A stretch of DNA of 64,000 bases, taken from the NCBI RefSeq assembly GCF_900100345.1, contig NZ_FMTT01000020.1, positions 1-64,000 on the forward strand, read 5' to 3'. Below are positions 1 through 64,000 of this stretch, in pieces (the stretch's first letter is position 1; each line of letters opens with the position of its first letter). The notes below the pieces were generated by a model. The model saw only the letters and a list, made by a program, of their open reading frames with translations. It did not search any database and was not told the DNA's origin. Made by a program: the position numbers and the translations under genes. The DNA is from Paenibacillus tianmuensis (GTDB taxonomy: Bacteria; Bacillota; Bacilli; Paenibacillales; NBRC-103111).

Positions 1-161
1 ACCGTTTGAACGCTTCGGTTTAAAATAGGCGCAATCGCTTCCGCCCGGGTACCTTGCAAATATAAATATAGCGCCTGATAACGCTCGTACATGCGGCGAT
101 CTTTTGCTTTTTTCATCGCTTGCTTAACTTCTTCTAATTTTTGTGCGTTTTCCATCTTCAT
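1..161 (-). CDS. IS630-like transposase, N-terminal part (runs off window)
   Basis: Reading leftward from ATG at 161 (or ATG at 155) a frame stays open to the window edge, giving 53 residues that begin MKMENAQKLEEVKQAMKKAK and continue with a basic helix, YQALYLYLQGTRAEAIA and a second helix. This is the style of the helix-turn-helix start of IS630-family transposases. Only the DNA-binding start is visible, so it cannot be said whether the gene is intact. The stretch 162-265 beside it holds no gene and is AT-rich compared with its neighbours, as expected for an insertion-sequence end. Confidence 0.55.
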   Translation of the reverse strand, partial: MKMENAQKLEEVKQAMKKAKDRRMYERYQALYLYLQGTRAEAIAPILNRSVQT

Positions 162-265
162 TCCCTGCCTGTCTGTTCATGTTTCATTACTTATTCGACA
201 AGTAGGTATGAATTTCCTTACCATAGATTTCTAAGGTCTTTAGTTCAACTTATATAGCAAAGAGT

Positions 266-290
266 CCCACGGCTGTAGCCGTGTTGGAGG
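266..290. mobile_element. Possible IS200/IS605-type end hairpin (remnant)
   Basis: A compact inverted repeat CACGGCT-GT-AGCCGTG (268-283), preceded by CC and followed by TTGGAGG, resembles the subterminal hairpin found at the right end of many IS200/IS605-group elements. No tnpA or tnpB lies next to it, so at most it is a remnant. The likeness is from memory of the family pattern; a plain hairpin is the alternative. Confidence 0.3.
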
Positions 291-323
291 CTTAAAAGCA
301 ATGGATGCGATTAAGTAGATGGC

Positions 324-367
324 AAAAAGGCCAAGCCTCTGGTGGTTATCCGTTGGCTTGGCCTTTT
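324..367 (-). terminator. Rho-independent terminator after cvfC-like gene
   Basis: A 13-bp perfect stem (AAAAGGCCAAGCC at 325-337 with GGCTTGGCCTTTT at 355-367) around a 17-nt loop starts six bases past the stop codon of the minus-strand gene ending at 373. The stem-flanking A/T runs would allow it to work in both directions. Confidence 0.85.
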
Positions 368-372
368 GTCGT

Positions 373-1569
373 TCATGCATTTTCATTGCGTCGGGCCATC
401 TGCTGCCAGACCGATCCGACGGCCGCCTGGCCGCCCTCGATGCGCTCCAGCGCCATGCGCACCTGCATTCGCACTTCAAACTCCGGGTCGTCCTGAGCCG
501 CTTGCAGGGCTTGGATCGCTCCTTCGTCGCCTACTTCATAAAGGAAGCGGGCTGCCCGCCAGCGCACCAGCTTGTTGGAATCCTGCAAAGCTCCGACCAT
601 CGCATCCTGTGCTGCGGGGTCCCCGATATCCGACAGCGTGTCCCCCGCGGTCCGGCGGACGGAGGAGGAAGAGTCGCGCAAAGCACGGTACAGGTAGGGA
701 AGCACATGCGGTTCTTTCAAATCCCCCAAATAGACGGTGGCCAAGCGCCGGACCGTCGAACGTTCGTCCTCCAGACCTTTGAGCAGCAGCGGCAGTGTTT
801 CCTCGGAGGGCTTGATCTGCTCCAGTGCCGCATATCGCTGCTTCCAATCGGGGTCCTGCAGCTTTCGCTCAGTTTCTTCATAGCTCAGCGTCGTACGGCC
901 GGAAGCCGCCAGCTCCTTCACATCGCCTTGAGCCGGGCCCTGCTCGGCTTGGGCAATCAGCCGTTCGAGCTGATCGTCGCTGTAGGCGGCGTCCAGCTCC
1001 TGAACCACTTCGTCCAAGACGTCCTGAAGCTCGCCGTAGCGCGTATCCCAATCGTCCAAGGAACGCTCTTTGATCAGGTTCGGCGCGGCTGCCGCCCCGC
1101 GGACGGCGGCGTCGCTAAACCGTTGGGGCAGGGCGGCCCGCCGTTCTTCCGCGCCATTCGTTACCCGAACCTGCAGCGGAATGCCGCGAAAATGCTGCAG
1201 AAGCACCTTGACTTCGCCGAATGTCGCATCGGTTGTTTTCGCCGGGTTGTCCGGGGAAGCGGGCTTTTGTGCGGCTGCTTCTGTCTGGTTTTGCGCTGCG
1301 CTGGACGGCGCGACGCCAATGATGTCCCGAACTTCGGCGAGAATGTGCTGCCAATCGCCCTTGGCTATCCGGTCCAGGGCGATAAAATCCGCCGCGCGGT
1401 ACAAGCTTTTGACGCCATCAATGGCGAGCAGCTGCCGAAGCTGAGGATCTGCCAGTTGGCCAGCTTGCTCGCGGTTGAACGTTTCGCGAACGTCTTTTGG
1501 CAAGGAAGTATCCAAATTGATTTTCATGGTATTCGGGCTAGGCGTTGGTTCGATTGAGAGAATAGGCAT
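373..1569 (-). CDS. cvfC: CvfC/YpgR-like protein: Nfu-N domain plus HEAT repeats
   Basis: Start ATG 1569 (MPILSIEP) is chosen because AGGAGG at 1577-1582 lies 7 bases upstream; an ATG two codons earlier sits too close to it. The 398-aa product has an N-terminal NifU/Nfu-N-type domain (about residues 1-90), a poorly conserved linker with low-complexity Ala/Gln stretches, and HEAT-like helical repeats from about residue 200 to the end (for example VRRLATVYLGDL, VRRTAGDTLSDI, VRWRAARFLYEV). This order matches the conserved virulence factor C family of Firmicutes, whose molecular role is not settled. It follows the DinB-like gene on the same strand after 55 bases and ends at a strong terminator. 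Confidence 0.75.
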   Translation of the reverse strand: MPILSIEPTPSPNTMKINLDTSLPKDVRETFNREQAGQLADPQLRQLLAIDGVKSLYRAADFIALDRIAKGDWQHILAEVRDIIGVAPSSAAQNQTEAAAQKPASPDNPAKTTDATFGEVKVLLQHFRGIPLQVRVTNGAEERRAALPQRFSDAAVRGAAAAPNLIKERSLDDWDTRYGELQDVLDEVVQELDAAYSDDQLERLIAQAEQGPAQGDVKELAASGRTTLSYEETERKLQDPDWKQRYAALEQIKPSEETLPLLLKGLEDERSTVRRLATVYLGDLKEPHVLPYLYRALRDSSSSVRRTAGDTLSDIGDPAAQDAMVGALQDSNKLVRWRAARFLYEVGDEGAIQALQAAQDDPEFEVRMQVRMALERIEGGQAAVGSVWQQMARRNENA

Positions 1570-1624
1570 GGTCATACCTCCTGTCTGCCTGATTGTTCGG
1601 ATTTTGGTTCGTGTGGATCTGGAT

Positions 1625-2146
1625 TTATGGCTGTACCGCGAGATAACATTCTTGGATGACTCGAACGTGGTGAAGCTCGTGCCCCGCGATAATATAGGCC
1701 AAGGCTCGCACGGATGTATTACAATCCGCCGCCGTTCCTTGGCGCAGCCAGGCTTCCGGACGCAAGCCCACAAGCAGGGTCAGTGTCGCCTGCCGGACTG
1801 CTGCAAATTCTGCCAATAGAGAAGTAAGTGGCAAGTCATCGAATTTTGCACCAGAGACATAGAGATGCTCGTCCATGGAAGGGGACGGGGTCTGATCGCC
1901 ACGCGCGATGCACAGCAAGCGGTAGCTTAAGACCCGCTCGGTATCCGTGACGTGGCCGAGTACTTCTTTCAGACTCCATTTGCCTTCGGCATAACGAAAG
2001 AGGGCTTGTTCCTCGGTCAGCGGGTGGAGCAGCTCGGTCGTTGCTTTCAGTTGGATGCGGAGCAGTTCCTGAATATCCCCATCAGGAACCTGTGCAATAT
2101 ACTCTTGATAGTGCGCTCCATATTCTGTAGCTTCTGGTCTGCTCAT
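1625..2146 (-). CDS. DinB-like (DUF664-type) four-helix metal-binding protein
   Basis: 173 aa beginning MSRPEATEYG, with GGAGGAGAG about 12 bases upstream of ATG 2146. Helical throughout, with the signature pieces of DinB/YfiT proteins: KWSLKEVLGHVTDTERV near residue 56 and ALAYIIAGHELHHVRVI near residue 148, giving the histidines expected for a divalent-metal site. DinB-like proteins of Firmicutes are often thiol- or metal-dependent enzymes of unknown substrate, so no reaction is assigned. It is the first gene after the terminator behind the guanylate kinase-like gene and probably shares transcripts with cvfC downstream. Confidence 0.75.
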   Translation of the reverse strand: MSRPEATEYGAHYQEYIAQVPDGDIQELLRIQLKATTELLHPLTEEQALFRYAEGKWSLKEVLGHVTDTERVLSYRLLCIARGDQTPSPSMDEHLYVSGAKFDDLPLTSLLAEFAAVRQATLTLLVGLRPEAWLRQGTAADCNTSVRALAYIIAGHELHHVRVIQECYLAVQP

Positions 2147-2174
2147 CGTTCGGCTTCTCTCCTCCGGGTTGAAT

Positions 2175-2210
2175 AAAAAGGACCGACGCTCTCGAAAGAG
2201 CAGGCCGGTC
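2175..2210 (-). terminator. Terminator after guanylate kinase-like gene
   Basis: Read on the minus strand, GACCGGCC...GAGAGCGTCGGTC folds into a hairpin (2181-2210) followed by CTTTTTATTC. It separates the gene ending at 2240 from the DinB-like gene starting at 2146. Confidence 0.7.
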
Positions 2211-2239
2211 TCTTGTCTGCATTAGCTTGGGTGTAAATC

Positions 2240-2830
2240 TTAATCCAGATCAAGCAAATTGCGGTGAAGGTAGTTGTCGTCCAACGCTTTGGTGAGATCA
2301 AAGACGGTATGAGCCAGATCCAAATTTTCGAACGTGTGCTCACAGGAGTCTTTATACGCCATTTCTTCCTCGTAATGCGACATATAGCGGTCGATGAGCT
2401 CGGGCGAATCCCCGCGCTCCACCTCGCGGCGCTTGACCGTTTCCCGATCGGCGTAGATGAAGATTCGCACAACTCGATCGCTGTACAGGGACTTCAGGGT
2501 CTCCGCGCCTTGACGGTTTAAGATCAAGTAGACAGCCCCGTGCTTTTGGACCATGTCGGCGACGTCGGATTCTTTGACCCCGTACCGGTTCCCATCCAAT
2601 TCGATCACTTCGATGAACTTCCGGTTTGCTTCGGCTTCCTCAAATTGCTTCCGAGTGACGAAATGGTAGTCTTGCCCGTCTACCTCCGAAGAGCGGGGAG
2701 GGCGGGTCGTGTACGAAATTACCTGTTTGATGCCGAGCGTACTGCCGGACATCTGAGCGACGGTTCGGCGACCGGCTCCATTCGGACCCGTGAATACAAA
2801 AATGAGTTCCTTTTCTTTCAGTTCGTACAT
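2240..2830 (-). CDS. Guanylate kinase-like protein with altered P-loop
   Basis: 196 aa, ATG 2830 preceded by AAGGAGGG. The guanylate kinase fold is recognisable: nucleotide-binding loop GPNGAGRRT near residue 15, GMP-site region SYTTRPPRSSEVDGQDYHFV, ELDGNRYGV, and a lid-like part DRETVKRREVERGD. In ordinary Gmk the loop reads GPSGxGKxT; here the phosphate-binding lysine position is Arg. It is therefore probably a paralogue beside a canonical gmk elsewhere in the genome, and activity is uncertain. It is followed by its own terminator. Confidence 0.75.
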   Translation of the reverse strand: MYELKEKELIFVFTGPNGAGRRTVAQMSGSTLGIKQVISYTTRPPRSSEVDGQDYHFVTRKQFEEAEANRKFIEVIELDGNRYGVKESDVADMVQKHGAVYLILNRQGAETLKSLYSDRVVRIFIYADRETVKRREVERGDSPELIDRYMSHYEEEMAYKDSCEHTFENLDLAHTVFDLTKALDDNYLHRNLLDLD

Positions 2831-2930
2831 AGAAACCCTCCTTCATTTGGGAAGCGCAGTTCCTTACCGAGTGCCTAGCCTTTATTTTACATGGTTTCTC
2901 AGAGGAGGTAAAGATGCTTTTGAAAGCGTT

Positions 2931-4799
2931 TCAGCGATTCCGCTGCCTGCCGTCTCCGCTGCCACGTCGCCCGCGAGCAGCACCCGCGTTCGCGTCCGCG
3001 CCGTCACGCCGCCCGCGAGCAGCGCCCGCATTCGCGTCCGTGCCGCCCCGGCGCCCGCGAGCAGCGCCAGCTCCCGCGCCGTCACGCCGTCCGCGAGCAG
3101 CGCCCGCCGCTGCGTCCGCGCCGCCACGTCGCCCGCGCGCTGCGCCAGCTCCCGCGTCCGCGCCGCTCCGCCGCCCGCGCGCAGCACTCGCGCTCGCATC
3201 CGCGCCGCCACGTCGTCCGCGCGCTGCGCCAGCTCCCGCGTCCGCGCCGCTCCGCCGCCCGCGCGCAGCACTCGCGCTCGCATCCGCGCCGCCACGTCGT
3301 CCGCGCGCTGCGCCAGCTCCCGCGTCCGCGCCGCCACGTCGCCTGCCCGCTGCGCCAGCTCCCGCGTCCGCGTCGCCACGTCGCCCTCGAGCAGCGCCAG
3401 CTCCCGCGTCCGCGCCGCTCCGCCGCCCGCGCGCAGCACCCGCGCTCGCATCCGCGCCGCCACGTCGCCCGCGCGCAGCACCCGCGCTCGCGTCCGCGCC
3501 GCTCCGCCGCCCGCGCGCAGCACCCGCGCTCGCATCCGCGCCGCCACGTCGCCCTCGAGCAGCACCCGCGTTCGCGTCCGCGCCGCCACGTCGCCCTCGA
3601 GCAGCACCCGCGTTCGCGTCCGCGCCGCCACGTCGCCCGCGCGCCGCGCCAGCTCCCGCGTCCGCATCGCCACGCTCTGCCGCAGCTTTGCCTGGCTGCT
3701 TCGCGATCGTCGCCTTAATGCCCCGCTCGATCTGCTCCAAGTACATGGCATCCCGCGTCGTGGCGAACGTAATCGCTTTTCCCGTCTGGCCCGCGCGTCC
3801 CGTCCGCCCGATGCGGTGAATGTAGCTTTCGGCATCATGCGGAATGTCGTAGTTGAACACGTGCGTGATGCCTTCGACGTCGAGCCCACGCGCCGCAATA
3901 TCGGTTGCTACAAGCAGCTGGATTTTGGCCTCGCGAAATCGCTTCATGACCTGCTCGCGCTTCGCCTGTGTCAAGTCTCCGTGCAGTTCGTCGCACGAAT
4001 ACCCGCGTTCCGCCAGCTCGTTCATCAGCTTGCTCGCTCTAAGCTTCGTACGGCAAAAGATCATCGCCAAATACGGATTTTCTTCGTCGATCAATTTACA
4101 GAGTGCTTCCAGCTTTCCGCGGTCGGTGGTCTGAATCACGACCTGCTCGATTTCGTCCAGCGTCACGCGTTTCGATTTCACTTCGATCTCAACCGGCTGC
4201 CGCATGTACTCTTTGGCCAGCTGACGGATGCGCGGAGGCATCGTAGCCGAGAACAGCAGCGTCTGCCTGCGGCTCGGAGTTACCGAAATAATTTCCACGA
4301 CCTCCGGCAAAAAGCCCATGTGCAGCATTTGATCCGCTTCGTCCAGAACGAGAACGGACAGCTTATGAAGCTGCACCGTTTCCCGGCGTAGATGATCGAG
4401 GAGCCGTCCGGGCGTCGCTACAATGATATGTATATTTCCTTCCAGCTTGCGGATCTGACGCTCGACATCTTGACCTCCGTAGGCCGATAGCACGCGCAAG
4501 CCTTTGAGCGGAGCCCAGCGCTTGATTTCTTCCGTAATTTGAATGGCAAGCTCACGGGTCGGGGTAACGATCAGCGCCTGCACGTTAGGGTTATCAGGAT
4601 TGACGTTTTCCAGGATCGGCAGCGCAAAAGCCAACGTTTTGCCCGTTCCTGTCTGCGCTTGAGCGATGATGTCGTGCCCGGCAAGAGCAACCGGGATCGC
4701 CTCGCGTTGGATCGGCGTCGGCTCGTCGTATCCATGTTTTTGCATGGCCTCGGCCAAGTCGCTCCCGATCCCGAGCAGGGCAAAATTATTTTTCTTCAT
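2931..4799 (-). CDS. DEAD-box RNA helicase with long Arg/Gly/Ala repeat tail
   Basis: 622 aa from ATG 4799 (AGGGAGATAATATA upstream). Residues 1-370 are a full DEAD-box core: Q motif ([10 protein letters not shown]), [28 protein letters not shown], then the second RecA domain with ARGLDVEGI and [10 protein letters not shown]. This matches CshA/DeaD-type cold-shock and ribosome or mRNA-decay helicases that unwind RNA with ATP. Residues 377-612 are 17 units of a 14-residue repeat ([14 protein letters not shown] type), a basic, disordered, RGG-like tail that probably binds RNA; usual CshA tails are far shorter and not so regular. No strong terminator was seen at the 3' end. Confidence 0.9.
2964..3671. 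repeat. 42-bp tandem coding repeat, about 17 units
   Basis: The 3' part of the helicase gene is a tandem array of 42-bp units (16 full units and one of 36 bp), each encoding [14 protein letters not shown] with variation at the first residues (GG, SG, GD, DG) and at position 6 (N, S, G, A). Two neighbouring unit pairs (about 3124-3207 and 3208-3291) are nearly identical over 84 bp, a sign of recent duplication. The array is very GC-rich and, because the period is a multiple of three, keeps several frames open on both strands. Confidence 0.95.
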
Positions 4800-4879
4800 T
4801 ATATTATCTCCCTGTAATTCGAATTATTCTTCTAAGAGAACCTTCAATTATAAATGCAATTCTACAGGAACCGGCGGCA

Positions 4880-4916
4880 AAAAGAAACTGCACGGGGCTA
4901 AAAAGGCCGGGTGCAG
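4880..4916 (-). terminator. Possible terminator after spore lipoprotein gene
   Basis: On the minus strand CTGCAC (4911-4916) pairs with GTGCAG (4888-4893), followed directly by TTTCTTTTT. The stem is only six pairs with a 17-base loop that can form a few inner pairs (GGCC/GGCT region), so it is a moderate candidate. Confidence 0.45.
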
Positions 4917-4940
4917 CATGCTTTCCGCGGGAGTTAAGCC

Positions 4941-5654
4941 TCAATACTCCCGGCCGTTCCCTTCCGCTTGATTCGGAACCGTAACGTCCGTTCCGAACGT
5001 CCGTTCCATCATTTCCGCGAATTGGGGGTGGTACGGTTCCAGACTTCTTCCGCTCCAGCTGTCCTGCGCCATCCGGTTGAACGCGTTGACGACGATGCGG
5101 TTCGCCGAAATATAGACGTCATGTACCGTCGGCTGATTCAGGCGAATTTTTTCTGCGATCTTCTGTTTGAACAAATGCGACAAATGCTCGTGGTGCATTT
5201 CCGTCTCCGCGCCGCTGCTGCCGCTGATCAACTGGTCGGGCGGGGCATAGTCGCTTTGATCTCCGTACGTGCTGTACAGCCCTTTGACCAATCCGTAGCT
5301 GTTGGTTTCCCTCCCGGCGACGTCGCCTCCCCGCGTCCCGCTGGCGGTACTGTCGATCGTGATGGCGACGTAGGCGGTATTATCGCCCATCATAACGATC
5401 GCGCTGCTGACTCCGTCCATAGCAGTCACCTGATCGGACAAATGCTGATTCATTTCCAGTTTGGTTACTTTGTGGGAAACGGGGGCATACTGCTGCTGAG
5501 TTTGATAAGCGCGCGACGTGTCCTGCCTCGGCATATCCCGCTTGCTGCCGTAATTGTTTGCGCTGTTGTAGTCGTACCATGAAAAGCAGCCGGTCATCGT
5601 CATGGCGAGGCTCAAGACGGCCGCCGGTCCGATCCATCGGAAATAACGCATCAT
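4941..5654 (-). CDS. YhcN/YlaJ-family sporulation lipoprotein
   Basis: 237 aa from ATG 5654 (AAAGGAGGGCAATT upstream). The N-terminus is a lipoprotein signal ending in MTMTGC (Cys23 acylated). A polar Gln/Ser/Tyr-rich linker follows, then the YhcN/YlaJ domain: LEMNQHLSDQVTAMDGVSSA, TAYVAITID, and a C-terminal half with KQKIAEKIR and VYISANRIVVNAF. Family members are spore-associated lipoproteins of the inner membrane made in the forespore and linked with germination or outgrowth. The gene stands alone, diverging from the oxidase operon. Confidence 0.85.
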   Translation of the reverse strand: MMRYFRWIGPAAVLSLAMTMTGCFSWYDYNSANNYGSKRDMPRQDTSRAYQTQQQYAPVSHKVTKLEMNQHLSDQVTAMDGVSSAIVMMGDNTAYVAITIDSTASGTRGGDVAGRETNSYGLVKGLYSTYGDQSDYAPPDQLISGSSGAETEMHHEHLSHLFKQKIAEKIRLNQPTVHDVYISANRIVVNAFNRMAQDSWSGRSLEPYHPQFAEMMERTFGTDVTVPNQAEGNGREY

Positions 5655-5815
5655 AATTGCCCTCCTTTGAAAATCTCCTTCTTAGGATTGATTATCGGGG
5701 ACGATTTATGCGCAGGAAAGCGAGGTCCAAATGATGCATAAAAAAACCGCTATATGGAAATAACCAAGTAGAGGCGAAAACGCTTAACCCCAGCAAATTC
5801 GAGAGTTCCGAACAA

Positions 5816-5824
5816 TTTGTGAAC
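5816..5824 (+). promoter_or_regulatory. Possible ResD-type site upstream of ctaC
   Basis: TTTGTGAAC lies just upstream of the -35 box of the ctaC promoter and resembles the TTTGTGAAT motif of the redox regulator ResD, which controls respiratory genes in Bacillus. A 9-bp match can occur by chance. Confidence 0.25.
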
Positions 5825-5837
5825 TTCTTCAGATTCA

Positions 5838-5866
5838 TTGACAAAAAACAGGTCCGAATTTATAGT
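5838..5866 (+). promoter_or_regulatory. Sigma-A promoter of the cta operon
   Basis: TTGACA (5838-5843), 17-bp spacer, TATAGT (5861-5866). It lies about 80 bases ahead of the ctaC start. The intergenic region 5655-5948 otherwise holds a second copy of TTCATTGACAA near 5882 and no gene. Confidence 0.75.
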
Positions 5867-5948
5867 TAATATGGTGATTAGGTTCATTGACAAGTTATGA
5901 CCTATTTTGATCGAAAAATATTTGCTTTATAAGGTGGGATTGATTAAG

Positions 5949-6956
5949 ATGATTCGATGGCAAAATCTGTGGCGATTCACCCCTCTTTTTGGGTTGATGA
6001 TGTTGCTGTTAACGGGGTGTGGAGACCAGACGATTTCCGCCTTAAAGCCAAGGGGTCCGGTGGCCAGAGATCAGCTCTTCCTGATGAAGCTAAGCTTCGG
6101 GATCATGCTTCTGGTTGTCGTGGTCGTTTTTGTCCTTTATTTGTATGTCTTGGTCCGCTTCAGAAAGAAAAAAGGCGATAAAGACATCATTCCGAAACAG
6201 GTGGAAGGCAGCCATACACTGGAGATTATTTGGACGGTTATTCCGATCATTTTGCTCCTCATTTTGGCCGTTCCTACCGTACAGTACACCTTTAAGCTTT
6301 TGGAAGACCACAGAGACAACAAAGAAGCGCTGCACGTTAAAGTGACGGCTCACGCCTTCTGGTGGCAATTCGAATATCCGGAGTTGGGGATCGCAACAGC
6401 TCAAGACTTAGTCATTCCAACAAACAAAAAGATCGCCTTTGAATTAACCGCTTCCGATGTGAAGCACTCCTTCTGGGTTCCGTCGCTTGGCGGTAAGATG
6501 GACACGAACCCGGGCATGACCAACGTGTACTACTTACAAGCAGACGAAGTGGACGTCTTCAAAGGGAAGTGCGCGGAGCTTTGCGGCGCCTCTCACTCCT
6601 TGATGGACTTTAAAGTGAAATCGATGGAACAAGCCGATTTCGATCAATGGGTCGCCAAAATGAAAACGCCTACGGCCATTCCGGCCGATGCGAAGAAAGG
6701 CGAGCAGATCTTCAAAGACAACTGTTTGTCCTGTCACGCGGTTAACACGCAGGGACTCGGTGCAGGTCCCAACTTGAACGGCTTTGCTTCCCGTGAGCTC
6801 GTTGCTGGTATTTTGCCGCACAACGAACAAAGTTTGAAGGAGTGGATCTCCGATCCTCAATCGGTGAAACCGGGCAATAAGATGCCTACTGTCGGATTGA
6901 AGGATGACGAAATCAGTGAAGTAATCAAATACTTGTATTCGTTGAAGTTAAAGTAA
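5949..6956 (+). CDS. ctaC: Cytochrome caa3 oxidase subunit II with fused cytochrome c
   Basis: 335 aa from ATG 5949 with AAGGTGGG upstream; an in-frame TTG at 5907 has no ribosome site. Lipoprotein signal MLLLTGC (Cys24), two membrane helices (about 45-68 and 88-112), then the CuA domain with CAELCGASHSLMDFKV and the upstream His of DVKHSFWVPS. The C-terminal cytochrome c domain carries CLSCH (heme c) and a Met in GNKMPTVG. The fused heme domain marks a caa3-type oxidase, in which electrons enter from cytochrome c and pass to CuA. First gene of ctaCDEF. Confidence 0.95.
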   Translation: MIRWQNLWRFTPLFGLMMLLLTGCGDQTISALKPRGPVARDQLFLMKLSFGIMLLVVVVVFVLYLYVLVRFRKKKGDKDIIPKQVEGSHTLEIIWTVIPIILLLILAVPTVQYTFKLLEDHRDNKEALHVKVTAHAFWWQFEYPELGIATAQDLVIPTNKKIAFELTASDVKHSFWVPSLGGKMDTNPGMTNVYYLQADEVDVFKGKCAELCGASHSLMDFKVKSMEQADFDQWVAKMKTPTAIPADAKKGEQIFKDNCLSCHAVNTQGLGAGPNLNGFASRELVAGILPHNEQSLKEWISDPQSVKPGNKMPTVGLKDDEISEVIKYLYSLKLK

Positions 6957-6986
6957 CGAGCATCGCGGAAAAAGGAGGTTTATACG

Positions 6987-8837
6987 GTGGCTCACGGACA
7001 CACGGCAAAACGGTACACCGGGCTGATGGATTGGCTTACCACGGTGGACCATAAAAAGATCGGAATTTTATATTTGATTGCGGGCGGCATCTTCTTCTTG
7101 CTGGGCGGCATTGAGGCCATCTTGATCCGGGTTCAGCTGCTTTACCCCGATCAGAAAATCTTTTTCGGAGATACGTTTAACCAATTGACAACCATGCACG
7201 GTACGACGATGATCTTCCTTGCGGCGATGCCGGTCATCTTCGCTTTCATGAATGCGATCGTACCGCTTCAGATCGGAGCTCGCGACGTAGCGTTCCCGTT
7301 CGTGAACGCGCTGGGCTTCTGGTTATTCTTCTTCGGCGGCGTGCTGCTGAACACGTCGTGGTTTCTCGGCGGCGCGCCGGCAGCGGGTTGGACGGCTTAT
7401 CCGCCGCTTGCAGGCATCATTGATCCAAGCGGCGCGTTCAAGGGCGTAGACTTCTACGTTCTCGGCTTGCAGATCGCAGGTCTTGGTACGCTGATCGGGG
7501 GGATTAACTTTCTCGTCACGATCATCAACATGCGTGCGCCAGGCATGACTTACATGAGAATGCCGATGTTTACCTGGACTGCATTCATTACTTCTTTGCT
7601 GATTCTTTTCGCTTTCCCGGCCATTACGGTAGGGCTTGTCGAAATGATGTTCGATCGGATTTTTGGCGGCGCATTCTTTGATATAGCCAAGGGTGGTAAT
7701 CCGGTACTGTGGGAACACCTTTTCTGGATTTTCGGGCACCCCGAAGTTTACATCTTGATCCTGCCGGCTTTTGGTATCGTCTCTGACGTCGTTGCGACGT
7801 TCTCCAGAAAGCGGTTATTCGGTTACAGCTCGATGGTATTCGCTACAGCGCTGATCGGGTTCTTGGGCTTCATGGTTTGGGCTCACCATATGTTTACGAC
7901 AGGGATCGGTCCCGTCGGAGATGCGATCTTCGGGGTCGCCACGATGGCGATCGCGGTTCCGACCGGGGTCAAAATCTTTAACTGGCTGTTCACCCTGTGG
8001 GGCGGACAAATCCGTTTCACAACGGCGAACATTTTCGCAACGGCTTTTATCCCGACGTTCGTTATGGGTGGAGTTACCGGGGTTATGCTTGCCGTACCGG
8101 CAGCCGACTTCCAGTACCATGACACGTACTTTGTCGTAGCTCACTTCCACTACGTTATCGTAGGGGGTCTCGTACTTGGCTTGTTCGCGGCTTCGTACTA
8201 CTGGTGGCCGAAAATGTTCGGCCGCATGCTGAACGAGACGCTTGGTAAAATTCATTTCTGGACTTTCTTTATCGGGTTCCATATGACGTTCTTCCCGCAG
8301 CACTTCTTGGGCTTGATGGGGATGCCGCGCCGCGTGTTTACGTATCAGGCGGACGCTGGACTCGAGCAAGGGAACTTTATCAGTACCATCGGCGCGTTCC
8401 TGATGGGGATTGGTACGATTATCTTCTTGATCAACATCTTTGCCTCCTTAAGAAGACCGATGGATGCCCCGGCCGATCCGTGGGATGCTCGTACGCTGGA
8501 GTGGACGATTCCTTCGCCGCCGCCGGAGTACAACTTCAAGCAAACTCCGCTTGTTCGCGGATATGACGCATTCTGGAAAGAAAAAATGGCAGGCAACAAA
8601 GAAATGACGCCGGCCGAACCGATTGGTTCGATTCACATGCCGTCGCCTTCGATTCTACCGTTCCTGATGTCTGTCGGCTTGTTCGTCGCAGGGTACGGAT
8701 TTATGTATCACACGTATATTGTCAGCATCCTCGGTATCGGTATGACGTTAATCTGCATGTTCTTCCGTTCGGTGTATGATGATCACGGTTTCCATATCGA
8801 ACCGGAGGAATTAAACGATAAGGGGGCGAAGGCATGA
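6987..8837 (+). CDS. ctaD: Cytochrome caa3 oxidase subunit I
   Basis: 616 aa from GTG 6987, preceded by AAAGGAGG at a good distance. Heme-copper oxidase core with TTMHGTTMIFL (low-spin heme ligand), HPEVYILILPAFG (CuB His and cross-linked Tyr), and HDTYFVVAHFHYV (heme ligands). Length and the extra hydrophobic C-terminal segments (about 550-600) are usual for Bacillus-type CtaD. It reduces oxygen to water and pumps protons across the cell membrane. The gene sits 30 bases after ctaC and overlaps ctaE by four bases. Confidence 0.96.
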   Translation: MAHGHTAKRYTGLMDWLTTVDHKKIGILYLIAGGIFFLLGGIEAILIRVQLLYPDQKIFFGDTFNQLTTMHGTTMIFLAAMPVIFAFMNAIVPLQIGARDVAFPFVNALGFWLFFFGGVLLNTSWFLGGAPAAGWTAYPPLAGIIDPSGAFKGVDFYVLGLQIAGLGTLIGGINFLVTIINMRAPGMTYMRMPMFTWTAFITSLLILFAFPAITVGLVEMMFDRIFGGAFFDIAKGGNPVLWEHLFWIFGHPEVYILILPAFGIVSDVVATFSRKRLFGYSSMVFATALIGFLGFMVWAHHMFTTGIGPVGDAIFGVATMAIAVPTGVKIFNWLFTLWGGQIRFTTANIFATAFIPTFVMGGVTGVMLAVPAADFQYHDTYFVVAHFHYVIVGGLVLGLFAASYYWWPKMFGRMLNETLGKIHFWTFFIGFHMTFFPQHFLGLMGMPRRVFTYQADAGLEQGNFISTIGAFLMGIGTIIFLINIFASLRRPMDAPADPWDARTLEWTIPSPPPEYNFKQTPLVRGYDAFWKEKMAGNKEMTPAEPIGSIHMPSPSILPFLMSVGLFVAGYGFMYHTYIVSILGIGMTLICMFFRSVYDDHGFHIEPEELNDKGAKA

Positions 8838-9457
8838 GTGCAGCACATCATGAAGTGGGCGGCGCTTTGCCACCTCACGCAGAAACGGCAACATTAGAAG
8901 GCAAAAATAAAGTTCTAGGCTTCTGGCTGTTCCTTGGCGGCGAGTGCGTACTGTTCGGTTCGCTCTTCGCCTCCTACATCGCACTGCGCAATCAGGTGCC
9001 GGACGGCCCGACGGCTCAGCATTTGTTCTCGCTCGACTTGGTCGGTATATCGACGTTCATCTTGCTTACCAGTTCTTTGACCAGTGTGTTCGCCACGATG
9101 GCGCTGCACCGCAACCAGTTCCAAAAGCTTCAAGCTTGGATGGCCGTTACCGTATTGCTCGGTCTTGCCTTCCTGGGCCTTGAAATTTACGAGTTCGTAC
9201 ACTACGTCAATGAAGGTCATACGTTCACGAAAAGCGCGTTCGCTACCTCCTTCTATACATTGGTAGGCTTTCACGGCGCTCACGTTGCTTTTGGTGTTCT
9301 GTGGATCTCGCTTTTGATTATCAACGGCTTCAAGAAAGGCTTGACTGTAGTCACGGCGCCCAAATATTACGTCGCCGGCTTATACTGGCACTTTATCGAC
9401 GTCATTTGGGTATTCATCTTTACGGTCGTATACCTGATGGGGAAGGTGGGTCCATAA
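8834..9457 (+). CDS. ctaE: Cytochrome caa3 oxidase subunit III
   Basis: 207 aa, start ATG 8834 inside the ATGA overlap with ctaD, so the two are translationally coupled. Five membrane helices in the usual order, with LGFWLFLGGECVLFGSLFAS and the conserved GFHGAHVAFGVLWIS and YWHFIDVIWVFIF pieces. Subunit III stabilises the catalytic core. The stop codon touches the ctaF start. Confidence 0.95.
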   Translation: MSAAHHEVGGALPPHAETATLEGKNKVLGFWLFLGGECVLFGSLFASYIALRNQVPDGPTAQHLFSLDLVGISTFILLTSSLTSVFATMALHRNQFQKLQAWMAVTVLLGLAFLGLEIYEFVHYVNEGHTFTKSAFATSFYTLVGFHGAHVAFGVLWISLLIINGFKKGLTVVTAPKYYVAGLYWHFIDVIWVFIFTVVYLMGKVGP

Positions 9458-9772
9458 ATGAGCAACCAACACCATTCATCGTCTGCCGATGATCGTCATC
9501 GTTTGGAAGGTCCGAGGAATCACTACTTGTCGTACATTATCTCCATCGTACTCACGATGCTGGCATTTGCCGTCGTGCTGTACGGCGGGTTGGACCGTTC
9601 GTTTATTTTGTTCTTTATCGTCGGCTTGGCGATTGTTCAGATTATATTCCAATTGGCCTATTGGATGCACATGAAAGACCGGGGGCATTTCTTCCCGATC
9701 ATCGGATTGGCATTCGGCGCGTTTATCGCATTAACGGCGGTCATCATGGCCGTATATTGGGTTTGGTGGTAA
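9458..9772 (+). CDS. ctaF: Cytochrome caa3 oxidase subunit IV
   Basis: 104 aa, beginning immediately after the ctaE stop. Polar, His-rich N-terminus, then three membrane helices including IVQIIFQLAYWMHMKDRGH, the mark of the COX4/CtaF (cytochrome c oxidase subunit IV) family. Last gene before a hairpin terminator. Confidence 0.93.
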   Translation: MSNQHHSSSADDRHRLEGPRNHYLSYIISIVLTMLAFAVVLYGGLDRSFILFFIVGLAIVQIIFQLAYWMHMKDRGHFFPIIGLAFGAFIALTAVIMAVYWVWW

Positions 9773-9779
9773 GATAGAG

Positions 9780-9814
9780 GAGAGGCGGCTGCGTTACGTA
9801 AGCCCCTCTCTTTT
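9780..9814 (+). terminator. Terminator after ctaF (probably leaky)
   Basis: GAGAGG-C-GGCT (9780-9790) pairs with AGCC-C-CCTCTC (9801-9810), followed by TTTT. Because ctaG follows within 80 bases without a clear promoter, read-through is likely. Confidence 0.6.
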
Positions 9815-9890
9815 GCGTAACGGTAGACATTTTCACCGTTTCGATACAATTCCCGGCGCAAAGACCGGGTTGGGAAGGAGCATAATCGTC

Positions 9891-10760
9891 TTGGACCCTA
9901 CGATGTCCCATGGAGGGCACGAAACCGGCCCTACATTTGCTGCATTATGGAGCCCCGGTTTTTTGCTGCTGTTGATTGTTGTCGGTGTATTATATACGCT
10001 TGCGGTAGGCCGCTGGCGTAAAGACTTTGCGAATAGCGAGCCGGTAGCATTGAAACAAAAGCTGTGGTTCTGGTTCGGACTGGCTTTATGGTACGCGGCG
10101 GAAGGCAGCCCGCTTTCCTATTACGGCCATCACTACTTTTTCAGCGTTCATATGTTCCAGCAGTCGATTCTGTATCTGGTCATGCCGCCATGTTTACTGC
10201 TCGGGTTGCCCGGGTGGTTGCTGCGCCCCGCGTTAAAAGGAGAGGCAGCCAAACGGGTCTTGCGTTTTTTGACGAATCCGCTGCTGTCGCTGTTTCTATT
10301 TAACTTCATTTTCTCGATGTATCACATTCCGATGATCATGGATGCTTTGATGGCCAACGCCACAGCGTTGTTCGTTTATAAAATCTTCTTCCTGCTGGCC
10401 GCTTTCCAAATGTGGTTCCCAGTGTTTTGCCCGCTGCCGGAATACAACACCATGTCCGAGATGAAACGGATGGCGTACATCTTCGTAAACGGGATTTTGC
10501 TGACGCCGGCCTGTGCGTTGATTATTTTCGCCAGAGATCCGATGTATGCGATGTATGCGGCCGTTCCGGAGCAGCTCTTGCTACTGCCGATGCTCGACGA
10601 TCAGCAGCTTGGCGGCGTCATCATGAAGATCGTGCAGGAGATTGTGTACGGTATGGCTTTGGGCTTTACCTTCTTCCGTTGGTATCGGAGGGAGCGCAAG
10701 CAGGACGACGAGCTCCCCGACGAGTCTTATTTTCCGGCAGGGAGCGCCAATCGGGCCTAA
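9891..10760 (+). CDS. ctaG: Cytochrome c oxidase assembly factor CtaG (caa3 type)
   Basis: 289 aa from TTG 9891, chosen because GGAAGGAG ends 11 bases upstream; ATG 9903 is the alternative. Seven predicted membrane helices with the CtaG_caa3 family pieces LWFWFGLALWYAAEGSPL, YFFSVHMFQQSILYLVMPP and CPLPEYN. It helps assemble the CuB centre of the oxidase encoded upstream. Confidence 0.9.
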   Translation: MDPTMSHGGHETGPTFAALWSPGFLLLLIVVGVLYTLAVGRWRKDFANSEPVALKQKLWFWFGLALWYAAEGSPLSYYGHHYFFSVHMFQQSILYLVMPPCLLLGLPGWLLRPALKGEAAKRVLRFLTNPLLSLFLFNFIFSMYHIPMIMDALMANATALFVYKIFFLLAAFQMWFPVFCPLPEYNTMSEMKRMAYIFVNGILLTPACALIIFARDPMYAMYAAVPEQLLLLPMLDDQQLGGVIMKIVQEIVYGMALGFTFFRWYRRERKQDDELPDESYFPAGSANRA

Positions 10761-10806
10761 TGGGCAAGGTGGAATGTTTATTGCGAAGTGAACGGGTGGG
10801 ATACAC

Positions 10807-11268
10807 GTGAAAATAGCGATTTTGCCAACGATTAGTACGTCTTTTATTGTGATAAGCGCCGTCTTTGTCGCGTTCGGCTGGTACCACATTGTGAAGGGGA
10901 ACCGGGAAACGCACCAAAAGCTGATGCTTTGGGGCTCTGGATTTGCGCTGGCGTTCTTTCTGATTTATGCCAGCCGGACGATCTTTGTCGGTAATACGTC
11001 TTTCGGCGGACCGGAGAACTTGAAGCTGGCTTATCATTTGTTTTTGTTTTTCCATATTGGGCTCGCAACGCTCGCAGGCGTTTTTGGCATCGTGACACTG
11101 CTGCACGCGTTCAATAAGAGGTTTGCGAAGCACCGCAAAATCGGCCGCTGGACGGCAGTGATGTGGCTGCTGACCGCGCCGACCGGTGTGGCCGTGTACA
11201 TTTTGCTCTACCTGCTGTACCCGGGCGGGGAGATGAAGTCGATGATTGATGCGATTTTGGGGCTGTAG
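10807..11268 (+). CDS. DUF420 membrane protein (YozB-like)
   Basis: 153 aa from GTG 10807. Four membrane helices with HQKLMLWGSGFALAFFLIY and YHLFLFFHIGLATLAGVFG, as in the DUF420/YozB family that commonly sits next to ctaG. His residues at helix ends (H37, H87-type positions) suggest a metal or heme link with oxidase biogenesis, but the role is not proven. The 46-base gap to ctaG points to one transcript. Confidence 0.85.
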   Translation: MKIAILPTISTSFIVISAVFVAFGWYHIVKGNRETHQKLMLWGSGFALAFFLIYASRTIFVGNTSFGGPENLKLAYHLFLFFHIGLATLAGVFGIVTLLHAFNKRFAKHRKIGRWTAVMWLLTAPTGVAVYILLYLLYPGGEMKSMIDAILGL

Positions 11269-11283
11269 GCCGTTCTAAACTAA

Positions 11284-11335
11284 ACAGAGGCTGTCTGTCC
11301 GAGAGGGATACCGCTCGGGGAGAACAGCCTCTTTG
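11284..11335. terminator. Bidirectional terminator between DUF420 gene and methyltransferase gene
   Basis: AGAGGCTGT (11286-11294) pairs with ACAGCCTCT (11324-11332), with an inner CCGAG/CTCGG stem; runs of T or A flank both sides. It closes two convergent genes. Confidence 0.85.
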
Positions 11336-11350
11336 CATTGCCGGGAATAT

Positions 11351-12037
11351 TTAGTGATGCTTGAACCAGATGCCGGCACATTCGGGAACGGTCGTCCAGC
11401 CTTTTGCGGCGACTTGGGAGGCCAGTTCATCGCCGAAGAAAAAGCGGGTAAGCTCTTCCGCTTCACTCTGGCTCTCGAATGTATAATCCGAGCGGATCCA
11501 TCGGTGGGTAAAGCCATACTGCCGCTCCAAAGCCGCATAATAGCTCAAGAGAAAATCGGGCGGATTCGGCGTTTCGAAGCCTGTGCCCATCGTTTCGAAG
11601 ATGATGACGGTTCCGCCGGGACGAAGCACCCGGTTTATTTCCTGCAGGATGCGCTCCAAGTTGGACGACCATATCGGATCGTTGCTGTTCGCCAAGTAGC
11701 ACAGACTCCAACCGGATACGATCAAGTCCGCACTGGTGTCCGGCAACGGCAGCTCGCGGTGATCCGCGACGACTGTACGCAGGCGGGGACGGTCCGCTTC
11801 GGCAATGCGTTCCTTCAAGACGTCCAGCATCGCGGCGGATGCATCGGTTGCCGTCAGCGACCGCGCTTGTCCGATCAAGACGGACGAAAACCTGCCGCTT
11901 CCCGCGCCCATATCGACGATGTCGAGTCCTGCGAACGGCTTGATGGATTGCACGATATGCGCCAGTTCGGCTTGCTTGCTGACTAAGCGGTGGTAGCGCC
12001 CGGCTTGCTCGGCATAAATGTGATCATGATTCGGCAT
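11351..12037 (-). CDS. Class I SAM-dependent methyltransferase
   Basis: 228 aa from ATG 12037 (MPNHDHIYAEQAGRY), with GGAGAGG 7 bases upstream; a longer in-frame start has no ribosome site. Rossmann-type motifs: motif I VDMGAGSGRFS, acidic loop ATDASAAML, VADHRELPLPDTSADLIVSGWSLCYL and the LRPGGTVIIFE strand. The substrate cannot be told; the group resembles small-molecule methyltransferases of the UbiE/Tam kind. Monocistronic by appearance. Confidence 0.8.
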   Translation of the reverse strand: MPNHDHIYAEQAGRYHRLVSKQAELAHIVQSIKPFAGLDIVDMGAGSGRFSSVLIGQARSLTATDASAAMLDVLKERIAEADRPRLRTVVADHRELPLPDTSADLIVSGWSLCYLANSNDPIWSSNLERILQEINRVLRPGGTVIIFETMGTGFETPNPPDFLLSYYAALERQYGFTHRWIRSDYTFESQSEAEELTRFFFGDELASQVAAKGWTTVPECAGIWFKHH

Positions 12038-12137
12038 AAGTACCTCTCCTTCATCAGATGTCGTTGCACCGATAGCGTACACCTTTCCGTTACGTGAAGG
12101 TCAAGGGGGAGTAAAACCCGTTTGTGTATTTATCCGC

Positions 12138-13059
12138 TTAGGCCGGGGCGGACTCTTCTAGAGAGCTTTTGAACAGCCGTTCCGTTCGGGCATAAAGCTC
12201 AAGCAGAAGATCGCGGTCGATAAGACTGGCGTGATGTTCGAAGGTTACGTGAAACCGTTCGTTCCGCTGCGCTAGGTAGGCGAGATAGGTATAGGCGTCC
12301 CCAAAGCGATCATCCTCGTCATGCTCCGGCAGAACGGGAAGATGATGAATGAACCGGTCTTCCTCGTACCGGACATTGCTGTAATGGACCAAATAAACAT
12401 AAGGCGCTATATCTTCAAGCCAACGCATCGGTTCGACAGTATGAAACGCTCTCGCGGAAACATCCAACCGGGACGTATCCACGACTAGCCCAATCTCCGG
12501 GTGCTCCCGGAACATCATCGTAAGCAGTTTCTCATGCTCTCCCCAAAAATCATGCTCTAATACGATATGTTGCCCATAACGGTGTTGAAGCTCACAAAGC
12601 GCATTAAACAATCGAAGGGAGATGTCTCTAAACAGCGCGGCATCGATCTGATCGGCTTCATAACGTTCGCCCGGCTTTGGCATATTCGAGTAAACGTGTT
12701 TCGTTTCCAACGGAAATATCGGCACGAAAGGATAATGAAACAAAATATAATCGGCGCCATATTCCGCTGCTGTACGGACTTCCCGTTCTACACAGCGCAA
12801 CGCTTCTTCCCGCTCCTTCCCGCTCCTCGCGGTCTGTGGATGTAATCCGCGGGAGCCTGTATGGCTGTCCGCTGAAAACCGGCGTATGAATGCCAAAGGA
12901 AAGACCCTTCTCTTTACAGACTTTCGTTGTATACCGTAAGCTTTCGTTATCGCGATACTGGCAAATTTCAATGCCGCTAATTGCATCGGAACCGAAACGT
13001 TCCATTTTCTCTTCGCTGAATGCATTCCACATACCCATTTGCAATCTTCTTCGGTTCAT
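12138..13059 (-). pseudogene. Sugar-phosphate isomerase/epimerase-like TIM barrel, frameshifted
   Basis: Start ATG 13057-13059 (MNRRRLQMGMWNAF, AAGGGG upstream). The frame reads GIEICQYRDNES and GIHTPVFSGQPYRLPRITSTDREERE down to about 12806, where a 10-bp tandem duplication shifts it. The rest continues in another frame: EEALRCVEREVRTAAEYGADYI, then VLEHDFWGEHEKL, GLVVDTSRLD and TFEHHASLIDRD. Together the halves make a normal xylose-isomerase-like barrel (AP endonuclease family 2 fold) of about 303 aa. Removing one copy of the 10 bp restores one clean frame. Either a recent mutation or an assembly error; the stretch 12038-12137 beside it is empty. Confidence 0.85.
12806..12825. repeat. 10-bp tandem duplication that breaks the isomerase gene
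   Basis: CTTCCCGCTC occurs twice in direct succession (12806-12815 and 12816-12825). With one copy removed, the coding strand reads STDREEREEALRCV without interruption. Confidence 0.9.
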
Positions 13060-13333
13060 GATCCAATCCCCTTATGGCTGATAGAATGATAGGTTCTACA
13101 TATTTTACCATCTCTCGAAGTAGTTTTCCAAGCGCCCGATAAAAATGACCTTCACCGTCATGAGTTGTTTTTAATTCGAAAGAGGAACAATTTGGGGGAC
13201 AATGTATTAATAAAAGTTTCCTAAAAGCAAAAAAGTTTTCCGTGTACAAAACTATTCCATTCGGTATATAATGGGGAATAATGGAATCGTCCGGAGATCA
13301 AAATGATGAAAGACTGGCAGGTGTAAACGAACC

Positions 13334-13981
13334 GTGAACATTCGAAGCTTGCATCAAGAGGATCGCTCGACCCGCAGAGCGCTTCTGATCTTGTTAAAAA
13401 AGCGGGGCAAAATCAGCGTTCAGGAAGCGGCGGAGCAGCTAGGCATATCGGGGGTCGCCGTTCGGCGCCATATTCACGAACTGCAAAAGGATCAATATGT
13501 GCAGACGAATATTCAACGCCAAAGCGCGGGGAGACCGACTTATTTATACAGTCTTACTGAAAAGGCGGGCGCTTTGTTTGCGAACGGCTACGATGCCTTA
13601 GTCAACGATTTGATCGACGAAGTGAAGGATAAATTCGGGGGGAGCCAAGTCAGCCGCTTGTTCGATCGGCGGAAAGAGAAATGGCTGCAGAAGCATGGGG
13701 ATTCGTTTCAAGGCCTGGATTTGGAAAAGCGGGTGGAGCGGCTGGCCCGGCTGCAGGAGCAGGAAGGGTATATGGTTAAGGTAGAAAAGAGAGGGGACGG
13801 AACGTTCGTCTTCGAGGAAGCGAACTGCCCGATCTATCAGGTGGCCGTCCGCTACCGGCAGGCTTGCCAGTGCGAGCTGTCGCTGTTTCAAGCTTTGCTT
13901 GCCGTCCCCGTTGTGCGCACGGAATGCATGGCCGAAGGCGGGCGGAAGTGCCAGTATATGATCAACTCGGTTCAGGCCTAG
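13334..13981 (+). CDS. HTH regulator with C-terminal cysteine cluster (COG2345/SufR-like)
   Basis: 215 aa from GTG 13334 (CAGGTG 8 bases upstream). N-terminal winged helix (about 12-75: ALLILLKKRGKISVQEAAEQ, GVAVRRHIHELQKD), a charged middle part, then a cysteine-rich end: CPIYQVAVRYRQAC (C-x12-C), CQC, TEC and RKC. The spacing resembles SufR-type regulators that hold an Fe-S cluster, so it may sense iron or oxygen. It diverges from the broken isomerase gene. The 270-bp region 13060-13333 carries a TATAAT box near 13266 but no further gene. Confidence 0.75.
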   Translation: MNIRSLHQEDRSTRRALLILLKKRGKISVQEAAEQLGISGVAVRRHIHELQKDQYVQTNIQRQSAGRPTYLYSLTEKAGALFANGYDALVNDLIDEVKDKFGGSQVSRLFDRRKEKWLQKHGDSFQGLDLEKRVERLARLQEQEGYMVKVEKRGDGTFVFEEANCPIYQVAVRYRQACQCELSLFQALLAVPVVRTECMAEGGRKCQYMINSVQA

Positions 13982-14009
13982 ACTTGGAAGCGGAAAAGGA
14001 GTGCAGCGA

Positions 14010-14765
14010 ATGGACGATACGATAAAGGGCTACCCCGACCCAGAGATGATTACGGTGACGGATGAGCGGTTGATCCCGGTTGTGGCGGCGCTGACGAATT
14101 TGACGGAAAGCTGGAAGACCCAGCTAAGCAAAGGCGCCGTCAGCCTTCCGATGGCTGTACAGATCGGAAAGAAGCTCAGCCATGAGCGGCAGCAGGCCTT
14201 GCTGGAGTTTTGGGAGGATGCCCGCTTGCCCGACAAATATATGAGCAGGGCGCTGCACGCCTTTGCCGGGAACATGCCCGAGTGGGCAGTGCATCAGGTG
14301 ATCCGTATTTTCCGTCTCACGGAGAAGATCAGAGCTTCGATGATCATGCTGAACGATCTGATGGACCGGTTCGACGAGCTATACGAACGGTTCGAGCACG
14401 AATTCTGGGAAGGGGAATGGTCTGGAGCGGAGGAGGAGCTGGAGCCGTATCTCGACAGGCTGGAAGCCGAATTTCAGGAGCTGCATCGGCAAGCATCGGA
14501 CGAGAAAAAGTCGTATAACCGGCATTACGGGGACAGCTCGTCGGACTCTGCAAGGGATTCTGCGAGAACGGCTGGGCCAAGCAGGGGACCGGTGCCCTTT
14601 TCGACGGTGATCGGCGCTGCGGACGATGCCTCGCCCAAGGAGCTGAAACAGCGCTACCGGACATTAATGAAAAAGCTTCACCCGGATCACGGAGGCAGCG
14701 CCTATTTGTTCGATTGGGTCAAGCAGGCGCACGACAACTATATGCATGGCAAATCAAGCTTATGA
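14010..14765 (+). CDS. J-domain protein (DnaJ-like co-chaperone)
   Basis: 251 aa from ATG 14010, with AAAGGAG 8 bases before it. The first 170 residues are helical and acidic with no known motif; the end (about 198-250) is a J domain: FSTVIGAADDASPKELKQRY then MKKLHPDHGGS, including the HPD tripeptide needed to stimulate DnaK. The J domain at the C-terminus is an unusual order. It lies 28 bases after the Fe-S-type regulator, probably co-transcribed; client proteins are unknown. Confidence 0.75.
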   Translation: MDDTIKGYPDPEMITVTDERLIPVVAALTNLTESWKTQLSKGAVSLPMAVQIGKKLSHERQQALLEFWEDARLPDKYMSRALHAFAGNMPEWAVHQVIRIFRLTEKIRASMIMLNDLMDRFDELYERFEHEFWEGEWSGAEEELEPYLDRLEAEFQELHRQASDEKKSYNRHYGDSSSDSARDSARTAGPSRGPVPFSTVIGAADDASPKELKQRYRTLMKKLHPDHGGSAYLFDWVKQAHDNYMHGKSSL

Positions 14766-14769
14766 CAAA

Positions 14770-14797
14770 GAGACCTGCTGTCACGGCAACAGGTCTC
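14770..14797 (+). terminator. Hairpin after J-domain gene
   Basis: GAGACCTG (14770-14777) pairs with CAGGTCTC (14790-14797) around a 12-base loop, five bases past the stop codon. There is no T run directly after it, so it may be a weak terminator. Confidence 0.4.
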
Positions 14798-14875
14798 AGA
14801 GTGTTGAGAAAGCGGTTTTGACAAAAATAGAGATACATACGGAAGTGGATACCCCACCCCCCTTGCACACCTCTA

Positions 14876-15874
14876 TTACCTCAATTTACCACTTTCATTA
14901 AACGCGAGCCGTCGTCTGGCGAGTCCGCTCAAGAAGTACAGCAGGACGTGCAGGCTTATGCGCGACGTTCGATCGCGCGTATCCCGGCTCGGGTCCACAC
15001 AGACCATGTCCATGCCGATGACGCGATTCCACTCCCCGAGCAGCTCAGCGCTCGTGAACAGGTCCACCGGCGAGAGACCACCCGGCCCGATCGCCGGCAC
15101 ACCGGGGACATCGGCTTGGTCCAGTACGTCGATATCGAATGTGACGTAGACGGAATCCGTCTTGGCGGCAAGCTCGTGAATCGTCCGTTCCAAAATCGGC
15201 TTGATGCCTTCCTCCCGGACCTGCCTTGCCGTATAAAGCGTAATGCCCTGCTGCTCGGCGAAGTCGCGGTACGCTTTGGAATTGGCGAAGCTGCGCAGCC
15301 CGATATTCACGATATCCTCGCCCCGGATGACGCTGTTCTCCACCAGACTGCGGATAGGCGTTCCGTTCGATCTGCCGCCGTAGGCCGTATCCCGGACATC
15401 GAGGTGGGCGTCGAACTGGATGAGCCCGATGCGTTCTTTGCGCACGCTCTGAATGCCTGATAGCGCCGGGAATGTAATCGAATGGTCGCCGCCCACCAGA
15501 CACGGGATCGTGGAAGGGAGCTGCTGCGAAATTTCTTGAAACGCCTGTTCGATATTGCGGTGGCACTGCGGGATGTCGGTGACGTGCATGCCGACATCTC
15601 CGAGGTCGCCGACTTGCAAGCTGCTCAGATCCAAATCCGCTTCGAAGTTATACGTCGTAAAGGCGCTGAACAGCTGTCTTAACGTAGCGGGATGCAGGTG
15701 GGCGCCCGAGAAGCTGATCGAGCTTTTCGACAGAGGAGCCCCGACGATTGCGGCGTCGAGCGGGCGCTGCCCGTCCCATTCCGTAATCCAGTCGCAGAGC
15801 CGAGTCACATACGGGTCGCCTGCGCCCGGAGTAAACATAACGCCGGGCCGCTGCAAATGAGTGAATTTGTGCAT
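14876..15874 (-). CDS. hutG: Ureohydrolase: formimidoylglutamase/agmatinase-like
   Basis: 332 aa, ATG 15874 with GAAGGAGAAA upstream. Arginase fold with the binuclear Mn signatures GGDHS, QFDAHLD and FDIDVLDQADVPG. Length and the N-terminal part fit the formimidoylglutamase (HutG) branch that hydrolyses N-formimidoyl-glutamate in histidine breakdown, but agmatinase or guanidine-type hydrolases cannot be excluded. It is the last gene of the amino-acid ABC transporter cluster under the sigma-54 promoter, 41 bases after the ATPase gene, so the imported compound may be its substrate or precursor. Confidence 0.75.
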   Translation of the reverse strand: MHKFTHLQRPGVMFTPGAGDPYVTRLCDWITEWDGQRPLDAAIVGAPLSKSSISFSGAHLHPATLRQLFSAFTTYNFEADLDLSSLQVGDLGDVGMHVTDIPQCHRNIEQAFQEISQQLPSTIPCLVGGDHSITFPALSGIQSVRKERIGLIQFDAHLDVRDTAYGGRSNGTPIRSLVENSVIRGEDIVNIGLRSFANSKAYRDFAEQQGITLYTARQVREEGIKPILERTIHELAAKTDSVYVTFDIDVLDQADVPGVPAIGPGGLSPVDLFTSAELLGEWNRVIGMDMVCVDPSRDTRDRTSRISLHVLLYFLSGLARRRLAFNESGKLR

Positions 15875-15914
15875 GACGGTTCTTTTTCTCCTTCGTGCGA
15901 TTTTACGAGGCCAC

Positions 15915-16685
15915 TTACTTGCTTTCGAGCACTTGGCTCAGGAACATTTGAGTGCGCGGGTGCGTCGGCTTCGTGAAAATTTCGGACGGCTTGCCTTCCT
16001 CGATAATGACGCCGCCGTCCATCACGACGACGCGGTCCGCGACGTCCCGGGCGAAGCCCATCTCGTGCGTGACGATGACCATGGTCATGCCTTCCTTCGC
16101 CAAGGTGCGCATCACCTGCAGCACCTCGCCGACCGTCTCCGGGTCGAGCGCGGAAGTCGGCTCGTCGAACAGCATCACCTTCGGCTTCATCGCCAGCGCG
16201 CGGGCGATGGCGACCCGCTGCTTTTGTCCGCCGGACAGGCTGGACGGACGGGCTTCCGCCTTGTCCTGCAGGCCGACCTTGCGCAGCAGCTCCCGCGCTA
16301 ATTGTTCGGCGTCTTCCTTGTTCATCCCCCGCAGCGAGGCCGGAGCCATCGTAATGTTGTGCAGCACCGACTTGTGCGGGAACAGGTTGAACGATTGGAA
16401 CACCATGCCGACATCCTGGCGGACGGCATTCAGGTCCTTCTGCGGCATTTCCACGGACTGACCGCCCTGTCCTTGCATGGGAATGCGGCCGATCGGTTTT
16501 CCTTCGATGACGACGCTGCCTTTGTCGTACGTTTCCAAATAGTTGATGCAGCGCAGCAGCGTGCTTTTGCCCGAGCCCGACGGCCCGAGAATGACGACGA
16601 CCTCCCCTTGCTGCACCTGAAGATCGACGCCGCGCAGCACATGGTTGCTTCCGAACGATTTGTGAATCCCGTTTATTCGTATCAT
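15915..16685 (-). CDS. Polar amino acid ABC transporter, ATP-binding protein
   Basis: 256 aa from ATG 16685, overlapping the permease stop by four bases. Walker [10 protein letters not shown], signature [16 protein letters not shown], Walker [15 protein letters not shown], switch His in [14 protein letters not shown]. It belongs to the GlnQ/TcyC/HisP group that powers amino-acid uptake; the substrate is not visible from the ATPase. Confidence 0.93.
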
Positions 16686-17359
16686 CGCATATCATCCCCC
16701 GTCCCGAGACGTCTTTCCAGCAGCAGGCCGATAAACCCGATCAGGTTGTTGACCACATAGTACAGAATCGCAATCGCGAGCAAAAACTCGATCGTTTTGT
16801 ACGTGTCGGCAATCAGCAGGTTCGCCTGCCGGAACAGCTCGACGACGGTAATCGTCGACAGCAGGGAAGAGTTTTTCGTGAGCGAGATGAACTCGTTGGT
16901 CATCGGCGCCAGCATACGGATCACCGCCTGCGGGATCACGATCTTGCGCATCGTCTGCGCATAGGAGAAGCCGAGGGAACGCCCGGCCTCCATCTGCCCT
17001 TTGTCGATCGATTGAATGGCTCCGCGGATGACCTGGGAAGCGTACGCCCCGCTGTACATGCCCAGGGCGATGACGCCGGATATCCATGGAACCGTATCGA
17101 TACCGAACACGATCGGCAGCCCGTAATAGAGCAGGAACAACTGCACCAGCAGCGGGGTGCCCCGAAACCAAGAAAGATAAGCGAGCGATATATATTTCCA
17201 CGGCTTGAATTTGGACATTTGTCCGAACGAAATGAACGTCCCGATAATCAGGCTGAGCGCAAACCCGCCCAGCGTGTAAATGACCGTATACCATAACGAT
17301 TGCAGCAGCAGCCGGATATTCTGCCACTCGCCAAGGACGCTGAAGTCGAAATGCTGCAT
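16682..17359 (-). CDS. Polar amino acid ABC transporter permease
   Basis: 225 aa, ATG 17359 after GGAGGGAAACT. Membrane protein of the HisMQ type with five helices and the EAA loop [22 protein letters not shown] that docks on the ATPase. A single permease gene suggests a homodimeric channel. Translationally coupled with the ATPase gene. Confidence 0.93.
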
Positions 17360-17397
17360 AGTTTCCCTCCTAATCGCGAGCTAAGCTGCCGGCTCGG

Positions 17398-18216
17398 CTA
17401 TTCGAACCATTTTTTAACAATTTCATTGTGCTTTCCGCTGTCTTTGACCTTCTTGACCGCATCGTTGACAGCCTTCACGAATTCCAGGTTATCCTTGCGG
17501 ATGCCGTAGCCGTAGTACTCTTCCGTGAGCGTTTGGGGCAGGACTTTGACTGTGCCTTTTTCTTTGGCGTAAGCTTTGGCGGCCGGGAATCCGGTGATGA
17601 CCGCATCGACCTTGCCGGTTTCCAGCTCCAGGAACATTTCCGTGTTTTTCTCCACTTTGACCAGCTCGATGTTCTTGCGGCTTTCTTCCACGAATTTGAC
17701 CGATTTCGTGCCGATTTGCACCGCCGCTTTTTTTTCGGTCAGATCGTCGAGGCCTTTTATCGTTTCGTTGTCTTTCTTCACCATGATCGAAAGGCCGCCC
17801 GGAAAATACGAATCGGAGAATTCGATCGTCTTCTTGCGCTCGTCGGTAATGTACATCGCCGAGACGATGAGATCGAACTTCTTCGCCTGCAGCCCCGGAA
17901 TGAGTCCTTTGAATTCGGTGTCCACGAATTCGACTTTGTCGACGCCTAGCTCTTTGGCCACCGCACGGATCAGGTCGATGTCGAAGCCTTCGAATTGATC
18001 GCCAGATTTGTACTCGAACGGCTTGAAAGTGGCGTCCGTGCCGACCGTAAGCGTTTTCGTTTTGGCGATTTTAGATAAGATTTCGTCGCTGCTCGCAGCC
18101 GCTGCCGGAGCTTGCTGTCCTGCCGAAGCGTCAGGCTTGCTGCCGCACGCCGAGACCATGAGCATCAACATACAGAATACTGCCAGAAAAGCCTGCATTT
18201 TTGGTTTGAACATCAT
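17398..18216 (-). CDS. Amino acid ABC transporter substrate-binding lipoprotein
   Basis: 272 aa, ATG 18216 behind CAGGGGGAATTATACA. Lipoprotein signal ending LMLMVSACGS (Cys24), then a family-3 solute-binding protein: TLTVGTDATFKPFEY, GFDIDLIRAVAKELG, GLIPGLQAKKFDLIVSAMYI. The GTDATFKPFE pattern is usual for polar or basic amino-acid binders. First gene of the four-gene cluster, and the one directly behind the sigma-54 promoter. Confidence 0.92.
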   Translation of the reverse strand: MMFKPKMQAFLAVFCMLMLMVSACGSKPDASAGQQAPAAAASSDEILSKIAKTKTLTVGTDATFKPFEYKSGDQFEGFDIDLIRAVAKELGVDKVEFVDTEFKGLIPGLQAKKFDLIVSAMYITDERKKTIEFSDSYFPGGLSIMVKKDNETIKGLDDLTEKKAAVQIGTKSVKFVEESRKNIELVKVEKNTEMFLELETGKVDAVITGFPAAKAYAKEKGTVKVLPQTLTEEYYGYGIRKDNLEFVKAVNDAVKKVKDSGKHNEIVKKWFE

Positions 18217-18263
18217 TGTATAATTCCCCCTGCTTGTAGGTTTTGTCGTTACGCTTTTCCTAT

Positions 18264-18281
18264 AAGCAAATATCGTGCCAA
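18264..18281 (-). promoter_or_regulatory. Sigma-54 (-24/-12) promoter of the amino-acid uptake genes
   Basis: On the minus strand TTGGCACGATATTTGCTT matches the YTGGCACGnnnnTTGCW consensus at every fixed base, with GG (18278-18279) and GC (18266-18267) 10 bp apart. It ends about 48 bases before the substrate-binding protein start. The neighbouring NtrC-type regulator carries the sigma-54 contact motif, which supports the call. Confidence 0.9.
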
Positions 18282-18340
18282 TAGGTTTCGGCGCGCAAAC
18301 GGCAGGGGGGAGGTAGCGAATAGGGCGGAAAAGCGGCGGA

Positions 18341-18375
18341 CAGGTGGAACAGCGGTAAGCAGGTGGAACAGCGGT
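18341..18375. promoter_or_regulatory. Direct repeat, candidate activator site
   Basis: CAGGTGGAACAGCGGT occurs at 18341-18356 and again at 18360-18375 (19-bp period), about 60-95 bp upstream of the sigma-54 promoter, where enhancer-binding proteins usually bind. Confidence 0.4.
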
Positions 18376-18391
18376 GGAGTGGGGAGAAAAA

Positions 18392-18427
18392 GCGGCGAAA
18401 TTTGCCGGGGCGGCGAAATCTGCCGGG
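18392..18427. promoter_or_regulatory. Two near-palindromic 18-bp repeats, candidate enhancer sites
   Basis: GCGGCGAAATTTGCCGGG (18392-18409) and GCGGCGAAATCTGCCGGG (18410-18427) follow one another directly. Each has CGGC/GCCG dyad symmetry. They lie 110-165 bp upstream of the sigma-54 promoter, so they fit upstream activator sequences for the adjacent regulator. They could also be part of the 3' structure of the regulator transcript. Confidence 0.4.
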
Positions 18428-18444
18428 CGGTTTTTGCCGCCCGG
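18423..18444 (-). terminator. Hairpin after the NtrC-type regulator gene
   Basis: Perfect 8-bp stem CCGGGCGG/CCGCCCGG with a 6-base loop, three bases past the stop codon at 18448. There is no T run after it, so termination would be weak; it overlaps the second candidate enhancer repeat. Confidence 0.5.
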
Positions 18445-18447
18445 TCC

Positions 18448-19806
18448 TTATTCGGCCCGGTAACGGGCCAGCTTGTCGCGCAGCGTGCGCTCTCCGATGC
18501 CGAGCGTCTCCGCCGTCCTGCGCCGGTTGCCGTCCATCGCTTGGAGCGTGGACAGAATGACCTTGCGCTCGATTGCTTCCATCGTTTCTCCGACGTAAAC
18601 GGGCACAAGCTTGCTGTCGGCAGGCTGTGTCGGCTTCGCCTGCAGGTCTCCGGGCAGGTCGCTAACCGACACCCGGTCGCCGTCCGCCAGCGCAATCGAG
18701 CGTTCGATGATGTTCTGCAGCTCCCGCACGTTGCCAGGAAACGGATAGTCCAGTAGCAGTTGAAGCGCGTCAGGCTCGATGCCTTTGATCTGCTTGGACA
18801 TACGCTCGTTGATTTTGTTGATGAAGTGCTGAATCAGCGAAGGGATGTCCTCCAGACGGTCTCGCAGCGGCGGAAGCAGGATCGGAATGACGTTCAGCCG
18901 GTAGTACAAGTCCTCTCGGAATTTGCCCTGCTGAATTTCCTTCTTCAAATCCCGGTTCGTAGCCGCAATAATCCGGACGTCGATCGCGATTTCCTTCTGC
19001 CCGCCGATCCGCATGATGGCTTTCTCTTGTAGCACGCGGAGCAGCTTGCTCTGGAGCCCGATGTCGAGCTCGCCAATCTCGTCCAGAAACAGTGTGCCGC
19101 CGTTGGCCGTTTCGAAAATGCCCGTTTTCCGGGACACAGCGCCGGTAAAGGCTCCCTTCTCATAGCCGAACAGCTCCGACTCGATCAGATTGGCGGGGAT
19201 GGCAGCGCAGTTGATCGTCGAGAGGACCTGCTTCTGCCGTTCTCCAGCAAAATGAATCGCGCGCGCCACCAGTTCCTTGCCCGTACCGCTTTCGCCCATG
19301 ATCAGGACGCTGGAATCGATGTTCTTGACCTTGTCGATCAGCGAGAAGACGTTCTGCATCTGCGCGCTGTGCCCGATCAAGCCGTGTACGTCGTAGGCTT
19401 TTTGAATCTCTTCGTTCAGCCATTCGACCCGCGATTGCAACTGAAACTGCTCCATCGCTTTTTCGAGCAGTACTTTCAGTTCGTGAATATCGATCGGCTT
19501 GGAAGCGTAATAGAACGCGCCTTGCCGCATTGCTTCCACCGCCGAAGGGATACTGCCGTACGCCGTCATGATGATGACGACCGTCCGGGGGGAGACGCTG
19601 CGGATCTGCTTCAGCACGTCGATGCCGTCGCGCATCCCGAGCCGCAGGTCGAGCAGGGCGATCGAGAAGGCGACGTGGGAGAATAGGGCGATGGCCTCGT
19701 CGGGGTCGGTGGACGCATAAACCTCGTAATCGTCTTCCAAAATAAACGAAAGCGATTTGCAGATCGAAATTTCATCGTCCAGTATAAGCAGGTTCGGTTT
19801 AGGCAT
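18448..19806 (-). CDS. NtrC-family sigma-54-dependent response regulator
   Basis: 452 aa from ATG 19806. Receiver domain (1-120) with DD at 10-11 and phosphoacceptor Asp53 in LLDLRLGMRDG; AAA+ domain (about 140-380) with Walker A GESGTGKE, the sigma-54 loop GAFTGA and Walker B GGTLFLDEIGEL; C-terminal Fis-type helix-turn-helix ending in RRRTAETLGIGERTLRDKL. It overlaps the sensor kinase gene by eight bases. By position it should activate the sigma-54 promoter at 18264-18281 of the transporter genes. Confidence 0.93.
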   Translation of the reverse strand: MPKPNLLILDDEISICKSLSFILEDDYEVYASTDPDEAIALFSHVAFSIALLDLRLGMRDGIDVLKQIRSVSPRTVVIIMTAYGSIPSAVEAMRQGAFYYASKPIDIHELKVLLEKAMEQFQLQSRVEWLNEEIQKAYDVHGLIGHSAQMQNVFSLIDKVKNIDSSVLIMGESGTGKELVARAIHFAGERQKQVLSTINCAAIPANLIESELFGYEKGAFTGAVSRKTGIFETANGGTLFLDEIGELDIGLQSKLLRVLQEKAIMRIGGQKEIAIDVRIIAATNRDLKKEIQQGKFREDLYYRLNVIPILLPPLRDRLEDIPSLIQHFINKINERMSKQIKGIEPDALQLLLDYPFPGNVRELQNIIERSIALADGDRVSVSDLPGDLQAKPTQPADSKLVPVYVGETMEAIERKVILSTLQAMDGNRRRTAETLGIGERTLRDKLARYRAE

Positions 19807-21415
19807 GCTCGTCTTCCTCCAATTGGCTCGGTAGTTTTAATACGATTCGGGTTCCGGCTCCTTTTTCGCTCGTCACTTCGATTTCCCCGCGATTATCTCG
19901 CACCAACTGGTAGCAGATCGACAGCCCGAGCCCGACGCCGCCCGCTTTTTTGGTGAAGAACGGCTCGAAAATTTTCGGCAAATCGTCCGCATCGATCCCT
20001 TCCCCGGTATCCTCGATCTCTAGAATGACGAGCGGCTGCCGCTCCTGCGCGGCGATGCGGAGCGTTCCGCCGCCCGGCATTGCGTCGATGGCATTGCGGA
20101 TCAGGTTGATCAGCACCTGCTTGATTTGCTGGGCATCCGCCCACACGTACGCGGAATCCGGCACATCAAGCTGCACGACAATGCGTCGTTCCTCGAAGAG
20201 ATTATGAAAAAACAAAGCGACGGCCCGCAAGGGCTCCTCCAGCTTAAACAGCGTTTTCTCGGGCGGCTTCTCGCGGGCGAAGTCCAGCAGCTCCGTCACG
20301 ATCCGGTTCAGCCGCATCACTTCCTCGGTGACGTGCATCGTGAAAAATTCGCGGTACTCCTTGTTGTCATACTTGAAGGGCAGCGCCTGAGAATACGACA
20401 AAATCGAAGTGATCGGATTGCGGATTTCATGGGCGATGCCCGCGACCAATTGGCCGAGCGATTGCAGCCGGTCCCGCCGGGCCAGCTCATCCAGCGTCTT
20501 CTTGTAGGCGTCCAGCCGCTTTTTCAATTCCCGCTTGAGCGTGAAGTTCCACCATAGTATCAGTAGCAGGACGGCTGCCGTAATTACGAGTCCCGCCACG
20601 ACGTAGGACAGCAGCTCTTTCAGCCGCGGAGCGGACGGATAAATATATTCGCCGAACCATTTTCGTTCGATTTTGGAATAGGTGCCGTTCGATTTCAGCT
20701 CGCGCAGCCCGTGATTGATTTCGCCGAGCAGCGCTTCGTTCTTCTTGAGCACGACAAGACCGTAGTCCGTCGGGGCGATCGGATCGCCGACCAGCTTCAC
20801 CTGGTCCTGCTGGCGGTTTTTTTGCAGCACGTATTGGCCGGTAATCTGGTTGCCGATAAAAGCATCCACTTGACCGCCGAGCAGAAGCCGGATCGCTTCC
20901 TCCTGATTTTCCGCCGCGAGCACAGTGGCGTTCGGAATGCGCTGCATCGCTTCGCTGCTGATGTCGCCTTCCTGAACGGCGATTTTGCGGTTCTGCAGGT
21001 CGGTCAGCGAATGGACGGAATACGAGTCCTTTCGGACGAAGATACCCTGCGAGCTTGTAAAATAAGGCTCGGAGAAGCGGAAGTTCTGGGCCCGCTCCCG
21101 GCTGTACTTCATCCCTTGGACGGCATCCACCTTGCCGCTTTCCAGCGCTTTGATCGCTTCGCTCCAGGGCATCGGATAAAATTCGAACGAAATGCCGGTT
21201 TCGAGCGAGAGCGCATTCAACATATCGACGTTAAATCCTTGAAACGTGCCGTTGGCGACAAATTCGAACGGCGGAAAATTGTTGTCTCCGGCGACGCGCA
21301 TCACCTTGCGCGGCTCCGAAGGAACGATATCGACTGCGGCGGCTGGGGGAGACATGACGGATAGGAGCAGGACGGAGAGTATCGGAATAAAGGCAATAAG
21401 TCTGACAAGCTTCAT
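19799..21415 (-). CDS. Sensor histidine kinase with extracellular solute-binding domain
   Basis: 538 aa, ATG 21415. Signal sequence (1-27), a family-3 solute-binding domain outside the membrane (about 35-255: RVAGDNNFPPFEFV, GFNVDMLNALSLETG), one membrane helix (about 272-295), then HisKA (GIAHEIRNPITSILSYSQ) and HATPase (LINLIRNAIDAMPGGG, EDTGEGIDADDLPKIFEPFF, GVGLGLSICYQLV). The sensor domain is of the same family as the transporter binding protein nearby, so it probably detects the same amino acid directly. Confidence 0.92.
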   Translation of the reverse strand: MKLVRLIAFIPILSVLLLSVMSPPAAAVDIVPSEPRKVMRVAGDNNFPPFEFVANGTFQGFNVDMLNALSLETGISFEFYPMPWSEAIKALESGKVDAVQGMKYSRERAQNFRFSEPYFTSSQGIFVRKDSYSVHSLTDLQNRKIAVQEGDISSEAMQRIPNATVLAAENQEEAIRLLLGGQVDAFIGNQITGQYVLQKNRQQDQVKLVGDPIAPTDYGLVVLKKNEALLGEINHGLRELKSNGTYSKIERKWFGEYIYPSAPRLKELLSYVVAGLVITAAVLLLILWWNFTLKRELKKRLDAYKKTLDELARRDRLQSLGQLVAGIAHEIRNPITSILSYSQALPFKYDNKEYREFFTMHVTEEVMRLNRIVTELLDFAREKPPEKTLFKLEEPLRAVALFFHNLFEERRIVVQLDVPDSAYVWADAQQIKQVLINLIRNAIDAMPGGGTLRIAAQERQPLVILEIEDTGEGIDADDLPKIFEPFFTKKAGGVGLGLSICYQLVRDNRGEIEVTSEKGAGTRIVLKLPSQLEEDEHA

Positions 21416-21733
21416 AGATGTTCGATCCTTTCTGCCGAGGGGGAGTCAGATCCGGGCCGGAACGATTCCGCTCGCTCCGCTGTCCGTTCGCCGGACTTTT
21501 ACCTAATATTATATCTCCAAAAGCGCTTCATCGATCAAGTTTCTTCATTTCGTCCACTGGATCTTTAATAATTCCACTTTTGAAAGCGCTATGTTTTTCC
21601 ATACAATGGGATGGAAGGGGCGCTTTCTGGAAAATGAAACCTGAAGCGTTTCCGAATCCTCTGAAGGGCGGAGGGGGATGCCCGGAATCGAATGCCGGAC
21701 AATCCGAAATTTATACCAAACGGGAGGAACACG
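21416..21733. other. Divergent intergenic region, sensor kinase / GH85 gene
   Basis: No gene seen. The region serves two divergent genes. It contains the cre-like element listed separately, a GGAGG site before the GH85 start, and two further AAGCG(C/T)TT boxes near 21519 and 21641. Confidence 0.6.
21581..21594. promoter_or_regulatory. Possible cre (CcpA) site ahead of the GH85 gene
   Basis: TGAAAGCGCTATGT matches 12 of 14 positions of the TGWAANCGNTNWCA consensus. Catabolite repression of a glycan-degrading enzyme would be usual, but the last two positions fail. Confidence 0.35.
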
Positions 21734-24397
21734 ATGAAAAAACGATGGACCGGTCTTTTACTGTTCATGTTCTCATGCCTGGTGTTTGCCGCGGGTGCTC
21801 AAGCGGCACAGCCGCACTCATCCTACTGGTTCCCGGAGGATCTGCTCCGTTGGACGCCGCAAGGAGACAAGGATGCGGAGTTCAACCGCAGCACGATTGC
21901 TTTGCAGGAGCGATTCACAGGATATCAGGTTAACAAGCACGCTACGGTCGAGCCTAAAGTGGCAGCGCTTTCGGCGATGAACCGGCAAACCAGCGGCGTG
22001 CCGTCGCAAGGGTCGGAGAAGTTCGACGCGAATACGTTCGGCTACTGGGCTTACGTCGACAAGCTCGTCTATTGGGGCGGATCGTCGGGCGAAGGCATCA
22101 TCGTACCGCCGAGCGCGGACGTGACGGATGCGGCCCATAAGAACGGCGTTCCGGTGCTGGGCACCGTCTTTTTCCCGCCGAGCGTATACGGGGGCAAGTT
22201 CGAATGGGTCAAGCAGACGATCCGGCAAAATCCGGACGGTTCGTTCCCGGTGGCGGATAAGCTGCTAGAAGTGGCGAACTATTACGGCTTCGACGGCTGG
22301 TTTATCAACCAGGAGACGGAAGGCGGCACGACGGAAGACGCCGCGGCGATGCAGAAGTTCCTCGCTTACCTGCAGGCGAAGAAGCCGGCAGGAATGCAGA
22401 TCATGTGGTACGATTCGATGACATCCAGCGGATCGATCGATTGGCAGAACGCGCTGACGGATCGCAACCAAATGTTCCTGCAGCAGGGCAGCGAACGCCG
22501 CTCCGACAGCATGTTCCTGAATTTCTGGTGGCGCTCGCTGGAGCCGTCCGCGAGTAAGGCCAAGAGTCTGGGCCGCAGCCCGTACGAGCTGTTCACGGGC
22601 ATCGATGTCGAAGCGAAGGGCTACGATACGAAAATTAGCTGGAATGCGATCTTTCCCGAGGGCAAGAAAGCAGTTACGTCGCTTGGCATTTACCGCCCGG
22701 ACTGGGCGTTCAACTCGTCGGAAAATCAAGAGCAATTTTATGCAAAGGAAAACAAATTCTGGGTCGGCCCGACTGGCAACCCGGCCAACACGTCCGGCAC
22801 AGCGGATTGGAAGGGCATCGCACACTATGTTGTAGAACAGTCGCCGGTGAACGACCTGCCGTTTACGACGAATTTCAATACGGGCAACGGGCAACTGTTT
22901 GCTGTGAGCGGGGAAGTCGTACGGACGACGCCGTGGAACAACCGGAGCTTGCAGGATGTCCTGCCGACCTGGCGCTGGATTGCGGAAAGCAAGGGGGAAG
23001 CGCTGAAGCCGAGCTTCGACTTCACGACCGCTTATTACGGCGGCAGCTCCTTGAAGCTGGCGGGAACGCTCAGCCCGCAGAACGCTACGCATCTTAAGCT
23101 GTACAAGACGGATTTGCTCGTAGAGCAGAACACGAAGCTGTCGCTTACGTTCAAGACGCAGACGAAGCACGCGGATTTGAAGGTGGGACTGTCGTTCGCC
23201 GATCAGCCCGAGAAGTTCGTATTCCTCGACGCGGGCGGCCTGCATCCCGGAACGTGGGATACGCAGACGTTCAATCTGAATCCGTACCGCGGCAAGCGGA
23301 TCGCCGCCATTTCTCTGTATGCGGACGCGAAGCAGACGATTCCGGACTTCTCGGTCAACATCGGGCAGTTCTCCGTCTATACTGCGAAAGACGATCCGAA
23401 CCCGGTACCCGAGGTTCGCGGCCTGAATGTGAAGGAAGCGGAGTTCAAGGACGGCATCTACGGCGATGCCCGGTTGGAATGGACGGCGACGGAGCGTCCG
23501 GTCCGCTATTTCGAGGTGTACCGGGTGAAGCCGGACGGCAGCAAAGCGCTGCTCGGCGTTACCCCGAACCGGGTGTACTACGTGCCGATGATGCACCGAA
23601 TCGGGCCGGAAGCGCAGACGAAGCTGGAAGTCGTCGCTCTCAGCGCGGACGGACGGCGCGGCAAAGCGGCGCAGACCGTGGTGACCTGGCCGGCGTATCC
23701 GAAGCCGGTAGCGGCGTTCGCGGCGGATAAGACGCTCGTCGCGCCGGGACAGCCGGTGACGTTCATCGACCAATCGTCGGAGGTGACGGAGCAGCGGGTA
23801 TGGTCGTTCCCGGGCGGAACGCCGTCCACTAGCACCGAGAAGCAGCCGGTCGTCACCTATGCCGCCGAAGGAACGTACAGCGTAACGCTGACGGCGAAGA
23901 ACTCGGTAGGCGACAGCACCGTAACCAAAGAAGCGTTCATTACGGTGACCAGGGACGCTGCCGGCGGGGTGAAAAATCTCGCCCTGAACAAGCCGGCGAC
24001 GGCGGACGGCGCCTGCGGACCGAACGAGGCGGCAGCCTACGCCTTCGACGGCAAGGTGACGGGCAACAGTAAGTGGTGCGCGCTCGGCAGCGGGCCGCAC
24101 TGGTTGTCGGTTGATCTGGGCGCGAGCTACACGATCAGCGAATTTGTCGTGAAACATGCGGAAGCGGGCGGTGAGGCGGCCGCGTTCAACACCCGCGATT
24201 TCCACATTCAAGTCAGCAACGACGGCAGCACTTGGAACGACGCGGTTCAGGTTCAAGGCAATACGGCCGCGCAGAGCAAGCATCCGATCGCGCTGACGAA
24301 GGCGAGATACGTGAAATTGACGATCGATAAGGCGACGCAAGGCGGCGATACGGCCGCTCGTATTTACGAGTTCGAAGTGAACGGATTGGCAAAATAG
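21734..24397 (+). CDS. Secreted GH85 endo-beta-N-acetylglucosaminidase
   Basis: 887 aa from ATG 21734 with GGGAGGAA 6 bases upstream. Signal peptide (MKKRWTGLLLFMFSCLVFAA to AQAA), GH85 catalytic part (about 45-360) with FDGWFINQETEG holding the Asn and Glu used in substrate-assisted cleavage, middle beta domains, a PKD domain (about 675-750: PGQPVTFIDQSSEV, SVTLTAKNSVGD) and a C-terminal discoidin/CBM32-like domain (LALNKPATADGA to FEVNGLA). Such enzymes cut the chitobiose core of N-glycans. It precedes a YesM/YesN pair and sugar ABC transporter, so the glycan released is probably imported. Confidence 0.92.
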   Translation: MKKRWTGLLLFMFSCLVFAAGAQAAQPHSSYWFPEDLLRWTPQGDKDAEFNRSTIALQERFTGYQVNKHATVEPKVAALSAMNRQTSGVPSQGSEKFDANTFGYWAYVDKLVYWGGSSGEGIIVPPSADVTDAAHKNGVPVLGTVFFPPSVYGGKFEWVKQTIRQNPDGSFPVADKLLEVANYYGFDGWFINQETEGGTTEDAAAMQKFLAYLQAKKPAGMQIMWYDSMTSSGSIDWQNALTDRNQMFLQQGSERRSDSMFLNFWWRSLEPSASKAKSLGRSPYELFTGIDVEAKGYDTKISWNAIFPEGKKAVTSLGIYRPDWAFNSSENQEQFYAKENKFWVGPTGNPANTSGTADWKGIAHYVVEQSPVNDLPFTTNFNTGNGQLFAVSGEVVRTTPWNNRSLQDVLPTWRWIAESKGEALKPSFDFTTAYYGGSSLKLAGTLSPQNATHLKLYKTDLLVEQNTKLSLTFKTQTKHADLKVGLSFADQPEKFVFLDAGGLHPGTWDTQTFNLNPYRGKRIAAISLYADAKQTIPDFSVNIGQFSVYTAKDDPNPVPEVRGLNVKEAEFKDGIYGDARLEWTATERPVRYFEVYRVKPDGSKALLGVTPNRVYYVPMMHRIGPEAQTKLEVVALSADGRRGKAAQTVVTWPAYPKPVAAFAADKTLVAPGQPVTFIDQSSEVTEQRVWSFPGGTPSTSTEKQPVVTYAAEGTYSVTLTAKNSVGDSTVTKEAFITVTRDAAGGVKNLALNKPATADGACGPNEAAAYAFDGKVTGNSKWCALGSGPHWLSVDLGASYTISEFVVKHAEAGGEAAAFNTRDFHIQVSNDGSTWNDAVQVQGNTAAQSKHPIALTKARYVKLTIDKATQGGDTAARIYEFEVNGLAK

Positions 24398-24404
24398 CAC
24401 GGAG

Positions 24405-24451
24405 GCCGCTCGTCTCTCTTATCTGCGGATAAGGAGACAGGCGGTCTTTTT
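24405..24451 (+). terminator. Terminator after GH85 gene
   Basis: GCCGC-TCGTCTC-TCTTATC pairs with GATAAG-GAGAC-AGGCGGT (24405-24446) around a TGCG loop, followed by CTTTTT. It separates the glycosidase transcript from the regulator and transporter genes. Confidence 0.85.
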
Positions 24452-24513
24452 GCGAACACGCCGCGAATACATATACCTAACGGGAAAAATCGGATGCGGA
24501 GGGAGGAGCAGTC

Positions 24514-26367
24514 ATGGTTTTGGGGGTCCGAACGTTTTACAAAAATCATATCGAGAAAAAACTGTTCAACAAAATTTTGCTGCTATATTCGCTCATTATC
24601 GTCGTCTCCTTGACGGCGCTCGCCGTTCTGATTTACCGCAACGCCGCCGAGCAATCGACGCGCAAGGAGCTGGAAGCGGCGAAGCAGGCGCTGGAGCGGG
24701 CGACGCACGAGGTGGAGCGCAGGTATGAGGCCGGTCAGCAGATGGTGTTCCAATTGTACAAAGACGAGCGGTTGCTTCGGGACGTGCTGTTTTTTCTCAA
24801 CAATGATTTTTCCGATTATCTCCGTTACCGGCTGGACCGTTTTGCGGACAACGCGGCCTTTGTCGACAAAAATATGGATTCGTATTTCCAGTCTCTGACC
24901 TTTGACCGGGAAATTCAAACGATCTGGCTGTACAGCAGCGTCAAGGGCTTCCTGTACGCATACCGCGGGCTGGAGGAGCAGGGCTTCGTCTATCCGGGGC
25001 CGGAAAACCCGAAATATGCCGATCCGATCCGCCGTATCCGCCAAACCAAGTCGTTTGCACCGCCGCCGTCGTTCGAACCGGGAACGGAAGGGGAACGCAA
25101 CCGCATGTTTACGATGGCTAGCGACATTAACGATCCGATCACCTTGCAGAATCACGGCACCCTGCTTGTCGATTGGAAATGGACCGGCATGGACCGGATC
25201 GTGCGGAACGACCGGAGCGATTTTAAGGGGGAGCTGCTTCTGCTGACGGCGGACGGCACTGTGCTGTACGACTCCTCCCGGCGTTATACAGGGCAGAGCT
25301 ACCCATACATGCACGCCCTGCGGGACCAATCGGATCCGGTCGCGCTGGACGAGCCGGCCTATGTGCAGCTGAAGACGTTGAATCAAGGCGGCGTCGTGCT
25401 CGCTAGCATCGTGCCGGTAGCGAAGGTAAATGAAGGGCTCCAGGGGATGAAACGAACGGTTATCGCAGGCACAGGCTTATGCGTAGTCGCCGCCGTGCTG
25501 CTGTCGTATTTGCTGATGACCAAATTCTCGCGCCGTACGCAAACGGTCATTCGCGCCATGCGTAAGCTGCAGGACGGGGATCTCTCGGTTCGCGTAACCG
25601 TGCAGAAGGAAGACGAGCTGTTCCACATCGCCACCAGCTTCAACAAAATGTGCGAAACGCTGCAGGAGCACATCCAGCGGGTATACTTGTCCGAGATCAA
25701 GCAGCGTCAGGCGGAACTGCTGGCCTTGCAGGCGCAGATTCAGCCGCATTTTTTGTACAACACACTGGAGGCGATCCGGCTCAAAGCGGTGATGGACGGC
25801 AACCGGGATGTTGGGGATATGATCTACAGCTTGGGCGCGCTGTTCCGAAATCTGATCAAGCAAGAGACGATGGTAACCATTCAGGACGAGGTCCAACTGT
25901 GCCGGTTGTATTTGAACCTGCTGCGGGCCCGCTATCCGAACCGGTTCGATTATGAGATTGGCATAGACGAGGCCGTCGGCCGCTGCGCGATTCTGAAGTT
26001 GACGCTCCAGCCGATCGTCGAGAACTGCATCCGCCATGCCTTCCAAGGCGCCTCACCGGACGGCCGGGAGCGACGGATCGTCATCCGCGGCTGGGCCGAA
26101 GGCTCTGATGTCCGCATCGCCGTGGCGGACAACGGCTCGGGCATTGCGCCGGAGCGGCTGGCGCAGCTTCAGCGGGACTTGGAACATCCGCCGCCACCGT
26201 CCGGCGTGTCTATTGGCCTGACGAACGTGAACGAGCGGCTGAAGCACAGCTTCGGGGAAGCATACGGCTTGCGGATCGACAGCCGTCCTAGCGAAGGAGC
26301 GACGGTGACCATCACGATTCCGGGAAGCGTAAGGGGGAACGAGAATGTATCGCGTATTTCTGGTTGA
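24514..26367 (+). CDS. YesM-type sensor histidine kinase
   Basis: 617 aa from ATG 24514 behind GGAGGGAGGAG. Membrane helix (about 21-41), large extracellular sensor domain (42-308), second helix (about 315-335), HAMP (TKFSRRTQTVIRAMRKLQDG), His-kinase domain with QAQIQPHFLYNTLEAIRLKA and HATPase with IVENCIRHAFQG, VADNGSGIAPE and GVSIGLTNVNERL. YesM kinases control sugar uptake genes in Paenibacillaceae. It overlaps the regulator gene by 23 bases. Confidence 0.93.
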   Translation: MVLGVRTFYKNHIEKKLFNKILLLYSLIIVVSLTALAVLIYRNAAEQSTRKELEAAKQALERATHEVERRYEAGQQMVFQLYKDERLLRDVLFFLNNDFSDYLRYRLDRFADNAAFVDKNMDSYFQSLTFDREIQTIWLYSSVKGFLYAYRGLEEQGFVYPGPENPKYADPIRRIRQTKSFAPPPSFEPGTEGERNRMFTMASDINDPITLQNHGTLLVDWKWTGMDRIVRNDRSDFKGELLLLTADGTVLYDSSRRYTGQSYPYMHALRDQSDPVALDEPAYVQLKTLNQGGVVLASIVPVAKVNEGLQGMKRTVIAGTGLCVVAAVLLSYLLMTKFSRRTQTVIRAMRKLQDGDLSVRVTVQKEDELFHIATSFNKMCETLQEHIQRVYLSEIKQRQAELLALQAQIQPHFLYNTLEAIRLKAVMDGNRDVGDMIYSLGALFRNLIKQETMVTIQDEVQLCRLYLNLLRARYPNRFDYEIGIDEAVGRCAILKLTLQPIVENCIRHAFQGASPDGRERRIVIRGWAEGSDVRIAVADNGSGIAPERLAQLQRDLEHPPPPSGVSIGLTNVNERLKHSFGEAYGLRIDSRPSEGATVTITIPGSVRGNENVSRISG

Positions 26368-27943
26368 CGACGAGCCGTTCATCATGGAGGGACTCGCTTA
26401 TTTGATCGACTGGGAGCGGCACGGGCTGCAGATTGTCGGCAAGGCCGCGGATGGGGCGGAAGCGCTCGAAGCTTTGATCGGCGAACCGATCGATATTTTG
26501 ATTACCGATATCCAGATGCCCCATATGAACGGCCTGGAGCTGATTCGCAGCGTAAGAGAGCTGCAGCCCGACGTGAAATTCATTATTTTAAGCGGGTACA
26601 ACGATTTCGACTATGTGAAGGAAGGCGTCACGCTCGGCATCGAAAATTATTTGCTGAAGCCGGTCAATACGGAAGAATTGATCCGGACGCTAACCGGTAC
26701 CGTTGCCAAATTCGAGCAGTCCGTCTATAAGGAAGAGAGCATTAAGCGCCATCTGGAAATTATCCGCGACAATCTCTTGTACCGCTGGGTTACGGCGGCC
26801 ATCGAGCCGGAGGAGCTGAGAAACCGCGAGGAACTGCTAGGTATCCGACTAGGCCTGCCGGGGTATGTTGTGGGCGTCGTCAAGCTGTTGTTCGATCAAG
26901 AGCAAGCGGGGACCGCCGAAGTGTCGTCCCGGGCGGAGACGATTGCCGCCGTAAGGACGTACTGCCAGCGGACGGCGCAATCTTACGGCCCGGAGCAGGC
27001 CGTGTTCGCCGATCTCGAAGGCGATCTCGTTCTCATCGCGGGACTGACCGGCGACATCGATAGGTCCGCTTTCATCGGCTTCATGGCGGAGCTGCAAGCC
27101 GCAATCCGCGAGCGGTGGGGCCTGCCGCTGCTGGTGACGGTCGGTGAAGCGTCCAAGGGCGAGGCGTCCGCCCATCGCAGCTACCGCACCGCCAAGCGAA
27201 TGCAGGATTACTATGTGCTCGCGCCGCACGACGGACCGCTTTCCTACGAAGCGCCCGCTCTAACCGCAGCAGCGGAACCTGTGGCGCCCGCACAGGCGGA
27301 GCTGGCCCATTTCTGCAAGCTGCTGTCGGCCGGGAAGAAGGATGAGGCGCTCGCTTGGGTTGGGGAAGCGTTCGCGCGTCTCCGGGAGACGGAAGGGCTC
27401 GCGCCGTCCGATGTCCAGAACACGGCGATGGCCGTGCTTGCGGCAGCCGTTCATCATGCGAATCTGATGCGGCAGGAGCACGAAGGCGCCATCGGCGATT
27501 ACAAGCACTTGTTCTCGCAGGTCGTCAAGCCGCAGACGATGCAGGAGCTGGAGAAGCTGGTCGAGCGCTTCGTCGACCGCGTGCTTTTCGCGTCCGGTGC
27601 GGCGGAGCGGGAGTACACCCCCGTCATTCGGCAGGTACTGCGCGAGGTCGAGCGCCGCTATGGGGATGAGCTGTCTTTGAAGACGTTAAGCCAGGCCTTC
27701 CACATGAACCCGGTTTATTTGGGCCAGCTTTTCCATAAGGAAACGGGAGAGACGTTCTCCGATTACGTGAACAAGTACCGGCTTGCCCAAGCGAAGGCGC
27801 TACTCGTCGAATCGAATCTGAAAACGAGCGACATCTCCCTTAAGGTCGGGTATACGGATACGAGCTATTTTTACAAGCAGTTCCGCAAATATTACGGCTT
27901 CTCGCCGACGGAATACCGCAATTTCAGCAAGCTGGGAGAATAA
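26345..27943 (+). CDS. YesN-type AraC-family response regulator
   Basis: 532 aa, ATG 26345 with AAGGGGGAACGAGA upstream, inside the end of the kinase gene. Receiver domain with DD8-9 and Asp55 (ILITDIQMPHMNG), a long middle part of the usual YesN length, and a C-terminal AraC DNA-binding pair (about 430-530: LSLKTLSQAFHMNPVYLGQL, ISLKVGYTDTSYFYKQFRKY). It probably activates the following transporter genes and perhaps the GH85 gene. Confidence 0.93.
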   Translation: MYRVFLVDDEPFIMEGLAYLIDWERHGLQIVGKAADGAEALEALIGEPIDILITDIQMPHMNGLELIRSVRELQPDVKFIILSGYNDFDYVKEGVTLGIENYLLKPVNTEELIRTLTGTVAKFEQSVYKEESIKRHLEIIRDNLLYRWVTAAIEPEELRNREELLGIRLGLPGYVVGVVKLLFDQEQAGTAEVSSRAETIAAVRTYCQRTAQSYGPEQAVFADLEGDLVLIAGLTGDIDRSAFIGFMAELQAAIRERWGLPLLVTVGEASKGEASAHRSYRTAKRMQDYYVLAPHDGPLSYEAPALTAAAEPVAPAQAELAHFCKLLSAGKKDEALAWVGEAFARLRETEGLAPSDVQNTAMAVLAAAVHHANLMRQEHEGAIGDYKHLFSQVVKPQTMQELEKLVERFVDRVLFASGAAEREYTPVIRQVLREVERRYGDELSLKTLSQAFHMNPVYLGQLFHKETGETFSDYVNKYRLAQAKALLVESNLKTSDISLKVGYTDTSYFYKQFRKYYGFSPTEYRNFSKLGE

Positions 27944-28090
27944 TGAAAACGTTTCTTTAGTTTCTCCACCCGTTCTATAGTTTCTTAACTTTCTGTCGCG
28001 CTCCACATTGGGTAAAGTTAGAAAAGAAAGCGATGTATGCGTTTTCTGAATTGGAGCTTGCGGACGCAAAAGAACGGGGGTGAAAAGCTT

Positions 28091-29029
28091 GTGGGGACCA
28101 TTGGACGTACACTCAAGAAGCTAAACCGCAACAAAACTTTTTTGCTCATGGTGCTGCCGGGAGCCGTCTATTTCCTGTTGTTCAGCTATTTGCCGATGCC
28201 AGGGGCGATCATTGCCTTCAAGGAATACCGCTTCGACCGGGACGGCTTCCTGGCGAGCATATGGCGGAGCAAGTGGACCGGCTTCAAAAACTTCGAATTT
28301 TTATTTCAATCTGAAGATGCTTACATCATCGTGCGCAATACGCTGCTGTACAATTTTGCGTTTATCGTGCTAGGTTTGGTTTTATCGGTGACGATGGCCA
28401 TTATTTTGCATGAAATCGTCAGCCGCCGGTGGGCGAAAATATACCAAACCGGCATGTTCCTGCCTTACTTTTTATCCTGGGTCATCGTCAGCTATTTCTT
28501 GTTCAGCTTCCTGAGCGTGGATCGCGGGGTGCTGAATCAGGCGCTGACGGCGCTCGGCATGGAGCGCGTCTCCTGGTACGCGGAGCCGGCCTATTGGCCT
28601 TACATTCTTGTGCTTGTAAATCTGTGGAAGGGTGTCGGTTATTCCAGCGTCGTCTACCTGGCGGCCATCATCGGCATCGACAAGTCGTATTACGAAGCCG
28701 CGATGATCGACGGCGCGGGCAAATGGCAGCAGATTTGGAACATTACCCTACCCTTTATCCGGCCGATGATCATCATCCTGACCGTACTGGCGATCGGCGG
28801 CATTTTCCGCGCGGACTTCGGCTTGTTCTATCAGGTGCCGCGCAATACGGGCGCGCTGTTCGATGTGACCAACGTCATCGATACGTACGTCTACCGGGGA
28901 CTGAAGGTGACGGGCAATATCGGCATGAGCACGGCGGCCGGGTTGTATCAATCGGTGGTTGGACTCGTTCTGGTGCTGGTGACCAACGCCGTCGTGAAGC
29001 GGATCAACAAAGAGAACGCTTTATTTTAA
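28091..29029 (+). CDS. Sugar ABC transporter permease, LplB type
   Basis: 312 aa from GTG 28091, since GGGGGTG lies 8 bases upstream; an upstream in-frame ATG at 28037 has no ribosome site. Six membrane helices and the EAA loop YYEAAMIDGAGKWQQIWNIT. Belongs to the LplB/YtcP group used for oligosaccharides such as polygalacturonans, xylan or N-glycans. Next in line after the YesMN pair. Confidence 0.9.
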   Translation: MGTIGRTLKKLNRNKTFLLMVLPGAVYFLLFSYLPMPGAIIAFKEYRFDRDGFLASIWRSKWTGFKNFEFLFQSEDAYIIVRNTLLYNFAFIVLGLVLSVTMAIILHEIVSRRWAKIYQTGMFLPYFLSWVIVSYFLFSFLSVDRGVLNQALTALGMERVSWYAEPAYWPYILVLVNLWKGVGYSSVVYLAAIIGIDKSYYEAAMIDGAGKWQQIWNITLPFIRPMIIILTVLAIGGIFRADFGLFYQVPRNTGALFDVTNVIDTYVYRGLKVTGNIGMSTAAGLYQSVVGLVLVLVTNAVVKRINKENALF

Positions 29030-29060
29030 CCACTCGACGAAAAGGAAAGGGGGAGCCTGC

Positions 29061-30005
29061 TTGCCAAGTCCGAATGCGCCCACCGCTGCCATGCGGAAGA
29101 AGAGCCGGGACTTTACGAAGCTGTCGCCGTTCTGGAACGGCGTATGCCACGCGATCGCCGGCGGGTTTGCCATTGCCTGCGTATTTCCGTTCATCTTCGT
29201 CGTCATCATCTCGCTGACGGACGAGCAAGCGCTAGCGAACAACGGCTATCAGGTGTTTCCGGAGATATGGAGCTTTGAGGCGTACCGATACCTTTTTCGA
29301 ACCGGAGGTCAGTTGTTCCGGTCCTATGGGGTGACGCTCTTCATCACCGTCGTCGGAACGCTGCTCAGCGTGCTGACCGTCGCGCTGTACGCTTATGCGC
29401 TGTCCAGAAACAATTTCGCGTACCGGAACGCCTTCGCGTTTTTCGCCTTTTTCACGATGTTGTTTAACGGCGGGCTGGTGCCTTCGTACATCGTGACGAC
29501 GCAGGTACTGCATTTGAAGGATACGGTGTGGGCGCTAATTTTGCCCACATGCGTCAGCGCTTTTTCGATCTTGATCATGCGCACGTTTTTCAAGCAGATG
29601 GTGCCGGATGCGATCATCGAGTCCGGCCGGATCGACGGGGCGGGCGAATGGAAGGTGTTCACGCATCTGGTGCTGCCCGTCTCGCTGCCGGGACTGGCGA
29701 CGATCGGACTGTTCAGCACGCTCGGCTATTGGAACGATTGGTTCAACGCGCTGCTGTACATCGACAACCCGAATCTGCTTCCGCTGCAGTCGCTGCTGAT
29801 GAAGATCGAGAGCAACATTCAGTTTATCGTGCAAAACTCCAGTCTCAGCGACGCCACCCAGCGCTTCGAAATCGCCAAGTCGCTGCCGCAGGAGTCGTCA
29901 AGAATGGCCATGGTCGTCCTGGCCACCGGTCCGATCGTGCTCGCTTATCCGTTCTTTCAACGGTATTTCGTGCAGGGCCTGACGATTGGAGCGGTCAAAG
30001 AATAA
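29061..30005 (+). CDS. Sugar ABC transporter permease, LplC type
   Basis: 314 aa from TTG 29061 with AAAGGGGGAG five bases upstream (ATG 29091 is possible but lacks a site). MalG-type permease with six helices and the EAA loop IIESGRIDGAGEWKVFTHLV. It partners the LplB-type subunit; an ATPase gene is absent, as usual for this group that shares a common MsmK-type ATPase. Confidence 0.9.
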   Translation: MPSPNAPTAAMRKKSRDFTKLSPFWNGVCHAIAGGFAIACVFPFIFVVIISLTDEQALANNGYQVFPEIWSFEAYRYLFRTGGQLFRSYGVTLFITVVGTLLSVLTVALYAYALSRNNFAYRNAFAFFAFFTMLFNGGLVPSYIVTTQVLHLKDTVWALILPTCVSAFSILIMRTFFKQMVPDAIIESGRIDGAGEWKVFTHLVLPVSLPGLATIGLFSTLGYWNDWFNALLYIDNPNLLPLQSLLMKIESNIQFIVQNSSLSDATQRFEIAKSLPQESSRMAMVVLATGPIVLAYPFFQRYFVQGLTIGAVKE

Positions 30006-30028
30006 TATCGTACAAGGAGGAATGCTGC

Positions 30029-31498
30029 ATGTTCAAACGGAAACGAATCGCCGCCGGACTCGCCTCGGTGCTGATGCTGTCCGCGCTGGCCGCCGGCTGC
30101 TCCGGCGGTGCAGGAAGCCCGGCCCAGGAAGGAGCGGGCGCCGGTAAAGCGGACGGCCAGCCCGTAGAGCTGATCTGGTACACGGTCGGCGGCCCGCAAA
30201 AGGATATCGACAAAGTGATGGAGGCCGTCAGCAAATATACGAAAGAGAAAATCAATGCCACCGTGAAAATGAAGATGATCGATTGGGGCGACTATTCCCA
30301 GAAGATGCAGGTCATCTCCGTATCCGGCGAGCCTTACGACATCGCGTTTACGAGCTCGTGGGCCTTCGACTACGTGCAGAACGCGCGCAAAGGGGCGTTT
30401 TACGAGATGGACGGCCTGCTGGACAAATACGGGCAGGGCATCAAGAAGGCCGTGCACCCTTCGTTCCTCGAGGGTTCCAAAGTGAACGGGCACAACTATG
30501 GGGTGCCGGCCAACAAGGAGTTGCCCGCGCAGGCGGTGTGGCGGTTCAACAAAAAGTACGTCGACAAATACAAGTTGGACCTCTCGAACGTCAGTTCGCT
30601 GGAAAGTCTGGAGCCGCTGCTTAAGACGATGAAGGAAAACGAACCAGGCGTATACCCGATTCCAAGCAACGTCGACCCGTTCGTTCCGTTCGATTTCGTC
30701 GTGCAGGGCATCCCGTTCGGGGTACGGCTCGATACGAAGGACTACAAGATCGTCAACGTATTCGAGACGCCTGAGTATCGGCAAATGAGCGAAACGATGC
30801 GCAAATACTACAAAGCAGGCTATTTGCCGCCCGACGTTGCGACCAAAACGGGCAACGATCACGAAAAAACCGGCAAATGGCTCGTCGACAAATCGCATAC
30901 GGTCCCGTTCGCGGACAATTTATGGTCGGAAGGCTTCAAATACGAGATCGTGTCCAAGCCGATCCATGAGCCGATCGTGTTCAACTGGTCGGTGACCGGC
31001 TCCATGATGGCGATCTCTGCGAATTCCAAGCATCCCGAGAAAGCGATGGAATTTTTGAACCTGCTGAACAGCGACGCGTATTTGCGGAATCTGGCGAGCT
31101 ACGGCCTCGAAGGCACGCACTATAAAAAGGTTTCCGAGGGCGTTATTGAGCCGATCCCGGATTCCGGTTACTCCATGCCGTCGTTTACGCTCGGCAATAT
31201 GTTCCTGCTGAACCGGTTCCCCAAGGACCCGGCAGACAAGTGGGAGCAGTATGACAAGTTCAACAAATCGGCCAAGAACGCGCCGCTGCTCGGCTTTCAG
31301 TTCGACTCCTCGAAGGTGGAGAACGAGCTTGCTGCTGTCAAGAGCGTGTCGGAAGAGTTCAAGAAAGCGTTTGAGACCGGCTCCGTCGAGCCGTCGGAGG
31401 TGCTGCCCAAAGCGATCGACAAGCTGAAAGCCGCAGGAATCAACAAGGTGATGGACGAGGCGCAGAAGCAGCTCGACGCGTGGAGAGCGAAGAAGTAA
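30029..31498 (+). CDS. Sugar ABC transporter substrate-binding lipoprotein (LipO/DUF3502 type)
   Basis: 489 aa from ATG 30029, AAGGAGG 9 bases upstream. Lipoprotein signal LMLSALAAGCSGG (Cys23), a family-1 solute-binding fold, and a C-terminal DUF3502 region (about 390-489: FDSSKVENELAAVKSV, LPKAIDKLKAAGINKV). This class serves permeases of the LplB/LplC type. The ligand is probably the glycan freed by the GH85 enzyme upstream, judged from context only. Confidence 0.9.
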   Translation: MFKRKRIAAGLASVLMLSALAAGCSGGAGSPAQEGAGAGKADGQPVELIWYTVGGPQKDIDKVMEAVSKYTKEKINATVKMKMIDWGDYSQKMQVISVSGEPYDIAFTSSWAFDYVQNARKGAFYEMDGLLDKYGQGIKKAVHPSFLEGSKVNGHNYGVPANKELPAQAVWRFNKKYVDKYKLDLSNVSSLESLEPLLKTMKENEPGVYPIPSNVDPFVPFDFVVQGIPFGVRLDTKDYKIVNVFETPEYRQMSETMRKYYKAGYLPPDVATKTGNDHEKTGKWLVDKSHTVPFADNLWSEGFKYEIVSKPIHEPIVFNWSVTGSMMAISANSKHPEKAMEFLNLLNSDAYLRNLASYGLEGTHYKKVSEGVIEPIPDSGYSMPSFTLGNMFLLNRFPKDPADKWEQYDKFNKSAKNAPLLGFQFDSSKVENELAAVKSVSEEFKKAFETGSVEPSEVLPKAIDKLKAAGINKVMDEAQKQLDAWRAKK

Positions 31499-31510
31499 AT
31501 GTAGAGAAAG

Positions 31511-31553
31511 GCCGTCTTTGGCGCAGAAAGTCTGCGGCGGAGGCGGCTTTTTT
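31511..31553 (+). terminator. Terminator after the sugar transporter genes
   Basis: GCCG (31511-31514) and GCGCAGA pair with TCTGCGGC and CGGC (31544-31547), followed by TTTTTT. Confidence 0.7.
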
Positions 31554-31594
31554 GGGAGCTGTCGCAAGCTTCGTCTCCGTTTCTGTCGGTACAA

Positions 31595-31637
31595 AAAAGC
31601 TCCGGCTGCCCTCGTGAAGAGAGCAGCCGGAGCTTTT
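31595..31637. terminator. Terminator after the NlpC/P60 gene (bidirectional)
   Basis: AAAAGCTCCGGCTGC pairs with GCAGCCGGAGCTTTT (31623-31637) over 15 bp, nine bases past the stop codon of the minus-strand gene at 31647. A/T runs on both sides let it act on both strands. Confidence 0.88.
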
Positions 31638-31646
31638 GAAAAAGGT

Positions 31647-32444
31647 TTATTTCAACGCGCTTCCGCCGAAGACGAAGCGGTGTTCCCAATGCTTTCCTGC
31701 AATCGAATCGATGCGTACGCCGCCCGACGTTTTCGAATACGTATGTAGTATTTGACCGTCTCCGAGATAAATGCCCACATGCGAAATGCGTTGATTCGAT
31801 TTGTTCGACGGGTAGGCCGACGCTTTCGTTCCTTTATAATCCATGAAGAACATCAGATCGCCCGGCTTCAGATTGCGCCAGTTGGTTGTCGTACCGCCGA
31901 GAGACTTAACGTAAGCGGCTTGTCCGCGCGAGTCGCTGGGCAGCGTCATCCCTGCGCCTTCCTTGAAGGCTTGGCGGGTGAAGTCGGAGCAATCGAACGT
32001 ACGGGTGTTCGAACGGTCGGAAGCGAACTCGTAGGGAGTGCCCATATATTTTTTGCCTGCGGCGATGACCTTGTTGACGAGCTCACTGCTATTGCCTGTG
32101 CTCGGCTTGGATGTGCTGCCGCTATTGGACGTGCCGCCTCCGTTGGACGAGCTTCCGCCGGAACCGTCGGTGCGTACGTATTTGCTGCTTGTGGATATAT
32201 AGCCGACTCGGCCTTGATCGTCGCGAACTTTATACCAATAATTGTTGACCTTATCGAGAATGTCTACTTTTTCACCTGTTTTTAGAAGGCCGTAGGTGGC
32301 TGAATCCGTATTTGGCGCCTTGCGGAAATTCACGCCGCTGACAATGGTGGCATTCGACGCGGCAAGGGCTTGTTCGGCTGTCAAAGCTCCGACACTGATC
32401 GTGACGGTAGTGGCGAGTAAAAGTGCGGTAAGTTGCTTTTTCAA
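31647..32444 (-). CDS. Secreted SH3-NlpC/P60 cell-wall endopeptidase
   Basis: 265 aa from TTG 32444, GGAGGGATTTCCAC upstream. Signal peptide (1-29, cleaving after EQALA), bacterial SH3 domain (about 32-92: GVNFRKAPNTDS, YWYKVRDDQGRVGYIS), a Ser/Gly/Thr-rich linker, and an NlpC/P60 domain with FDCSDFTRQAF (catalytic Cys), RISHVGIYLGDG (catalytic His) and a final His/Glu-type residue in HWEHRFV. Such enzymes cut gamma-D-Glu-diamino acid bonds in peptidoglycan. Confidence 0.92.
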   Translation of the reverse strand: MKKQLTALLLATTVTISVGALTAEQALAASNATIVSGVNFRKAPNTDSATYGLLKTGEKVDILDKVNNYWYKVRDDQGRVGYISTSSKYVRTDGSGGSSSNGGGTSNSGSTSKPSTGNSSELVNKVIAAGKKYMGTPYEFASDRSNTRTFDCSDFTRQAFKEGAGMTLPSDSRGQAAYVKSLGGTTTNWRNLKPGDLMFFMDYKGTKASAYPSNKSNQRISHVGIYLGDGQILHTYSKTSGGVRIDSIAGKHWEHRFVFGGSALK

Positions 32445-32605
32445 GTGGAAATCCCTCCTGCAGTTCTAGTTGTTTTATGTACAAGCCTGGGAATCCACGG
32501 ACGGAAAATCGTCCGATTTCCACAAGCTGGGACACCATTTGACAACGTCCGCTCGCCGCCCCACAATGAAAGCAGGACATTTGACGAAAGAGCGGTGAGC
32601 AAACA

Positions 32606-33652
32606 ATGGAAACGTGGACATGGGGGCCTTTCATCCTGCAAAAAAGCATGCTGGTCGTCATCGCAGCAGTTGCGGCGGGTTATATCATTTCGAGGCTGCG
32701 GTTAAAAGGTTCTTCCATCGGAGGAACGTTCGGCGCGATCGTTTCGAACGCGCTTCTTCTATGGGTAATCAGCTGGAAGCTGAGTATCCTTGTCTTCGAT
32801 CCAGGGAGCGTGCTGTCCAGTCCGATGTCGCTGCTTTATTTCAGCGGCGGCGACAAAGGCGTCTGGCTGGCGACGCTGCTGTCCGGCATATATGTATGGT
32901 GGAGCGCCAACAAGGCAAAATTGAATGCAGCCGTTTATACGGATTCGGTGCTTGTCTCGGTTATAGGGGGGTATGCCGTCTACGCAGCGCTGATTTTTTT
33001 TACCGAAGAGGAGAGCCGTATCACTTGGGGACTCAAAGCGTTGCTCGCGGCGGGCCTGACGGCCTTCTGGCTCGTATCCAAAGCGAAGAGGGAGTGGCAG
33101 CCGCTCCTCCAGCGGACGGTCGTCTTTGTCGTCGGGTATGCGCTGATCGCGTCGCTGGCCGTCAATGTGTGGAATAAGCCTTCGACAGGCACGGTTGAAG
33201 CGGGGGCAAACGTCGGTCTCAAAATCGGACAACAGGCGCCGGACTTTGAACTGCCATTGCTTGACGGCCAAACGGTCAAGTTGTCCGACTACCGGGGGCG
33301 GACGGTCGTGCTCAATTTCTGGGCGACGTGGTGTCCGCCGTGTCAGGCGGAAATGCCGCATATGCAGCAGGTACATACGGAGCAGGAGAACAATGGCGTA
33401 ACGATTCTCGGCGTCAACGCTACATCGACGGAGGTCAGCGAGCCGGTCGTACGTGCATGGGTTAAGGAGTGGGGGCTTACGTTCCCGATCGTGCTGGACC
33501 GTCAAGGCGAAGTCGGCAAGGCTTACCGCGTGAACGCTTATCCGGCCACGTTCGTCATCGACGCGCAAGGAACGATCCGGGTGAAGCATCCCGGCCCGAT
33601 GAATAAGGATATGATCGAGCAAGCCATCGCGAAAGCGGGGAAGAGTGGGTGA
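32606..33652 (+). CDS. Membrane-anchored TlpA/ResA-like thioredoxin
   Basis: 348 aa from ATG 32606 (GCGGTGAGC upstream). The first 195 residues hold about five membrane helices of unknown family, unlike the single anchor of ordinary ResA. Residues 205-345 are a redoxin domain: APDFELPLLDGQ, FWATWCPPCQAEMPHM (active-site WCPPC), YRVNAYPATFVID with the cis-Pro. It probably reduces or exchanges disulfides outside the membrane, for example in cytochrome c maturation; the partner is unknown. Confidence 0.8.
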   Translation: METWTWGPFILQKSMLVVIAAVAAGYIISRLRLKGSSIGGTFGAIVSNALLLWVISWKLSILVFDPGSVLSSPMSLLYFSGGDKGVWLATLLSGIYVWWSANKAKLNAAVYTDSVLVSVIGGYAVYAALIFFTEEESRITWGLKALLAAGLTAFWLVSKAKREWQPLLQRTVVFVVGYALIASLAVNVWNKPSTGTVEAGANVGLKIGQQAPDFELPLLDGQTVKLSDYRGRTVVLNFWATWCPPCQAEMPHMQQVHTEQENNGVTILGVNATSTEVSEPVVRAWVKEWGLTFPIVLDRQGEVGKAYRVNAYPATFVIDAQGTIRVKHPGPMNKDMIEQAIAKAGKSG

Positions 33653-33688
33653 AAAAAGAATTTAATAGGGGATCATAGAGTTTTTGAG

Positions 33689-33718
33689 TTGCGTGAAAAA
33701 TAAATGTCGTGATAACAT
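33689..33718 (+). promoter_or_regulatory. Possible promoter of the malic enzyme gene
   Basis: TTGCGT (33689-33694), 18-bp spacer, TAACAT (33713-33718) preceded by TGA as in extended -10 elements. Each box deviates from consensus. Confidence 0.3.
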
Positions 33719-33783
33719 GTGAGTATTGTAGGTCACATTGCTAGGTTCAATACATCACTTTATATAAAAGGAAGGATAACAGT

Positions 33784-35187
33784 ATGGCACAGACGAGTAT
33801 TATATTGCGTGTGGAATTGGACCACGAAAAGGTCACGTTCGGGGATGTAGCCGCCGCAATCAGCAAATCCGGAGGAGACATCACATCGATCGACGTGATT
33901 CGTCCGGGTAAGGATTCGTCAATCCGGGACATCACCGTGGATGTGGCGGAATCCGCGGAATCGCAAGTGGTGGAAGCACTGAAGCAGCACGAGGGCATCA
34001 AGCTGATCAACGTCTCCGACCGCACGTTCCTTGTGCATTTGGGCGGCAAAGTGTCCGTTCAGCCGAACCTTCCGATTAAAAACCGCGATGACTTATCCCG
34101 GGTTTACACGCCTGGGGTTGCGCGGGTATGTACGGCGATTCACGAAAATCCGAGAAAGGCGTACTCGCTAACGATCAAACGGAATACCGTAGCCGTTATT
34201 ACCGACGGGACCGCCGTGCTCGGTCTGGGCGATATCGGGCCGCATGCGGCCGCGCCGGTGATGGAAGGGAAAGCGATGCTGTTCAAGCAGCTCGCAGGCG
34301 TCGACGCTTTCCCAATCTGCCTCGATACGAAGGATACGGAAGAAATTATCCGCACGATCAAGACGATCAGCCCAATCTTCGGCGGCATTAACCTGGAAGA
34401 CATCAGCTCGCCGCGCTGCTTCGAGATCGAAAGACGGCTTAACGAAGAGCTCGACATCCCGGTATTCCATGACGATCAGCACGGCACGGCCGTCGTCGTC
34501 ATCGCGGGATTGCTCAACGCGCTTAAAGTCGTCGGCAAGCGGATTGAGAATGTGCGCGTCGTCGTGAACGGCATCGGCGCCGCCGGCGTATCCATCTGCA
34601 AAATGCTGCTGGCTGCAGGGGTTACGAAGCTGGTGCCGGTCGACCGCGAGGGCGCGATTGTCCGTGGCGGCACCTACGAGCATGCGATGTGGCAGTGGCT
34701 GGCCGACCAACCGCAGGTGGAAGCCGAGCCTGGCACGCTGAAAGACGTGATCCGCGGCGCGGATGTCTTCATCGGCGTATCCCGCGGCGGCCTCTTGAAC
34801 GGACAAGATGTCCAAGCTATGGCGCCGGATAGCATCGTCTTCGCGATGGCGAACCCGACGCCGGAGATCGCTCCGGAAGAAGCGCTGCCGCATGTGCGCG
34901 TATTTGCCACCGGCCGGAGCGACTATCCGAATCAGATCAACAATGTCCTGGTATTTCCTGGCATTTTCCGCGGGGCGCTCGATTGCCGCGCCCGTTCCAT
35001 TAACGAGCCGATGAAGCTTGCCACGGCACGCGCCATCGCGTCCGTCGTCACGGATGCCGAACTGAACGAGCAGTACATTATCCCAAGTATTTTTAACGAA
35101 CAAGTCGTGAAAAAAGTTCGCCACGCGATTATCGAAGCGGCGATCTTGACCGGCACCGCCCGCCGGATTCCGCCGGATTTCCGGTAA
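33784..35187 (+). CDS. NAD-dependent malic enzyme with N-terminal ACT domain
   Basis: 467 aa from ATG 33784, GGAAGGATAAC upstream. Residues 1-80 form an ACT domain (ILRVELDHEKVTFGDVAAAI), a likely small-ligand regulatory site. The catalytic part has YTPGVARVCTAI, the lysine of AMLFKQLAGVDAFPI, DDQHGTAVVV and NAD-site GIGAAGVSICKMLL. It decarboxylates malate to pyruvate. Architecture resembles B. subtilis YqkJ-type enzymes. Stands alone, ending at a strong terminator. Confidence 0.9.
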   Translation: MAQTSIILRVELDHEKVTFGDVAAAISKSGGDITSIDVIRPGKDSSIRDITVDVAESAESQVVEALKQHEGIKLINVSDRTFLVHLGGKVSVQPNLPIKNRDDLSRVYTPGVARVCTAIHENPRKAYSLTIKRNTVAVITDGTAVLGLGDIGPHAAAPVMEGKAMLFKQLAGVDAFPICLDTKDTEEIIRTIKTISPIFGGINLEDISSPRCFEIERRLNEELDIPVFHDDQHGTAVVVIAGLLNALKVVGKRIENVRVVVNGIGAAGVSICKMLLAAGVTKLVPVDREGAIVRGGTYEHAMWQWLADQPQVEAEPGTLKDVIRGADVFIGVSRGGLLNGQDVQAMAPDSIVFAMANPTPEIAPEEALPHVRVFATGRSDYPNQINNVLVFPGIFRGALDCRARSINEPMKLATARAIASVVTDAELNEQYIIPSIFNEQVVKKVRHAIIEAAILTGTARRIPPDFR

Positions 35188-35236
35188 GAAACGGGCAGGC
35201 GCAAACGGCAGCACAATAAGATTGATGATTATAACG

Positions 35237-35273
35237 AAAGAAGCGAGTTCCGCTATATGGAACTCGCTTCTTT
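35237..35273. terminator. Bidirectional terminator, malic enzyme / radical SAM genes
   Basis: Perfect 15-bp stem: AAAGAAGCGAGTTCC (35237-35251) with GGAACTCGCTTCTTT (35259-35273) around a 7-base loop, between two convergent genes. Confidence 0.92.
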
Positions 35274-35277
35274 CTGT

Positions 35278-36111
35278 TTACGGCAAAAAGCCCGCCTGGC
35301 TCACCAAAATCCGCTCTTCCGAAAAATGCGGCTTCAACTGCTCCAGTACTTGCTGGTAAGCGCCACGGTCATACCAAGCTTCCAGGCCGAGCGACTCGTA
35401 AATGCGGCGGATGCCGAGGCGCTCCGTGCGCCGTCCGAGGCTGCCGTCGCCCATAAAGAAGTCGTCGACGACGAGCCGCGTCACACCGGTATCCCGCAGC
35501 GCTTGCGCAAAGCCGCCGCTGCTTGGCAGCACGGGGGAGACAGCCACTTGCGCGGGTATGCCCGCTTCGACGAGCTCGCGCAGCGCCCGAAGCCGGGCGG
35601 GGATCGGCGGCGCGGCGGGCGAGAACGCCTTGCGGATCGGCTCCAGGTCTGTCTCGATCGTGAGACTGACGCGCACGCGCGTTCCGAGCCGCTGGAGCAG
35701 ATCAATATCCCGGGTAACGAGCGGGCTGCGCGTTTGCAGCAGCACAAAGTCGGGCGCATCCCCTCCGGCCATCGTTTCGAGCAGCGAACGGGTTAGCCTG
35801 GTCCGGTATTCGACCGGTTGGTACGGGTCCGTACTGGAAGACATAAAAATGGAAACCGGGCCCTTGCGTTTCGCCCGGATGAGTTCTTTGGCAAGCAGTT
35901 CCGCGGCCGACGATTTGACGTCGATCCAGCTTCCCCAAGGCTCCGGGCGAAACTTCGCCACCGGCATTTCGCGCACGTAGCAGTAAGTGCAAGCGAAGGC
36001 ACAGCCGGAATAAGGATTGAGCGTATGCGTATAGCCCGTCAAGTAACCGGTGGCCGCATTGAGCAACTGCTTGGGGGTTTTGAACGTAACGGTCGGAAGC
36101 ACCACCCGCAC
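35278..36111 (-). CDS. Radical SAM protein (SplB-related, Rv2578c type)
   Basis: 277 aa. GTG 36111 is taken; GTG codons three and four are alternatives because no clean ribosome site fixes the start. Near residue 37 CAFACTYCYVREMP gives the CxxxCxxC Fe-S cluster motif, followed by SSSTDPYQPVE and SLTIETDLEPIRKAF, as in SplB-like proteins related to spore photoproduct lyase but of unknown substrate. It follows the MOSC gene after 45 bases, likely on the same transcript. Confidence 0.8.
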   Translation of the reverse strand: MRVVLPTVTFKTPKQLLNAATGYLTGYTHTLNPYSGCAFACTYCYVREMPVAKFRPEPWGSWIDVKSSAAELLAKELIRAKRKGPVSIFMSSSTDPYQPVEYRTRLTRSLLETMAGGDAPDFVLLQTRSPLVTRDIDLLQRLGTRVRVSLTIETDLEPIRKAFSPAAPPIPARLRALRELVEAGIPAQVAVSPVLPSSGGFAQALRDTGVTRLVVDDFFMGDGSLGRRTERLGIRRIYESLGLEAWYDRGAYQQVLEQLKPHFSEERILVSQAGFLP

Positions 36112-36156
36112 CTCGCTTCGCTTGTAGAATGTGGAATCGGCCGGGTCTTGCCCCGG

Positions 36157-36699
36157 TTACTCGATCATAATTCGCGCGATATCGCCTTCTGCGATGGTGC
36201 CTATGCACTCGACGGAGCAGACGATGCCGCGCCGTTTCTTCGCGGCAGCCGTGAAGCGGGTAGCCGCCGCAGGATGGCCTGTCGCTTCGGCGATCATTTC
36301 GCCCGGCCCTGTGCAGGGCAGGTTCTCGCCTTCGCCGATCAAGCCTGTTCCGGCAGGAAACAGCAGGCGTGCGCCCTGCGGCAGCAGCGTGAGGGAAGGA
36401 TATCCCTCCAACAGCAGATTGGCGCCGAGCCACTCCGGGAGCACTTCGGGCAGCCCTAGCCGCTCGGCGATTTGAGCGCATTCCTCGACGGAGACGATGC
36501 TGATCTGTCTCCGGTTGGCAATCTCGGTGCCGCGCGGATAAAATCGCTGCCGGCTGTCGGCGGGCCGTGTCAGCCCGTAATGCCGGTCGCCGGTAATGCC
36601 GGCAAGATCTACGGTGACGGAGCTTTCCCGCGCGGTGACAAACGTATGCGGATCACGGGCGGCCATCACGGCCTTGACCCGGGCTTCAAAAGTTTTCAT
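36157..36699 (-). CDS. MOSC-domain protein
   Basis: 180 aa, ATG 36699, a weak GAAATAACG upstream. MOSC-type beta barrel: GITGDRHYG, EIANRRQISIVSVEE, LGANLLLEGYPSLTLLPQGARL and the conserved Cys in GENLPCTGPG. MOSC domains carry activated sulfur or bind the molybdenum cofactor. Partner enzymes are not encoded nearby; the radical SAM gene follows. Confidence 0.8.
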   Translation of the reverse strand: MKTFEARVKAVMAARDPHTFVTARESSVTVDLAGITGDRHYGLTRPADSRQRFYPRGTEIANRRQISIVSVEECAQIAERLGLPEVLPEWLGANLLLEGYPSLTLLPQGARLLFPAGTGLIGEGENLPCTGPGEMIAEATGHPAAATRFTAAAKKRRGIVCSVECIGTIAEGDIARIMIE

Positions 36700-36763
36700 A
36701 GCAGCGTTATTTCCCCTTTCCGTACTAGGTTAAGCTTACCAGAATGGCGCGCGAACAGACAAG

Positions 36764-36795
36764 AAACCCGGCTTCCTCCAAGGGAAACCGGGTTT
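36764..36795 (-). terminator. Terminator after the aldolase-like gene
   Basis: AAACCCGG (36764-36771) pairs with CCGGGTTT (36788-36795); on the minus strand it is followed by CTTGTC. It lies 29 bases past the stop codon at 36824. Confidence 0.65.
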
Positions 36796-36823
36796 TGTGC
36801 GCGAACCGTAAGCGGTAACCGGA

Positions 36824-37780
36824 TTACTCACCGGCCGGCATCGCTTCGGGGGATGTCATTTTGTCGTAGAACTCTACGAACTTGTCCTTGCTGTCGCTGG
36901 CGCGAACCGCCATGGCCGAACGCGGATGATCGTTCAATACGCCAGCGATCATGTAAGGAATAATGTAGCCCCACTCCCACTTCTCGCGCATTTTGATCAT
37001 ATGCTTCTCAATAATGCCGAGCACCGGACGAACGTCGTACTTCGGATTTTTCAAATGGCTGACGATCAGCTCCGTCGGGCAGTTGCCGGCAGCTCGTCCC
37101 ATGCCGTATACGGACGTGTCAAGGAACTCGACGCCTTTGGTTGCGCCCGTGATCGTATTGGAGAAGGCGAGCTGCATGTTGTTGTGCATATGCAGGCCGA
37201 GCTTCTTATTCGGCAGAAGACGCTGGAATTTGGAGACGAGATATTCGACATCCCGGTAGTCCATGCTGCCGTACGAATCGACGATGTACACAACATCGAC
37301 CGGACTCTTGGCAATTTCTTCGAACGCTTCGTTCAGATCGTTCTCCATCACGTGGGAGAGCGCCATAATGTTGATCGCCGTTTCATAGCCGTAATCGTTG
37401 AATTTCTGCACCAGATCGATCGCTTTATCCACATCTTTGATGTAGGTCGCTACGCGAATGAGGTCAAGCAGACTGTTTTCTCGGGGGAGAATGTCCTTTT
37501 CGTCAACGCGTCCGATGTCGACCAGCGCAGACAGCTTGGTGTCGGTCTTTTGCGGGAGGACTTCCTTCAGGAAATCCTCGTTCAAAAAGCGCCAAGGACC
37601 TGCTTCAGCACCTTTCAGCAACTTGGCCGAGTTTTTATAACCGATCTCCATATATTCGACGCCGGCTTCGCTCAGACCGTAATACATGTCTTTGACAAAC
37701 TCGACGCTAAAATCCCAATTGTTGACCAAACCGCCGTCGCGGATGGTGCAGTCCAAAATATTGTGGTTTTCCCTGACCAT
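36824..37780 (-). CDS. DRE-TIM aldolase (HMG-CoA lyase/4-hydroxy-2-oxovalerate aldolase-like)
   Basis: 318 aa, ATG 37780 with GGAGAGGAGTC upstream. TIM barrel beginning LDCTIRDGGLVNNW, with EYMEIGY, LGLHMHNNMQLA (metal-binding His-x-His) and TSVYGMGRAAGNCPTEL. The family cleaves or forms C-C bonds next to a carboxylate, using a divalent metal. No partner aldehyde dehydrogenase lies nearby, so the reaction is unknown. It has its own promoter upstream. Confidence 0.82.
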   Translation of the reverse strand: MVRENHNILDCTIRDGGLVNNWDFSVEFVKDMYYGLSEAGVEYMEIGYKNSAKLLKGAEAGPWRFLNEDFLKEVLPQKTDTKLSALVDIGRVDEKDILPRENSLLDLIRVATYIKDVDKAIDLVQKFNDYGYETAINIMALSHVMENDLNEAFEEIAKSPVDVVYIVDSYGSMDYRDVEYLVSKFQRLLPNKKLGLHMHNNMQLAFSNTITGATKGVEFLDTSVYGMGRAAGNCPTELIVSHLKNPKYDVRPVLGIIEKHMIKMREKWEWGYIIPYMIAGVLNDHPRSAMAVRASDSKDKFVEFYDKMTSPEAMPAGE

Positions 37781-37862
37781 AATGATTGACTCCTCTCCAA
37801 AATAGGCGGCCGCTTCGTGGCTTTTAAGCTTTTAAGCGATAAAGCGTATGTTTTTATATATA

Positions 37863-37891
37863 AATATTACATATGGCTCGCCACTTGTCAA
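37863..37891 (-). promoter_or_regulatory. Promoter of the aldolase-like gene
   Basis: On the minus strand TTGACA (37886-37891), 17-bp spacer, AATATT (37863-37868). The surrounding sequence is markedly AT-rich. Confidence 0.6.
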
Positions 37892-38030
37892 TGATAACAA
37901 ATTCCCCGTACCGTGGCAATCTCATCTTCGCCGAAAATAAGCAAAAGTTGCAGGACTTTCCGGGGTTTTGTGGAAACTTGCAGTATAATGGAGACAGACT
38001 TGCGAATTTTGCGGGGCGGGAGGGTGAGAC

Positions 38031-38522
38031 ATGCTGAAATACAATATCGCTTTTATTCGCAGCGGCGATCGCTTGCTCATGCTGAACCGTGGGAAAGCGC
38101 CGCTGCTCGGGCTGTGGAACGGGGTCGGCGGTAAGCTGGAGCCGGGAGAAACGCCGCTGGCGAGCGTTATACGGGAAATCGAAGAGGAGACCGGGCTCCG
38201 GCTCGAAGAGGAGGCGGTGCGCTTCGGGGGGACCGTGACGTGGGAGGTGGACGGCCGGGATGTCGGGGGGATGTACGCTTTTATTGGAGAGGCTCCGGGT
38301 GATGCGCTGCCGGATTTGCCGATGGAGACGGCCGAGGGCATCCTGGCGTGGAAGCCGGTCGAATGGGTGATCGACCCGGAAAATTACGGTGTGGTGCAGC
38401 ATGTCCGGCATTTTCTTCCGGCGATGTTGGCCGGAGAGCCTTGTGCGGAGTACCGCTGCTTTTTCCGCGAGGGAGAGCTACTGAGCGTCGAACGGCGGCC
38501 GCTGCAAGAGGTCGTGCGCTAA
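38031..38522 (+). CDS. NUDIX hydrolase (8-oxo-dGTP diphosphatase-like)
   Basis: 163 aa, ATG 38031 after GGGAGGGTGAGAC. The Nudix box GGKLEPGETPLASVIREIEE followed by ETGL is complete. The AFIRSGDRLLMLNRGKAPLLGLWNG start fits MutT-like nucleotide clean-up enzymes. A TATAAT box lies at 37984-37989 upstream. Confidence 0.88.
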   Translation: MLKYNIAFIRSGDRLLMLNRGKAPLLGLWNGVGGKLEPGETPLASVIREIEEETGLRLEEEAVRFGGTVTWEVDGRDVGGMYAFIGEAPGDALPDLPMETAEGILAWKPVEWVIDPENYGVVQHVRHFLPAMLAGEPCAEYRCFFREGELLSVERRPLQEVVR

Positions 38523-38547
38523 GAATGACGCCGATTTTGACAAAAGT

Positions 38548-38598
38548 AAAGACGTCCCGTTTTCCTTACTCCAAGAGAAGGATACGGAACGTCTTTTT
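38548..38598 (+). terminator. Terminator after NUDIX gene
   Basis: AAGACGT-CCCGTTTTCCTT pairs with AAGG-ATACGG-ACGTCTT (38549-38595), followed by TTT. It also stands 15 bases past the end of the convergent DUF4870-type gene. Confidence 0.8.
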
Positions 38599-38612
38599 GG
38601 CGTGCCTGCGCG

Positions 38613-38948
38613 CTAGGGCGTCCTGATCAAGCTCAGACCGCCGATGAGCGGCAGCGGCTTCATCCACCCGTTCACGGCGTTCAGAATGCCCATGATAAAT
38701 AGGACGAGCAGGCCAAGATTGGCCAGCGGCACGAGCAGCAGCCCGATGAGCGGCAGCAGCCCGAGCACCAGATTGGCGGCGATCGAGGTCAAGAGCAGCA
38801 CCAGCCCCTGATTGGCGTGGTACATGGCAAACTTCGACTTCGGAGCGGCAAGCAGCGGCACGAAAAATAACAAATACGCCGCGGCGCCAATCCATTGGTT
38901 CAAACGAACGTCCTCCGGCTCGGGGCTTTCGGGTGGTACGTAGTACAT
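38613..38948 (-). CDS. DUF4870-type small membrane protein
   Basis: 111 aa from ATG 38948 (MYYVPPESPEPEDVRLNQW), GAAAGAGG upstream; a longer in-frame start at 39065 lacks a ribosome site. Proline-rich polar start, then about three membrane helices (AAYLLFFVPLLAAPKSKFAM, GLVLLLTSIAANLVLG, LGLLVLFIMGILNAVNGW), with YHANQGL typical of DUF4870/TIC20-like proteins. Function unknown. Confidence 0.75.
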   Translation of the reverse strand: MYYVPPESPEPEDVRLNQWIGAAAYLLFFVPLLAAPKSKFAMYHANQGLVLLLTSIAANLVLGLLPLIGLLLVPLANLGLLVLFIMGILNAVNGWMKPLPLIGGLSLIRTP

Positions 38949-39118
38949 GGCGTACACCTCTTTCGGATCAGGATTTGGCGAAGCCGGATCAGGCAGCGGT
39001 TTCGCTATCATCCTATGCCTGCAGGCGAGGGAGTATGTGCCGCGCTTGGAATAAGCATCCTTCATCGGGGCAAACTAGAGCCAAACGTGAACCTATTACC
39101 GACAAGCGGAGGAACCTT

Positions 39119-39544
39119 ATGAGCAGCACACCGATTTTGTTTCAATTCGATTCCCAGAATGCAGCCGCTTTGGCCCAGGATATGCTGGAGGAGCTCGGGT
39201 ACCGCGTGAGTCCGCATACGAATCTGAAACACCCTACTCTGCATGTCATTGTAGACCGGCACGATCTGACGTCTGCGCTCGAAATCGTCCAAGCTTATGG
39301 GGGACGCTTAATCGAAGCGGAAGGCTCGCTGAGCGAGACCGCGGCTTTCGCGATGGCCTACGATCAAGACAGCCTGATCCCGATTCCGGCGCATTTCGTG
39401 AACGAGGATTGGACCGAAAGCGAGCCGGCCGTGTCCGCTTCGGATTATGTCAACCGATCCAGCGGCGCATACAATGACGAGAACGTGCCGTTCGATCCTT
39501 CGGGCGACGACTATAACGGCTTTGATGCCGGCCTGCGTTTCTAA
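39119..39544 (+). CDS. Unrecognised 141-aa protein
   Basis: ATG 39119 with GCGGAGGAACC upstream. Residues 1-75 look like a small alpha/beta fold with alternating strands and helices (ILFQFDSQNAAALAQDML, LHVIVDRHDLTSALEIVQAY); the rest is polar and acidic with SDYVN, FDPSGDDYNGFD. The first part recalls ferredoxin-like regulatory folds, but this is only an impression and no family is assigned. It ends with a strong terminator. Confidence 0.7.
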   Translation: MSSTPILFQFDSQNAAALAQDMLEELGYRVSPHTNLKHPTLHVIVDRHDLTSALEIVQAYGGRLIEAEGSLSETAAFAMAYDQDSLIPIPAHFVNEDWTESEPAVSASDYVNRSSGAYNDENVPFDPSGDDYNGFDAGLRF

Positions 39545-39573
39545 GCGGCAAGCGGCGGTCTGACGCCGTCTGG

Positions 39574-39616
39574 ACAGCGGTTACCCGGCGAGACGCGGGC
39601 CGCTGTTTCTTTTTTT
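39574..39616 (+). terminator. Terminator after the 141-aa protein gene
   Basis: ACAGCGG (39574-39580) pairs with CCGCTGT (39600-39606), with inner CCCG/CGGG, followed by TTCTTTTTTT. The remaining bases to 39799 hold no gene. Confidence 0.85.
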
Positions 39617-39799
39617 GGCCCGATCCTTTTTTGTTGGCTGTTCCTCACATCCTTTGACCGGTAAAACAAAGTTGCACAGGGCCTATTTTTATTGGCGGGT
39701 AAAACACTGTTTCTCTAGACCCACTCGGTTTTCGTCTGATATGATGAGCCTGACTTAAATCAAGTTTATTTTGGCAAGAGTTAACGGAGGGGAACCGCC

Positions 39800-40669
39800 G
39801 TGGAAATGCATGATTCGTTAAAAGAAGGCGAAAAGGGCGCGTGGGTTAGCATTATCGCGTACATCCTGCTTGCCGCTTTTAAGATCGGCACGGGGTATAC
39901 GACTGGCTCCGAGGCGCTCACCGCCGACGGAATCAATAACTCGACCGATATTATCGTATCGCTCGCCGTGCTGATCGGACTGCGCATCTCATGCAAGCCG
40001 CCGGATCGGGATCACCCTTACGGGCACAGGCGGGCCGAGACGATTGCTTCGCTCGTCGCGTCGTTCATTATGGCTGCCGCCGGGATTCAAGTCGTGCTGC
40101 AGGCGTGCAAGAGCTTTTTCGTGACAGACCGTCAGGCCCCGGATTTGCTTGCCGCATGGATTGCCCTCGGGTGTGCGGCCGTCATGTGGGGAGTATATAG
40201 GTATAACAGCCGTTTGGCGAAACGGTTAAACAGCCAGTCGTTGAAAGCGGCGGCCTACGATAACCGGTCGGATGCGCTCGTCAGCATCGGGGCGGCCATA
40301 GGCATTATCGGGTCGCGCTTTGGCTATCCGATCCTGGATGCGGCCGCGGCGCTCGCCGTCGGTTTGGTCATTTGCAAGACGGCCTGGGACGTATTCATCG
40401 ATGCCGCCCATGCGCTCACCGACGGGTTCGACGATACGAAGCTGAAGGTGTTCCGGCAGACAGTACACCAGACGCCCGGCGTAGAGCGGATCAAGGACAT
40501 CCGGGCCCGGGTGCATGGCAGCAGCGTGCTGCTGGATGTCGTCGTGGAGGTCAGCGCCGAGCTGTCTGTTGGCGAAAGTCACGAAATCAGCGACGAGATC
40601 GAGAAGCGGATGCAGGAGGAGCATCAGATTGGCAACGTGCACGTTCATATCGAGCCTTATGTCGAATAG
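39800..40669 (+). CDS. Cation diffusion facilitator family transporter
   Basis: 289 aa, start GTG 39800 (GGAGGGGAACC upstream). Six membrane helices with SEALTADGINNSTDI and DRDHPYGHRRAETI, then AYDNRSDALVSIG, which give the metal-binding Asp/His sites; cytosolic ferredoxin-like end (about 205-289) closing with NVHVHIEPYVE. Exports divalent metals such as Zn, Mn or Fe in exchange for protons; the metal is not clear from sequence. Confidence 0.9.
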   Translation: MEMHDSLKEGEKGAWVSIIAYILLAAFKIGTGYTTGSEALTADGINNSTDIIVSLAVLIGLRISCKPPDRDHPYGHRRAETIASLVASFIMAAAGIQVVLQACKSFFVTDRQAPDLLAAWIALGCAAVMWGVYRYNSRLAKRLNSQSLKAAAYDNRSDALVSIGAAIGIIGSRFGYPILDAAAALAVGLVICKTAWDVFIDAAHALTDGFDDTKLKVFRQTVHQTPGVERIKDIRARVHGSSVLLDVVVEVSAELSVGESHEISDEIEKRMQEEHQIGNVHVHIEPYVE

Positions 40670-40709
40670 AAACGGGAGTTCCTTTTAAATAAAGGGACCC
40701 CCGTTTTTT
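40670..40709 (+). terminator. Terminator after the cation efflux gene
   Basis: AACGGG (40671-40676) pairs with CCCGTT (40700-40705), with an inner CCTTT/AAAGG stem, followed by TTTTTT. Confidence 0.85.
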
Positions 40710-40822
40710 GCATATTTATGTTCGTTTCAGGTTAACGTCATAAATTTGTAACAACTGAAAATTACAATGAAAGTAATTCACAGATTAGACACAGATAAAA
40801 AGAGTGTAGGGAGGAAAGCATC

Positions 40823-40924
40823 ATGAAACATGCTTTAAAGTCCATCGCAAAAGGGTTTTTGTTCGGTCTTATTGCTATTGGGATGGTGCCTTACTTGGTG
40901 GTTCAAGCGTTGACCGAACTGTAA
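40823..40924 (+). CDS. 33-aa hydrophobic peptide
   Basis: ATG 40823 is preceded by GGGAGGAAAGC at ideal spacing and the frame ends at TAA 40924, followed 30 bases later by a strong terminator. The product MKHALKSIAKGFLFGLIAIG plus 13 further residues has a basic start and one membrane helix. Being a free-standing unit with its own site and terminator, it is likely a real gene for a small membrane peptide. No family recognised. Confidence 0.65.
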   Translation: MKHALKSIAKGFLFGLIAIGMVPYLVVQALTEL

Positions 40925-40954
40925 TTCGCCGCTAAGTTGCTCATCATAAACCGA

Positions 40955-40986
40955 GAGAGGATGGCCTGCGGGCCACCCTCTTTTTT
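40955..40986 (+). terminator. Terminator after the 33-aa peptide gene
   Basis: GAGAGG-ATGGCC pairs with GGCC-ACCCTC, followed by TTTTTT. It also faces the end of the convergent flavoprotein gene. Confidence 0.8.
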
Positions 40987-41012
40987 GTGCTTTGGGAAAG
41001 AGGCTGGGGCTT

Positions 41013-42296
41013 TTACGCTTCAAGCGTGCCTTGTGCGGCCTGTGCGGCGAACGTCCCTGTTGTATAGCCTGTGGCAAAGGCTGCCGTGATGTTATAGCCT
41101 CCGGTATACCCGTGGATGTCGAGAATCTCGCCGCAAAAGAACAACCCCTCCACAAGCTTCGACCCCATCGTCCGCGGATCGAGCTCCTTCAAATTCACCC
41201 CGCCACCGGTGACAAAAGCCTCCTCGATCGACAGCGTCCCGTTCACCTGTACGGGAAACGCCTTGATCCGCTTGCTTAATTCCATCCATGGCTGTTTCGG
41301 AATATTATCGTATGTTGTTTGCTCGTCCAGTCCGGCTTGTCGGAGCAAAAGCGGGACGAGGCGTTCGGAGACGTACCCTTTCAGCACGTTTTTGACCGCT
41401 TTTTTCGGCTCGCTTTTAGCCATAGCCATCATCTCGTCATAGATCTCCTGCACGCTTTTGTCCGGGTATAAATCAATGGTGGTCAGCACCTGCTTCTCCG
41501 CCGTTTTTTGCCGCTCTTTCACGACGAATTGACTGCACCGGAGCGCGATCGGGCCGGATAAGCCGAAATGGGTAAACAGCATGTCCCCTTGATGGGAAAT
41601 GATTTTCTTCCCCTTGATGTTCCAAACCGTAAGCTCCACGTCCCGCAGTGACAAGCCCTGAAGCTCGCGGCTCTTGATAAAGGGCTCGCCGGAGGTCAGC
41701 GGAACTTCTGTTGGAAACAGCGGCGTGATCGTATGTCCCGCGTCCTCGGCCCAAGCGTAGCCGTCGCCGGTCGAGCCGGTATGCGGCACCGATTTGCCTC
41801 CGCTGGCGATGACGACGCACGCTCCGGCGATCGTCTCGCCCGTCCGGAGGCGAATGCCTGCAGTGCGTCTGTCTTGATAAAGCACCCGCTCCACCGCGCG
41901 GTTCACCCGAATGTCCACACCTTGCTTGCGGACTTGGCCAACAAGCGCGTCGACGACGGTCTTGGCTTTGTCCGTCACGGGAAACATCCGCCCGTTGTCT
42001 TCTTCCTTCAGCCGGATGCCGAGATTTTCAAAAAAAGTGATAATTTCACGATTGCCGAAATGGGCGAGCGCACTGTGCAAAAACCGTCCGTTGCCCGGAA
42101 TATGCTTAATAATCTCGTCGATTTCCTTCGCGTTCGTAACGTTGCACCGGCCTCCGCCGGAAATGCCGAGCTTGCGCCCGAGCTTGTCTCCTTTATCGAC
42201 CAGCACGACGCGGGCGCCCTGCCTGCTGGCTGCAATACAGGCCATCAAGCCAGAAGGCCCGCCGCCGATGACGATGACATCGTACTTCATATCCAT
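41013..42296 (-). CDS. BaiN/HI0933-family FAD flavoprotein
   Basis: 427 aa, ATG 42296. FAD site [40 protein letters not shown], later [14 protein letters not shown], and the C-terminal [16 protein letters not shown] with [19 protein letters not shown], all characteristic of the HI0933/YhiN/BaiN group. Members are probable NAD(P)H-linked reductases; the substrate is open. It has its own promoter and lies just outside the left repeat of the recombinase segment. Confidence 0.9.
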
Positions 42297-42335
42297 TCTC
42301 CATTCTGTTCCTGCTCATGAAGCGTCTTTGCTAGT

Positions 42336-42363
42336 ATTATAGCCCAAAACGAAACGATCCCAA
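42336..42363 (-). promoter_or_regulatory. Promoter of the BaiN-like gene
   Basis: On the minus strand TTGGGA (42358-42363), 16-bp spacer, TATAAT (42336-42341), 40 bases before the start codon. Confidence 0.65.
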
Positions 42364-42490
42364 AATGGCTGCGGAAGATGGCTACCACATGAAAGAAGAA
42401 AGCGGGCCGCTTGCTGCTGCGGCCGTTCGCGGGCAACGACGGACGGTGGGAAATGGGGTGCTTTTTCATAGACATTACGTTACAATGGGA

Positions 42491-42513
42491 TTCGTACAAT
42501 TTGTGTTGTTCGA
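42491..42513 (+). repeat. Left inverted repeat / candidate recombination site
   Basis: Exactly the reverse complement of 43587-43609. Internally it is a dyad: TCGTACAA, a 6-bp spacer TTTGTG, and TTGTTCGA, with 7 of 8 arm positions symmetric. A weaker match continues outward, so 30 of 33 positions agree and TACAAT (42481-42486) is shared. Confidence 0.9.
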
Positions 42514-42561
42514 CATTTTTTTATGTAATTCATACTATTTCTACAAATATTTCTTTTTTGT

Positions 42562-42590
42562 ATTATAGTCAATATTAACCAATGAAACAA
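42562..42590 (-). promoter_or_regulatory. Promoter-like element inside the invertible segment, facing left
   Basis: On the minus strand TTGTTT (42585-42590), 17-bp spacer, perfect TATAAT (42562-42567). It points out of the segment across the left repeat towards the BaiN-like gene; after inversion it would point right towards the HD-GYP gene. The -35 box keeps only the TTG. Confidence 0.45.
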
Positions 42591-42621
42591 GAGAATAATG
42601 GAAAAACATAGGATGAAATGC

Positions 42622-43569
42622 CTATAAACTATCTTTGAAGCAGTCTTCGACATAGTCGGGGGCCGCTTTTTTAATTTGCTGGACTGTATGGAGATAGCGC
42701 TGCGTGGTGTTGATGTGCGTATGTCCGAGCGATTCCTGAACCTGCTGTAAGGAAGCGCCGCGCAGGAGGGCGAGAGTCGCGTTCGTATGGCGGAGCCAGT
42801 GAGGAGTCGCCTTTTTCTCCAAGCCGCATTGCTCGCGGGCTTTCTTGATAATTTTCTCGACAAGGCGGACGGATAAAGGGAACAGCTTGTCCTCCGGCCC
42901 GGGCGGCCCCGGCCTTGTTGCTTCATAAGCTTGAAGCAGCGTCCACAGCATATGCGGCACCTTGACTTCGCGTTCTTTATCGCCTTTGCCGCGAATCGTG
43001 AGCCACATAGAAGCGCCTTCGGGGTCGGTGTGAAAATGGTTCCATTGAATCGAAACCAGCTCCGATACCCGGATGCCGAGCAATACCAACGTGACTCCGA
43101 TGACGTAATCGCGCAGCCCTTGCTGCTTTAACTGCCCGAACAAACGAAGCACTTCGGCCTTCGTCAAATAATGATTTTTACTGTTCACTTGGATTTTGGG
43201 AATGCGGATGCAAGAGGTCGGGTTATGCTTAAACATGCCGATGTTCGGGTCGCTGCCCCACTTGTAAAGCGAGCGCAGAGGCGCGATATGTATGGCTACC
43301 GTCGCAGGAGCTTGAGGCTTGTTTGCGCGGCTTAACAGCCCCTCCAACAGGCCGATTTTATAGACCTCGATTTCCCGCCAGGTTACGTCCTGTAACGATT
43401 TATCGCCGATAAAGCGGCGGAATTTGGCGATCGCGTTGCGGTAATTTCTCATCGTATACGGGGATCGGGAGCAAGTCGTCAGAAACATGTTGACGATTTG
43501 TTCATCCGTGTATTTTTCGGTTGGTTTCCATTGTTCGGGAAGATGGATTTGAGCGAGTAGGGTTTGCAT
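42622..43569 (-). CDS. Tyrosine recombinase (phage integrase/XerD type)
   Basis: 315 aa from ATG 43569, with AAAGGAGACC upstream. N-terminal SAM-like DNA-binding domain (about 20-105: CSRSPYTMRNYRNAIAKFRR), catalytic domain (125-300) with Arg in LLGIRVSELVSIQW, Lys in IRGKGDKEREVKVP, HWLRHTNATLAL, GHTHINTTQRYLHT. All catalytic residues (R, K, H-x-x-R, H, Y) are present, so it should be active. An extended -10 box (TGATACAAT) overlaps the outer edge of the right repeat and can drive it. Neighbours are ordinary chromosomal genes, with no phage or excisionase gene. Confidence 0.92.
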   Translation of the reverse strand: MQTLLAQIHLPEQWKPTEKYTDEQIVNMFLTTCSRSPYTMRNYRNAIAKFRRFIGDKSLQDVTWREIEVYKIGLLEGLLSRANKPQAPATVAIHIAPLRSLYKWGSDPNIGMFKHNPTSCIRIPKIQVNSKNHYLTKAEVLRLFGQLKQQGLRDYVIGVTLVLLGIRVSELVSIQWNHFHTDPEGASMWLTIRGKGDKEREVKVPHMLWTLLQAYEATRPGPPGPEDKLFPLSVRLVEKIIKKAREQCGLEKKATPHWLRHTNATLALLRGASLQQVQESLGHTHINTTQRYLHTVQQIKKAAPDYVEDCFKDSL

Positions 43570-43586
43570 AAGGTCTCCTTTCTTTT

Positions 43587-43609
43587 TCGAACAACACAAA
43601 TTGTACGAA
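43587..43609 (-). repeat. Right inverted repeat / candidate recombination site
   Basis: Exact inverted copy of 42491-42513, lying between the recombinase ribosome site and its probable -10 box (TACAAT on the minus strand, 43614-43619). Confidence 0.9.
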
Positions 43610-43695
43610 CTCTATTGTATCACGCCTGACTACGGAAAGGAGGGGCTTGAAGGATTTCGGCAGGGCGCGACACATGGGCTGAGGAGGGGTAACGC

Positions 43696-44310
43696 GTGCG
43701 GGATCGTTTAGTCACTCAAGAGTTGGTTCGGTTAATGGAAAAGGACGTCGATACCTATGAGCATAGTCTGCGGGTAGGGAAGCTCGCGAAGAGCATGGCG
43801 CTGATGATGCGCCTGAATCTTGCGCAGACCCGGCAATTGGTGATCGGATGCTGCTTGCATGACATCGGGAAAATCTACATGCCCGACTCGATTTTAAAAA
43901 AAGACACGTCGCTTACGGAAAGAGAATGGAGGATGATGAAGCAGCATCCGGTGCTGGGTGCGGATATATTGAAAATTCATGCGCCGGAAGAGCGGGCGAT
44001 CATCGACATCGTCGAATTTCACCATGAGCGATGGAACGGAACAGGCTATCCGTACGGCTTAGATGGGGTGGACATTCCGGCGTTCGCCCGGATCTGTACC
44101 ATCATCGATTCCTTCGACAGCATGCTATCCGACCGGCCCTACCAATCAGGGATGTCGCTGGAGGAAGCAAAGGAAGAACTGCGCCGGCACAGCGGCACGC
44201 AGTTCGATAAGCAGTACGTGGAATTGTTTCTGCAAATGCCGGGCGAGATGCTTCATCGTACTTACGCAAGACGCGAAAGCGTCAATCTTACCGTCCAGTC
44301 TTCAACATAA
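43696..44310 (+). CDS. HD-GYP-type phosphohydrolase (putative c-di-GMP phosphodiesterase)
   Basis: 204 aa from GTG 43696 after GAGGAGGGG. HD domain with YEHSLRVGKLA, CCLHDIGKIYMPDSIL, MKQHPVLGADIL and the HD-GYP stretch HHERWNGTGYP. It is a compact protein with no receiver or sensor part. HD-GYP proteins break down cyclic di-GMP. Notably no good promoter lies between the right repeat of the recombinase segment (43609) and this gene. Confidence 0.85.
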   Translation: MRDRLVTQELVRLMEKDVDTYEHSLRVGKLAKSMALMMRLNLAQTRQLVIGCCLHDIGKIYMPDSILKKDTSLTEREWRMMKQHPVLGADILKIHAPEERAIIDIVEFHHERWNGTGYPYGLDGVDIPAFARICTIIDSFDSMLSDRPYQSGMSLEEAKEELRRHSGTQFDKQYVELFLQMPGEMLHRTYARRESVNLTVQSST

Positions 44311-44340
44311 AAAGTGAGGTCCTCGAAGGGCCTCACTTTG
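44309..44340. terminator. Bidirectional terminator, HD-GYP / CorC-like genes
   Basis: AAAGTGAGGTCC pairs with GGGCCTCACTTT (one bulge) around TCGAA, between convergent genes; A and T runs on both sides. Confidence 0.85.
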
Positions 44341-44359
44341 TGTTCAAATGATCCATGTA

Positions 44360-45691
44360 TTATGCCGATTGCGTTTGTGAATCCGATTGCAGCTTGCGGA
44401 CGGCGAGTCTTGCGATTCGCAGGTCGTCCGTTTCCTCGATAACGAACTCGAATTCGTTCTGGTAGGTGACGCTCTGTCCATGCTTGGGCGGAAGCTCCAC
44501 CTGCGAGTACATCCATCCGCCAATCGTGTCGTAGTTCTCGGACTCGATTTCCAGACCGAACTGATCGTTCACTTCGTCGATTAACATCAGACCGTCGATG
44601 GAGTAGTTGAATTCGTCTTTCTTCTCCACACGCGCCCGCTCATCCGGGTCGAACTCGTCTTGGATTTCGCCGACGATTTCCTCGAGAATGTCCTCCAGCG
44701 TTACCATGCCTGAAGTTCCGCCATATTCGTCGATAAGTAGGGCAATCTGCACTTTTTTCTTTTGCATCAGCTTGAGCAGCCTGCTGATCGGCATCGAATC
44801 CGGCACTTTGGCGATCGGACGCACGATCGAGCGAAGCTCGATCAGCGCGCCGTTCGACTTCATCAGATCCTTGATATGAACGAAGCCGATAATGTTGTCT
44901 TTATCCGGGTCGCATACCGGATAACGGGTACGCATTTCGCGATGCGCGATTTCCATGTTATCCTCGAACGGCAGATTGGCATACAAGCAGGCCATTTCCG
45001 TCCGCGGGATCATAATTTCGCGCGCGTTCGTTTCAGTAAATTCGAATATATTGTCAAAAAGCGTAAGCTCCGTATTGTCGATGAAGCCGCTTTTATGGCT
45101 TTCTTTCACTAAAAGACGGATTTCCTCTTCCGTATGGGCCGATTCGTGCTCTGTGGCCGGTTCGATGCCTGCGCGTTTCAGCATCCAGTTCGATGCGCCG
45201 TTCAGTATCCAGATGAAAGGGTACATCAGCTTGTAGAACATGATCACCGGCAGCGCGGACCAAAGCGTCACGTTCTCCGACTTGCGGATCGCGTATGTCT
45301 TCGGAAACTGCTCCCCGAGCGTAATATGCAGCGCGGTAATGAGCGAGAAAGCTACTAAGAAGGAGATTGTATGAATAACGACGGGGCTTAATCCGAGCCA
45401 ATCTTTAAGGATTGGTTCGAGAAAAGCGGCGATAGCCGGTTCTCCGACCCAGCCGAGTCCCAGCGACGCAAGCGTGATGCCGAGCTGGCAGGCGGATAAA
45501 TAAGCGTTCAGGTTGCCCGAAATTTTTTGCGCGAACCGCGCGCTCACATTGCCGCTTTGGGCGAGCGAATCAATGCGGCTGTTTCTTACTTTGACCATGG
45601 CGAACTCCGCGGCGACAAAAAAGCCGTTCAGCAGCACCAAGACGATAATGAGAACCGCGTTAAACAATAAAGGTAACGGGTCACTACTCAA
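44360..45691 (-). CDS. CNNM/CBS-domain (HlyC/CorC-family) membrane protein
   Basis: 443 aa from TTG 45691, AGGGGATAGGG upstream. An N-terminal DUF21/CNNM membrane domain (about 1-200, four helices, GFFVAAEFAMVKVRNSRIDSL cut here after GFFVAAEFAMVKVRNSRI, SACQLGITLASLGLGWVGEP), two CBS domains (about 220-345: IMIPRTEMACL, LLIDEYGGTSGMVTLEDILE) and a C-terminal CorC_HlyC domain. Family members are involved in magnesium or cobalt export. Monocistronic. Confidence 0.92.
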   Translation of the reverse strand: MSSDPLPLLFNAVLIIVLVLLNGFFVAAEFAMVKVRNSRIDSLAQSGNVSARFAQKISGNLNAYLSACQLGITLASLGLGWVGEPAIAAFLEPILKDWLGLSPVVIHTISFLVAFSLITALHITLGEQFPKTYAIRKSENVTLWSALPVIMFYKLMYPFIWILNGASNWMLKRAGIEPATEHESAHTEEEIRLLVKESHKSGFIDNTELTLFDNIFEFTETNAREIMIPRTEMACLYANLPFEDNMEIAHREMRTRYPVCDPDKDNIIGFVHIKDLMKSNGALIELRSIVRPIAKVPDSMPISRLLKLMQKKKVQIALLIDEYGGTSGMVTLEDILEEIVGEIQDEFDPDERARVEKKDEFNYSIDGLMLIDEVNDQFGLEIESENYDTIGGWMYSQVELPPKHGQSVTYQNEFEFVIEETDDLRIARLAVRKLQSDSQTQSA

Positions 45692-45963
45692 TCATTCCCT
45701 ATCCCCTGCGTGAGGTGAATAGGTACACCTCCCTTAAATGTTCAAATAATAGACAAAAACTAACGATAGCTTATAACCCATTATACTCGGAATGTATACT
45801 GGCGCTCAAACGGCGAGCGGGCCACTCCGGGGTATGCACGGGGTGTGCGGACTCCGAATCGAGAGGTATTAGCGGAAATCCCCCCATTTGCCGCGAATTT
45901 GTTCGATTTCGTGCGAAAATGACGAAAATTCGATTGATTTTTAAATTCTAACGGATTTCCGGG

Positions 45964-45992
45964 TTGACATCGGGGACGGGCTATGGTAAATT
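45964..45992 (+). promoter_or_regulatory. Promoter of a candidate small RNA
   Basis: TTGACA (45964-45969), 17-bp spacer, TAAATT (45987-45992). No coding region follows; the transcript would run to the terminator near 46315. Confidence 0.5.
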
Positions 45993-45998
45993 TATTCG

Positions 45999-46316
45999 AT
46001 ATTCGCAAGAATATACGTAAATCCTCATACAACCCCTACACGGAAGATTTTCCTCGAGAAAGCAGCGTTATTTCCGCACATGTTTAATCGATCATTCAAG
46101 GAACTCCCATGATTAGGAATTGTTGTAACACTGATTCACACTGGCGCGGTCTTCGGAGCCGCAAGGATGGAAGAGAGGCAGGGCTTTCATTGTTTTGGTA
46201 TGCGCAGCATCATGTACAGAAATTGGTTTTGCTTTGGGGTAAAGAAGGGTAACCGGTGTTTTTAAACGGCCAAAAAGGCTCGGTCAGGGACAGATCCGCT
46301 GACGGAGCCTTTTTTG
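45999..46316 (+). ncRNA. Candidate orphan structured RNA, about 315 nt
   Basis: Between a promoter and a strong terminator lies about 315 bp with no good open frame. It begins with a perfect hairpin closed by a GNRA loop (ATATTC-GCAA-GAATAT, 45999-46014) and holds a hairpin with a UUCG loop (GCGG-TC-TTCG-GA-g-CCGC, 46146-46162). It does not match any riboswitch or 6S RNA pattern known to me. The region 45692-45960 upstream has no gene. It could also be a leader of the kdp region, but the terminator speaks against this. Confidence 0.35.
46276..46315 (+). terminator. Strong terminator
   Basis: AGGCTC-G-GTCAG pairs with CTGAC-G-GAGCCT (46276-46310), followed by TTTTTT, with no gene upstream on the plus strand. 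Confidence 0.85.
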
Positions 46317-46427
46317 CTTGCCGCGCAGTTGCTGATTGCCGGGTTAATTTCCGCTCCTAACATATTTCTAACAGTTTTCCCCTATAGTTAAGCTCAAACG
46401 GCATTCCAGAGAAAAGAGGTTACGGAA

Positions 46428-46596
46428 TTGAATCTGTTCGTGTATAGCGTCGAACTTTAACCGGATGAACCCGCCGTACTGCTTCGAGCTGAAGTCCGTT
46501 CAAGTGTTTGCGGGAGCGGTAACCTACGAGGCATTTGCTTATATGTATGCCTCAGGCCATGGCTTGACGCGGATTGAGAGCGGGATCTGGCTTTAG
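46428..46596 (+). pseudogene. Possible broken small gene upstream of the kdp riboswitches
   Basis: AGAGG then TTG 46428 opens a frame (LNLFVYSVEL) that stops after 10 codons; a second frame from ATG 46465 gives 43 residues (MNPPYCFELKSVQVF, ending IESGIWL). A single-base shift would join them into a protein of about 55 residues. No family is recognised and chance is possible. The stretch 46597-46757 after it holds nothing. Confidence 0.2.
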
Positions 46597-46757
46597 CCGG
46601 GAATGAGTGCCCAAAAAAGCTCACGATTTTTGAAAAACTAAGAAATAGTGAGATTTGTAGAGATTGGAAAAGAACGATATCTGAGAAAGCGCTCTTATGT
46701 GCCTGATCTTCCCTTTTTTCGCTCCATAACCATTCCCGCCGTTCTTTACAGTTGCTT

Positions 46758-46785
46758 TCGACAAGCGTAATATTCAATTCATAAA
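46758..46785 (+). promoter_or_regulatory. Probable promoter of the kdp riboswitch transcript
   Basis: TCGACA (46758-46763), 16-bp spacer, CATAAA (46780-46785). It lies about 20 bases before the first riboswitch. Both boxes are imperfect. Confidence 0.4.
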
Positions 46786-46805
46786 TTTACAGTTTCCAAA
46801 TTCTT

Positions 46806-46988
46806 ATCGCTTAATTTCCGCCATCGTGCGGAAAGCGGGGGAACCACAAGGGAAGCCTGCGCTGCCGGTGTGAGAGCCGAAAGCCATGCGTCCCCGGGGT
46901 GAATCCTCATCGTGCATGTGAAACATGCACTGAGGTAGGGCGACTCTCACCGCCCGAATCCGTCAGCTAACCTCGTCAGCGTTGGATC
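46806..46988 (+). promoter_or_regulatory. c-di-AMP riboswitch (ydaO/yuaA class), copy 1
   Basis: Carries the conserved pieces of the class in order: GCGGGGGAACCA, CGGGGTGAATC, a variable hairpin (GTGCATGTGAAACATGCAC), GTAGGGCGACTCTCACC, GCCCGAATCCGTCAGCTAAC and CTCGTCAGCG. The terminator that follows at 47065 means that binding of c-di-AMP should stop transcription, as for K+ uptake genes elsewhere. Confidence 0.9.
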
Positions 46989-47064
46989 GAACAGCCGTTT
47001 AGAGGCCGGCCGCGGCCTTTGTTCGAATGGAGAGAGGATGATGAAGCTTGTGATCGTATAGCGA

Positions 47065-47093
47065 CCACAGGGCTCCTGCCTCTGTGGTTTTTT
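47065..47093 (+). terminator. Terminator of riboswitch copy 1
   Basis: CCACAG (47065-47070) pairs with CTGTGG (47082-47087), followed by TTTTTT. A seven-codon frame (MMKLVIV) with a GGAGAGAGG site ends just before it. Confidence 0.85.
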
Positions 47094-47165
47094 ATTGTCT
47101 TTTTTGGAAAAACGGAACGCCAGTTCTATTCGAGAAAATATAAAAATGCAGCCATTCCATGCAGT

Positions 47166-47333
47166 ATATCGCTGAATTCCCGGCTCGCCGGGAAGCGGGG
47201 GAACCAACGGGACAGGACGGCGCGTTAGACGCGCGGATCGGTCCCAGGGGTGAATCTCTTCGCGCTTGCTTTGCAAGCGCTGGGGTAGGGCGACTCTCAC
47301 GCCCGAATCCGTCAGCTAACCTCGTAAGCGTAC
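47166..47333 (+). promoter_or_regulatory. c-di-AMP riboswitch (ydaO/yuaA class), copy 2
   Basis: Same conserved series as copy 1: GCGGGGGAACCAAC, AGGGGTGAATC, a different variable hairpin (GCGCTTGCTTTGCAAGCGC), GTAGGGCGACTCTCAC, GCCCGAATCCGTCAGCTAAC and CTCGTAAGCG. The arms that pair at the outside differ from copy 1 while the core is kept, as expected for two working aptamers. Confidence 0.9.
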
Positions 47334-47384
47334 AGAGAGAGGCAACGATTGTCGTGAGCTCATAAGACACGGTTTGTTTCACCG

Positions 47385-47432
47385 TGCCTGGAAGCCGCGG
47401 GAAGAGTCACCTCTTGCCCCAGGCTTCTTTTT
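47385..47432 (+). terminator. Terminator of riboswitch copy 2
   Basis: GCCTGG (47385-47390) pairs with CCAGGC (47418-47423) with an inner GGG-AAGAG/CTCTT-GCCC stem, followed by TTCTTTTTTG. It stands 45 bases ahead of the first gene of the kdp operon. Confidence 0.85.
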
Positions 47433-47476
47433 TGTTGCCTTTTCTCCTGGAGTGAACAGGAGGAGAACGTATAAAA

Positions 47477-47890
47477 ATGACCATAGTATCATCTGGCTAT
47501 ATTTTGGTGTCCGCGCCGAATAAGGCGGGAGAAAACTTTATCCGCGAGCTGCAAAGACGGCAGCTTCGCCTTGCGGCCATTGTCAACAGCAAGACAGAGC
47601 ATAAGAGGCTGGCCGGGCTTGGCGTCGGGAACGTGGTGACGATCGACACGTCAGGCTGCGAGTCCTGGACCGTGCCCCAGTTTGCGGTCAGCCGAGTGTA
47701 TTTATTCGAGAAAAGCCTGAACTTGTCGTGCCGGTACATTCAGATTTGCCGGACGTGGACGAACGGGCCGATTTATCTGATTACGAGCAATCCGAGCCCC
47801 CGGCTCGTGTATAAGGGGCTTGGCGCGCATCATGTCATTTATACGAACGGCGACGATGTCGGATTTTTGATCGACGGTCATTTGGAGTAA
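47477..47890 (+). CDS. Unrecognised 137-aa protein, first gene of the kdp operon
   Basis: ATG 47477 with AGGAGGAGAACG upstream. The order of strands and helices (GYILVSAPNKAGENFIRELQ, RLAAIVNSKTEHKRL, NVVTIDTSGC) looks like a short nucleotide-binding fold reminiscent of an RCK/TrkA-N domain that lacks a clear glycine motif; the second half has RVYLFEKSLNLSC and GLGAHHVIYTNGDDVGFLID. Placed directly under c-di-AMP control with the K+ pump, it is probably a regulator or accessory factor; this is inference. Confidence 0.7.
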   Translation: MTIVSSGYILVSAPNKAGENFIRELQRRQLRLAAIVNSKTEHKRLAGLGVGNVVTIDTSGCESWTVPQFAVSRVYLFEKSLNLSCRYIQICRTWTNGPIYLITSNPSPRLVYKGLGAHHVIYTNGDDVGFLIDGHLE

Positions 47891-47924
47891 ACGGGCGCAA
47901 TCGCTCGGAAGGAGGCGTTGGAAA

Positions 47925-48035
47925 GTGGCGGACTTGTACATGGCATTGCTGTTGGCGGGAACCTACGTATTGTTCTGGGGCTTTCTGACCTGGTGCAGCC
48001 GGGTAACCGAGGAATCGGGAGGGGACGGACGATGA
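47925..48035 (+). CDS. 36-aa membrane peptide of the kdp operon
   Basis: GTG 47925 after GGAAGGAGGCG. One membrane helix (YMALLLAGTYVLFWGFLTW) and a polar end (CSRVTEESGGDGR). The stop overlaps the kdpF start as ATGA, so translation is coupled. Small single-helix proteins ahead of kdpF are seen in other kdp operons, but no name is assigned. Confidence 0.65.
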   Translation: MADLYMALLLAGTYVLFWGFLTWCSRVTEESGGDGR

Positions 48036-48109
48036 TCGTCATCGGGGGAATGATTTTATTCGTATTCATCTATTTGGCGTATGCCTTGATTCATCCGGAG
48101 AAGTTTTAA
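48032..48109 (+). CDS. kdpF: K+-transporting ATPase subunit F
   Basis: 25 aa, MIVIGGMILFVFIYLAYALI followed by HPEKF, starting at ATG 48032 with GGGAGGGG upstream. One membrane helix and the closing PEKF are the signature of KdpF, the small subunit that stabilises the KdpABC complex. Confidence 0.85.
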   Translation: MIVIGGMILFVFIYLAYALIHPEKF

Positions 48110-48151
48110 CGATCCGGATTCGGCTTGTTTACTAAAGGAGGTTTGGACCCC

Positions 48152-49831
48152 GTGGGTATTTTGCAAATGGCCGTTGTCATAGGGATTCTGGTGCTGCTCG
48201 TGAAGCCGCTCGGCACTTATTTATATCATGTCTTTTCCGGCGAGGACAATCGTACGGACCGCTTGTTCGGATGGGCGGAGCGGCCGATCTTCAAGCTGAT
48301 CGGGCTGCGCGAACGCAAGGGGATGACATGGAAAACGTACGGACTTAGCTTTATCGTCACCAATCTTGTGCTGGTGGCCTTCGGATATTTGCTGTTAAGA
48401 CTGCAAAAGCTGCTGCCGCTCAATCCGAACGGCATCGACAATATGGAGCAGACCTTGTCGTTCAATACGATCATCAGCTTCATGACGAATACGAACCTGC
48501 AGCATTACAGCGGGGAGTCGGGACTTTCTTATTTGTCGCAAATGGCTGTGATCACCATGATGATGTTTACTTCCGCGGCGACGGGGCTGTGCGTGGCGAT
48601 TGCCTTTATCCGCGGCGTCACGACCAAGGGCAAGACGCTGGGCAACTTCTACGAGGATTTCGTCAAGGCGCACACCCGCGTGTTTCTGCCGTTTGCTTTC
48701 GTGGTCACGCTGGCGCTGGTAGCTTTGCACGTGCCGCAGACGCTGCAGCCGACGATAACCGTGCAGACGCTTGAAGGGGCGGAGCAGCAGGTTGCGATCG
48801 GACCGGTCGCGTCATTGGAATCGATCAAGCACTTGGGGACGAACGGAGGAGGCTTCTTCGGCGTCAATTCGTCGCACCCGTTCGAGAACCCGAATCCGCT
48901 GACGAACGTGATCGAGATGCTGTCCATGTGGTGCTTGTCAGCGGCGCTGCCGTACACGTACGGGTTGTTCGCGAAAAACCGGAAGCAGGGGTGGGTTATT
49001 TTCTCCGCGATGCTCATTTTGTTCGTGCTGTTCCTGTCGCTCGTCTACACGTCCGAGTTAAACGGTAACCCGGCGTTGAACAAGCTGGGCATGGACGCTT
49101 CCCAAGGCAGCATGGAAGGCAAAGAGGTGCGCTTCGGCATCCCGATGTCGGCCTTGTTTACGACCATTACGACGGCGGCGACGACCGGTTCGGTCAACAA
49201 CATGCATGATACGCTGACGCCGCTAGGAGGCATTACGCCGCTCGCGCTGATGATGCTGAACAGCGTGTTCGGCGGCAAAGGCGTCGGACTCGTCAATATG
49301 CTGATGTACGCCATTCTGGGCGTGTTCCTTGCAGGTCTGATGGTCGGACGAACCCCGGAATTTCTGGGGCGGAAGATCGAGGCCCGCGAGATGAAATTGA
49401 TCGCCATTGCGATTCTGGCGCATCCGTTTATTATTTTGGTGCCGACGGCGATTGCGCTTGCGACCGAGCTGGGCAAAGCGGCGATCACGAATCCGTCGTT
49501 CCACGGCATCTCGCAGGTGCTGTACGAATATACGTCGTCGGCGGCCAATAATGGCTCCGGCTTCGAGGGTCTGGGCGACAATACGCCGTTCTGGAACATC
49601 ACGACCGGCCTTGTGATGCTGTTCGGACGCTATATCTCGATGATTGCGCTGCTGGCCGTGGCCGGTTCGCTCAACCGCAAGCAATGGGTGCCAGAGACTG
49701 TCGGCACGTTCCGTACGGACAACGGTTTGTTCGTCGGTATTCTCGTCGGAACGGTGCTCATTATCGGGGCGCTGACGTTCCTGCCGGCCATCGTGCTTGG
49801 GCCCGTGGCCGAGCATTTGACGCTGCGTTAA
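48152..49831 (+). CDS. kdpA: K+-transporting ATPase subunit A (K+ channel-like)
   Basis: 559 aa from GTG 48152, with AAAGGAGG 10 bases upstream; an in-frame TTG at 48125 overlaps that site. Ten membrane helices with the selectivity-filter-like loops [60 protein letters not shown] and [13 protein letters not shown]. It selects and carries K+ for the pump. Confidence 0.95.
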
Positions 49832-49865
49832 ACGTGAAGATCGCGAAGGAAGAGGGGAGTTACCC

Positions 49866-51896
49866 ATGAGTTCGAATCGAAAAAGCATGATGTCCGGACC
49901 GATCGTCCGGAATGCGATAAAAGAAAGCTTCGTGAAGCTGAATCCGGTCACGATGATGAAAAATCCGGTGATGTTTGTGGTCGAGGTAGGCACGCTCGTC
50001 GTACTGCTAATGACGCTGCTGCCGGGGTATTTCGGAACGGAGGAGAGCGTTGGCTTCAACTTCACCGTATTTGTTATCCTGCTGTTCACGGTGCTGTTCG
50101 CGAATTTCGCGGAGGCGCTCGCCGAAGGGCGCGGGAAGGCGCAGGCCGACTCGCTGAAGAAATCGAAGAAGGAAATCACCGCGAATAAAGTGACGGGAGC
50201 CGGCGTGAAGCAGGTTCCCTCCACCGAGCTGCGGAAGGGCGATATCGTCATCGTATCCCAAGGCGAAATGATTCCCGGCGACGGCGAAGTGATCGAAGGG
50301 CTGGCGTCCGTGGACGAATCGGCGATCACCGGGGAATCGGCTCCGGTCATTAAAGAAGCCGGAGGCGACTTCAGCTCGGTGACCGGGGGGACCCGGGTGG
50401 TGAGCGACAAGATCCGGGTACGCATTACGAGCGATCCCGGCGAATCGTTCATCGACCGGATGATTTCTTTGGTCGAAGGCGCGAAGCGGCAGAAGACGCC
50501 GAACGAAATTGCGCTGAACACGCTGCTCACCAGCTTGACGCTCATTTTTATGATCGTCGTCGTCACGCTCGCTCCGATTGCCCGCTACCTGGGGATCGAG
50601 CTGCAAATTCCGATGCTGATCGCGCTGCTGGTTTGCTTGATTCCGACGACGATCGGCGGTTTGCTGTCGGCGATCGGAATCGCCGGGATGGACCGGGTGA
50701 CCCAGTTCAACGTATTGGCGATGTCGGGGAAAGCCGTCGAAGCGTCCGGCGACATCAACACGATGATTCTCGACAAAACGGGCACGATTACGTTCGGGAA
50801 CCGGATGGCGAGCGAGTTCGTACCGGTCGGCTCGGCGGATTCCGATACGGTGGCGAAGTGGTCTGCGATCAGCTCGGTCAAAGATGAGACGCCGGAAGGC
50901 CGCTCCGTGCTGGAGCTGATGAAAAAGCAGAACTTTTTGTTCGACCAAGCCCTCGCCGAGGGCGGCGAATTTATCGAATTCAAAGCCGAGACCCGGATGA
51001 GCGGCATCGACCTGACGGACGGCCGCCAAGTGCGCAAAGGCGCCGTGGATGCGGTAAAGAAGTGGGTGCAGGCGCAGGGCGGCGTCATCCCGGCCGATTT
51101 GGAAGTCAAGGGCAATGCGATTGCCTCGGAAGGCGGCACGCCGCTGGCGGTGGCCGTAGACCGCGAAATATTCGGCTTGATTTATTTGAAGGATACCGTC
51201 AAGCCCGGCATGCGGGAGCGATTCGAGCAGCTGCGCAAGATGGGCATCAAGACGATCATGTGTACGGGCGACAATCCGCTGACAGCCGCAACGATTGCCC
51301 GGGAGGCCGGGGTGGACGATTTTATCGCGGAGAGCAAGCCGGAGGACAAAATCGCCGTGATCCGGCGCGAGCAGGCCGAAGGCAAGCTGGTGGCGATGAC
51401 CGGCGACGGCACGAACGACGCGCCGGCGCTGGCGCAGGCCGACGTGGGTCTCGCGATGAACAGCGGGACGGTGGCGGCGAAGGAGGCAGCCAACATGGTC
51501 GATCTCGATTCCGACCCGTCCAAAATTATCGAAGTCGTAGCCATCGGCAAGCAGCTTCTGATGACCCGCGGCGCGCTGACAACGTTCAGTATCGCCAATG
51601 ACGTAGCGAAATATTTTGCGATCATCCCGGCGATGTTCACGCTGGCGATTCCGGAGATGGAAGCTCTGAACATCATGAAGCTTGGTTCGCCGATGTCGGC
51701 GATTCTTTCGGCGCTGATTTTCAACGCGATTATCATCCCGCTGCTGATTCCGCTGGCGATGAAAGGCGTAACCTACAAGCCGATGAGCTCGACGCAGCTG
51801 CTGCGACGCAATCTATTCCTGTACGGGCTGGGCGGGGTATTGGTGCCGTTCGTCGGCATCAAGCTGATCGATCTGGCGGTTCACCTGTGGATTTGA
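49866..51896 (+). CDS. kdpB: K+-transporting P-type ATPase subunit B
   Basis: 676 aa, ATG 49866 after AAGAGGGGAG. P-type ATPase motifs: TGESAPV (dephosphorylation), [11 protein letters not shown] (phosphorylated Asp), [16 protein letters not shown] (hinge). Uses ATP to drive K+ uptake against the gradient. 34 bases after kdpA. Confidence 0.96.
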
Positions 51897-51987
51897 CGGG
51901 CGAAGACTTGCGTCCATTTTTTCACGAAACAAGATTTGTAGAGAAAACAAGTTGGAGATATGATATATAGAAAGGGAATGATTCCTT

Positions 51988-52602
51988 ATGGTAAGCCGCA
52001 CCAATCATGAAGGGGCTGAGACGGCCCGCTTCTCGCTCAGTATTGCCGTACGCGCTTCGATCGTGTTTATCGTCGTTTGCGGTCTTATTTATCCGCTCGT
52101 CTCGACCGGAATCGCGCAGGTGATTTTTCCGGCTCAGGCGAAGGGCAGCCTGATTCAAGACCGCAGCGGCGTTGTAGTCGGCTCCGAGCTGATCGGGCAG
52201 AAATTCAGCGATCCAAAATATTTCCAGGGACGCGTATCGAGTATTGAATATAAAGCCGATGCCTCGGGCTCGACTAACTATGCGCCGTCGAACCCCGAGC
52301 TGCTGAAGCGGACGCAGCAATCGATTGAGTCCTGGAAGACGGCCAATCCGGGCGTGCCGGTCAGCGAAGTTCCGATCGACCTGCTGACCAACTCCGGCTC
52401 GGGTCTTGATCCGCATATTTCCCCGAAGGCAGCCCAAGCGCAAGTGCCGCGGATCAGCAAGCTGACGGGAATTGCCGAAGCGGACCTCGGACAGCTGGTG
52501 GAGCGCCAGACGGAAGGGCGGGATCTCGGTGTATTCGGCGAACCTCGCGTGAACGTGCTGAAGCTGAACCTGGCGCTTACCGAAATGATGACGAAAAAGT
52601 AG
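51988..52602 (+). CDS. kdpC: K+-transporting ATPase subunit C
   Basis: 204 aa from ATG 51988 (AAAGGGAATGATTCC upstream). One membrane helix (about 21-43), then the KdpC domain: [55 protein letters not shown]. Helps assemble KdpA with KdpB. The gap of 91 bases from kdpB is the longest in the operon. Confidence 0.94.
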
Positions 52603-52623
52603 TGTAAAAGGAGCTGTTGTGTT

Positions 52624-53871
52624 TTGTCCGGAAAAGCCAAACATACCGCCGCCGTGTCGCTCGGCGTCATGGCCGCGGGATTCGCGGCGACGATACCGTG
52701 GGCGGATCATACGTGGGTTCGCCTGCTGCAAAGCGGATTCGAAGCGGGACTTGTAGGGGGACTGGCCGATTGGTTTGCCGTGACCGCCTTGTTCCGCCAT
52801 CCGCTGGGCATTCCGATCCCGCATACCGCGCTGCTGCCGAATAACCGGCGGCGCGTAACGGAAGCGCTCATTACAACCGTCGAGCAGGAACTGATCAGCA
52901 AAGAAAGCATCCGCAGCAAACTCGCCGGGCTGAAGATCGTTTCGCGCGGACTAGAAGCGGCCGAACGGGTTTTGGAATCCGACAAGACGCAGCAGAGTAT
53001 CGCCGTATTGTGCGAGCGGCTGCTGGACTATATCCCATGGGATCGTATACCCGCGCTGCTGGAGAAGGAAATCCGGCAGCGCATTGACGCGTTGGAGGCC
53101 GCACCGGCTCTCCGCAAAGCGCTGGATCAAGTGTACCAGCATCAGGGGGACGAGAAAGCGCTCGATTTTCTGTTGGATTTGGCTGAGCAGCTTGTACTGA
53201 CGAGAGAAACGCAGCACCGACTTGGCGCGATGGCTGTCCAGGCGATGCATGGGCTTCAGACGAACGGATTTATGCAGCTTGCGGTTAACGCGTTTCTTGG
53301 TTTTTATAACGAAGAAAAGCTTGGGGCGATGATCCAGCAGTTTGTGTGGAACGCCATCCGCGAGATGAAGCGGCAGGGGAACAAAAACCGGCGGGCGCTG
53401 CTGGCAGAGCTGCGTGTCCGGCTGGAGCGTTGGCTGGCCGATCCGGAGACGGAGGATACGTTAAACGCTTGGAAGATCCGGCTGCTGGACAACTTGGATC
53501 TCACTGCCCGGACGGAGCGATGGGTAGAGCAGTTGAAGGAGCGGCTTGTGGAAACGGTGCGAGAGCCGGATTTTGCCGAGCGCTATGCGATTCCTTTTCT
53601 GAAGGAGCTGCTGCATCGGATTCGGGAAGACGAGCAGGGCATGGAGAAGCTGGAGCAGTGGGTTCATGAGCAGCTTGGCCGCTGGGTGGAGGCGAACCAT
53701 TCTAAAATCGGCGCTTTGATCCGGGAGAATGTGGACCAGTTCGACAATGAGACACTGATTGCATTAATGGAAGATAAAATCGGAAGCGACTTGCAGTGGA
53801 TTCGGGTCAACGGCGCGCTATGCGGTTTTTTGATCGGACTGGTGCTGGGAGCGGTCAAACTGTTCGTCTGA
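52624..53871 (+). CDS. DUF445-family membrane protein (YheB-like)
   Basis: 415 aa from TTG 52624, AAAAGGAGCTG upstream. DUF445 signature GFEAGLVGGLADWFAVTALF and HPLGIPIPHTALLPNNRRRV near the start, a long helical, coiled-coil-like middle (100-390), and a hydrophobic C-terminal helix (GALCGFLIGLVLGAVKLFV). Members may sit at contact sites of membrane and envelope; no transport role is known. It lies between kdpC and the KdpD-like gene with short gaps, so it is co-transcribed with the K+ pump. Confidence 0.85.
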   Translation: MSGKAKHTAAVSLGVMAAGFAATIPWADHTWVRLLQSGFEAGLVGGLADWFAVTALFRHPLGIPIPHTALLPNNRRRVTEALITTVEQELISKESIRSKLAGLKIVSRGLEAAERVLESDKTQQSIAVLCERLLDYIPWDRIPALLEKEIRQRIDALEAAPALRKALDQVYQHQGDEKALDFLLDLAEQLVLTRETQHRLGAMAVQAMHGLQTNGFMQLAVNAFLGFYNEEKLGAMIQQFVWNAIREMKRQGNKNRRALLAELRVRLERWLADPETEDTLNAWKIRLLDNLDLTARTERWVEQLKERLVETVREPDFAERYAIPFLKELLHRIREDEQGMEKLEQWVHEQLGRWVEANHSKIGALIRENVDQFDNETLIALMEDKIGSDLQWIRVNGALCGFLIGLVLGAVKLFV

Positions 53872-53898
53872 CGCCGGGAGAAGAGAGGCGATGTCAGG

Positions 53899-56232
53899 AT
53901 GGGGACGGAAACGTTCAAGCGAAAAACGCCGGAGGAAATTTTGAAGTCCATCTCCAAGCTTCATCAAGGGCGGCTGAAAGTGTATATCGGGGCGGTGAGC
54001 GGGTCGGGAAAGACGTATCACATGCTCCGGGAAGGACAGCTGCTGAAGGAACAGGGGATCGACGTCGTCATCTGCGCTGTTTCCACGATGCAGCGGCCGG
54101 AAACGGTCCGGCAGATCGGCGATTTGGAGCGGGTGTCCAGCATCCATTGGCAGAAAGACGGTATAGAAAAGAAGGACTTGAATCTGGAAGCGCTCATCGA
54201 GCACAATCCCGAGGTTGTGCTGGTGGACGGCTTGGCGCACCGTAATCGCGAAGGGGCTCTTTTTCCGACACGGCTTGAGGATATCCGGTATTTACTCAGC
54301 AAGGGCATCAGTGTCATTACGACGGTCAACGTGTACGAACTGGAGGGCGCAACGGAGCTGGCTCAGAAGCTGACCGGCATCGAGGTGCGTGAAACGGTAT
54401 CGTCCGATACGCTGGACCTGGCGGATGAAGTCGTGCTGATCGATGCGACGCCGGAGATGATTTTGAGCCGCGTCGAGGAAGGCAGTGTGAAAGCGCAGAA
54501 AGGCGCGGGCATATTCAAGCGGGGCAATCTCGCAGTGCTCCGGGAGCTCGCGCTGCGGCTCGTGGCGGTAGGCGTCAACGATTCGCTGGAGAAGCACCGC
54601 GAAGAGCTCGGGCTGATCGGACCGTCAGGCGCGGCTGAACGCATTCTCGTATCCGCTCAATATCACTGGAACGGTTCGATTTATGTGCGGCGGGGCCAAC
54701 AAATCGCCAAGCGGCTGAACGGCGACCTGCTTGTGGTTGCTTTTGTCCATCCAAAAAAGGAGTTGTCTAAGGAAGAGGCGGCGTTTAAGCGGTCGATGGT
54801 CAAGCTGGCGGAGAAGGTTGACGGAGTGTTCGAACAGCTGCCATTTAACTCGCGGCGTTCTTTGCCCGACGTGCTGGTGAACTATGCGCTGGCGCATCGT
54901 GTAACGCGTATCGTCCTCGGGCACTCCAAGCAGACGTTATGGCAGGAGCTGTGGCAAGGGTCGATCGTGCACGACATGCTCAAGCGGACGTGTAACATCG
55001 ATATTTTTATCGTGGCGGATCGAGCGGCGCATGAGGGCGAGCGTATTTTGCCGACCAAACAGACCAAGCGGAAGAAAGCGTCCGATCTGTACCGGCGGCT
55101 CAGCACGGATGAGGTCGAACGGGAGATCGAGCAGCTACGTAAAGGCCGGTTCAAGGTGTATATCGGCGCGGCTCCAGGTGTCGGCAAGACGTATACGATG
55201 CTGCAGGAAGGCAACGATCTGCTGAAAAAGGGGATCGGCGTGCAGATCGGGCTGCTGGAAACGCATGGCCGTAAGGAGACGCAGGCGCAAATCGGCGAGC
55301 TTCAAATGATCCCGCGGCAGGTGATCGATTACCGCGGCACGAAGCTGGAGGAAATGGATACGGACGAGATTATCCGGCGCAAGCCCGAAGTCGTGCTGGT
55401 CGACGAGCTGGCGCATACGAATGTGCCGGGCAGCAAAAACAAGAAGCGCTACGAAGACGTGCTGGAGCTGTTGTCAGCAGGCATTTCGGTCATCTCGACG
55501 GTGAACGTGCAGCATCTGGAAAGCTTGAACGACGCGGTGGAGAAGCTCACCGGAGTTCGTGTCCGGGAGACGGTACCGGACCATATTTTACGCTTGGCCG
55601 ACGAAGTTCAACTGATCGACGTCGCGCCGCAGACGCTTCGGCAGCGCATGAGAGAGGGGCGTATTTACGCGCTCGACAAAGTGGATCAAGCGCTCGGTCA
55701 TTTTTTTCGTACGATGAATTTGATTGGGCTGCGGGAGCTGGCTCTCCGTGAAATCGCCGATGACGTGGACGAACGGTTGGAATCGTACGAGCGCAAAAGC
55801 TCGCTTCGCGGTCCGTGGCGCCGGCAGGAATCGATCTTTGTGTGCGTGGACGTTACTCCGGACGCCGAGCGATTGATCCGGCGCGGTTTTCGCATCGCTC
55901 ATCGGCTGAAAGCCGTATGGCATGTTGCCTACGTCCAGCTCGGCAGCGGGGCGCAGAGCAGCGAGCTGGACGCCAGATCGGAGCAGCTCCGCAAGCTGAC
56001 GGAGCGGCTTGGCGGCGTCTTTCAAGTGCACCGGGCGGAAAATCGGCTGCGTCTGCCGGAAGTGTTGGCTGCCAAGGCGGATGCTTGTCAGGCGACACAG
56101 CTCATTATAGGCCAATCCAGCAAGTCTTCCTTGAAGGAAATGATACAGGGCTCGGTCGTGAAGAAGCTGCTGCGCCGCTCCCGGCATATGGATGTGCTCG
56201 TCGTAGCGGATGCCGAGACGAAACCGGGCTGA
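53899..56232 (+). CDS. Tandem KdpD sensor protein lacking a histidine kinase
   Basis: 777 aa, ATG 53899 (GAGAGGCGATGTCAGG upstream). Two complete KdpD N-terminal modules in line: module 1 (about 20-375) with P-loop GAVSGSGKT (31-39), VVLVDGLAHRN, then a USP-like domain; module 2 (about 405-777) with P-loop GAAPGVGKT (423-431), VVLVDELAHTNVPGS, VNVQHLESLNDAV and a second USP domain (IFVCVDVTPDAERLIRRGFR). No DUF4118 membrane part, HisKA or HATPase follows. Module 2 is canonical, module 1 diverged. USP domains of KdpD are known c-di-AMP sites in Staphylococcus aureus. Confidence 0.9.
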   Translation: MGTETFKRKTPEEILKSISKLHQGRLKVYIGAVSGSGKTYHMLREGQLLKEQGIDVVICAVSTMQRPETVRQIGDLERVSSIHWQKDGIEKKDLNLEALIEHNPEVVLVDGLAHRNREGALFPTRLEDIRYLLSKGISVITTVNVYELEGATELAQKLTGIEVRETVSSDTLDLADEVVLIDATPEMILSRVEEGSVKAQKGAGIFKRGNLAVLRELALRLVAVGVNDSLEKHREELGLIGPSGAAERILVSAQYHWNGSIYVRRGQQIAKRLNGDLLVVAFVHPKKELSKEEAAFKRSMVKLAEKVDGVFEQLPFNSRRSLPDVLVNYALAHRVTRIVLGHSKQTLWQELWQGSIVHDMLKRTCNIDIFIVADRAAHEGERILPTKQTKRKKASDLYRRLSTDEVEREIEQLRKGRFKVYIGAAPGVGKTYTMLQEGNDLLKKGIGVQIGLLETHGRKETQAQIGELQMIPRQVIDYRGTKLEEMDTDEIIRRKPEVVLVDELAHTNVPGSKNKKRYEDVLELLSAGISVISTVNVQHLESLNDAVEKLTGVRVRETVPDHILRLADEVQLIDVAPQTLRQRMREGRIYALDKVDQALGHFFRTMNLIGLRELALREIADDVDERLESYERKSSLRGPWRRQESIFVCVDVTPDAERLIRRGFRIAHRLKAVWHVAYVQLGSGAQSSELDARSEQLRKLTERLGGVFQVHRAENRLRLPEVLAAKADACQATQLIIGQSSKSSLKEMIQGSVVKKLLRRSRHMDVLVVADAETKPG

Positions 56233-56258
56233 CGCATGAGAAAGGATCGTATAACAGG

Positions 56259-57287
56259 ATGAAAATTCAAGAGCTGGCCCGGCGGCTGAACGTCTCGACC
56301 CGGGCGATCCGATTTTATGAGGAAAAGGGCCTCCTGTCGCCCGCCAAGCATCCGGACAACGGCTACCGCCGGTTTACGGAGGAAGACGCTTGGCGGCTGC
56401 AGACGATTCTTGCGCTGCGGGAGGCCGGTATTGCCGTAGACGATATTCGGACCGTGCTGGAGCGGACAGACCGGGCCGAAACGGACGAGGTCCGGCGCTA
56501 TTTGGAACTGCAGCGCTCGGCTCTTTATGGGCAGTGGCTGGAGCTTCGGGAGACGCTTGCCCTGCTGGACGGCATGATCGAGCGAACGGAAGACGAGCCC
56601 GAATCGCTTCGGCATCGTTGGCATGCGCTGGCGGAACGGGCTAAGGCAAGCAAAGCGATTCGCGATTCATGGGCCGATCTTTGGAACTTTGATGCGCTGT
56701 CGGAGCAATGGGAGCTTAGCGGCAGTGCCGGCCTGGCGCCGCATGTGCCGGCCGAGCCCGCTTACTCGCGCATCTTGGCTCAGGCCGCAGAGCGGGTTGC
56801 TCCACAGCCCGGGGAATGGGGACTCGACATTGGAACAGGCACCGGCGGTTTTGCCTCCCGCTTGCTTGAAAGCGGCGTGCGCATGGTCGGGATTGACCAA
56901 TCGGCTGAAATGCTGCGCCGCTGCCGCATGCAATTGCCGTCTCTGGAAACGAGAATGGGCAATTTGCTGTCCGTTCCATCATTTGACGGACAATTCGATT
57001 TCGTCGTGACCAGCTTTGCGTTCCATCATTTGACGGAAGCGCAGCAGCCGCTCGCGTTGGCGGAGATGGCCCGGGTATTGAAAGAGAAGGGGCGCATCGC
57101 CATCGTGGATTGGATGGATGCCCCGGATGACCTGTATGCGGCAAGCGGAACGGCTCCCGGCGAAGAGCATTATGCCGAATCGCAGCGGTTGATCGCTTGG
57201 TTTCAGGCCCATGGATTTTGTGCGGAAGCCGTGAGTTTAGATCAAGCCTCCGTCTGCTTAGTGCTCGCGGTCCGCGCTCCGTTGTAA
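56259..57287 (+). CDS. MerR-type regulator fused to a SAM methyltransferase
   Basis: 342 aa from ATG 56259, AAAGGATCG upstream. MerR winged helix (1-75: QELARRLNVSTRAIRFYEEK, YRRFTEEDAWRLQTI) and dimer helix (80-130), then a class I methyltransferase (about 165-340) with motif I LDIGTGTGGFASRLL, GIDQSAEML, FDFVVTSFAFHHL and VLKEKGRIAIVDW. A small-molecule ligand could be both sensed and methylated. It follows the KdpD-like gene after 26 bases, perhaps by read-through. Confidence 0.85.
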   Translation: MKIQELARRLNVSTRAIRFYEEKGLLSPAKHPDNGYRRFTEEDAWRLQTILALREAGIAVDDIRTVLERTDRAETDEVRRYLELQRSALYGQWLELRETLALLDGMIERTEDEPESLRHRWHALAERAKASKAIRDSWADLWNFDALSEQWELSGSAGLAPHVPAEPAYSRILAQAAERVAPQPGEWGLDIGTGTGGFASRLLESGVRMVGIDQSAEMLRRCRMQLPSLETRMGNLLSVPSFDGQFDFVVTSFAFHHLTEAQQPLALAEMARVLKEKGRIAIVDWMDAPDDLYAASGTAPGEEHYAESQRLIAWFQAHGFCAEAVSLDQASVCLVLAVRAPL

Positions 57288-57401
57288 ACCTTCTATGTGT
57301 AAGTCAATCCCTCCAATTGTTCCACATAATAACACACATTCCTCCCGAGCCGGTTGAGTCATACTAGCTTAGAAAGCGGTAAACCTGTGATGGCCGGAGG
57401 G

Positions 57402-58304
57402 ATGATGTTGACGAGCCTAAAAAATCGAAAGGCTTCTTCTAACCTTTGTTGTTTGATATGGTTTAGTTTGTGCGTTTTGGCCGGTTGCAGTCCTGAGAAG
57501 GCAGAACTCCATCCAAGCGCCGGGCAAAGGCATATTGCCGGTGAGGCCTCCTACCGTGAGGAGGAGCAGGTGCTATCCGGCTTCCAGATGATTGCCGAGT
57601 ATGCGGCAAAGCCCTATGCTACCGTCGGGACGGTCCCGCCATCTCCCGAACGGATGAGCAGGAAGAAAAAGGCTTTCCTCTCTTTCGACGACGGACCCTC
57701 CCGCCAAACCAAACCTATCTTACGCATTTTAAGGGAAAAAGGCATTAAGGCAACTTTTTTCGTTACAGGAAAATCTTCTCCGGAGCTTCAGTCGTACTAT
57801 AAGCTCATCGTGAATGAAGGACACAGTCTGGGAAATCATACATATTCGCACGATTATGGCTACATCTATTCCTCCGTCGGGGCATATCGAACGGATACGG
57901 AAAAATTAAACGATTTATTGGCTCGAACCGCAGGAGTCAGACCGGATATTTTTCGTTTTCCGGGAGGTTCTGACAATCATTTGAGCCGCAAAGCAGGCGG
58001 ACGTCACATCATGGCGAAAATTGCCCGGGAAATGACTAATATTGGATATCAATACTTCGATTGGAACGTAAGTTCGACAGATGCCGCCGCAGTTACACTG
58101 CCTAAACAGGATATATTGGCATCCGTACAGTCGAATAGCCGCGGGAAAAATCAAATCATCGTGCTGATGCATGATGCCGATTTTAAGACGACCACGGTGG
58201 AGGCGCTCCCGGATGCGATCGATTGGTTGAAAAAGCAAGGATACCAGTTCGAGACATTATCGAAGTCCTCTTTTGTTTTTCGATTTTTGCATCCGCCCGG
58301 CTGA
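57402..58304 (+). CDS. Polysaccharide deacetylase lipoprotein
   Basis: About 300 aa. GGAGG at 57396-57400 points to a start at ATG 57402/57405 or TTG 57408; ATG 57402 is taken. Lipobox WFSLCVLAGCS, then NodB-type domain (about 85-290) with motif 1 AFLSFDDGPSRQT, motif 2 GNHTYSHDYG (metal His), motif 3 IFRFPGGSDN, and VLMHDADFKTTT near the end. Removes acetyl groups from peptidoglycan or other amino sugars at the outer face of the membrane. It has no close partners. Confidence 0.88.
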   Translation: MMLTSLKNRKASSNLCCLIWFSLCVLAGCSPEKAELHPSAGQRHIAGEASYREEEQVLSGFQMIAEYAAKPYATVGTVPPSPERMSRKKKAFLSFDDGPSRQTKPILRILREKGIKATFFVTGKSSPELQSYYKLIVNEGHSLGNHTYSHDYGYIYSSVGAYRTDTEKLNDLLARTAGVRPDIFRFPGGSDNHLSRKAGGRHIMAKIAREMTNIGYQYFDWNVSSTDAAAVTLPKQDILASVQSNSRGKNQIIVLMHDADFKTTTVEALPDAIDWLKKQGYQFETLSKSSFVFRFLHPPG

Positions 58305-58362
58305 TTATTTTGGCAAAGCCTTCGCATACTAACATCATTATGAAGGGAGATGAATCTGAACG

Positions 58363-58500
58363 ATGGCACAACAGCAATCGGGATCTGGAGATTCCAAGGA
58401 ACAAAAGCGGCAGGCAAACGCGAATCAGGCCGGAGCCAATAGTGATGCAGCCGAAATACGGGATAAAAAACTAAACGGCCCGAACCGTCCGTCAACCTGA
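58363..58500 (+). CDS. 45-aa polar small protein, sporulation-type
   Basis: ATG 58363 with AAGGGAG 14 bases upstream. Hydrophilic, Gln/Asn/Ala/Lys-rich (MAQQQSGSGDSKEQKRQANA, ending GPNRPST) and without Cys or Trp, the composition of small spore proteins. It lies 25 bases before the DUF3905 gene. No family assigned. Confidence 0.5.
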   Translation: MAQQQSGSGDSKEQKRQANANQAGANSDAAEIRDKKLNGPNRPST

Positions 58501-58525
58501 GCCAGGCTGAAGAGAGGAACAGTTC

Positions 58526-58954
58526 ATGAGCGATAAGGAAAATCGGGATAAAAACGCATCGTATGAGCAGGTCGATACCGGCATTTCGTATAACGCCAAG
58601 AACGATCCGGAGCTTGATCCTTTTGAAATTAATTTTCGTCAGGAATTTCATCAAAACCGGGGTCCGCGCGAAGCGTTCGTGAACGAATACGGCGTGCTGA
58701 TCGGAGACCATATCTATCAATCGGAGCAATCCCCGCTTGAACAATGGAACAATGAAACCGATCCGGCCGTGATGTCCGGAGACCAGTGGGTGCATCCGTA
58801 CAAAGATGTAGGCTTTCAAACGACGGAAAACCGCGAGTTCTTCGAGCAGGGGATCGTGCCGCAGGGCTACCCGTTTATGCACTCGGACAAAGATGTGGCC
58901 TACAAATCGTATCCGAGCGGCGAGCCTGACGAGAAGGATGCCGACAAAAAATAA
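58526..58954 (+). CDS. DUF3905 protein
   Basis: 142 aa, ATG 58526 with GAAGAGAGGAAC upstream. Acidic and aromatic-rich with YEQVDTGISYNAKNDPELDP, QWNNETDPAVMSGDQWVHPY and FFEQGIVPQGYPFMHSDKDV, matching the DUF3905 pattern restricted to spore-formers. No function is established. Confidence 0.75.
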   Translation: MSDKENRDKNASYEQVDTGISYNAKNDPELDPFEINFRQEFHQNRGPREAFVNEYGVLIGDHIYQSEQSPLEQWNNETDPAVMSGDQWVHPYKDVGFQTTENREFFEQGIVPQGYPFMHSDKDVAYKSYPSGEPDEKDADKK

Positions 58955-59018
58955 CGGCGGGAAGTATGCTCCGATTGCGAGTTCAAACTATACCTAAGCA
59001 TACCAAAGCAGGAATGCC

Positions 59019-59046
59019 TTGCTTTTGCCCCGTACCGTTGTATAAT
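59019..59046 (+). promoter_or_regulatory. Promoter of the bacilliredoxin gene
   Basis: TTGCTT (59019-59024), 16-bp spacer, TATAAT (59041-59046), 55 bases before the start codon. Confidence 0.65.
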
Positions 59047-59101
59047 GGACATAGAAAACTTTATATACCTTTATGTTCGTTCAAAGGAGTGAAAGCTTAA
59101 T

Positions 59102-59536
59102 ATGTCCATGTCATTTGAAGCATACATGAGAGATATGGTGCAGCCGATGAGAGAAGAGCTGACGCGTATCGGGGTTACCGAGCTTCGCACGCCAGAGGAA
59201 GTATCCGAGGCCCTCGACAATATGAAAGGGACCGCTCTGATCGTGGTCAATTCCGTGTGCGGCTGTGCTGCCGGCCAATGCCGTCCGGGCGTGGCCAAAG
59301 CGCTGCAGCACGAAGTGAAGCCGGACCACCTTTACACGGTGTTTGCGGGTCAAGATAAGGAAGCAACGGCCAAGGCCCGCGAATATTTTGCGCCGTATCC
59401 GCCGTCCTCGCCATCGATCGCGCTGATGAAAGACGGCCAATTGGTGCATTTCATCCCACGCCATCAAGTAGAAGACCGTTCCGCCGAGATGATCGGCAAC
59501 GATTTGATCGGAGCCTTCGAAACGCACTGCAAATAA
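59102..59536 (+). CDS. Bacilliredoxin (BrxA/BrxB family, YphP/YqiW)
   Basis: 144 aa, ATG 59102 after AAGGAGTGAAAGC. Thioredoxin-like fold with the unusual CGC active site in VNSVCGCAAGQCRPGVA, and FAPYPPSSPSIALMKDG. These proteins remove bacillithiol from oxidised protein cysteines, so the cell presumably makes bacillithiol. Confidence 0.93.
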   Translation: MSMSFEAYMRDMVQPMREELTRIGVTELRTPEEVSEALDNMKGTALIVVNSVCGCAAGQCRPGVAKALQHEVKPDHLYTVFAGQDKEATAKAREYFAPYPPSSPSIALMKDGQLVHFIPRHQVEDRSAEMIGNDLIGAFETHCK

Positions 59537-59555
59537 GAGCCTGAACTCGCATAAC

Positions 59556-59596
59556 AACTCCTGTCGGCGCTTGAAGCGTCGGACGGGAGTTTTTTC
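59556..59596 (+). terminator. Terminator after bacilliredoxin gene
   Basis: AACTCCTGTC (59556-59565) pairs with GGACGGGAGTT (59581-59591), followed by TTTTT. Confidence 0.85.
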
Positions 59597-59658
59597 ATTT
59601 TAGGAAACAGCAACAAGAGGAGAAGGTTCGCATAATTTTTCCTCCTTCGACCGGATCG

Positions 59659-59667
59659 TGCTATAAT
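59659..59667 (+). promoter_or_regulatory. Extended -10 promoter of nadE
   Basis: TGCTATAAT (59659-59667) is an extended -10 element; no good -35 box is seen upstream. Confidence 0.5.
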
Positions 59668-59776
59668 GTAACCAAAATTGACAAGCGGAAAGACCGGACG
59701 GCCAGAAGTTTACACCGAAGCAGCCGGCCGGCTTTCCGCAAGTCGCGACTACTCGCGTGGAGAGGTGTGGAGAACG

Positions 59777-60586
59777 ATGAGTCTGCAGCAGGACATTATT
59801 GCGAAGCTTGGCGTCAAGCCGGCGATCGATGTCAATGAGGAGATTCGCAAGCGGGTCGATTTTTTAAAACAATACGTGCTCAAAGCAGGTGTCGACGGGC
59901 TTCTGATCGCTATCAGCGGCGGGATCGACAGCGCCGTGGCGGCGGGGTTGTGCAAGCGGGCTACGGATGAGCTGACAGCCGAAAAAGGAAAGGAATACAA
60001 AACGGTCGGCGTATTTCAGCCGTACGGGGAGCAGGCGGACATCTCCGACAGCTACGCGACGGCGGAAGCGTTCGATTTGAAATATCGCATCGAGACGAAC
60101 ATCGAGGAAACGGTCAACGAGATTGCGCTTGAAGCCGAGTACGGGCTGAAATCGATCGGCGTGCACAAGCATTTGAGCCGTGGCGGCAAAGGGAATGTCA
60201 AAGCCAGAACGCGGATGGTCGTGCAGTACGCGCTTGCGTTCGAGCTGAATCTGCTCGTGGTCGGCACGGATCACGCGTCGGAGGCGATTACGGGCTTTTA
60301 TACCAAGTATGGCGATGGCGCCGTCGATATCACTCCGATGAGCAGTTTGAACAAACGCCAGGTGCGGCAGCTTGCCCGCGAGCTGGGCGTTCCGTCCAGC
60401 GTGCTGGATAAAGCGCCTACCGCCGGCCTTTGGGAAGGGCAGACGGACGAGAACGAGCTCGGCATCACTTACGACGACAACAGCGATTACTTGGAAGGCA
60501 AAACGATTTCGCCCGAAGCCCAGGAGAAGCTGGAAAAGCAGTATTTGAAGACGGAGCACAAGCGGACACCGATTCCCGGCATTTAG
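59777..60586 (+). CDS. nadE: NAD+ synthase, ammonia-dependent
   Basis: 269 aa from ATG 59777 (TGTGGAGAACG upstream). PP-loop LLIAISGGIDSAVAAGL, then GVFQPYGEQADISDSYATA, NVKARTRMVVQYALA, VGTDHASEAITGF, PTAGLWEGQTDENELGITYD. The chain has no glutaminase part, so ammonia is used to turn deamido-NAD into NAD+. Monocistronic. Confidence 0.95.
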   Translation: MSLQQDIIAKLGVKPAIDVNEEIRKRVDFLKQYVLKAGVDGLLIAISGGIDSAVAAGLCKRATDELTAEKGKEYKTVGVFQPYGEQADISDSYATAEAFDLKYRIETNIEETVNEIALEAEYGLKSIGVHKHLSRGGKGNVKARTRMVVQYALAFELNLLVVGTDHASEAITGFYTKYGDGAVDITPMSSLNKRQVRQLARELGVPSSVLDKAPTAGLWEGQTDENELGITYDDNSDYLEGKTISPEAQEKLEKQYLKTEHKRTPIPGI

Positions 60587-60606
60587 CCGTTGCTGCACCC
60601 ATCACG

Positions 60607-60648
60607 AAAAAAGCATGCTCGCCCTGCATGGGTAGCATGCTTTTTTTC
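60607..60648. terminator. Bidirectional terminator, nadE / thrS
   Basis: AAAAAAGCATGC (60607-60618) pairs with GCATGCTTTTTT between convergent genes; A and T runs flank both sides. Confidence 0.88.
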
Positions 60649-60675
60649 GCCCCCGGGAGACGGTACGTTCTGAAG

Positions 60676-62592
60676 TTAAGCTTGCCTCGCTTGAATTGCC
60701 CGCCGCAGCCGTTCTGCAAGCTCCTGCACTTGCATCGCACCCAAATCGCCTTCGCCCCGTTTACGGAGGGCAACGGTGCCGGAGCTTTGCTCGTTCTCGC
60801 CGAGGACCAGCATATACGGCACTTTTTCAAGCTGGGCTTCGCGAATTTTGTAGCCGAGCTTTTCGCTGCGCAGGTCGGCTTCTACCCGGATGCCCGCTTC
60901 GGCCAGTGCCTTTTTGACTTCGATAGCGTACGAATTGTAAACGTCCGAGACGGGCAAAAGCTTGACCTGCACCGGAGACAGCCAGAGGGGGAACGACCCG
61001 TTGTAGTGCTCCGTCAAAATCCCGATGAAGCGATCAATCGAGCCGTAAATTGCGCGGTGAATGACGACCGGACGGTGTTTTTGATTGTCTTCGCCGATGT
61101 AGGATAGGTCGAATTTTTCCGGCATTTGAAAATCGAGCTGAATCGTCCCGCACTGCCAGCTTCGTTTGAGCGCGTCCAAAATATGAAAATCGATTTTCGG
61201 CCCGTAGAAGGCCCCGTCCCCTTCGTTGAGGCTGTAGGCGATTCCCCGGCGTTCCAGCACGCTGCGCAGCGCCGTTTCCGCCTGCTCCCACAGCTCGGCG
61301 GAGCCCATCGAATCCTCAGGCCGTGTGGACAGCTCAATCTTGTACTGGAAGCCGAACACCTTGTACATCTCGCCGATCAGATCGATGGCACGGCTGATTT
61401 CTTCTTCAATCTGATCGGGGCGGACAAACAGATGCGCGTCGTCCTGGCAGAAGGTGCGCACCCGCATCATCCCGTTCAGAGCGCCGGAAAATTCGTGCCG
61501 GTGCACCTGGCCGAATTCGCAAAGCCGGATCGGCAGCTCCCGGTAAGAGTGCAGCTCGTTTTTATAAATAAGCATGTGGCCCGGGCAGTTCATCGGCTTG
61601 AGCGCGAACTTCGTCTCGTCCACCTCGGTAAAATACATGTTCTCCCGGTAATGATCCCAATGTCCCGATTCCTCCCACAGCCGCTGGTTCATCATGAACG
61701 GCGTGCGGACCTCGTCGTAATCGTTTGCCGCTTGCTGCTCGCGGGAGAAGTTCTCAAGCACCGTGCGGATCGTCATCCCTTTTGGCAAAAAGAACGGCAT
61801 CCCCGGCGCTTCCTCGGAGAACATGAACAGCCCGAGCTCTTTGCCAAGCTTGCGGTGGTCGCGCTTCTTGGCTTCCTCCAACAGATGCAGATGCTCGTCA
61901 AGCTCTGCCTTCTTTGGGAACGCTGTGCCGTAGATGCGCTGCAGCATCTTGTTATTGGAATCGCCTCGCCAATAGGCGCCGGCGACGCTCAGCAGCTTGA
62001 ACGCTTTGATGCGGCCCGTGGACGGCAAGTGAGGCCCGCGGCACAGATCGACAAACTCGCCCTGCTCGTACAGGGAAAGGACCGCTTCGTCCGGCAAATC
62101 GCGGATAAGCTCCAGTTTGAGCGGGTCTTCCAAAGCTTCGAACGTTCGCACGGCCTCGTCCCGGCTGACGACGCGCCGGGTAATCGGCACATTTTCCCGG
62201 ACGATCCGCTCCATCTCTTGTTCAATCGAGGAGAGGTCGTCTACGGATAGGGGCTTTTCGATATCAATGTCGTAATAAAATCCGTCTTCGATGACAGGAC
62301 CGATTCCCAGCTTCACCGCTTTTTGTCCATATAGCCGCTTAATGGCTTGAGCCATCAGGTGCGCCGTGCTATGACGGTACACCTCCAAGCCTTCCTTGCT
62401 GTCGAGCGTCACAATTTCAACCGAAGCGTCCGCTTCGATCGGCCGGTTCAGATCGACGAGCTTTCCGTCGATTTTGCCTGCTGCGGCTTGTTTCTTCAAG
62501 CTGGGACTGATGGAATCGGCCACCTGCTCGATGGTTGCTCCTTTTTCGTATTCTCGGACCGAGCCGTCCGGCAGCTTCACTTGAATCTTCAT
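60676..62592 (-). CDS. thrS: Threonyl-tRNA synthetase
   Basis: 638 aa, ATG 62592 with GGAGGACGAAAACC upstream. TGS domain (1-62: QVKLPDGSVREYEKG), editing domain with YRHSTAHLMAQAIKRLYG (HxxxH) and DLCRGPHLPSTG, class II core with NCPGHMLIYKN, FGQVHRHEFSGALNGMMRVR, DDAHLF, and the anticodon-binding end from about 535. Complete and normal length. Expression is set by the T-box leader upstream. Confidence 0.97.
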   Translation of the reverse strand: MKIQVKLPDGSVREYEKGATIEQVADSISPSLKKQAAAGKIDGKLVDLNRPIEADASVEIVTLDSKEGLEVYRHSTAHLMAQAIKRLYGQKAVKLGIGPVIEDGFYYDIDIEKPLSVDDLSSIEQEMERIVRENVPITRRVVSRDEAVRTFEALEDPLKLELIRDLPDEAVLSLYEQGEFVDLCRGPHLPSTGRIKAFKLLSVAGAYWRGDSNNKMLQRIYGTAFPKKAELDEHLHLLEEAKKRDHRKLGKELGLFMFSEEAPGMPFFLPKGMTIRTVLENFSREQQAANDYDEVRTPFMMNQRLWEESGHWDHYRENMYFTEVDETKFALKPMNCPGHMLIYKNELHSYRELPIRLCEFGQVHRHEFSGALNGMMRVRTFCQDDAHLFVRPDQIEEEISRAIDLIGEMYKVFGFQYKIELSTRPEDSMGSAELWEQAETALRSVLERRGIAYSLNEGDGAFYGPKIDFHILDALKRSWQCGTIQLDFQMPEKFDLSYIGEDNQKHRPVVIHRAIYGSIDRFIGILTEHYNGSFPLWLSPVQVKLLPVSDVYNSYAIEVKKALAEAGIRVEADLRSEKLGYKIREAQLEKVPYMLVLGENEQSSGTVALRKRGEGDLGAMQVQELAERLRRAIQARQA

Positions 62593-62937
62593 GGTTTTCG
62601 TCCTCCGTTTCCGGTCGAATGGGATGTGAACGCAAAAAAACGCATCTCGCCCAAGGGACGAGTACGTTCAGCTCGTGGTTCCACCCTAATTCGACCGGCT
62701 GCCCTCCGCGTCATGGCTGCTGCCAGAACGAAAGAGATCACGCCGGACCTCATGGCCATCCGGTAACGGGGATGAGACGGCGCGCTTAATTTCGCGATCG
62801 TTTGGTCATGACCGCAAGTTCAGCGTCACGGCTGCAAAGGGGTAATTCCATGCCGGTCGCTGGAGGAGCTTACAGCCGGGACTCCTCTCTCTGTGCAGCC
62901 CTTGCAGGGAATCGTGTCTTTGGTCATCGCCTGATGT
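62593..62937 (-). promoter_or_regulatory. Threonine T-box leader of thrS
   Basis: On the minus strand the T-box sequence AGGGTGGAACCACGAG (62672-62687) is followed by a terminator (stem within 62641-62668, T run 62634-62640). Further upstream, Stem I shows an AGAGAGAG bulge region and a loop GGAATTACC whose ACC (62841-62843) is a Thr codon and the likely specifier. Uncharged tRNA-Thr should favour the antiterminator and switch thrS on. Confidence 0.92.
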
Positions 62938-62943
62938 TTCAAT

Positions 62944-62973
62944 ATTCTAACTTCTTCGCGAGCGTAAAGTCAA
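62944..62973 (-). promoter_or_regulatory. Promoter of thrS
   Basis: On the minus strand TTGACT (62968-62973), 18-bp spacer, TAGAAT (62944-62949), ahead of the T-box leader. Between it and the next promoter (62974-63088) nothing else is seen. Confidence 0.7.
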
Positions 62974-63088
62974 GAGGGATGAACACATATTTCTCCTCCG
63001 GCAAATGGCGTTAATAATGGCCTATTGCCCGGCGAACTGAAAGCGTTAGAGAATATGCCAAAAGTAAGCACTGAAAAGTTGCTCATCT

Positions 63089-63117
63089 TGAACTTGTCCT
63101 TCCGATCGGATACGATA
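63089..63117 (+). promoter_or_regulatory. Promoter of acpS
   Basis: TTGAAC (63089-63094), 17-bp spacer, TACGAT (63112-63117), 70 bases before the start codon. Confidence 0.6.
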
Positions 63118-63186
63118 AAGCCACACGGAATGCGACTTACTGCTGCGGGCATATGCGTATAGAGGACAAAGAGAGGAATAACGGCT

Positions 63187-63612
63187 ATGATTATCGGCAT
63201 CGGTACCGATGTATTGGAAATTGAGCGGATGCGGAAGATTCTGGGGCAGCCGACCGGCAAGCGCTTCCTGGAGCGGGTGTTGACGCCTGCAGAGCGGGAG
63301 CTGGCGGCTGTAAGAGGTGGGAGGCTGGCAGAGTTCGCAGCCGGGCGCTTCGCTGCCAAGGAGGCGGTCGTAAAGGCGCTCGGCTGCGGGATCGGAAAAG
63401 AAGTAGGATTTCAGGACATGGAAGTGCTGCCGGACGGAAAGGGCAAGCCGGTATGCCGGTTGTCGGAGGCGGCTTGGGAACGCTTAGCCGCCTGGATGCC
63501 GGCCTTCCGGTCCGTAACGGCAGACGCGATTCGCATTCATCTAAGCATTACGCACAGCGAAACGCTGGCGATGGCCTATGCCGTGGCAGAGCGAACCGCA
63601 GCCAACCCATAG
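63187..63612 (+). CDS. acpS: Holo-[acyl-carrier-protein] synthase
   Basis: 141 aa, ATG 63187 after GAGAGGAATAACG. Begins MIIGIGTDVLEIERMRKIL (Mg-binding Asp) and has FAAKEAVVKALGCGIG (catalytic Glu/Lys) and IHLSITHSETLAMAYAVAE. Transfers the phosphopantetheine arm of CoA to acyl carrier protein in the cytosol. Confidence 0.94.
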   Translation: MIIGIGTDVLEIERMRKILGQPTGKRFLERVLTPAERELAAVRGGRLAEFAAGRFAAKEAVVKALGCGIGKEVGFQDMEVLPDGKGKPVCRLSEAAWERLAAWMPAFRSVTADAIRIHLSITHSETLAMAYAVAERTAANP

Positions 63613-63624
63613 ACAGGAAGTGGC

Positions 63625-63999
63625 TTATTTTTTGCTTGCCAGCCATTCGGCCAGCGCAGTCGCTTCCTCAGGCTTCAGCTTGCCTTGAAAGCCCGGCATG
63701 CCGCCCCCGCCTTGTTCGATCTGCTTCACGATCTGTTCTTTGGTCATCCGTTCGCCGACCTGCTGCAGGTTGGTTTTCGGTCCCATGCGGCCTTCCAGAT
63801 TGCTTGCATGACAGGAGAGACAGTTCTGCTTGTAGAGCGACTGCACCTGCTCGGAAGAGCCGACCATCGCCTGTTCCGCCGTGAGGCCGCTTTCCTTCTT
63901 GCCGCCGCCGAACGGCTCCGTGCTGTTCGGCGTGCACGCCGTTACCGTTGCCAAAACCGTCAAAACCGCCGCAGCGGCCGCCCATTGCTTCCAGCGTTT
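63625..63999 (-). CDS. Lipoprotein cytochrome c551-like (start outside window)
   Basis: The open frame runs from the stop at 63625 to the window edge and begins inside a signal sequence (KRWKQWAAAAAVLTVLATVT then the acylated Cys of TAC). The mature part has one heme c site CLSCH and a Met ligand in GGMPGFQGKL, and ends AEWLASKK. It is like the small CccB/c551 electron carriers on the outer face of the membrane that can feed the caa3 oxidase. The very first codons lie beyond position 64000. Confidence 0.88.
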   Translation of the reverse strand, partial: KRWKQWAAAAAVLTVLATVTACTPNSTEPFGGGKKESGLTAEQAMVGSSEQVQSLYKQNCLSCHASNLEGRMGPKTNLQQVGERMTKEQIVKQIEQGGGGMPGFQGKLKPEEATALAEWLASKK

Positions 64000-64000
64000 C

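Follow-up and report, generated by a model that had tools for sequence, protein, structure and literature searches.

The stretch of DNA analysed here in full (64,000 nucleotides, hereafter the window) contains a segment of about 1.1 kb bounded by two 23-bp repeats, at 42491-42513 and 43587-43609, which are exact reverse complements of each other. A single gene, encoding a tyrosine recombinase, lies between them. Both the exact repeats about 1.1 kb apart and the single intact recombinase had been pointed out in an earlier sequence-only reading, and both were confirmed. The features of the locus are as follows.

41013-42296, minus strand: HI0933-like flavoprotein gene, 195 nt from the left core; the candidate promoter points at it at present
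42481-42486, plus strand: TACAAT (weak), just beyond the left core; flipping the segment would give it the corresponding position relative to the recombinase
42492-42513, plus strand: left recombination core, TCGTACAA-TTTGTG-TTGTTCGA, within the 33-nt arm 42481-42513
42562-42590, minus strand: candidate outward promoter, TTGTTT (42590-42585), 17 nt, TATAAT (42567-42562), directed outward across the left core
42622-43569, minus strand: tyrosine recombinase gene, 315 aa, ATG start, inside the putative invertible segment and the sole gene between the arms
43587-43608, minus strand: right recombination core, inverted, with a spacer identical to the left one, within the 33-nt arm 43587-43619
43614-43619, minus strand: TACAAT, a possible -10 element of the recombinase (weak), just beyond the right core
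43696-44310, plus strand: HD-GYP-type HD-domain gene, 204 aa, GTG start, 87 nt from the right core; the proposed target

The two 33-nt arms are 91% complementary, with 1073 nt between them. Each core consists of two near-palindromic 8-bp half-sites around an asymmetric 6-bp spacer, which, judged by its sequence, is the form of a tyrosine-recombinase core. When up to three mismatches were allowed, the 23-mer was found twice in the window and in none of 100 dinucleotide shuffles, while the 22-bp core occurred twice in the whole 6.03-Mb genome; no further core site in trans was found in that genome at the same tolerance. A far looser site pattern matched at least two other places in the genome, with different spacers.

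The inverted-repeat score at the window's cassette was 24, compared with 7-15 at 54 random placements and best values of 8-13 around 24 other tyrosine-recombinase matches; for the latter, the search windows were somewhat wider and were anchored on the ends of the match, and several partial matches end inside the gene. A chance origin of the repeat was rejected on the basis of the shuffles and of these control recombinases, around which nothing comparable was seen. The possibility of a family-wide recombinase promoter lying outside the cores was likewise discarded, as, with the two best offsets (-12 and -11) combined, a -10-like hexamer was present in just 13 of the 78 upstream flanks and 8 of the 78 downstream ones.

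The recombinase matched the Pfam Phage_integrase family (PF00589, 6.7e-24) together with an N-terminal SAM-like domain, and all recombinase domains matched were of the tyrosine type, none of the serine type. Residues R167, K195, H257, R260, H283 and Y292, which we take to be the catalytic set (R-K-H-R-H-Y) of tyrosine recombinases, were invariant in an 11-row family alignment. The protein was closest to Xer-type models, yet it remained under every curated cut-off in the list, scoring 148 bits against a cut-off of 220 for XerA, 140 against 335 for XerC and 121 against 330 for XerD (NCBIfam). Two NCBIfam models of a "tyrosine-type DNA invertase", presumably of the Fim type, matched weakly (34 and 24 bits against cut-offs of 222 and 221, respectively). 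XerA (5hxy) was the only solved relative with an E value of 1e-20 or better.

No tRNA was found within the window, and no Rfam match at the gathering threshold was obtained inside the segment in the window or in five relatives. A riboswitch acting within the segment was therefore dismissed. A prophage or transposon reading was also set aside, there being no tRNA in the window and the two short direct repeats around the cassette being weak two-copy matches. Elsewhere in the window, tandem matches to the c-di-AMP (ydaO/yuaA) riboswitch were recorded on the plus strand at 46798-46996 and 47160-47346 (85.0 and 87.2 bits; gathering score 38), as well as a match to the BsrC small-RNA family on the minus strand at 46116-46202 (81.2 bits).

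A family profile was built from 11 relatives of the window's recombinase. Homologues were found by profile search in 27 of 104 genomes of the taxonomic family, in 81 of 392 genomes drawn from the order and in 24 of 398 drawn from the class; among 398 phylum genomes, the window's own was the sole match. In the order, class and phylum searches the best five candidates per genome were scored, so some members may have been missed there. Up to three cassette copies were present per genome, at different places.

In total, 109 distinct loci were examined, namely 105 fetched regions, the window and loci L039, L044 and L050. Loci L038 and L040-L043, whose genomes are those of L139-L143, and the second match in each of L204 and L218 were dropped before counting. 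One partial match (genome G194) and two degraded ones (G440) fall outside the locus set. Searches of open-access literature brought up no earlier description naming this recombinase family.

An inverted-repeat search returned a flanking inverted pair at 103 of the 109 loci, and the 6-bp spacers were identical within the pair in 102 of the 103. A wider search added three flanking pairs with identical spacers (L137, L206 and L218), which brings the total to 105 of 109. As the inverted-repeat search selects pairs by their mutual similarity, sites were also called separately on each side, which removes that bias; the spacers were then the same at 98 of the 109 loci and different at none, the sites at the remaining 11 being too weak. 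Across the 103 pairs there were 39 kinds of spacer, none of them palindromic, and in 34 pairs the half-sites were unlike each other. In the partly masked loci L152 and L203 no inverted pair was found, and L183 had one good site and a poor second one.

Strand exchange by tyrosine recombinases needs spacers that match within a pair and leaves them free to drift between loci. Because the spacers match within pairs and differ between loci, inversion by strand exchange is supported. The repeats might instead be mere binding sites that regulate the recombinase gene and the divergent gene without any recombination. In the window the right core does reach into the sequence immediately preceding the recombinase start, and each arm has a TACAAT hexamer beside it, as would suit such a role. 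Binding, however, could do without the two asymmetric spacers of a pair being identical, and it leaves unexplained the swapped flanks and the double junctions within single assemblies that are described below. Binding without recombination is thus regarded as extremely unlikely.

Ten genomes yielded two or three fetched cassettes (G040, G074, G093, G098, G100, G345, G358, G367, G371 and G376), and in each of them every copy had a different spacer. To judge from these sequences, it is as if the copies were kept from recombining with one another.

Some loci departed from the usual layout. At L148 (genome G233) the matched sites, at 5509-5747, lie wholly upstream of the recombinase frame (5806-6969) and enclose 195 bp, so that the recombinase is outside its own switch, possibly a derived or transitional layout. 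The inverted repeat at L162 extends over 73 nt and includes the recombinase start, while the downstream segments at L169, L212 and L214 are unusually long.

The orientation of the cassette was compared among relatives by means of the three nearest called genes on each side, the gene calls being longest-ORF guesses. On this basis, both flanks were the same in 131 pairs of loci and both were swapped in 14. Ten of the 14 swapped pairs involve a single locus, L181, which leaves about four independent cases.

Five of the 14 swapped pairs were aligned as DNA. In L181/L190 and L127/L131 the flanks run in reverse order while the cassette runs forward, and on each side this change coincides with the core. 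In L209/L211, L129/L131 and L188/L181 the aligned flanks stop no more than about 200 nt from a core. The change was also located at the cores in L127/L128, where the L128 contig stops shortly afterwards and cuts one flank short. In addition, the HD-GYP flank lies on the opposite side in L179 compared with L182 and L184, and in L117 compared with L124; in these three pairs the other flank was too divergent or rearranged for a full judgement.

On a recombinase tree, the orientation of the cassette relative to its target changes at least 9 times when HD-GYP loci are considered and at least 13 times when all targets are. Both values are rough, since the tree is a quick one with 42 of its 104 inner branches below 80, and changes of side can also arise through rearrangement.

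Both junctions of one cassette were found in one assembly in three cases. In genome G346, contigs C2 and C20 both contain the 5' end of the recombinase, each connecting it to a different flank. The latter contig aligns over 1,356 positions, at 93%, with what follows the cassette downstream in the related locus L193, and its last stretch before the core is 81% identical over 84 positions to the downstream core region of L193. In G093, contigs C202 and C208 carry the same HD-GYP flank, which adjoins the cassette's 3' end in the former and its 5' end in the latter, with junction overlaps of 127 and 134 nt at 99%. In G375, the end of a contig is a 92-nt mirror image of the opposite flank plus the core.

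One irregularity was noted in G093: next to the same HD-GYP flank, the half-site reads TCGTAC in L128 (C202) and TCGCAC in L224 (C208). Exchange within the spacer should leave the outer half-site unchanged, so the difference reflects either an assembly artefact or a wider exchange.

In the window's own clade, all eight assembled copies, the window included, share one orientation. Two close relatives are not among the assembled copies. Genomes G004 and G005 carry HD-GYP genes 89% and 93% identical to that of the window; the flank matches are at 92-93% identity, and neither genome gave a match to the cassette interior. Each of the four contigs carrying their flanks stops at the outer edge of the shared core, to within about 2 bp. 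Since a graph assembler would break at a short segment present in both orientations, these breaks may point to a mixed population; this reading is drawn from the behaviour of graph assemblers. In two draft loci, L155 and L183, a contig also ends near the cassette, and no second junction was seen there.

These data bear on whether the window's cassette could be a frozen relic, invertible in its ancestors and now locked throughout the clade. The single orientation of all eight assembled clade members would fit such a relic, as would a more distant family member, in genome G007, whose recombinase has acquired an in-frame stop. Against this, the window's gene is intact with its catalytic residues kept, both cores are exact, and the contigs of G004 and G005 break at both repeats as they would in a mixed population. 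A locked cassette is therefore considered very unlikely.

The same comparison concerns a tyrosine-recombinase transposon with terminal inverted repeats that arrived at the locus by transposition. A compact one-gene unit with inverted ends, found at up to three separate places in a genome, is what such an insertion element might look like. Its ends, however, would not be expected to be built as half-site, spacer and half-site with spacers matched within each locus, nor would it invert in place between the same flanks. Empty sites were sought through the HD-GYP neighbour in 25 genomes of the genus, and neither a clean empty site nor a target duplication was found among them. In two genomes with a close HD-GYP gene the recombinase was apparently absent; these are again G004 and G005, where the contigs are broken at the repeats. 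An insertion element is accordingly held to be scarcely credible.

The sequence-only reading had proposed that the recombinase flips its own segment, and had named related genomes as one place to look for flipped or empty sites. Its proposal of self-inversion is supported through the relatives, by flipped cassettes, double junctions and matched spacers, with the window's copy seen in one orientation only.

The segment had also been described as holding one gene and no cargo. The single gene stands, but the description is incomplete, as an outward promoter motif is present as well. It lies behind the 3' end of the recombinase gene, where the distance from the stop codon to the far core is 53-318 nt in 102 segments, mostly 84-138 nt. 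In 78 non-redundant segments, the strict motif TTGNNN-N16-18-TAYAHT was found 39 times in the outward direction and once inward, compared with 2.7 expected from shuffles. The mean best promoter score was 9.8 outward, 8.4 inward and 8.2 in shuffles, and the outward score exceeded the inward one in 59 segments, fell below it in 9 and equalled it in 10. In the other 39 of the 78 segments the strict outward motif is missing.

The window's own candidate promoter has a weak -35 element, TTGTTT, with 3 of 6 consensus matches. A general promoter scan did not list it, the -35 being too weak; instead, two inward promoter-like sites were listed in the same AT-rich stretch, with 3 found in the region against 2.0 expected.

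The neighbours of the cassette had been taken for ordinary chromosomal genes, a description that did not hold across the family. The flanking genes were grouped by Blast clusters, with Pfam annotation on representatives. At 94 of the 109 loci, the first gene pointing outward belongs to the HD-GYP, CheW, CheA, MCP or EAL class. This signalling-class neighbour stands on the recombinase 5' side at 76 loci and on the 3' (promoter) side at 18, and in no case on both sides. The 15 loci without a listed target may hide one, given the longest-ORF gene calls; in L125 and L044, for instance, an HD-GYP gene comes second.

When the members were scanned singly, 48 of the 98 outward genes on the 5' side had an HD domain, 18 had CheW and 7 EAL, while among the 53 outward genes on the 3' side an HD domain was found in 14 and EAL in 2. 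The other outward genes were mixed. Recurrent among them were TatD (9 of 98) and the HI0933-like flavoprotein (8 of 53), and their recurrence is put down to repeated sampling of close relatives. In the window, the HI0933-like flavoprotein gene is probably a bystander.

Because genes of a c-di-GMP or chemotaxis class come first in the outward direction at 94 of the 109 loci, the module appears to have a target. A cassette without one, in which the gene flips itself alone and its neighbours are incidental, corresponds to the sequence-only reading taken literally and would agree with the ordinary look of the window's neighbours and with the weak consensus match of its outward promoter. It does not account for five signalling classes recurring as the first outward gene, each time on one side only, nor for an outward motif far above both the shuffles and the inward count. 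A target-less cassette is consequently judged unlikely.

In the window, the HD-GYP gene is on the 5' side of the recombinase, that is, away from the candidate promoter at present. The bias of 76 to 18 towards this side, which would be the OFF side, may be due to selection in culture or to unequal switching. A separate observation was made at L137/L019 (genome G007), where the recombinase carries an in-frame stop, both sites are kept and the HD-GYP gene is on the promoter side; this switch is possibly locked ON.

Taken together, the window's cassette is very probably a self-contained DNA-inversion phase switch for c-di-GMP or chemotaxis genes. The proposal is built on comparison, namely on sites with matched spacers, inversions in relatives, three double-junction assemblies and the recurrence of the promoter motif and of the target class. 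For the window's strain itself, we infer from these sequences the inversion, the activity of the promoter, the assignment of ON and OFF, and the effect on c-di-GMP and phenotype.

According to the proposed mechanism, the recombinase would bind and pair the two inverted cores and exchange strands within the 6-bp spacer, thereby inverting the 1.1-kb segment that carries its own gene. The sigma-A-like promoter predicted behind the recombinase 3' end would aim out of the segment. In one orientation it would read through the core into the HD-GYP gene (ON), while in the orientation seen in the window it would aim at the flavoprotein gene, leaving the HD-GYP gene OFF. Cells would thus vary in HD-GYP output and, probably, in c-di-GMP level, motility or biofilm behaviour. 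HD-GYP and EAL proteins are expected to hydrolyse c-di-GMP, and switching should therefore move cells between sessile and motile behaviour.

A broader interpretation would make the cassette an autonomous, portable 1.1-kb unit of recombinase, private sites and outward promoter that has repeatedly settled beside c-di-GMP and chemotaxis operons across Bacilli. It would put any neighbour under reversible control, with each copy having its own spacer and hence not cross-reacting within a genome, and it would represent a widespread, unnamed class of one-gene phase-variation cassettes. The arguments for and against this broader interpretation are, in our estimate, evenly balanced.

The known examples of phase variation by DNA inversion come mainly from gut and pathogenic bacteria. 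In the present case, a single enzyme family would make up a compact unit together with its sites and a promoter motif, and the prevalence of the cassette together with its target class predicts a built-in, reversible heterogeneity of motile and sessile states in the Bacilli that carry it. With their private paired spacers, the cassettes also suggest a natural collection of recombination sites that are insulated from one another. The cassette may, speculatively, bear on the colony-type switching of Paenibacillus polymyxa, the direct mechanism of which was, according to an excerpt of one source, still to be elucidated as of 2013 (PMC3694910).

With regard to known systems, the window's recombinase resembles XerA, XerC and XerD in its model matches, in having XerA 5hxy as its solved relative, and in the half-sites placed around a 6-bp spacer. 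Xer sites have two half-sites around a 6-bp spacer, and dif is a single chromosomal site. The window's recombinase differs in that its scores remain under the Xer cut-offs, and its sites form a local inverted pair and not a single dif.

FimB and FimE, likewise tyrosine recombinases, act at inverted repeats to invert a segment next to their target, and their genes adjoin the switch. The likeness to the window's cassette lies in the type of enzyme and in inversion at inverted repeats by a target, and it extends to PsrA, a tyrosine recombinase that, in the portion of its description consulted, also inverts a segment at inverted repeats beside the target (PMC4948785). The window's cassette differs from the Fim switch in having its recombinase gene inside the segment, and the presumed Fim-type models match its recombinase weakly.

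With the Hin/hix system, the flagellar switch of Salmonella, the window's cassette shares the recombinase gene inside the inverted segment and a promoter, here a candidate one, for an outside gene. The Hin segment carries such a promoter. As far as excerpts of the two sources go, Hin is an example of a recombinase encoded within its own invertible segment (PMC5903667) and is a serine recombinase regulated by a Fis-bound enhancer (PMC3798978). The window's cassette differs from it in having a tyrosine recombinase and a proposed c-di-GMP or chemotaxis target. In Clostridioides difficile, an invertible element with a promoter, Cdi2, controls pdcB, a c-di-GMP phosphodiesterase gene; the excerpted account gives it a length of 174 bp, imperfect 19-bp repeats and a position 840 bp upstream of pdcB (PMC9286219). 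The logic and the target function are similar, with EAL in pdcB and HD-GYP in the window, but Cdi2 is too short to hold a recombinase gene. The window's cassette belongs to neither the Hin nor the pdcB kind, its tyrosine recombinase being encoded inside its own segment.
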